From the IMG/VR virus record IMGVR_UViG_3300044535_001531, positions 1 through 24,177 of that record: a stretch of DNA of 24,177 nt, one strand, 5' to 3'. The position numbers were made by a program, and so were the translations under genes. This DNA is from a virus. Below, one piece after another: positions 1 through 24,177 of this stretch. The notes beneath the pieces were generated by a model. The model did no database searches and was not told where the DNA came from. It worked only from the letters and a program-made list of their open reading frames with translations. Position 1 is the stretch's first letter; each line of letters begins with the position of its first letter.

Positions 1-17
1 TGTAAAAGAAGAATAAC

Positions 18-3000
18 ATGAGAATTGACAATCCAATAGGTAGTAACGCCGCACTGACAGGATCCTTTAGTGGGTCTTTCATTGGAAACGGATCCGGCTT
101 AACTAACGTAGCAGCTACTAGCGTAGAGTATGCTAACGTATTAAATAAACCAACCCTATTATCAGGGTCTGTACAAATTGCATCTGAAATATCAGGTTCA
201 TTTACTGCAGTATCAGCATCATTTGCTACTAGATTTGACAATCTAGGAAGCGGTTTTGCAACTGATAGTGAATTAAGCTCTGTTTCATCTTCTTTAGCAA
301 GTAGTATTACAGATATATACAATACTTATGCTACAGATACAGAACTAACAAACGTTTCTTCTTCTTTTTCTGTTACTATTACAGATATAAAAAGCGCTTA
401 CGCTACAAACGCTCATGTATCAAACATATCTTCTTCTTTCGCTGGCGATATTGTAAACATATATAACACCTACGCTACGGATACCGAATTAGGGATAGTA
501 TCTGCTTCTCTAGCTTCAGGTATAACAGGTATTAATAATGCAATAAACGGATTAGACAACACTTACGCTACAGACAGTCAGTTAGCAGCTTTATCTTCTT
601 CGTTAATATCAGTTGACAGTAGCTTAACTAGCAATTTAGCAGCAACCTCTTCTTCTTTATCCCAAGATATACAAGGAGTTAATCAACACCTAAACCAGGT
701 ATCAGGTTCTCTTGCAACTAGAATCGATAATATCAATACTACTATTAGTAACTTAGATGGTACATATGCTACTGATGCAGATTTAATATTAGTTTCAAGC
801 TCTTTTGCTTCTACAACTAGTACCAACTTACAAAAAGGAGTAATAAATTCTGGATCATTTGCAACTAGAATTGATAACATCAATAATACACTTAACAACT
901 TAGGAAGTACATACGCTACAGACAGTGAATTAGCAAACGTTTCAAGTTCTTTATCAACTAGAATAGCTGCAGATGAATCTAACTTAACAACTGCAATCGG
1001 AGTAAACAATACTCAAAATAGTAGATTAGCTGCTCTTGAAGCTGCTACAGGATCTTATCAAGCAGGGTTAACATTTAATGATACTACCGGACAAGGCGGA
1101 ATTGATTTTACTAACTCATCTGGTACAATTACTGCAACAGTAGTAGGATTAGGTACAAGTAATGATGTTACTTTTAACAACGGTACATTCAACGGTAATG
1201 TTTTTATAGACGGTAACTTAACTGTATCAGGATCCAATACATCGTTAATCGTACAAAACCTAGCAGTAGGTGATGCTTTTATATACCTAAACAGCGGAAG
1301 CTCAGTTACTAACCCGGATATGGGTTTTGCAGGTAACTACAATGACGGTACATACGCCCACGCAGGTTTATTTAGAGATGCTTCAGATGCAGGTACATGG
1401 AAAGTTTTCCAGGGTTACACACCAGAACCAGATGCAGCTGTATACATAGATACAGCTCATGCTACTTTTAGATTAGCACCTTTTGCTGCATCAAAAATTA
1501 ATGCAACTTCTATAACAGGATCTTTACAAGGTAATGCTTCAACAGCTTCTACCTGGGCTACAGCTAGAACACTTACTTTAGGAGGAGATTTAACAGGTAA
1601 CGTTTCTATAGACGGATCTGCAGGTGTAACTTTGACAGCAACAATCGCAGCTAATTCAGTTGCTTTAGGAACTGACACATCAGGCGATTACGTAGCAAGT
1701 TTAGTAGCAGGAACAGGAATTAGTTTAGCTAATAACTCAGGAGAAGGAGCTACACCAACAATTACAAACTCTGCTCCTGACCAAACAGTAGTATTAACTG
1801 CAGGTTCAAACGTAAGCATTTCAGGAACATATCCTAACTTTACAATTGCATCTACAGATACAAATACAACATATACTGCAGGAACTGGTTTATCATTATC
1901 AACTACAACATTTAGCATTGATAGTTCAGTAGTAACTTTATCTGGAACTCAGACATTAACAAATAAAACAATAGGCGGAGGTCAATTAGTAGATGCTTCT
2001 GTAACAAATGCTAAATTAGCTAACTCATCATTAACCGTAACAGCAGGAACTGGAATGAGTGGAGGAGGAGCTGTTTCTTTAGGAGGTTCAGTAACTCTAA
2101 CTAACGCAGGTGTTACCTCAAACGTAGCCGGTACAGGTATTACAGTATCGGGAGGAACTGGAGCAGTAACTATTACAAACTCAGATAGAGGTTCTTCTCA
2201 GAATATATTTAAGAACTTTGCAGTAGCAGGTCAATCTACAGTAGCAGCTGATAGTAATGATGATACTTTAACTCTAGCAGCAGGAAGTAATGTAACAATT
2301 ACAACAAATGCTTCTACAGATACTATTACAATTTCTTCTACTGATACAAATACGACCTATACTGCAGGTGCAGGTTTAACATTATCAAGCACAGAATTTA
2401 GTCACTCAGATACTTCATCTGTTACAAACTTAACTACATCTAGTAGACGATATGTAACAGCTTTAACTTTTGATACTTACGGACACGTAACAGGATATGA
2501 GACTGGTACAGAAACTGTAACAGATACTAACACAACTTACTCAGTAGGTGACGGAGGTTTAACAGCTGTAAACTTTACAACAACTCGTAGAGATAAATTA
2601 GATGGTATTGCAGCAGGAGCTACTAACGTAACAAATAATAACCAAATATCAAACGGTGCAGGATATATTACATCTTCAGGTACTGCAGCTAAGGTAGAAA
2701 ATACAGTAGGAGGTTCTAGTGCAGTAGATTTAGTATACGGTAACATGGCCGACAATGATCAGTTCCGTATTAGAATAGGAGGTACATCTTCGAATGCAGG
2801 CTTTGTTGAAATAGCAACAGCGGATGATGGAACTGAACCAATTTTAGTTAGACAATATACAGGTGTATTCAGTTCTTTAGCCAGAACTGCAAACTTGTTA
2901 GACGGATCTGGTAATACAACATTCCCAGGTGATGTTACAGCTTATTCTTCTGATGAAAGATTAAAAGAAAACGTTCAGAATATTCCTAACGCATTAGATA

Positions 3001-3302
3001 AAGTATTATCTTTAAATGGTGTAACTTTTGATTGGAAACAAGAAGCTTTTGATGCAGGATTTAATCCTAAGATTAAAGAAGGTGATGCAGGGGTATTAGC
3101 ACAACAAGTACAGGCAGTATTACCACAAGCAGTTAAGCCAGCTCCATTTGACTTAGACACAGACGGAAGTTCAATTTCAGGAAAAGATTACTTAACAGTA
3201 CAGTACGAAAAATTAGCTCCATTATTTATTGAAGCAATTAAAGAACAACAAGCACAGATTGAATTATTAAAAGCAGAAATAGCAGAATTAAAAAATAAAT
3301 AA
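18..3302 (+). CDS. Tail fibre/adhesin with C-terminal peptidase S74 chaperone domain
   Basis: This 1094-residue protein is most likely a trimeric host-recognition tail fibre. Residues 68-312 hold repeats built on an ATDSEL..VSSSLAS pattern. The middle (about 350-960) is rich in G, S, T and N with fibre-type beta repeats, including three copies of a TDTNTTY..G.GL unit. The C-terminus (about 978-1094) matches the peptidase S74 intramolecular chaperone: SDERLK places Ser978 and Lys983 five residues apart, as in the catalytic Ser/Lys pair of endosialidase chaperones, and the protein ends in a coiled coil (EAIKEQQAQIELLKAEIAEL). By family knowledge the chaperone trimerises the fibre and then cuts itself off before the Ser. 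The ATG follows an A-rich leader without Shine-Dalgarno. The next gene starts 7 bases after the stop. No receptor-binding specificity can be read from the sequence. Confidence 0.88.
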   Translation: MRIDNPIGSNAALTGSFSGSFIGNGSGLTNVAATSVEYANVLNKPTLLSGSVQIASEISGSFTAVSASFATRFDNLGSGFATDSELSSVSSSLASSITDIYNTYATDTELTNVSSSFSVTITDIKSAYATNAHVSNISSSFAGDIVNIYNTYATDTELGIVSASLASGITGINNAINGLDNTYATDSQLAALSSSLISVDSSLTSNLAATSSSLSQDIQGVNQHLNQVSGSLATRIDNINTTISNLDGTYATDADLILVSSSFASTTSTNLQKGVINSGSFATRIDNINNTLNNLGSTYATDSELANVSSSLSTRIAADESNLTTAIGVNNTQNSRLAALEAATGSYQAGLTFNDTTGQGGIDFTNSSGTITATVVGLGTSNDVTFNNGTFNGNVFIDGNLTVSGSNTSLIVQNLAVGDAFIYLNSGSSVTNPDMGFAGNYNDGTYAHAGLFRDASDAGTWKVFQGYTPEPDAAVYIDTAHATFRLAPFAASKINATSITGSLQGNASTASTWATARTLTLGGDLTGNVSIDGSAGVTLTATIAANSVALGTDTSGDYVASLVAGTGISLANNSGEGATPTITNSAPDQTVVLTAGSNVSISGTYPNFTIASTDTNTTYTAGTGLSLSTTTFSIDSSVVTLSGTQTLTNKTIGGGQLVDASVTNAKLANSSLTVTAGTGMSGGGAVSLGGSVTLTNAGVTSNVAGTGITVSGGTGAVTITNSDRGSSQNIFKNFAVAGQSTVAADSNDDTLTLAAGSNVTITTNASTDTITISSTDTNTTYTAGAGLTLSSTEFSHSDTSSVTNLTTSSRRYVTALTFDTYGHVTGYETGTETVTDTNTTYSVGDGGLTAVNFTTTRRDKLDGIAAGATNVTNNNQISNGAGYITSSGTAAKVENTVGGSSAVDLVYGNMADNDQFRIRIGGTSSNAGFVEIATADDGTEPILVRQYTGVFSSLARTANLLDGSGNTTFPGDVTAYSSDERLKENVQNIPNALDKVLSLNGVTFDWKQEAFDAGFNPKIKEGDAGVLAQQVQAVLPQAVKPAPFDLDTDGSSISGKDYLTVQYEKLAPLFIEAIKEQQAQIELLKAEIAELKNK
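219..953 (+). repeat. Repeats of about 24 residues in the fibre shaft
   Basis: The encoded motif ATDSEL (or variants such as ATDTEL, ATNAHV, ATDSQL, ATDADL) starts at residues 81, 105, 129, 153, 185, 251 and 300, with SSSL/SSSF about eight residues later each time. The first four copies are exactly 24 residues apart; later ones are spaced 32, 66 and 49. A second unit, FATRIDNIN, recurs near residues 69, 232 and 281. Regular heptad-like spacing fits a trimeric fibre shaft. Confidence 0.75.
1851..2552 (+). repeat. Three copies of a TDTNTTY..G fibre unit
   Basis: Near-identical segments begin at 1851, 2337 and 2520 and encode STDTNTTYTAGTGL, STDTNTTYTAGAGL and TDTNTTYSVGDGGL. They lie in the beta-rich part of the fibre just before the chaperone domain. 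They are probably structural repeats that could also recombine between phages. Confidence 0.7.
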
Positions 3303-3309
3303 TAAGTTT

Positions 3310-3861
3310 ATGGGTTTCGTTTTAAAAGCAGATTTAGAAACAAATATAGGACCTTCAGAAGAAGTGTATGCTAGAATAGAGGGGCTAGGTTATAATAAAG
3401 GATCAGCAACAGTTATGTTTCAAGTAACATACTGGATTGATAGAGATGCTGCTTTGAGGGCTAATAGAACTTTTCTAGATGAGCCTTTAAAAAATATGGT
3501 GGGTCTTATACATGATAAGGTGGTTCTTTTTTCTGACGATAATAAAGACGGAATAGAGATTGTACTACCTCATTATATAGAACACCAAACAGTAATAGAG
3601 AAGGAAGTTGAAATTCCAATTTATGAAAAGAAAATGAATAAAAAAGAAGTACCTTATACAAGTTTTGATGAAGATGGAGAGGAGATTACTCTATACAGAA
3701 CAGTGAATGTAGAAGAAGAAGTTAAAGTAGGAGTAAAGAAAGAGGTGAAGAAGGTAATAGATAATTCAATACCTGGAAAGTTATTGGAATATTGTTACGA
3801 AGTATTAAAACAAGAATTAGGTAAGCAGTTTTCTATAGATAATATTGAAACAGTAAAATAA
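3310..3861 (+). CDS. Unknown protein, probable tail-fibre-associated
   Basis: I do not recognise this 183-residue protein. Residues 1-95 look like a mixed alpha/beta domain with an aromatic strand (MFQVTYWIDRDAALRANRTF). Residues 100-155 are strongly charged with many K and E (for example VNVEEEVKVGVKKEVKK), suggesting an extended or coiled segment. The C-terminal 25 residues look helical. It has no signal peptide or membrane segment. It sits 7 bases after the fibre gene and 1 base before the next gene, with no promoter between, so the three are probably co-transcribed. An accessory fibre or fibre-assembly protein is the natural guess from position alone. Confidence 0.6.
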   Translation: MGFVLKADLETNIGPSEEVYARIEGLGYNKGSATVMFQVTYWIDRDAALRANRTFLDEPLKNMVGLIHDKVVLFSDDNKDGIEIVLPHYIEHQTVIEKEVEIPIYEKKMNKKEVPYTSFDEDGEEITLYRTVNVEEEVKVGVKKEVKKVIDNSIPGKLLEYCYEVLKQELGKQFSIDNIETVK

Positions 3862-3862
3862 G

Positions 3863-4327
3863 ATGTCAAGAAGAGCGTACGGTAGTAATGATATAAATTG
3901 GGGATCTTTCGATGATTGGTCTAACAACATAAGCTCAGATAGTAACGTATCTTTAGCTTCGTCTCAAGGTGACATGCATCCTGGAAGAACTTCTCCTTTC
4001 TCTATAAGTACTATAAGAAGCCAGACAATCTTTAAAGGTAAGGTATGGGCAGGAACAGGAGGTACAGTATCTATGACAGCTCCATATACAGTATCAGCAA
4101 CCTCTAGTTCATTTGTAGTAAAGAACTTTTTTATTAACGCCTCCAACATTACAATAGTAGCAACAGCAAGTTACCCGTGGACTTTTAATTCCTGGAGAAC
4201 TGCAGCAGGTGGCGGTGGCTCACAAATTAGTACGTCAGCAACATTTACTTTTGGTAATGACGGTAACGCCGATCATGCTAACTATTATGCTTGGTTTACA
4301 ACAACGCACTCGAATCCATACTCTTAA
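3863..4327 (+). CDS. Small beta-rich protein, possible adhesin or fibre tip
   Basis: This 154-residue protein is rich in S, T, N, G and aromatic residues and nearly free of charged helices, as in phage surface adhesins. The C-terminal half (about 90-150) has the pattern ITIVATASYPWTFNSW, a Gly-rich turn, ISTSATFTFG and then YYAWFTT. This resembles the divergent InlB B-repeat/beta-grasp layout found in bacterial surface proteins (strand, F..W, turn, strand, YAW/F). That resemblance is by eye only. It starts 1 base after the preceding stop and is the last gene of the fibre block. A host-like promoter for the next operon follows at 4331. Confidence 0.6.
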   Translation: MSRRAYGSNDINWGSFDDWSNNISSDSNVSLASSQGDMHPGRTSPFSISTIRSQTIFKGKVWAGTGGTVSMTAPYTVSATSSSFVVKNFFINASNITIVATASYPWTFNSWRTAAGGGGSQISTSATFTFGNDGNADHANYYAWFTTTHSNPYS

Positions 4328-4330
4328 AAG

Positions 4331-4361
4331 TTGGAATTCTGCGTAAAATTTCGTATATTTA
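4331..4361 (+). promoter_or_regulatory. Host-like (Bacteroidota-type) promoter for the glycan operon
   Basis: TTG at 4331-4333, a 20-base spacer, then TATATTTA at 4354-4361. This fits the Bacteroidota primary sigma pattern (-33 TTG/TTTG, -7 TAnnTTTG) except for the last base. The ATG lies 24 bases downstream. It is the only gap in the stretch from 3863 to 16914 long enough to hold a full promoter, so it probably drives the 12-gene operon. Confidence 0.55.
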
Positions 4362-4385
4362 ACACATAGTTTTATACTAAAGGTT

Positions 4386-5240
4386 ATGAAAGTAATTTGG
4401 GTTTTAGAAAATGTACAAGATGATGAGAAGGTATTTGGAAAGCTAAATACACTACTACTCATTGCTTCTGTTAAACTCTGGAAAAAGAATCATCCAGAAA
4501 CAAATTGTGTATTATACTGTGATGCGTTAACTCACACCTATATTACTCGTTTAGGTATTGGACACCTATGGGATAAAGTAGAACAATTTCAACGCAAAAG
4601 AGAATTAAAGAGATCGGTCTTTTGGGCAGCTTCTAAGCTAGAAGTTTTATCTGAACAAAACGAACCGGTTATTCTCATGGATAATGATACACTAATATAC
4701 AAACCACTTTTACATTTAATAGAACGAGATAAACACTACGTTTGCAATTTTGAAATAGGACAAGGTTACTACCCTACTTCTCTAGACCCTCTAGTAAGCC
4801 AGTTGAGCTATAAACCTAGATGGAAAATGGAATCTGTAAATGTATCTTTTCTTTACTTACCAGATCCAGAGTTTACAAAAATGTATGCTAACCTGAGTCT
4901 AGATATAATGGAAGAGTTTACCAAAATGGATGCACCACACTCGCAGTATTTAATTTTTGCAGAACAACTATTACTTAGTCATTTACTAGAAAGAGAGAAT
5001 AAAGAAGTACGAAGCATTATTTCAACATATTGGAATTGCCAGAAATGGGAATGGGATAAAGACCATACAAAAGGGTTGTGGCCTATACATGAATCACAAA
5101 CACATTTTAAACATTACGGACCTCTAAAGGTATGGATTATACAAGATCAAGGAGGAGAAAGTTATGAGAGGGAAATGAAAGAGTTGGAAAATTGCGTAAA
5201 AATGCCTAACTTAGACATGTCTTTTTTAACAGTAAGGTAA
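4386..5240 (+). CDS. GT-A type glycosyltransferase
   Basis: This 284-residue protein is probably a nucleotide-sugar-dependent glycosyltransferase. Residues 1-60 form a Rossmann-like beginning with an early WVLENV strand and a CVLYCDAL strand. VILMDNDTLIY at about 95-105 carries a DND (99-101), the DxD metal/nucleotide-sugar site of GT-A enzymes. A C-terminal segment near 230-250 (HFKHYGP.KVW) could supply the metal-binding His seen late in many GT-A folds. There is no membrane segment. It is the first gene of the operon; the next gene starts directly after its stop. Sugar and acceptor cannot be told. Confidence 0.65.
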   Translation: MKVIWVLENVQDDEKVFGKLNTLLLIASVKLWKKNHPETNCVLYCDALTHTYITRLGIGHLWDKVEQFQRKRELKRSVFWAASKLEVLSEQNEPVILMDNDTLIYKPLLHLIERDKHYVCNFEIGQGYYPTSLDPLVSQLSYKPRWKMESVNVSFLYLPDPEFTKMYANLSLDIMEEFTKMDAPHSQYLIFAEQLLLSHLLERENKEVRSIISTYWNCQKWEWDKDHTKGLWPIHESQTHFKHYGPLKVWIIQDQGGESYEREMKELENCVKMPNLDMSFLTVR

Positions 5241-5963
5241 ATGTCAATAGTAGATTTAAAATACATAAAAGAAAACATAACTACTAATGCTGGAGTACCT
5301 TTAGAATACAGATGGACACATGGAGCTACTGAAGAGCATTTAGGAGACGGTTTACTAGTATATAGCATCATACAGATGATGCGAGCAAAAGTATGTGTAT
5401 GTATAGGAAGTGGAAGCGGATTTATTCCACGTATAATGACACAAGCTAGAATTGATTTGTATAACCAAGGTATTTTTGAAGGAAATGGAGACTATAATTG
5501 GGGTGATATTGGTGCTAGTTATCTTGTTGACGCTTGTAATGGCGTTGGGGGCCCTAATGATTTGGATGATGAGAATTCATTCTTCCGCAAGAACTTTTAT
5601 CCTAGATTTATCAAATCGACTTCTGTCGACGCCTATTATAACTTCTTTGTTAAACAAGATATTCAAATAGACTTTCTTTTTATAGATGGAGATCATTCTT
5701 ATGAAGGAGTAAGGACAGATTTCGAATTATACTCTAAACTACTTTCAGACAAAGGAATTATTGCTATTCACGACACGGATAAGAATTACGAAAAAGCACT
5801 TATCGTTTCAGAAGATGCAAAGAAAGATTACCACTCATTTACAGGACCTTCTAAATTTATAGAAGAGCTAGGACCAGAATGGAAACTATTTAACTTCTTT
5901 AATGAAGGTATTCTAAAAAGTAAACCATCCTCTACAGGATTAACACTAGTACAACATGCTTAA
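5241..5963 (+). CDS. SAM-dependent methyltransferase, Methyltransf_24 type
   Basis: The 240-residue protein has a class I methyltransferase layout: the glycine loop VCIGSGSGF (about 53-61) would bind S-adenosylmethionine, and FLFIDGDHSYEGVRTDF (about 145-161) with a following HDTD (177-180) is the signature of the Methyltransf_24/cephalosporin-hydroxylase-like group, which often acts on sugars or antibiotics. The insert at 75-125 is long and may form the substrate pocket. It starts immediately after the transferase stop and its 3' end overlaps the next gene by 8 bases, so translation is coupled. In this setting it most likely methylates a sugar or glycan. Confidence 0.75.
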   Translation: MSIVDLKYIKENITTNAGVPLEYRWTHGATEEHLGDGLLVYSIIQMMRAKVCVCIGSGSGFIPRIMTQARIDLYNQGIFEGNGDYNWGDIGASYLVDACNGVGGPNDLDDENSFFRKNFYPRFIKSTSVDAYYNFFVKQDIQIDFLFIDGDHSYEGVRTDFELYSKLLSDKGIIAIHDTDKNYEKALIVSEDAKKDYHSFTGPSKFIEELGPEWKLFNFFNEGILKSKPSSTGLTLVQHA

Positions 5964-6795
5964 CTTAGTAACAGTAGTAGGGCGTAATACACATATCCTT
6001 CCGCATATGCTAAAACATTATGAAGGTAAGGTAGATAAAATGTATGTAGCTGTTTATAGACAAGATGAGAATGATGGAGTATTAGAAGAGGTCTTAGACT
6101 TAGGAATAAAACCTTGTATAATTGCAACAGAAGAAAAATACAACTGGGAAAGAGTAACTGCTTTATACAACTATATAAAAGGAACAAAACCTAACGACTG
6201 GTGGATAGTTTCAGATGATGATGAACTACAGGTTTACCCTTATGAAATTTCTGATATAATTAAAGAATGTGAAAAGCATAACTTTGATTTTGTAACAGGA
6301 GGTTTTTTAGATAGGATAGGACCTGACGGAATATTTCCGGAAGTAACTAGAGATACTAACATACATTCTGCTTTTCCTTATGCAGGTTTTTTTAGGTACC
6401 CAATGTCTAAAGCATGCCCTAATAAGGTGACCCTTATGAAAGGTTATCAAGATATCTGCTCAGGACAGCACTATGCTACCTTTAAAGATGGAACAAATAG
6501 TTGGGGGAAAGCACATCCTAAAAGGATGCCAATTGAGGAAGTATTTACTCAGGTACATCACTTTAAATGGGACGCTACTTGCGTAGAAAGGATAAAAGAG
6601 GTAGCCGATATTGATAAACCTTATGCGTATTCTGAGGAATATAGAACAATGTATAATGCTATAAGAGTCTTTGACTGGAAAATTGATATCTGTAATCCTG
6701 AATTTAAAGTTGAAAAATTGAATAATTTTTCGTATATTGATTATATGGATTATACTAAATGGAATTTATTAAGAGATAAAATTGTTACAATATGA
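5956..6795 (+). CDS. GT-A type glycosyltransferase (GT2/GT92-like)
   Basis: This 279-residue protein begins with a strand and a kinked helix (MLNLVTVVGRNTHILPHMLKHY), as in glycosyltransferases that start with a 'kindly-addressed neighbour' loop. DWWIVSDDDELQVYP (about 81-95) holds the DDDE cluster (87-90) expected to bind metal and nucleotide sugar. HHFKWD near residue 202 may be the late catalytic or metal-binding segment. It overlaps the methyltransferase gene by 8 bases and the next gene by 4 (ATGA). No membrane helix is evident, so it probably acts in the cytoplasm. The assignment to GT2 versus GT92-like is uncertain. Confidence 0.65.
   Translation: MLNLVTVVGRNTHILPHMLKHYEGKVDKMYVAVYRQDENDGVLEEVLDLGIKPCIIATEEKYNWERVTALYNYIKGTKPNDWWIVSDDDELQVYPYEISDIIKECEKHNFDFVTGGFLDRIGPDGIFPEVTRDTNIHSAFPYAGFFRYPMSKACPNKVTLMKGYQDICSGQHYATFKDGTNSWGKAHPKRMPIEEVFTQVHHFKWDATCVERIKEVADIDKPYAYSEEYRTMYNAIRVFDWKIDICNPEFKVEKLNNFSYIDYMDYTKWNLLRDKIVTI
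6710..6740 (+). promoter_or_regulatory. Possible internal host-like promoter
   Basis: Inside the 3' end of the preceding gene there is TTG at 6710-6712, a 20-base spacer and TATATTGA at 6733-6740. Spacing and the run TTTTTCGTATATT closely match the promoter at 4331. It would serve the genes from 6792 onward. Because it lies in coding sequence it may be chance. Confidence 0.3.
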
Positions 6796-7001
6796 GTAAG
6801 ATAGTAAAACAAGATGAATTAGACCTAATTGCTTTGGAAGAAAGAAAAGTTAGAGCATTAGAGAAAATTGCAGCATCGATGGATGCATTAACTATTTGGT
6901 TTGAAGAAATCGATAAAGATGATTGGAGTCAACGTGTCCAGTTCTATTTAACAGAATTTCATAATTTTGCTAAACCAAAAGATCCAACAATAGATGGATA
7001 A
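6792..7001 (+). CDS. Small helical protein of unknown function
   Basis: I do not recognise this 69-residue protein. Residues 5-35 form a probable amphipathic helix or short coiled coil (LIALEERKVRALEKIAASM), followed by a second helix with W36 and W45. There is no Cys, signal peptide or membrane segment. It is embedded in the operon with a 4-base ATGA overlap upstream and an 8-base overlap downstream, which supports it being a real gene. It may be a partner or regulator of the neighbouring transferases, or unrelated; the sequence does not decide this. Confidence 0.6.
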   Translation: MSKIVKQDELDLIALEERKVRALEKIAASMDALTIWFEEIDKDDWSQRVQFYLTEFHNFAKPKDPTIDG

Positions 7002-8415
7002 ACTAGGTATTATAGTACCTTACAGAAATAGACCTCAGCAACTTTTTGAATTCAAATTAAAAATTTCTGACTACCTTTTATCAAGTAATATTAAATACGA
7101 ATTAATTATCGTAGAACAAGATGACGATAAAAGTTTTAATAGAGGAAAGTTATTAAATATAGGATTTCAAAAAGCTAAAAGACTGGAGTGTACCTACGTG
7201 TGTTTTCATGACGTAGATATGCATCCGATAAAAGTAGATTATAGCCCAGTAGACAAACCAACTCAATTAGCTAATAGATTCGTATACGAAGAAGGAGTTC
7301 AAAGATCTGTATCAGATGATTACTTTGGAGGCGTAACTTTATTTCCTGTATCCCAATTTGAAGATATTAACGGATATTCAAATGAATACTGGGGCTGGGG
7401 ATTTGAGGATAACGACTTACTTGCTAGATGTAGAGAAAAAGGAATACCTCTTGCTACTAGGTTTTATAGACAAAATGGAGTTAATGGAATAGGATTAGAT
7501 TTTAATGGAGAATCTTCTTTTGTTAGATTACCAAATGTCTGCAATTTCAGAAAACCTCTAACCATCTACACTACCTTTAAGCCTTACAGAGTTAAGCCAA
7601 ACCCGGTAGAAATTGCCGATGAATTAGCAGTATATTCAATACCGGGACAAGACCTAAACCTATCTTACAATTCTTTCAATACTTACAAGTTTGAAACTTT
7701 TGATAAGAATGCAGAACCACATTCTATACATTCAAAAAACTTACCACCGTTAATTAGTAAGAGTATAGTAACGATAAACCCTAAGACTAAAAAAATAGAC
7801 TTTTATCTCAATGGTGAGAAGATTGGTACAAAAGGGATAAAAGATACGTTACATCCTTATTGGGAGCAAAAGTATATGTACCTAGGAGTAGGTGATCCTT
7901 TACGAGATAGAATGCAGAAATACTTTTACGGGTATATAACAGAGTTTGCAGTATTCAGTAGAGAGTTAAGTGCAGAAGAAATCAAAAGCCTTAATAATAA
8001 TTCTAGATATAGCTTAACACAAGAATTCGATAGATATAGTCCTGGGAATGAACTCGAAGTTTATTACGATGGACGTCATACTATAGGAAATACTTTAGTA
8101 GACTTAAGTAGAAATAATAAAGACGGTCAAATGATTAACTGCGGGTTAGTTGAAACATACCAACCACAGGAGTACACTCAGTTAGTACCTACAAGACGCT
8201 ACAGCACCTTTAATGTATTAAAACATAAAGAGAATGGATATAAAGACGGATACTGGGTTAACTGGGCAAGCCGGGAAAACCAATTAAGGTATTTTGAAAA
8301 AATTAAAGAAGGAATAACTCTTGAAAACGATGGTCTTAGTAGTTTACGGTACTTAGTAAAAAACCTTTCAAGTGATAAAAAAAAGCATTATCATCATATA
8401 GTAGTTACGTTATGA
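6994..8415 (+). CDS. GT7 (beta-1,4-galactosyltransferase-like) enzyme with nested LamG-like domain
   Basis: The N-terminal 157 residues match family GT7: VPYRNR (8-13), FNRGKLLNIGF (48-58), HDVDM with DVD 73-75, and the acceptor/catalytic segment NGYSNEYWGWGFEDND (126-141). Residues about 168-385 are a concanavalin-A/LamG-like lectin domain (FNGESSFVRLP; KIDFYLNGEKIG; YFYGYITEFAVFSRELSAEEI; VDLSRNNKDG). Residues about 399-473 then resume GT7: LKHKENG with His411 at the position of the Mn2+-binding His347 of bovine beta4GalT1, and DGLSSLRYLV (446-455) matching DGLNSLTYQV of that enzyme. The lectin domain is therefore inserted inside the catalytic domain, not appended. Typical GT7 catalytic domains are about 270 residues. 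Its start overlaps the preceding gene by 8 bases, and its end overlaps a tandem paralogue by 4. It probably transfers a hexose or HexNAc. Confidence 0.8.
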   Translation: MDKLGIIVPYRNRPQQLFEFKLKISDYLLSSNIKYELIIVEQDDDKSFNRGKLLNIGFQKAKRLECTYVCFHDVDMHPIKVDYSPVDKPTQLANRFVYEEGVQRSVSDDYFGGVTLFPVSQFEDINGYSNEYWGWGFEDNDLLARCREKGIPLATRFYRQNGVNGIGLDFNGESSFVRLPNVCNFRKPLTIYTTFKPYRVKPNPVEIADELAVYSIPGQDLNLSYNSFNTYKFETFDKNAEPHSIHSKNLPPLISKSIVTINPKTKKIDFYLNGEKIGTKGIKDTLHPYWEQKYMYLGVGDPLRDRMQKYFYGYITEFAVFSRELSAEEIKSLNNNSRYSLTQEFDRYSPGNELEVYYDGRHTIGNTLVDLSRNNKDGQMINCGLVETYQPQEYTQLVPTRRYSTFNVLKHKENGYKDGYWVNWASRENQLRYFEKIKEGITLENDGLSSLRYLVKNLSSDKKKHYHHIVVTL

Positions 8416-9830
8416 CAAAGCATAAATTAGGCGTTTGCGTTCCTTATCGAAATAGAGAAATACACTTACATGAGTTTATACCTAAAGTAGGAAAGTACTT
8501 AAAAGAACAGGGTATAGATTTTCAGATGTATTTTTGTCATCAAGTAGATGATAAGTTATTCAATAGAGGAGCTACAAAAAATATTGCAGCCAAGCATGCA
8601 TTTGAAGATGGGTGTGATTATATAGTTTGGCATGATATTGATATGATCCCAGAAGAGGATTGTGATTATTCATATCCAGAAAAAGGACCACGTCATATTG
8701 CTACGAAAATTTCACAAATGGATTATCAGCTAAAGTATCATGAATACTTTGGCGGTGCTGTTTTATTTACTAAAGAGCATGTAGAAGCTACAAATGGTTA
8801 TTCAAATAACTATTGGGATTGGGGGATGGAAGATGATGATTTATTTTGGAGATGTCATGTAGAAGGTCTTACACGTAATACATACTTAGGACCTAGAGAA
8901 CTTAAACAAAAGTTCTGGAGATTTAACGGAGAAGATTCTTATGTAAAAATACCTTTCCATAGAGAGATGAGAGGGTTGACCGCAGGTAGTCATACAATAT
9001 CAGTATTAACTAGAGCATTTCAACAACCAGAAAAGAACCCTATCTTCTTACTAGGAGATCACAATAACAGATACGTAGAGTATCCTATATTTAGATTACC
9101 GGGTTATGACTACGGAATATCTTTTAATAACTCTAGAGCAATGACTCTTACTTTTTGGAACACTTTTAATAACCACAATTACATGTGGGTTAAGAGATAC
9201 GACAATCAGTGGAGTTGGGTTACAGCAGTAATTAACGAAAGCACTAGTACAGCTCATTTATACTTAAACGGAACTGAAGTAGACTCAAAAGGTGGATTTG
9301 GAAGTCCATCTCCGTTAGAGTGGTTAGGTAAATTAAAAAGCTACGGAAGCGTTGCAGCTTACCTAGGTATGACTCCTTCTTTAGGAGAAGGCAATCCAGT
9401 AAAGTACTTCAAAGGAGATATTGCAAAAGTTTTTGCATGGAAGCGAGCATTGACTCCACAAGAAGTTGCAGCTATACATCTTAACTTACCTAAGGGAGAT
9501 CTCGTTTTAAACTTAGATGCTGATTACCCAAGGAGTACAGCAGAGTATCACCAAGTAGAAGAACGTGAAGAATCCTTCAGAATACCAAACTCAATACTAC
9601 CTTATAGAGTAGAAGGTAAGTTCAGATGCTTACCACATCCAGACGAAGGAATTGTAGACGGTAAATTTGTAAAAGGAGAAACTACTGCTGCTAACGAAAG
9701 ACGATACGTACTTCAGATGCAACAGGGTAAAGTTAATTATAAAGAAGACGGAATCAAACAAGTTCAATACACCTTGGTAGAAGAAAAGAAACTAACTCCT
9801 TGGGCTAAAATGTTAGATATAACCTTATGA
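8412..9830 (+). CDS. Second GT7 enzyme with nested LamG-like domain (tandem paralogue)
   Basis: Same architecture as the gene before it, but diverged. GT7 N-part: CVPYRNR (9-15), FNRGATKNIA (50-59), WHDIDM with DID 75-77, and NGYSNNYWDWGMEDDDLF (128-145). The LamG-like insert runs about 168-385, opening with RFNGEDSYVKIP and containing TAHLYLNGTEVDSKG and YFKGDIAKVFAWKRALTPQEV. GT7 C-part: FRCLPHPDEG with His409 at the metal-binding position, NERRY (428-432) and DGIKQVQYTLV (446-456). All the catalytic motifs are kept, so both copies are probably active, perhaps with different donors or acceptors. WDWG in place of WGWG is a substitution in the acceptor-binding segment. ATGA overlaps on both sides show translational coupling. 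Confidence 0.8.
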   Translation: MTKHKLGVCVPYRNREIHLHEFIPKVGKYLKEQGIDFQMYFCHQVDDKLFNRGATKNIAAKHAFEDGCDYIVWHDIDMIPEEDCDYSYPEKGPRHIATKISQMDYQLKYHEYFGGAVLFTKEHVEATNGYSNNYWDWGMEDDDLFWRCHVEGLTRNTYLGPRELKQKFWRFNGEDSYVKIPFHREMRGLTAGSHTISVLTRAFQQPEKNPIFLLGDHNNRYVEYPIFRLPGYDYGISFNNSRAMTLTFWNTFNNHNYMWVKRYDNQWSWVTAVINESTSTAHLYLNGTEVDSKGGFGSPSPLEWLGKLKSYGSVAAYLGMTPSLGEGNPVKYFKGDIAKVFAWKRALTPQEVAAIHLNLPKGDLVLNLDADYPRSTAEYHQVEEREESFRIPNSILPYRVEGKFRCLPHPDEGIVDGKFVKGETTAANERRYVLQMQQGKVNYKEDGIKQVQYTLVEEKKLTPWAKMLDITL

Positions 9831-11224
9831 GTTTACAAGAAGTAAAAAATAAATTAGATGGTGTTGGATGTGGCTTCTGTTTAGCTAAATGGACTCAAGT
9901 AACTATGCATTTAGGAATGGGAATGACGCATTCATGTCACCACCCTTCCCCTCATAAGATACCTCTAAAAGAAGTTGAAAGAAATCCTTCTGCACTACAT
10001 AATACTTCTTATAAAAAACAGAAGCGAAAGGAAATGTTAGAAGGAGGAAAACCAGAAGAATGTAATTATTGCTGGAAAGTAGAAGAGAGTTCTAACTCAT
10101 TTTCCGATAGAGTTTTTAAATCCTCAGAACCTTGGTCGATAGATCAGTTTACAAAAATTAAAGATAGTCACTGGAGAGAAGATTTCAATCCAAGATATGT
10201 AGAAGTATCTTTCTCAAATACCTGTAACTTCAAGTGTGCTTATTGTGGGCCACAGTATTCATCCAAATGGGTTGAAGAGATTGAGAAACACGGTGCATAC
10301 CCTACTAGCTACAATTTTAACGATATAAGCAATATACAGGCAAGAGGAGAGATGCCTTATAAGCATTCCGAAATAAACCCATATGTAGAAGCATTTTGGA
10401 AATGGTGGCCTGACTTGTATAAAGATTTACATACATTTAGAATCACAGGAGGAGAGCCTCTATTATCTAAAGATACATTTAAGGTTCTAGAATATATTCA
10501 AGACCATCATCATAAGAATCCTAACCTATCTTTATCAATTAATTCTAACCTTGGCGTTCCGGATAACCTTATAGATAGGTTTATTGAGATTGCTAAAGAC
10601 CTTTGTGAAAATAACAAAGTAAGAGAACTCACCATATTCACTTCAGTAGAAGCTAAAGGAGCACAAGCAGAATATACAAGATATGGATTAGAGTATGATA
10701 GGTTCTGGACCAATATAGATAAAATTCTAACAGCTTTACCAAAAGTTACTATTAACATTATGGCAACATTTAATGCACTTTCTGTATTTAGTTACGATGC
10801 ATTAATAGACAAGACTTTTGAGATGAAAAAGAAACATGCTAATGGACAGAGATACTGGGTATCGGCATTACAGTTGGATACTTCTTACTTAAGATGGCCA
10901 ACACACCTTTCTGTTAAGATACTAGAACCAGAACATAAAACATTAATTTTGAAGTCTGCAGAAAAAGCCTTATATTATGGTATAAAAGAATTTACAAAAG
11001 ATAACTACGGATTCTCTAATGTTGAGATTCAAAAAATAAAACGTATATACGACTACGCTACCTCAGAAGACGATTTCGATATAGAAAGAAATAGAAAAGA
11101 TTTTGTCATATTTGTAGATGAGTTAGACAAAAGAAGAGGTACAAACTTCTCAGAAACATTCCCAGAACTAAAAGAATTTTATGCTAAAATTAAAAACAGG
11201 AGAACCGTGGGTATTTTGGCCTAG
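9827..11224 (+). CDS. Radical SAM protein with N-terminal SPASM/twitch-like cysteine module (copy 1)
   Basis: The radical SAM core starts at about residue 124: NTCNFKCAYC gives the CxxxCxxC that binds the 4Fe-4S cluster and SAM (Cys133, 137, 140), and FRITGGEP (204-211) is the GGEP SAM-binding motif. Before it, residues 1-85 have Cys18, Cys37, Cys79 and CxxC Cys82 in a spacing like the SPASM/twitch auxiliary-cluster module, here N-terminal instead of C-terminal; an extra Cys15 is present. SCHHPSPHKIP (36-46) is shared with the copy at 11765. The family generates a 5'-deoxyadenosyl radical to modify peptides, sugars or cofactors; the substrate here is unknown. It overlaps the upstream gene by 4 bases and the downstream gene by 44. 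Confidence 0.8.
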   Translation: MSLQEVKNKLDGVGCGFCLAKWTQVTMHLGMGMTHSCHHPSPHKIPLKEVERNPSALHNTSYKKQKRKEMLEGGKPEECNYCWKVEESSNSFSDRVFKSSEPWSIDQFTKIKDSHWREDFNPRYVEVSFSNTCNFKCAYCGPQYSSKWVEEIEKHGAYPTSYNFNDISNIQARGEMPYKHSEINPYVEAFWKWWPDLYKDLHTFRITGGEPLLSKDTFKVLEYIQDHHHKNPNLSLSINSNLGVPDNLIDRFIEIAKDLCENNKVRELTIFTSVEAKGAQAEYTRYGLEYDRFWTNIDKILTALPKVTINIMATFNALSVFSYDALIDKTFEMKKKHANGQRYWVSALQLDTSYLRWPTHLSVKILEPEHKTLILKSAEKALYYGIKEFTKDNYGFSNVEIQKIKRIYDYATSEDDFDIERNRKDFVIFVDELDKRRGTNFSETFPELKEFYAKIKNRRTVGILA

Positions 11225-11765
11225 TAGCATCTGTGATACGTTTCCAGAAAATCCGGCAAACAAAATACTAAGAGGAGATTGTTACTTTGAGTTTGATCTT
11301 AGATTCACTTTGACGGAAGAACCGGTAGAAAGAAAAACAATATTTGCAATACTTCCTAAATATACAGGATTAGATATCCATTCAGAAGGAATGGTTTTTG
11401 CATATACTACAGAAGAAGAAACAGCATACATTAATCTACCTTCATTAATTAAAGTAGGAGAGGAAGTATTAATAACTGTAGAACACCAACCAAATAAGTA
11501 CTTAAGAATATTTATTAATAAGGAATTGATTCACGAGATTGATTTAGATAATAAGGTTTTTGGATTAGATAATAGCCCGCATATTATATTCGGTGCAGGT
11601 AATTTTCCTAAAAATAACTTCAACCTAAATTATACAAGTTTAGATCTTCATGAATTTATATTAAAAGGAATAACAGGAGTCTTAGCTCATCATAATTTCG
11701 AAGAGTTTATATTTGATAAGTCTGTTGATATATCCGGTAACCTAAATTTTATACATAAATTATAA
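11181..11765 (+). CDS. Stand-alone LamG/concanavalin A-like lectin-type protein
   Basis: This 194-residue protein looks like a jelly-roll carbohydrate-binding domain: DCYFEFDLRFTL, a central IKVGEEVLITVEHQ strand pair, KYLRIFINKELIHEI (matching the LYLNG step of LamG folds), SLDLHEFILKGI and a final DKSVDISGNLNFI. The same elements occur in the LamG inserts of the two GT7 genes upstream. It lacks a signal peptide. The ATG at 11181 lies 44 bases inside the preceding gene; no later Met gives a full domain, so I keep this start. Its stop overlaps the next ATG by one base (TAATG). It sits between two paralogous radical SAM genes and may deliver them to a glycan. Confidence 0.65.
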   Translation: MLKLKTGEPWVFWPSSICDTFPENPANKILRGDCYFEFDLRFTLTEEPVERKTIFAILPKYTGLDIHSEGMVFAYTTEEETAYINLPSLIKVGEEVLITVEHQPNKYLRIFINKELIHEIDLDNKVFGLDNSPHIIFGAGNFPKNNFNLNYTSLDLHEFILKGITGVLAHHNFEEFIFDKSVDISGNLNFIHKL

Positions 11766-13387
11766 TGGGAGTTTTCGCAAAAAAGGACGATGAATCGTTC
11801 CAGGAATATAGAGAAAGGGTTATAAATAAACTATCCCAATCTTTTTGTGGCGCTAAATGGTACAATGCTACCATCTGGCTAGGTAATGGTACGACAGCAA
11901 GCTGTCATCACCCCCCTGCACATAAAATACCTCTAGAAGAAGTAGCTAAGTCTTATAAGGCAATTCATAACACAACCTATAAGAAAGCTATCCGTAAGCA
12001 AATGATGGAAGGTGAAAGACCTAAGGAATGTGAATACTGCTGGAAGATAGAGGACTTAGGTCCTGATAAAGTATCTGATAGAGTTTATAAATCAGTTATC
12101 TATACAGACGAAGAATTAAAACAAGCTAGAACAGAATTAGGATATACAGAGGATGTAGACTTAAAGACGTTAGAGATTGCTTTCGATCCTAATTGTAACT
12201 TTGGCTGCTCATACTGTAATGCTTCGTTTTCAACTACATGGCAAAACGATATTAAAAAGTTCGGTCCATATCAGAACTTAGTTTCTGATGGAGCAGGAGC
12301 ATTCCAACATGACGGAAGACATGCAATGCCGTATGGTAGAAAAAACGAAGGTAACCCTTACATAGAAGCTTTTTGGAAATGGTGGGAAGGAGAATTACAA
12401 TACTCTTTGAGAGAGTTAAGAGTAACAGGAGGTGAACCAACTATGTCTCCAGATTTCTGGAAATTAATGGATTGGTGGAAGCGTAACCCTCAATGTGAAG
12501 TACCTTTTGCAGTAAACTCAAACTTAGGACAGAAGAAAGAATTGTTAGATGCTCTTATAGAATCTACTCATAGTTTTAAAGAGTTTAACCTTTATACTTC
12601 TTGTGAAGCTACAGGATTACAGGCTGAGTATATTAGATACGGACTTGAGTGGAAGACTTGGTTACAGAATATGTACCGAGTTAACGAAGAGGCAAATGTA
12701 AAGTCTGTGAACGTGATGATGACTATAAACGGATTATGTTTATTTTCTATTACAGAGTTTATGGATGAGATGTTAAAGTTAAAAGCAAAGCATGGAGCTC
12801 ATGCTGCTATTATGTCTTTTAATATTCTACGTTTCCCTTCTTTTCAATCAATCGTAACTTTACCGGTAGATATACGAATGGAGAGAGCAGCTCATATTGA
12901 GAAGTGGTTAGAAGCAAACTGGAAAGGAGGTTCTAATGGACTATTAGATATGGAAAGAGATGGTATACTTAGAATGATTGAATATATCAAACAAGTAGAT
13001 ACAGGTCACGCTTTTACTTCATCACTAGAAAGTAGAGAAAGAGACTTTAAATCTTTCTATGCTCAATATGATGTTAGACGAAATAAAGATATTTTAGCTG
13101 CATTCCCAGAAATTAAAACATGGTGGGATTCTATACCAGAAACTAAACTAGATGCACTTAAAGAAGTAATAGACGGAGATGATGCTAAGTCAAATAGATA
13201 CGTGCATGATGTTCTAAAGAAAGCTAAAGAAGAAGGTTGGGTACTAAATCCACAATGGCATAACCCAGGATCACAGGAGTATATAGAACCAGATCATCAA
13301 CAGCAAGATGATATGATTGATCTAATTGATTTGTTGAAAAAAGAATCTGATAATAATGGACCTGGATTTAAACGTAAATTAATATGA
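11765..13387 (+). CDS. Radical SAM protein with N-terminal SPASM/twitch-like module (copy 2)
   Basis: At 540 residues this is the longest of the three radical SAM proteins. The N-terminal module has Cys28, Cys47, Cys89 and Cys92, with ASCHHPPAHKIPLEE (45-59) and YKKAIRKQMMEGERP aligning closely with the copy at 9827, so the two are paralogues. The core has CNFGCSYC (Cys144, 148, 151) and RVTGGEPTMSP (219-229). Both also share the EAFWKWW segment just before the GGEP motif. The C-terminal 80 residues are an extra tail (KKAKEEGWVLNPQW, then a Q/D-rich stretch) absent from copy 1. Substrate unknown. It is coupled to both neighbours by overlaps of 1 and 4 bases. Confidence 0.8.
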   Translation: MGVFAKKDDESFQEYRERVINKLSQSFCGAKWYNATIWLGNGTTASCHHPPAHKIPLEEVAKSYKAIHNTTYKKAIRKQMMEGERPKECEYCWKIEDLGPDKVSDRVYKSVIYTDEELKQARTELGYTEDVDLKTLEIAFDPNCNFGCSYCNASFSTTWQNDIKKFGPYQNLVSDGAGAFQHDGRHAMPYGRKNEGNPYIEAFWKWWEGELQYSLRELRVTGGEPTMSPDFWKLMDWWKRNPQCEVPFAVNSNLGQKKELLDALIESTHSFKEFNLYTSCEATGLQAEYIRYGLEWKTWLQNMYRVNEEANVKSVNVMMTINGLCLFSITEFMDEMLKLKAKHGAHAAIMSFNILRFPSFQSIVTLPVDIRMERAAHIEKWLEANWKGGSNGLLDMERDGILRMIEYIKQVDTGHAFTSSLESRERDFKSFYAQYDVRRNKDILAAFPEIKTWWDSIPETKLDALKEVIDGDDAKSNRYVHDVLKKAKEEGWVLNPQWHNPGSQEYIEPDHQQQDDMIDLIDLLKKESDNNGPGFKRKLI

Positions 13388-14730
13388 AATTCGCATTCGA
13401 CAAATATGTAGATTTAGAAGAATATCCAAACCCTTACCCTCTTCCAAATGGAATAGTAGGGGCAGAAGATTTACCTAGAACTTATAATGAACTATCTAAA
13501 TATAACGTATACGGTTTTCTTTTTAAGAAACATTTAGATTATCAAGAACACCATTTTGGGCACGATACTGTAGACAACCTTATAAATGGTTCTGAGAAGT
13601 TTATGTACTCGATTTTACTGAGAGATAAAACTACCTTCCATCAGTTAAGTGATGAGAAGTATTACAAACTCAGTGATAAAATTGTTAAGGCAATACAGCA
13701 AAAACAAGGAGCGATATTACTAAGTCATTTATTTGAAGGAGATTTTAAGAAGAGAGATTACAGTGAAGTTGAGGCTATTAACCGGTTTGCATTAAAGTAT
13801 AATTTTAAAAAAGAGGACATACTAGTACTTTCTAATAACTTAAAATGGAATTATGAAGAACCAGAAAATGCTCTCTTTACAGTACGAACTTGTAATTACT
13901 TTCTACTTAACCCGTGGTTTATAAAGGAAGATCTCCTAGACGAAGGTAATGATCAATTCTTTCGAATTGGATTTGAAGATAAAAGAAGATACATAGGAGC
14001 ATATCCAAAACCTAAAAGGTTTCTTTCTTTAAATAGAAGACCTAGAACTCATAGGATTGTTCTTTTTACAGAGATAGCAAAGAACCCACAACTACGAGAT
14101 ACATCAGTATTAAGTATGGGAAAACGTAGCTTAGACCCTAACCAGGACTTAGATAAAGACCACTGGACTAGAACATATAACAATCCTTGGATGACTTTAT
14201 ATGATGCTTTTGTAGCAGATAATTACAAGCATGATAAAAAAGCAGGGATGGAGTTCCTTAGTAACTACAACAATGAAGAAGATTATTTTGTAGATTCTAA
14301 TTTAGAGTACAACTTAGCATTCAATTTAAACGAAACACTCCACTTAAATACATTTGTAAACGTATTCACAGAAACTTTGTTTGAAGAAGATACTATCTTT
14401 CTATCAGAAAAAATCTTTAAACCTATATACTGCTTACAACCTTTTATAGTATTTGGTAATCCCGGTACTCTAGAAGAGTTACGAAAGTTAGGTTTTAAGA
14501 CATTTGGAGAATTTTGGGATGAGTCTTATGATCAAGAAATCTCTTTTACAAAGAGGTTGGAAAAAATCATAGATATTATGAAAGATCTAGCTAATAAAAC
14601 TCACGGAGAGTTATTACAGATGACACGAGAAATGTCTCACATACTTGAACATAACTATGCACATATGATACAAGCTAGTAGGGCAGAAGTATTTACATTA
14701 AAACAAACACTAAATGAGCAATTCAGTTAA
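13384..14730 (+). CDS. Putative glycosyltransferase (GT-B/fucosyltransferase-like C-terminus)
   Basis: This 448-residue protein has no certain family by eye. Two features suggest a transferase: a basic strand-turn KRFLSLNRRPRTHR (211-224) typical of the centre of some GT-B-like phage and bacterial proteins, and NVFTETLFEEDTIFLSEKIFKPI followed by QPFIVFGNPGTLEELRKLGF (326-371), which resembles the donor-binding region of GT10/exostosin-type enzymes, where a TEK or SEK Lys/Glu precedes a P.I..G motif. The N-terminal 200 residues are unassigned and mostly alpha/beta. It overlaps the upstream gene by 4 bases and the next by 17. Alternatives include an uncharacterised sugar-modifying enzyme. Confidence 0.5.
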   Translation: MKFAFDKYVDLEEYPNPYPLPNGIVGAEDLPRTYNELSKYNVYGFLFKKHLDYQEHHFGHDTVDNLINGSEKFMYSILLRDKTTFHQLSDEKYYKLSDKIVKAIQQKQGAILLSHLFEGDFKKRDYSEVEAINRFALKYNFKKEDILVLSNNLKWNYEEPENALFTVRTCNYFLLNPWFIKEDLLDEGNDQFFRIGFEDKRRYIGAYPKPKRFLSLNRRPRTHRIVLFTEIAKNPQLRDTSVLSMGKRSLDPNQDLDKDHWTRTYNNPWMTLYDAFVADNYKHDKKAGMEFLSNYNNEEDYFVDSNLEYNLAFNLNETLHLNTFVNVFTETLFEEDTIFLSEKIFKPIYCLQPFIVFGNPGTLEELRKLGFKTFGEFWDESYDQEISFTKRLEKIIDIMKDLANKTHGELLQMTREMSHILEHNYAHMIQASRAEVFTLKQTLNEQFS

Positions 14731-15988
14731 AGATTATAAAAAATCAGAACATTTCTGCTCTGCACTATGGATGCACCTACATGTAGTAAACGACGGTAGA
14801 ACATATCCATGTTGTATGACTCCTATAGATAACCAATCTACTCTAGGTAACGTAAACAATAATTCCTTATTTGAAATCATGAATAGCGATAAAGCTAAGT
14901 CGATGAGAAAAGGAATGCTAGAAGGTAAACCACTTCCTTCTTCTTGTTCACGTTGTGTAAGTAAAGAGAAGTCCGGAATGGGTAGTATGCGAATCGGAAT
15001 GAATGATCATTGGTTTGATGAAGTTGAAGACCTAGTTGAAAATACAAACGAAGATGGAAGTATAGATGAGTTGAGATTACTATACTGGGACTTTAGATTT
15101 AGTAATTACTGTAACCTAGCATGTAGAACCTGCTCACCTTTATTCAGCACAGCATGGACTAAAGACTTTGTGCAGGTGTTTGGAGACAAGTCTGAACACT
15201 TAGGATTGATTAACTTAGATGGAGCTAATACGTTTTGGGATAATATTGAAGAGACTATACATACAGCTAAAGAAATTCACTTTGCAGGAGGAGAACCTTT
15301 AATCATGCCTGAACATTGGAAGCTTATTGAAATGCTTGAGGAGAGAAATCTTTACGACGTTAAGTTAAAGTACTCTACTAATGCTACAATGTTAGAGAAT
15401 AAAGGTAGAAATATAATTGATATTTGGAAAAAATTTAAACATGTACATTTAAGTTTATCTATAGACGGTACAGGAGATCTTTTTGAGTTAGTTAGACACA
15501 ACGGTAAATGGGCTAAAACAAGAGAGAATTTAATAAAGATAAATGAAGCAGGTATTGACTTTTGGTTACATCCAACGATTAGCCTTCTAAACATATTTAG
15601 AATAGATCAGATGCATAAAGAGTTTTTTGATATGGGATTAATACCTATTCATAAAAAACCTCACGAAAAATATCCTTTCGATCCAAGCCATTATTTTACA
15701 AGTAGATTTCATATTAACCCTGTCTTCTTCCCTATGTATTATGCGTTAGAGACTCTACCTAAAGAACTGAAAGAATTGGCAACTGAGAAGATAACTAAGT
15801 ACGGTAGAAGTATGGAAGCTAAATACGGTATTCCTTTTTCTGGATGGGAATCTTTATTAGATATTATGAACAAGAAAGAAGGTAATCCTGAATTTTTTAA
15901 ACGATTTATAACAGTAACAAAAGACCTAGATAAAGTTAGAAACCAGGACTTCTTAAAACTTAACCCAGAATTCAAGCCCTACTTTTAA
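14714..15988 (+). CDS. Radical SAM protein with N-terminal SPASM/twitch-like module (third, divergent)
   Basis: The N-terminal module is the clearest of the three: HFCSALWMHLHVVNDGRTYP then CC (Cys15, Cys33/34), LGNVNNNSLFEIMNS, and SSCSRC (Cys78, Cys81), just as in SPASM/twitch sequences that read 'C..W..l....dG..ypCC...lGn...sl.eI'. The core follows with SNYCNLACRTC (Cys133, 137, 140) and IHFAGGEPLIMPEHW (188-202). Family knowledge: such enzymes carry an auxiliary Fe-S cluster; phage members are known by sequence but without known substrates. It is less similar to the copies at 9827 and 11765 than those are to each other. It overlaps the previous gene by 17 bases and its stop shares one base with the next ATG. 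Confidence 0.82.
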   Translation: MSNSVKDYKKSEHFCSALWMHLHVVNDGRTYPCCMTPIDNQSTLGNVNNNSLFEIMNSDKAKSMRKGMLEGKPLPSSCSRCVSKEKSGMGSMRIGMNDHWFDEVEDLVENTNEDGSIDELRLLYWDFRFSNYCNLACRTCSPLFSTAWTKDFVQVFGDKSEHLGLINLDGANTFWDNIEETIHTAKEIHFAGGEPLIMPEHWKLIEMLEERNLYDVKLKYSTNATMLENKGRNIIDIWKKFKHVHLSLSIDGTGDLFELVRHNGKWAKTRENLIKINEAGIDFWLHPTISLLNIFRIDQMHKEFFDMGLIPIHKKPHEKYPFDPSHYFTSRFHINPVFFPMYYALETLPKELKELATEKITKYGRSMEAKYGIPFSGWESLLDIMNKKEGNPEFFKRFITVTKDLDKVRNQDFLKLNPEFKPYF

Positions 15989-16914
15989 TGAAAGATATAA
16001 TTTGGAAAATAGATACAGTAAAGGACTTTTGTGATATAATGAGACGAGAGTATAAAACTATTATGACTTTAGACCCATGGGCTGAAGGTGCATTAAATAG
16101 ATACACTCAGTTTACTTCTTACGCAGAACAAACCCAAACAATAAAAGCTATTGAAGATAAAAAAACAAAATTAAGATTCGAAGACGTACGGTACTACATA
16201 AACGACTATGCCTGTCGAGGAGATTGGAGTATAAATACCCCTCATTCAGATCATTTAAGGGTAGCTGTATTTGGATGTAGTTTTACATTTGGTGTAGGTA
16301 TAGACGAAGAAGGAACCTGGCATGCTCAAGTAAAGAAACTTCTTAGAACAGATAAACCGATTCAATTAATAAATTTAGGATATCCAGGAGGAAGTATTAC
16401 TAAGTGTTTAAAAATGTTTAAATACTTAACAGACGTATATACAATTGATATTGCAATCTTCCTTCTACCAACACATTGGCGAGAAGAATACCCAGAACAG
16501 AAAAACCAGGTAGGTACGTGGTATTATAATTTAATTCCAAATGTACATCAACATCATATAGAAGAAAAATGGGAGCAGTTTTATACCTACGCTACAGAAG
16601 AAACACAGATATATAACGCAGTTCGTTCAGTTTCTCATATAAATGCAATTGCACAATCTAAAAATATAGAAACCTACTTTAGTACATGGGACTATCCTCT
16701 GTACTCTTATTTAAAAACAAACTACCTTACAAAAAAACAACTAGTACCGTATTTTGAGTTTATAGAAAATCATAAAAAAATAACAGACGGGTTTGCTAGA
16801 GACGGTAATCATCCTGGACCTTTGAGTCATGAACATTTTGCAAATCAAGTTACGGAACACTTAACTACTTTTTCTGAAAAAAGAACAGCAGTAAAATCAC
16901 CTAAACTAATTTAA
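15988..16914 (+). CDS. SGNH/GDSL-family hydrolase-like protein
   Basis: The 308-residue protein has the SGNH pattern starting near residue 90: RVAVFGCSFTFGVG (91-104) with the nucleophile Ser98 (block I), INLGYPGGSI (128-137; block II glycine) and, near the end, ARDGNHPGPLSHEHFA (270-285) with Asp272 and His275 completing the triad (block V). The usual GxND of block III is replaced by FLLPTHWRE, so the oxyanion Asn is not evident. Residues 1-88 are an unassigned N-terminal extension. SGNH enzymes in glycan operons often add or remove acetyl or acyl groups, so O-acetyl editing of a glycan is plausible. It is the last gene of the operon; a TATTTATAT motif follows 2 bases after its stop. Confidence 0.75.
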   Translation: MKDIIWKIDTVKDFCDIMRREYKTIMTLDPWAEGALNRYTQFTSYAEQTQTIKAIEDKKTKLRFEDVRYYINDYACRGDWSINTPHSDHLRVAVFGCSFTFGVGIDEEGTWHAQVKKLLRTDKPIQLINLGYPGGSITKCLKMFKYLTDVYTIDIAIFLLPTHWREEYPEQKNQVGTWYYNLIPNVHQHHIEEKWEQFYTYATEETQIYNAVRSVSHINAIAQSKNIETYFSTWDYPLYSYLKTNYLTKKQLVPYFEFIENHKKITDGFARDGNHPGPLSHEHFANQVTEHLTTFSEKRTAVKSPKLI

Positions 16915-16916
16915 AC

Positions 16917-16926
16917 TATTTATATA
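16917..16926 (+). promoter_or_regulatory. TATTTATAT late-type promoter motif (copy 1)
   Basis: TATTTATATA occupies 16917-16926, 23 bases before the ATG at 16940 and directly after the SGNH gene. No TTG lies at the -33 distance. It separates the long glycan operon from the operon at 16940-19517. Confidence 0.6.
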
Positions 16927-16939
16927 AAAATATTAAGAA

Positions 16940-17431
16940 ATGAATACTACAAAATACACACTATCCTTTGATGCATCAGTAGATTTAGGATCTGTTCAAA
17001 AAACTTTAGAAGAATTACAACCAGGAGAATCTATCATTACATATAATACAGAAGATTCTACTTTTGAAATGTCTGAGATAACCTCTGTAGAAGTTGACCC
17101 AGATGTAGATTATGAAAAATACTACCAAGGTATCAAAATAAACTACCTTCCTCAGGTATTAACACTTGACTCTATTATATACGTAAAACAAGAGGAAGAT
17201 ATCTTATTAGGATATTTTACAGACGAAGCACCGGAAGTTGAAGGCGTTAGTCAAGAAAAATTAGTAAAAGTACAAGCTGAAGTTCATAAGATATTTGATG
17301 GAGAAAAATGGGTAAATGTAGATACAGTAGGATATATGGCATGCCAAGGCAGAGTAGCACATATTACTGTTGCAAAAAACCACTCTATTTTTACCGGTAA
17401 TTTAATGATATCAGATTATAAAGCAAAGTAA
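16940..17431 (+). CDS. Unknown protein with degenerate Hint-like pattern
   Basis: I cannot assign this 163-residue acidic protein firmly. The N-terminal LEELQPGESIITYNTEDSTF region (23-42) resembles the 'i.dl..GD.V..y' block of Hint (hedgehog/intein) domains, and the end, VAHITVAKNHSIFTGNLMIS (139-158), resembles the intein closing block 'v.dltV..nH.f.angilv.N'. The N-terminal Cys/Ser nucleophile and the terminal His-Asn are both absent, so self-splicing is not expected. Phages and bacteria do carry inactive Hint-like folds, so this may be a structural relic. It is the first gene behind a TATTTATAT motif and is followed 4 bases later by the UDP-sugar dehydrogenase gene. Confidence 0.6.
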   Translation: MNTTKYTLSFDASVDLGSVQKTLEELQPGESIITYNTEDSTFEMSEITSVEVDPDVDYEKYYQGIKINYLPQVLTLDSIIYVKQEEDILLGYFTDEAPEVEGVSQEKLVKVQAEVHKIFDGEKWVNVDTVGYMACQGRVAHITVAKNHSIFTGNLMISDYKAK

Positions 17432-17435
17432 TAAA

Positions 17436-18605
17436 ATGAAAGTAGGTTTTATAGGAATAGGTAAATTAGGAAAAGATGCTGCTGAAGTAATGTCAGAAAA
17501 ACATTACACTGAAGTATATGATACTGATACAAGTATTGTGACTTCTATGAAGATGGTTGATAGTGTCGAAAAAGTATGTAAAGATAAAGATATAATATTC
17601 ATAGCAGTACCAACACCTCATGACCCAGATTATGACGGAAGGTACCCTACTTCCCATTTACCAAATAAGGATTTTGATTACTCAATAGTAAAAGAAGTCT
17701 TAACTAAAGTTAATAAGCATACAAACTTAAACCAACTTGTAGTACTAATCTCTACAGTACTCCCGGGTACTATTAGAAGAGAGTTTATACCACTAGTTAA
17801 AAACTTTAGATTTATATATAATCCCTACCTGATTGCAATGGGGACTGTTAAGTATGATATGGTTAATCCAGAAATGGTAATTATAGGTACCGAAGATGGA
17901 TCAGAAACAGGAGATGCAAAACTACTTACAGATTTTTATTCTACTTTTATAAATCCGTCTACTAGAATAGAAATAGGAACCTGGGATGAAGCAGAATCAA
18001 TAAAAATATTTTACAATACGTTTATCTCAACCAAAGTAGCGCTTGTTAATATGATACAAGATGTAGCAGAGAAGAACGGAAATATAGACACAGATATAGT
18101 AACAGGAGCATTAGAGAGAAGTACAAAGAGAATATTAGGACCTGCTTACATGAAAGCTGGAATGGGAGACGGTGGCGGCTGTCATCCTAGAGATAATATT
18201 GCATTAAGATTTTTAGCGGAAAAGTTGAGATTAGGTTATGACTTATTTGACTCAATTATGAAAGCTAGAGAAAAACAAGCAAAAAATTTAGCAAATAAGT
18301 TGGTTCTTTACGCAAAACTTCATAAATTACCAATAATAATATTAGGTAAATCTTATAAACCAGGAGTACACTATGAAGACGGGTCTTCTTCAATACTAGT
18401 TGGACATTATGTAGAAGAGCAAGGTTATAAAGTTTTATACGATATTAAAGAACCTATTGAGGGAATATACTTATTAGGTCATTATAAGAAACATCATGAT
18501 TTTGATTTTCCTAAAGGATCAGTGATAGTAGATCCTTGGAGAGAATATACATCAAAGATAAACAGAGTAATACATTACGGTAATACTAGAAGGTTAAATG
18601 GCTAA
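17436..18605 (+). CDS. UDP-glucose/UDP-sugar 6-dehydrogenase
   Basis: It oxidises the C6 of a UDP-hexose (for example UDP-glucose to UDP-glucuronate) with two NAD+. At 389 residues it is slightly shorter than usual. The Rossmann start is MKVGFIGIGKLGKDAAE (GxGxxG). AVPTPHDP (57-64) and STVLPGTIR (106-114) are family motifs; AESIKIFYNTFISTKVALVN (186-205) gives Lys190 and Asn194, equivalent to the catalytic-site Lys and Asn; GDGGGCHPRDN (244-254) places the catalytic Cys249; GKSYKPG (304-310) is the UDP-binding C-terminal motif. The H in GGGCHPRD, where F/Y is common, is unusual. UDP-ManNAc or UDP-GlcNAc dehydrogenase activity cannot be excluded. It probably supplies an acidic sugar donor for the transferases. 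It overlaps the next gene by 8 bases. Confidence 0.88.
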   Translation: MKVGFIGIGKLGKDAAEVMSEKHYTEVYDTDTSIVTSMKMVDSVEKVCKDKDIIFIAVPTPHDPDYDGRYPTSHLPNKDFDYSIVKEVLTKVNKHTNLNQLVVLISTVLPGTIRREFIPLVKNFRFIYNPYLIAMGTVKYDMVNPEMVIIGTEDGSETGDAKLLTDFYSTFINPSTRIEIGTWDEAESIKIFYNTFISTKVALVNMIQDVAEKNGNIDTDIVTGALERSTKRILGPAYMKAGMGDGGGCHPRDNIALRFLAEKLRLGYDLFDSIMKAREKQAKNLANKLVLYAKLHKLPIIILGKSYKPGVHYEDGSSSILVGHYVEEQGYKVLYDIKEPIEGIYLLGHYKKHHDFDFPKGSVIVDPWREYTSKINRVIHYGNTRRLNG

Positions 18606-19248
18606 AGCGGTTATAATATCAGGACTTCTAACCAACTTTTCAGATAACTTTATAAAATTTATAGAAGAGCTAGAAGAAGAAGTCCACACATACGTACATA
18701 CTTGGAATACTCCTGATAATTTAAGATGGGTTAATAAGTTGATGAGACATCAACATAAGACTAGGATTACAATTAATATGGAAGTTCCGATGTATGAAGA
18801 AAAGAAGTACCTAATACTACACTCTACATACCAAGCTGCAAACTTAATAAACAACTTATACGATTATTCTACTATTATTAAATTTAAACCAGATTTAGAG
18901 ACAGACCGTATAGAATATAATAAGAACGTAGAGCAGTATTTTATAGAAGCTGCTATACATGCACATCCATTATTAGATGGTAGAAAGAAAGAAGAGTTTA
19001 TTTATGGAAGATACTTATATAAGACGTTAGATGAAAGAATGTTTACTACCTATCCAGAAGGTATAGAGAAGTTATTTAAAAGAAGCTATACCGATTTTTT
19101 TGATGATATCTTCGCACTTGATTCCTACCTTAAAAAAAAGTATGTAGAAAACTACGAAGGGAGCATCCTTTGGACTAATTATATAAAAGAAAGAAAGCTA
19201 GGAATTATACAAGACCTAACTCTTAAATTACCAAATTGTAAAAACTAA
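18598..19248 (+). CDS. WavE-like/glycosyltransferase-like protein
   Basis: The 216-residue protein starts MAKAVIISGLLTNFSDNF, then HTYVHTWNTPDN (34-45). The combination of an initial VIISG strand and a later 'vHTWN' strand is seen in WavE-type and related polysaccharide biosynthesis proteins. The rest, with IIKFKPDLETDRIEYNKN (about 88-105), fits an alpha/beta fold in which a K-P-D segment follows a predicted strand. There is no DxD that I trust and no membrane segment. It is coupled to the UDP-sugar dehydrogenase by an 8-base overlap, supporting a role in sugar transfer, but the family call is by pattern only. Confidence 0.5.
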   Translation: MAKAVIISGLLTNFSDNFIKFIEELEEEVHTYVHTWNTPDNLRWVNKLMRHQHKTRITINMEVPMYEEKKYLILHSTYQAANLINNLYDYSTIIKFKPDLETDRIEYNKNVEQYFIEAAIHAHPLLDGRKKEEFIYGRYLYKTLDERMFTTYPEGIEKLFKRSYTDFFDDIFALDSYLKKKYVENYEGSILWTNYIKERKLGIIQDLTLKLPNCKN

Positions 19249-19259
19249 AAAGTTATAAA

Positions 19260-19517
19260 ATGTCACAAGACCAGAAGTTACAACAAGAAGAGATTGATAG
19301 TATTAAGATGATACAGTCTCAAAAAATTAAATTAAACGAAGAATTAGCAGCAATTACGTTAGCTGAATTTGAGTTAAAGACTCGTAAACAAGCAGCAGAG
19401 AATTTTTATAATTCATTAAAAGAAGCAGAAAAATCTATTGCAGCAGAGTTACAAACTAAATACGGATTTCAAAAAGTTCATCTGAATTTAGAAACAGGAG
19501 ATATAACGGAAGCTTAA
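19260..19517 (+). CDS. Small coiled-coil protein of unknown function
   Basis: This 85-residue protein is almost wholly helical: residues 1-60 are rich in K, E, Q and L with heptad spacing (QKIKLNEELAAITLAEFELK), and the last 20 residues form a short strand pair (GFQKVHLNLETGDI). I do not recognise the family. It lies 11 bases after the WavE-like gene and is the last gene before a hairpin and the sheath promoter region, so it could belong to either module. Confidence 0.65.
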   Translation: MSQDQKLQQEEIDSIKMIQSQKIKLNEELAAITLAEFELKTRKQAAENFYNSLKEAEKSIAAELQTKYGFQKVHLNLETGDITEA

Positions 19518-19521
19518 AAAT

Positions 19522-19555
19522 AATAGGTAGGGTGTTTCACCTGAATATACCTATT
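19522..19555 (+). terminator. Two-tier hairpin between coiled-coil gene and sheath gene
   Basis: AATAGGTA (19522-19529) pairs perfectly with TACCTATT (19548-19555). Inside it GGGTG (19530-19534) pairs with CACCT (19538-19542) around a TTT loop. There is no T-tract right after the stem, so termination is uncertain. The right arm overlaps the TATTTATAT motif at 19552. Confidence 0.35.
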
Positions 19556-19560
19556 TATAT
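19552..19560 (+). promoter_or_regulatory. TATTTATAT late-type promoter motif (copy 2, sheath)
   Basis: Exact TATTTATAT, 93 bases upstream of the sheath ATG at 19645. This leader is much longer than those of the other copies. A degenerate second copy, TATTTATTTT, starts at 19608, 37 bases before the ATG, and could be the working element. Confidence 0.55.
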
Positions 19561-19644
19561 ACGTAGTTAAATTAAATCTTTTGAAAAGGGTTTCGAATTT
19601 ATTAAGATATTTATTTTAGAACCCAACTAACAAATAATAGAGAC

Positions 19645-21390
19645 ATGGCAGAAACATTAATTTCACCAGGTGTATTAACGAGAGAAAATGATATTTCGTT
19701 TATCCAACCACAAGCGGCTGCGGTAGGTGCAGCGTTTATTGGTCCAGCAGTAAAAGGCCCGGTAGAGCAACCTATAGTAGTAACTTCTTACGGACAGTAT
19801 CAAAGATTATTTGGAACCACGATTACATCTGGTTCTAATAGCTATGAATACTTAACATCAATTGCAGTAAAGAGCTACTTTGAACAAGGAGGAAACACAG
19901 CATTAGTAACTAGAGTAGTATCTGGTTCTTATACACCTGCTTCTAACACAACCTTAGCTACAGCAGGCGGATCAGTTACTAACCCTTTCCGTTTAGAAAC
20001 ATTAGGAAAAGGAGACATATATAATAACGCAACAGGTTCAAACGCTGGAACAGCTGTAACAAACACAGACGGTTCAATTGCTTTAGGTAAAACAGATAAT
20101 ATCAGATTCGAAATTACAAATGTTAATAGCGATAACGGTACATTCTCATTGTTAGTACGTAGAGGGGACGATAGTGCAAAGAACAAGATTATCTTAGAAA
20201 CCTTTAATGATTTATCATTAGATCCAAACTCAGAAAATTACATCGAGAGAGTAATCGGTAACCAAACTGTATCTAAAACAGTTGAAGGTTCAGAAGTATT
20301 CGTAAGCGTAACTGGAGAGTATGCTAATAAGTCTAACTACATTAGAGTAAGTGCGGTAAATAACCCAACTTTAAACTACTTAGCAAATGACGGTATAACT
20401 GTTAATAGTAGCTACGATGATTTACTCCCAACAGCACAGTTAGGTTACTTCTTCGGCGCAACAGGTACTGCATTCCCAGGAGGTAGAAAAGCTAACTTCT
20501 TTAAGAATATTACAAACGTAGATACACAAGGTTTAATAGCAACTAACTATGCAGATGCTATCTCAATCTTAAATAATAAAGACGAATACCAATTCAATAT
20601 TGTAACAGCACCAGGTCTTATTTATGACTTCGGTACTCACAAGACACAATTAGATTCTATCATCTCATTAGTAGAAGGTAGAGGAGATGCAATCGCAGTA
20701 ATCGACTTAGAGCAATACGGTGCTACAGTATCAAACGTAACAGCAGCAGCAGGAACAGTTAACTCTTCTTATGCAGCTTCTTACTGGCCTTGGTTACAAA
20801 CTCAATCTGCTACAGGTAAAAACGAATGGGTTCCTGCTTCAACAGTTATCCCAGGTGTTTATGCTTTCACTGATAGTGCAGCTGCTCCTTGGTTCGCTCC
20901 AGCAGGTTTAGTTAAAGGAGGTATTCCTAACGTAATTCAGGCAGAACGTAAAGTTAGCCGTGAGCAACGTGATTTATTATACCGTGCTAATGTTAACCCA
21001 ATTGCTACATTCCCTGGACAAGGTATTGCAGTATATGGTCAGAAAACTTTACAGAAAAAAGCTTCAGCTTTAGATAGAGTAAACGTTCGCCGTTTATTAA
21101 TCGAATTGAAACGCTTCATCGGAGGTCAGGCTAATAACTTAGTATTCGAACAAAACACAATCGCTACAAGAAACAAATTCTTAGCAATCGTTAACCCTTA
21201 CTTAGAATCAGTAGTTCAACGTCAAGGTTTATTCGCTTACAGAGTGGTAATGGATGATTCTAACAATACAGCTGATATCGTAGATAGAAATCAGATTATT
21301 GGTCAGATCTTTATCCAACCAGCTAAGACTGCAGAATTCGTAGTACTTGACTTCACAATTGAACCAACAGGTGCAACATTTGTAGCATAA
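19645..21390 (+). CDS. 18: Contractile tail sheath protein (T4 gp18-like)
   Basis: This 581-residue protein forms the outer contractile sheath. The N-terminus LISPGVLTRENDISFIQP (5-22) followed by AAFIGPAVKGPV and QPIVVTSYGQYQRLFG (42-57) is the classic sheath start (P-G-V..E.D, G....GP). The middle (about 100-330) is a variable surface insert. The C-terminus has NVRRLLIELKRF (480-491), ANNLVFEQN, and QIFIQPAKTAEFVVLDFTIEPTG at the end, matching the conserved sheath C-terminal domain. T4 gp18 is 659 residues, so this is somewhat shorter. The ATG has no Shine-Dalgarno. Late codons (CGT, AAC, TTC, ATC) are more frequent here than in the glycan operon, as expected of a highly made protein. Confidence 0.93.
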   Translation: MAETLISPGVLTRENDISFIQPQAAAVGAAFIGPAVKGPVEQPIVVTSYGQYQRLFGTTITSGSNSYEYLTSIAVKSYFEQGGNTALVTRVVSGSYTPASNTTLATAGGSVTNPFRLETLGKGDIYNNATGSNAGTAVTNTDGSIALGKTDNIRFEITNVNSDNGTFSLLVRRGDDSAKNKIILETFNDLSLDPNSENYIERVIGNQTVSKTVEGSEVFVSVTGEYANKSNYIRVSAVNNPTLNYLANDGITVNSSYDDLLPTAQLGYFFGATGTAFPGGRKANFFKNITNVDTQGLIATNYADAISILNNKDEYQFNIVTAPGLIYDFGTHKTQLDSIISLVEGRGDAIAVIDLEQYGATVSNVTAAAGTVNSSYAASYWPWLQTQSATGKNEWVPASTVIPGVYAFTDSAAAPWFAPAGLVKGGIPNVIQAERKVSREQRDLLYRANVNPIATFPGQGIAVYGQKTLQKKASALDRVNVRRLLIELKRFIGGQANNLVFEQNTIATRNKFLAIVNPYLESVVQRQGLFAYRVVMDDSNNTADIVDRNQIIGQIFIQPAKTAEFVVLDFTIEPTGATFVA

Positions 21391-21403
21391 TTAAAATAAT
21401 TGA

Positions 21404-21413
21404 TATTTATATA
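21404..21413 (+). promoter_or_regulatory. TATTTATAT late-type promoter motif (copy 3, tail tube)
   Basis: TATTTATATA at 21404-21413, 24 bases before the tube ATG. A TTTG at 21379-21382 lies 21 bases upstream of it and could act as a -33 element, though it falls inside the sheath gene. Confidence 0.6.
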
Positions 21414-21427
21414 AAACAGATAATAAA

Positions 21428-21913
21428 ATGGCAGTATTAGATTCTAACGAAATTATGTTCAGAGCCTTCGAACCGAAGGTACAGAATAGATTTATCCTAT
21501 ACAGTGACGCTATACCATCATTCATGGTTAAGGCGGTAACTGCACCATCTTTCACAGATGAGGAGATCAAATTAGATCACATCAACTCTTATAGAAAGAT
21601 TCGTGGAAAAAGAAACTGGGAAAACATGGATATGACATTGTACGATCCAATTAACCCATCAGGCGCTCAAGCAGTAATGGACTGGGCTCGTCAATCATAC
21701 GAATCAGTAACCGGTAGAGCTGGTTATTCAGATTTCTACAAGAAAGATTTGACTTTGAATCTTTTAGGACCAGTAGGTGATATCGTATCAGAGTGGATCG
21801 TTAAAGGAGCATTCATCGTGAACATGGCCCAAGGTTCTTTGGACTGGTCAACTAGCGAAGGTGTTGAATTAACAATCACTGTAGCGATGGACTACTGCGT
21901 ACTTAACTACTAA
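21428..21913 (+). CDS. 19: Tail tube protein (T4 gp19-like)
   Basis: This 161-residue protein polymerises into the inner tube of the contractile tail. It matches the phage T4 gp19 family in length (T4 gp19 is 163) and in pattern: NRFILY (20-25), IPSFMVKAVTAPSF (29-42), KLDHINSYRKIRGKRNWENMDMTLYDP (48-74) and a C-terminal ELTITVAMDYCVLNY strand. It directly follows the sheath gene, the T4 order 18-19. It has its own promoter motif and a strong terminator starting 26 bases after the stop, so it can be made at high level on its own. Confidence 0.93.
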   Translation: MAVLDSNEIMFRAFEPKVQNRFILYSDAIPSFMVKAVTAPSFTDEEIKLDHINSYRKIRGKRNWENMDMTLYDPINPSGAQAVMDWARQSYESVTGRAGYSDFYKKDLTLNLLGPVGDIVSEWIVKGAFIVNMAQGSLDWSTSEGVELTITVAMDYCVLNY

Positions 21914-21939
21914 TCTGCCTGAAATATATAAAAAAAGAG

Positions 21940-21966
21940 CCCGGAAAGAAATTTTCGGGTTTTTTA
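21940..21966 (+). terminator. Rho-independent terminator after tail tube gene
   Basis: CCCGGAAA (21940-21947) pairs with TTTTCGGG (21952-21959), one G-T wobble, around a GAAA tetraloop, followed by six T's (21960-21965). It shares the lead AAAGAGCCCGGAAA with the terminator at 22383. Confidence 0.88.
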
Positions 21967-21998
21967 TTAGACGTAGATATTTTTTGGAAGATATAGAA

Positions 21999-22007
21999 TA
22001 TTTATAT
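21999..22007 (+). promoter_or_regulatory. TATTTATAT late-type promoter motif (copy 4)
   Basis: Exact TATTTATAT, 28 bases before the ATG at 22027 and 33 bases after the terminator T-tract. No TTG at -33 distance. Confidence 0.6.
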
Positions 22008-22026
22008 GTATATAAATTAACAAGAA

Positions 22027-22356
22027 ATGGAAAATTTTGATTTAAGAAAATTTTTAGTAGAAAATAAATTAACTACTAACTCAAAACAAGCCAGCGGTGA
22101 AGTTAACGAATTCATGGGCTTATTTGGCGGTGGCGCTAAATTTAAAGATGGTGACAAAGTATATATTAGACAAGGAGGTCATGATGGTGCAGAATTCGAA
22201 ACTACACCTAGAAAGATTAGCTTAAGAGCTTCTAATGGCAAGCCACTTAAGAAAGACGGTAAGACTCAATACTTTGTAACAACCCCAGAACACCAAGGAC
22301 AGTTCTTTATTTCAGGAGGACTTTACGTAGACGAAAAGAATATAAAACCAGCATAA
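22027..22356 (+). CDS. Small protein of unknown function in tail module
   Basis: I do not recognise a named family for this 109-residue protein. The first 17 residues, MENFDLRKFLVENKLTT, form a helix of a type (FDLxKFLxENKLT) that I recall from various marine phage proteins. Residues 35-105 look like a small beta barrel, with KFKDGDKVYIRQG reminiscent of KOW/SH3-like folds (KDGDKV..R.G), and a final GGLYVDEKNIKP. It has its own promoter motif and its own terminator, so it is a single-gene unit between the tube and the gp26-like gene. Virion component or morphogenesis factor are both possible. Confidence 0.7.
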   Translation: MENFDLRKFLVENKLTTNSKQASGEVNEFMGLFGGGAKFKDGDKVYIRQGGHDGAEFETTPRKISLRASNGKPLKKDGKTQYFVTTPEHQGQFFISGGLYVDEKNIKPA

Positions 22357-22382
22357 TAAAGCTAGTTAGATTAATAAAAGAG

Positions 22383-22408
22383 CCCGGAAAAATAATTCCG
22401 GGTTTTTT
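22383..22408 (+). terminator. Rho-independent terminator after the 109-residue protein gene
   Basis: CCCGGAA (22383-22389) pairs perfectly with TTCCGGG (22396-22402) around a six-base AT loop, followed by six T's (22403-22408). Confidence 0.9.
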
Positions 22409-22409
22409 G

Positions 22410-22443
22410 TTGCTTTCAAAAGTTATTTTTCATATATTTATAT
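22410..22443 (+). promoter_or_regulatory. Composite promoter: host-like element overlapping TATTTATAT (copy 5)
   Basis: TTG (22410-22412), a 20-base spacer and TATATTTA (22433-22440) form a Bacteroidota-type promoter. The exact TATTTATAT motif (22435-22443) overlaps its -7 box. It lies just after the terminator T-tract and 28-36 bases before the ATG at 22471. Confidence 0.6.
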
Positions 22444-22470
22444 GAAATAACGTTATTTAAAATAAAATTT

Positions 22471-23211
22471 ATGGATCAAACACAAAAATTCCCTACAGAA
22501 ATTGTAGATCTTCCGTCAAAAGGATTGCTTTACCCTGTAGACCATCCACTAGCATCAGGTACCGTAGAAATGAAGTACATGACTGCTAAAGAAGAAGACA
22601 TTCTCACTAACCAAAGCTTTATCGAAAGAGGAGTTGTAATTGACAAGTTATTACAGTCTTTGATTGTAACCAAGTTTAGCTACGACGATCTTTTAGTAGG
22701 AGACAAGAATGCTATCTTAATTGCAGCAAGAATACTAGGCTACGGTAAAGACTATGAATTTACTTACCAAGGGCAAAAAGAAAACGTAGATTTATCTTTG
22801 ATTGAGAATAAGGCTTTTGATGAAAGTTTATTTGCAGATAGAAAGAATGAGTTTACTTTTGAATTACCATCTACAGGTAACACAATTACATTTAAGTTAC
22901 TTACTCATGGTGATGAACAAAAAATTCAACAAGAGATTAAAGGTCTTAAAAAGATACAGAAGGATTCATCTCCGGACTTATCAACTAGGTTGAAACATAT
23001 GATACTTTCAGTTAATGGTGCTACAGATACTAAGAGCATTAGAGACTTCGTAGATAATCATTTCTTAGCAAGAGATTCACGTGCATTTAGAAAATTTATT
23101 TCTGAGTTTCAACCAGATGTAGACTTAAAGTTCTACCCAGAAAACGGACCAGCAGGAGGGGTTGATATTCCAATTGGGGTCAGCTTTCTTTGGCCTGACG
23201 CCAACGTATAG
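22471..23211 (+). CDS. 26: T4 gp26-like baseplate hub/tail assembly chaperone protein
   Basis: The 246-residue protein matches the T4 baseplate gp26-type family: TEIVDLPSKGLLYPVDHPLASG (9-30), VEMKYMTAKEEDILTNQSFI (32-51), DKLLQSLIV (58-66), and an acidic C-terminal half rich in EEL/ISEF helices. In T4, gene 26 is followed by 51 and then the 27-28-29 hub and tape-measure genes. Here it sits just upstream of a short overlapping ORF and a likely tape measure gene, the position of tail-assembly chaperones in many phages. The reading frame ends with DIPIGVSFLWPDANV and overlaps the next ORF by 50 bases in a +1 frame. It has its own composite promoter. Confidence 0.8.
   Translation: MDQTQKFPTEIVDLPSKGLLYPVDHPLASGTVEMKYMTAKEEDILTNQSFIERGVVIDKLLQSLIVTKFSYDDLLVGDKNAILIAARILGYGKDYEFTYQGQKENVDLSLIENKAFDESLFADRKNEFTFELPSTGNTITFKLLTHGDEQKIQQEIKGLKKIQKDSSPDLSTRLKHMILSVNGATDTKSIRDFVDNHFLARDSRAFRKFISEFQPDVDLKFYPENGPAGGVDIPIGVSFLWPDANV
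23158..23211 (+). other. Candidate +1 frameshift region in the gp26-like/ORF overlap
   Basis: The downstream frame is +1 relative to the gp26-like frame and is open from 23129. Two GGG-G stretches in the upstream frame (GGG at 23158-23160 then G; GGG at 23176-23178 then G) would let a glycine tRNA re-pair one base forward. A shift at either gives a fusion reading either directly into TTG 23162 or into SAFFGLTP. No shift has been shown. Confidence 0.4.
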
Positions 23212-23449
23212 AGCATCTATATTTAATCAGATACATGAAATAGTATTTCACGGAAAAGGTGGATATGATCATGATACTGTTTATGCAATGCCTGTATGGC
23301 TACGTAATTTTACCTTTCAGAAACTGAATGAATATTACGAAAAAGAAAAAGAAGCGATGGATAAAGCTAAGAGTAAATCACCTAGCAAATCAGCTCCAAG
23401 AGGACCTTCAGTAAGGAAACCTTCTTATAGTACTAAGGCTCGCCCATAA
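23162..23449 (+). CDS. Overlapping ORF, probable tail-chaperone (GT-like) second product
   Basis: This 95-codon frame opens with TTG at 23162 and contains no ATG until about codon 43, well into the conserved part, so it is either started at TTG or reached by a frameshift from the gp26-like gene. FFGLTPTYRASIFNQIHEIV (9-28), GGYDHDTVYAMPVWLRNFTF (about 33-52) and NEYYEKEKEAM form a compact conserved-looking domain; the last 30 residues are basic and S/P-rich (KSPSKSAPRGPSVRKP), suggesting disorder or binding to the tape measure protein. Its place between gp26-like and tape measure genes fits a T4 gp51-like or lambda GT-like role. Residue numbers count the TTG as 1. Confidence 0.65.
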   Translation: MIFQLGSAFFGLTPTYRASIFNQIHEIVFHGKGGYDHDTVYAMPVWLRNFTFQKLNEYYEKEKEAMDKAKSKSPSKSAPRGPSVRKPSYSTKARP

Positions 23450-23459
23450 AGCGAGCTTT
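23435..23459 (+). terminator. Hairpin at the end of the chaperone unit
   Basis: AAGGCTCGC (23435-23443) pairs with GCGAGCTTT (23451-23459), with one G-T wobble, around a 7-base loop that contains the stop codon. The following T-tract is weak (TTTA, then CC), so it may terminate only partly. The next promoter motif begins 4 bases later. Confidence 0.45.
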
Positions 23460-23462
23460 ACC

Positions 23463-23471
23463 TATTTATAT
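23463..23471 (+). promoter_or_regulatory. TATTTATAT late-type promoter motif (copy 6, tape measure)
   Basis: Exact TATTTATAT, 29 bases before the ATG at 23492. No -33 element is visible, since the region upstream is the hairpin. Confidence 0.6.
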
Positions 23472-23491
23472 GATATAAGTACACTTAAAAA

Positions 23492-24177
23492 ATGGGCGCA
23501 AACGACAATAGCCAGTTAGAAGAAGCAAGAAGGCTCTTACAGGAGATCAATACCTTAAGAGCTAGACTTAATCAGCAACCGTTAACATTAACGCCGGCTG
23601 ATGCTGTGCAAAATATGCAAAGTTTGCGCAACGAACTGAGAGGTATACAATCACAATTCGGTGAAGTTGATAATACTGCAACAAGTTTGTATGACAGAGT
23701 AAGAGCAATTTCTGCTGAATTTAAAAATCAACCTGGAGCTTTACAGAAGATTAGAGGTTCTATGAGGAAAATTACCTCTATTGCGGAAGAACTTAAACTA
23801 GAAGAACAGGGTATTAGAGATTTATCTGTAAAGCAATTAGATGACTTATCTCAAAAATTAAAAGAAAATAAAAAGATATTAGATGATGAATCTCAGAGAC
23901 TACTTAATGGAGAGGATTTATCAGACGCCGCACAAAGAGAAGTACAAGCGTTAAAAGATTTAATACAAGAACAAGGTGGTATTACTAATATGACCGGCCA
24001 ACAAGTTGATGCCGCATTAGAATTAGTAAATACAATGGGTAGTTTGTCTGCAGAACAAAAAGCAGTTTTATCAAACTACATAGATCAGGGTAATGCAATT
24101 GGAGAAATTGAAAACCAGATTGAAGCCGTAAAACAACGACAAAAAGAAGTTAATTCCCTAATGGGCGTTGGAGGAGC
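23492..24177 (+). CDS. Tape measure protein, N-terminal part (runs off the window)
   Basis: An open frame of 228 codons from the ATG at 23492 continues past the window end. The visible protein is almost entirely helical with coiled-coil segments: NSQLEEARRLLQEINTLRAR (6-25), NMQSLRNELRGIQSQF, KLKENKKILDDESQRL, and IGEIENQIEAVKQRQKEVNS near the end. Position right after the gp26-like/chaperone pair, its own late-type promoter, and the start of a long alpha-helical protein all fit the tail tape measure protein, which sets tail length and is ejected with DNA. The transmembrane and transglycosylase parts that often follow are outside the window. Confidence 0.7.
   Translation, partial: MGANDNSQLEEARRLLQEINTLRARLNQQPLTLTPADAVQNMQSLRNELRGIQSQFGEVDNTATSLYDRVRAISAEFKNQPGALQKIRGSMRKITSIAEELKLEEQGIRDLSVKQLDDLSQKLKENKKILDDESQRLLNGEDLSDAAQREVQALKDLIQEQGGITNMTGQQVDAALELVNTMGSLSAEQKAVLSNYIDQGNAIGEIENQIEAVKQRQKEVNSLMGVGG

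Follow-up and report, generated by a model that had tools for sequence, protein, structure and literature searches.

Two overlapping reading frames in the tail cassette of a marine phage very probably encode a pair of G/GT tail-assembly chaperones belonging to the T4 gp26/gp51 family, with ribosomes proposed to reach the second frame by a +1 shift at TTT|C (23185). Comparison across related genomes leaves us with little doubt about the programmed +1 frameshift considered by itself, apart from any chaperone role. The properties computed here are the two frames and their conservation, the fact that many relatives have no start codon that could be used, the invariance of TTT|Y, and an architecture matched by T4 gp51 and by the -1 version of cyanophages. 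The window, meaning the whole stretch of DNA analyzed, is a 24,177-base IMG/VR viral record of a marine phage with a myovirus tail cassette at its right end, where the following features are located:

19645..21390, + strand, tail sheath (phrog_23, E 6.4e-71; PF04984)
21428..21913, + strand, tail tube (phrog_4542, E 2.2e-23)
22027..22356, + strand, 109-aa ORF of unassigned function between the tube gene and G
22471..23211, + strand, G: gp26-like tail/hub assembly chaperone, 246 aa, predicted zero-frame product
23129..23211, + strand, overlap of both open frames, 83 nt
23185..23188, + strand, proposed +1 slip site TTT|C, its TTT invariant in 73 distinct relatives
23185..23199, + strand, nearly invariant block TTTYTWTGGCCTGAY, through which both frames read
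23189..23449, + strand, T: putative +1-frame extension, 86 codons and a stop, helical
23492..24177, + strand, tape-measure-like gene, truncated at the end of the window (position, coiled coil, and a weak match to phrog_4704 at E 0.007)

The G protein matches phrog_150 with an E-value of 4.7e-9 and PF12322 with 23.9 bits, slightly below the 24.5 cut-off, and searches of Pfam and PHROG with the 109-aa ORF yielded zero matches. Among isolated phages, Flavobacterium phage immuto is the closest; its gene order is identical to that of the window, identity is 69.5% in the gp26-like protein and 49.5% in the second frame, and its counterpart of the gene at 23492 carries the annotation tape measure protein. 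A tblastn search with the T part retrieves immuto (E 5e-23) and Microcystis phage Mel-JY01 (E 1e-9). The beginning of the T frame escapes automatic gene callers, and annotators miss or truncate T; in immuto (locus L002, 8854-8964) the T part is annotated merely as a truncated, 36-codon hypothetical gene.

An earlier note on this DNA had described an overlapping ORF of 95 aa with a TTG start (23162-23449), shifted by +1 against the frame of the gp26-like gene (22471-23211) and immediately preceding the tape measure gene, and all of these elements hold on recomputation. The first ATG is codon 43 of the ORF, the overlap is indeed 50 nt when counted from the TTG, extending to 83 nt because the open +1 frame begins at 23129, and the assignment of the next gene agrees with its coiled coil, its weak phrog_4704 match and the immuto annotation. 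To assess conservation we used the best 80 of about 600 relatives in IMG/VR, of which three are contigs ending before the end of the gp26-like gene, leaving 77. A +1 ORF overlapping the 3′ end of G is kept in all 77 of these relatives with a complete G 3′ end, and also in immuto. Between pairs of relatives, pN/pS in the +1 frame is 0.21, versus 1.36 and 1.66 in the other two frames, and 62% of the differences in the +1 ORF fall at third codon positions. The +1 frame is therefore under purifying selection and evolves as a protein in exactly that frame, so that its overlap with G, being kept in every one of the 77 relatives, exceeds what chance would produce.

The only nearly invariant stretch of the overlap is TTT-YTW-TGG-CCT-GAY (23185-23199). 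Across 73 distinct relatives, 12 of its 15 columns are invariant, two have a single exception and one is C or T. The base following TTT is C or T in 73/73, and, whereas upstream phenylalanine codons are TTT in 73% of cases and TTC in 27%, at the slip site the codon is always TTT, an outcome with a naive probability of about 1e-10 that ignores the relatedness of the sequences. For tRNA-Phe to re-pair one base forward, from UUU to UUY, this combination of an invariant TTT and a following C or T is needed. The +1-frame residue directly before FF varies freely among relatives, as would be expected if the residue preceding FF(GL) were not translated. In eight relatives a +1-frame stop lies one codon ahead of the block. 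No relative without the TTT|Y site was encountered in the scan of the best 80 of about 600, nor was there, among the relatives examined, any that combined an ATG start for the second ORF with an absence of slip-prone bases. Downstream of the site we detected no stable RNA fold (z -0.9), and no conserved Shine-Dalgarno-like stimulator was found.

These comparisons also relocate the slip. The proposal of the earlier note that a programmed shift joins the gp26-like gene to the ORF preceding the tape measure gene is retained, but the two GGGG tracts that it put forward as slip sites, which do occur at 23158-23161 and 23176-23179, are not. The first tract is present in 28/68 relatives and the second in 30/68, and the alignment of the overlap in relatives identifies TTT|Y at 23185, and not GGGG, as the conserved site. 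Furthermore, since the +1 stop in the eight relatives lies 3′ of both tracts and one codon ahead of TTT, a shift at GGGG would terminate there.

According to the mechanism we propose, most ribosomes would end at 23211 and release the 246-aa G protein. In some ribosomes, P-site tRNA-Phe on UUU (23185-23187) would re-pair to UUC, skipping C23188, and translation would continue in the +1 frame to yield a 325-aa G-T fusion composed of G residues 1-239 and an 86-residue helical T extension. The predicted fusion junction reads ...IPIGVSFFGLTPTYR..., and the predicted spanning peptides are ...GVSFFGLTPTYR for the window protein and ...GVSFFGLTPEYR for its immuto equivalent. Judging from the lambda system, G would be expected to coat the tape measure protein and the less abundant fusion to bring in subunits of the tail tube or hub through its T tail. 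The identity of the slipping tRNA, the efficiency of the shift and the roles of G and T are inferred.

It is possible, albeit unlikely, that the frameshift is real but that the next tRNA slips, with Leu on CUU (or Phe on a second UUU) moving +1 to UUU while Trp UGG occupies the A site, as in the CUU_UGA site of prfB. The slip established for prfB goes from CUU to UUU (PMC10885494), and 72/73 relatives have CTT or TTT as their second codon, followed by an invariant TGG. Nonetheless, relative L046 carries CTA as its second codon and the uncultured phage LR756508 reads TTT-CTA-TTC, and at such sites CUA to UAU would re-pair badly whereas UUU to UUC would re-pair perfectly. The two candidate slip codons would yield products one residue apart, FLG versus FFG.

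We attach a low probability to the downstream ORF being a separate gene, perhaps coupled to the gp26-like gene, with its own start at TTG 23162, TTG 23174 or the near-invariant CTG 23195. An AGGAGG (23154-23159) does lie upstream of TTG 23162 in the window, but its spacing is 2 nt to that codon and 14 nt to TTG 23174. The latter TTG is frequent among relatives, and a separate small gene is annotated in both immuto and Mel-JY01; against this, 22/73 distinct relatives have no ATG, GTG or TTG able to start the ORF up to four codons past the slip site, ATG is absent in 55/73, and the stop directly before the block in eight relatives leaves no room for the usual start codons. The codons ahead of FFGL vary freely, like untranslated sequence, the in-block CTG is missing from the distant relatives SP-15 and LR756508, and T4 gp51 itself naturally joins a G-like and a T-like part in one frame. 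A -2 shift at TTT-CTT, as in phage Mu, would arrive in the same frame as +1 but requires mismatched re-pairing where +1, reading the site directly, is fully matched, making it very improbable. Even less credible are explanations without ribosomal frameshifting, by errors of sequencing or assembly or by transcriptional slippage along a T run: the source is a metagenomic contig with homopolymers close to the junction, but the arrangement is shared by 77 contigs and the isolated phages immuto, Mel-JY01 and SP-15, and the TTTCTTT found in more than half of the relatives is too short a run for polymerase slippage.

The proposed +1 arrangement extends to distant phages, at TTT followed by a pyrimidine or at a run of T. 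A +1 ORF opens near the end of G in Bacillus phage SP-15, Listeria phage LIS04, Rhodothermus phage RM378, Streptococcus phage GXN1, Mel-JY01 and uncultured LR756508, as well as in 6/7 MAG loci, with sites reading TTT-TTT-C/T/A, TTT-CTA or TTT-CGT. At the same place, Kyanoviridae, phiM12, phiW-14, Atu_ph07, MIJ3, LR756511 and HTVC008M have a -1 ORF at T_TTT_TTC or T_TTT_TTT. In P-SSM2 and in 42/42 cyanophage-type contigs inspected, T_TTT_TTC lies two codons ahead of the stop, and the cyanophage ORFs labeled 'gp51' (L140-L218, about 2187-2400) combine an invariant T_TTT_TTC with an ATG within a few codons 3′ of it. Cyanophages may thus re-initiate at the ATG 3′ of the slip site and use two expression routes together; HTVC008M has no ATG at this position. 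The slip site of Vi01 is weak, and in a deltaproteobacterial MAG locus (L224, 3504-3893) TTC-TTC at the G end is accompanied by a T-like ORF in the -1 frame; this site is no standard heptamer and has no simple place in the pattern. Searches across lineages with T-only HMMs placed the correct T ORFs near the top with E-values of 0.2-0.6, which are not decisive alone. With SP-15 G as query among viral contigs, SP-15 itself was the sole match, and an NCBIfam search returned nothing useful. On a tree of G parts with a midpoint root and several long branches, the T4-type pair forms one clade adjoining the -1 phages. Clustering of the three arrangements is strong, with 3 changes required versus 14.1 after shuffling.

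The relationship to T4 emerges from profile comparisons. PF12322 and phrog_150 match both T4 gp26 and gp51, but the last 47 positions of phrog_150 are covered by gp51 alone, which also matches phrog_634. The -1 ORF of P-SSM2 is a phrog_634 'baseplate hub assembly catalyst' (E 1.2e-31), and the P-SSM2 G+T fusion aligns with gp51 end-to-end over 235 columns at an hhalign E-value of 1e-15, which is approximate because the cyanophage alignment included at least one row that was too long. For the LR756508 fusion, the match to phrog_150 reaches position 273, and comparison of the window T part with gp51 gives a weak profile match (E 0.0013, probability 18%). On the basis of the phrog_150 and phrog_634 matches and of the cyanophage fusion alignment, gp51 resembles G-T and gp26 resembles G; the two look like paralogues, with gp51 comprising a gp26-like protein and a T-like tail. 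In T4, genes 26 and 51 are separate, as the earlier note says, but gene 51 would not be T alone; the idea put forward there of tying the T4 hub chaperones to the lambda-type pair gains support.

Both gp26 and gp51 have been counted among the hub assembly chaperones, and gp51 is described as essential but with no known function (PMC3004832). G/GT frameshifting, by -1, -2 or +1, is reported to be widely conserved among the long-tailed phages 'except T4' (PMC5009743). Our comparisons indicate that the G/GT system probably extends to the T4 family. We further consider it rather likely that gp51 is the GT partner of gp26, and that an ancestral gp26-family gene shifted at a UUU run, with -1 kept in some phages, +1 in the window lineage and duplication in the T4 lineage, leaving no T4 exception. 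We found no report in the open-access literature of frameshifting in gp26-family phages, or of gp26/gp51 as a G/GT pair. If this reading is correct, gp51 acquires a testable role and the T4 exception disappears. The gp26 family would then present three solutions at one homologous site (+1 shift, -1 shift and gene duplication), providing a natural experiment on the evolution of frameshift direction.

Predicted structures are consistent with the proposed kinship. In AlphaFold models, the window fusion (pLDDT 82.5) and gp51 (pLDDT 87.5) end alike, in four helices ordered short-long-short-long, with the T part of the fusion model at low confidence (pLDDT about 45-79). The folded fusion was made with the code GTCA=V and, because TTTC occurs in frame twice, is one residue (A for S) off the proposed product; a joint alignment of T-only and G-only rows misaligned the T rows, and T rows of close relatives only were therefore used for the structure. 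A Foldseek search of BFVD matched the fusion model to gp26-like hub proteins, among them the baseplate hub subunit of SP-15 (E 6.2e-16, TMt 0.80). Fold searches of the PDB with the window fusion model or G and with gp51 found no significant match to a solved structure, the HK97 tail assembly chaperone 2ob9 matching the window model with E 2.8 and probability 0.23. The tie to lambda-type chaperones would thus be one of gene position, arrangement and G/GT logic, not of demonstrated homology.

Among known systems, the lambda-type G/GT pair (Xu, Hendrix and Duda 2004) shares with the window a pair of overlapping ORFs in the interval from the tube gene to the tape measure gene, a second ORF without its own start, and a short and an extended product, here predicted. 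In the window, this second ORF lacks an independent start and would be reached via a conserved slip site. The lambda type differs in using a -1 heptamer, in place of +1 at TTT|Y, and in its G part, which in the window falls in the T4 gp26 family by both sequence and fold similarity (phrog_150, BFVD, and PF12322 just below cut-off). The canonical -1 heptamer X_XXY_YYZ is absent from the window (TTT-CTT-TGG, +1) and present in the cyanophage relatives; it is typical of G/GT systems but not required, +1 and -2 members being accepted (PMC5009743). T4 gp26/gp51 share the family (PF12322/phrog_150) and, in gp51, a putative C-terminal T-like extension with the same helix order in the models, but are two paralogous genes in opposite orientation without a frameshift. 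In cyanophage P-SSM2 and pelagiphage HTVC008M, too, T occupies a different frame that overlaps the G end at the same place, where FF is encoded, but with a -1 site (T_TTT_TTC or T_TTT_TTT), followed by an ATG in the cyanophages and not in HTVC008M.

A conserved TTT-CGC +1 site has been proposed for the HF1-group haloviruses (PMC7230728), and the HF1/HF2 group shares with the window a TTT-C motif in a 15-bp block and a +1 tail-chaperone ORF (PMC7230728). We confirmed the HF2 arrangement (AAG TTT CGC AGA TAG), but the chaperone of this group belongs to phrog_14268 and has no PF12322 match. As in the UUU_C class of +1 sites (influenza PA-X, amalgaviruses and the HF1 group), the window has TTT|C, a putative P-site UUU followed by C; the rare CGN codon that follows UUU in that class is replaced by CTT in the window, and CGT appears only in the relatives GXN1 and L223. 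A two-gene G/GT system without a frameshift has been proposed for orf143/144 of Bacillus phage 0305phi8-36 (PMC2147016), an arrangement similar to what we propose for T4.

Elsewhere in the window, three radical-SAM-like proteins are encoded at 9827-11224, 11765-13387 (slightly below the Pfam cut-off) and 14714-15988 (with a SPASM domain). They adjoin glycosyltransferase and methyltransferase genes, and the cluster is perhaps a glycan or peptide modification cassette. Two neighboring galactosyltransferase-like proteins (Glyco_transf_7N/7C) at 6994-8415 and 8412-9830, each with a laminin-G/concanavalin-like domain, are apparently a tandem duplication, and 17436-18605 encodes a UDP-glucose/GDP-mannose dehydrogenase family protein.
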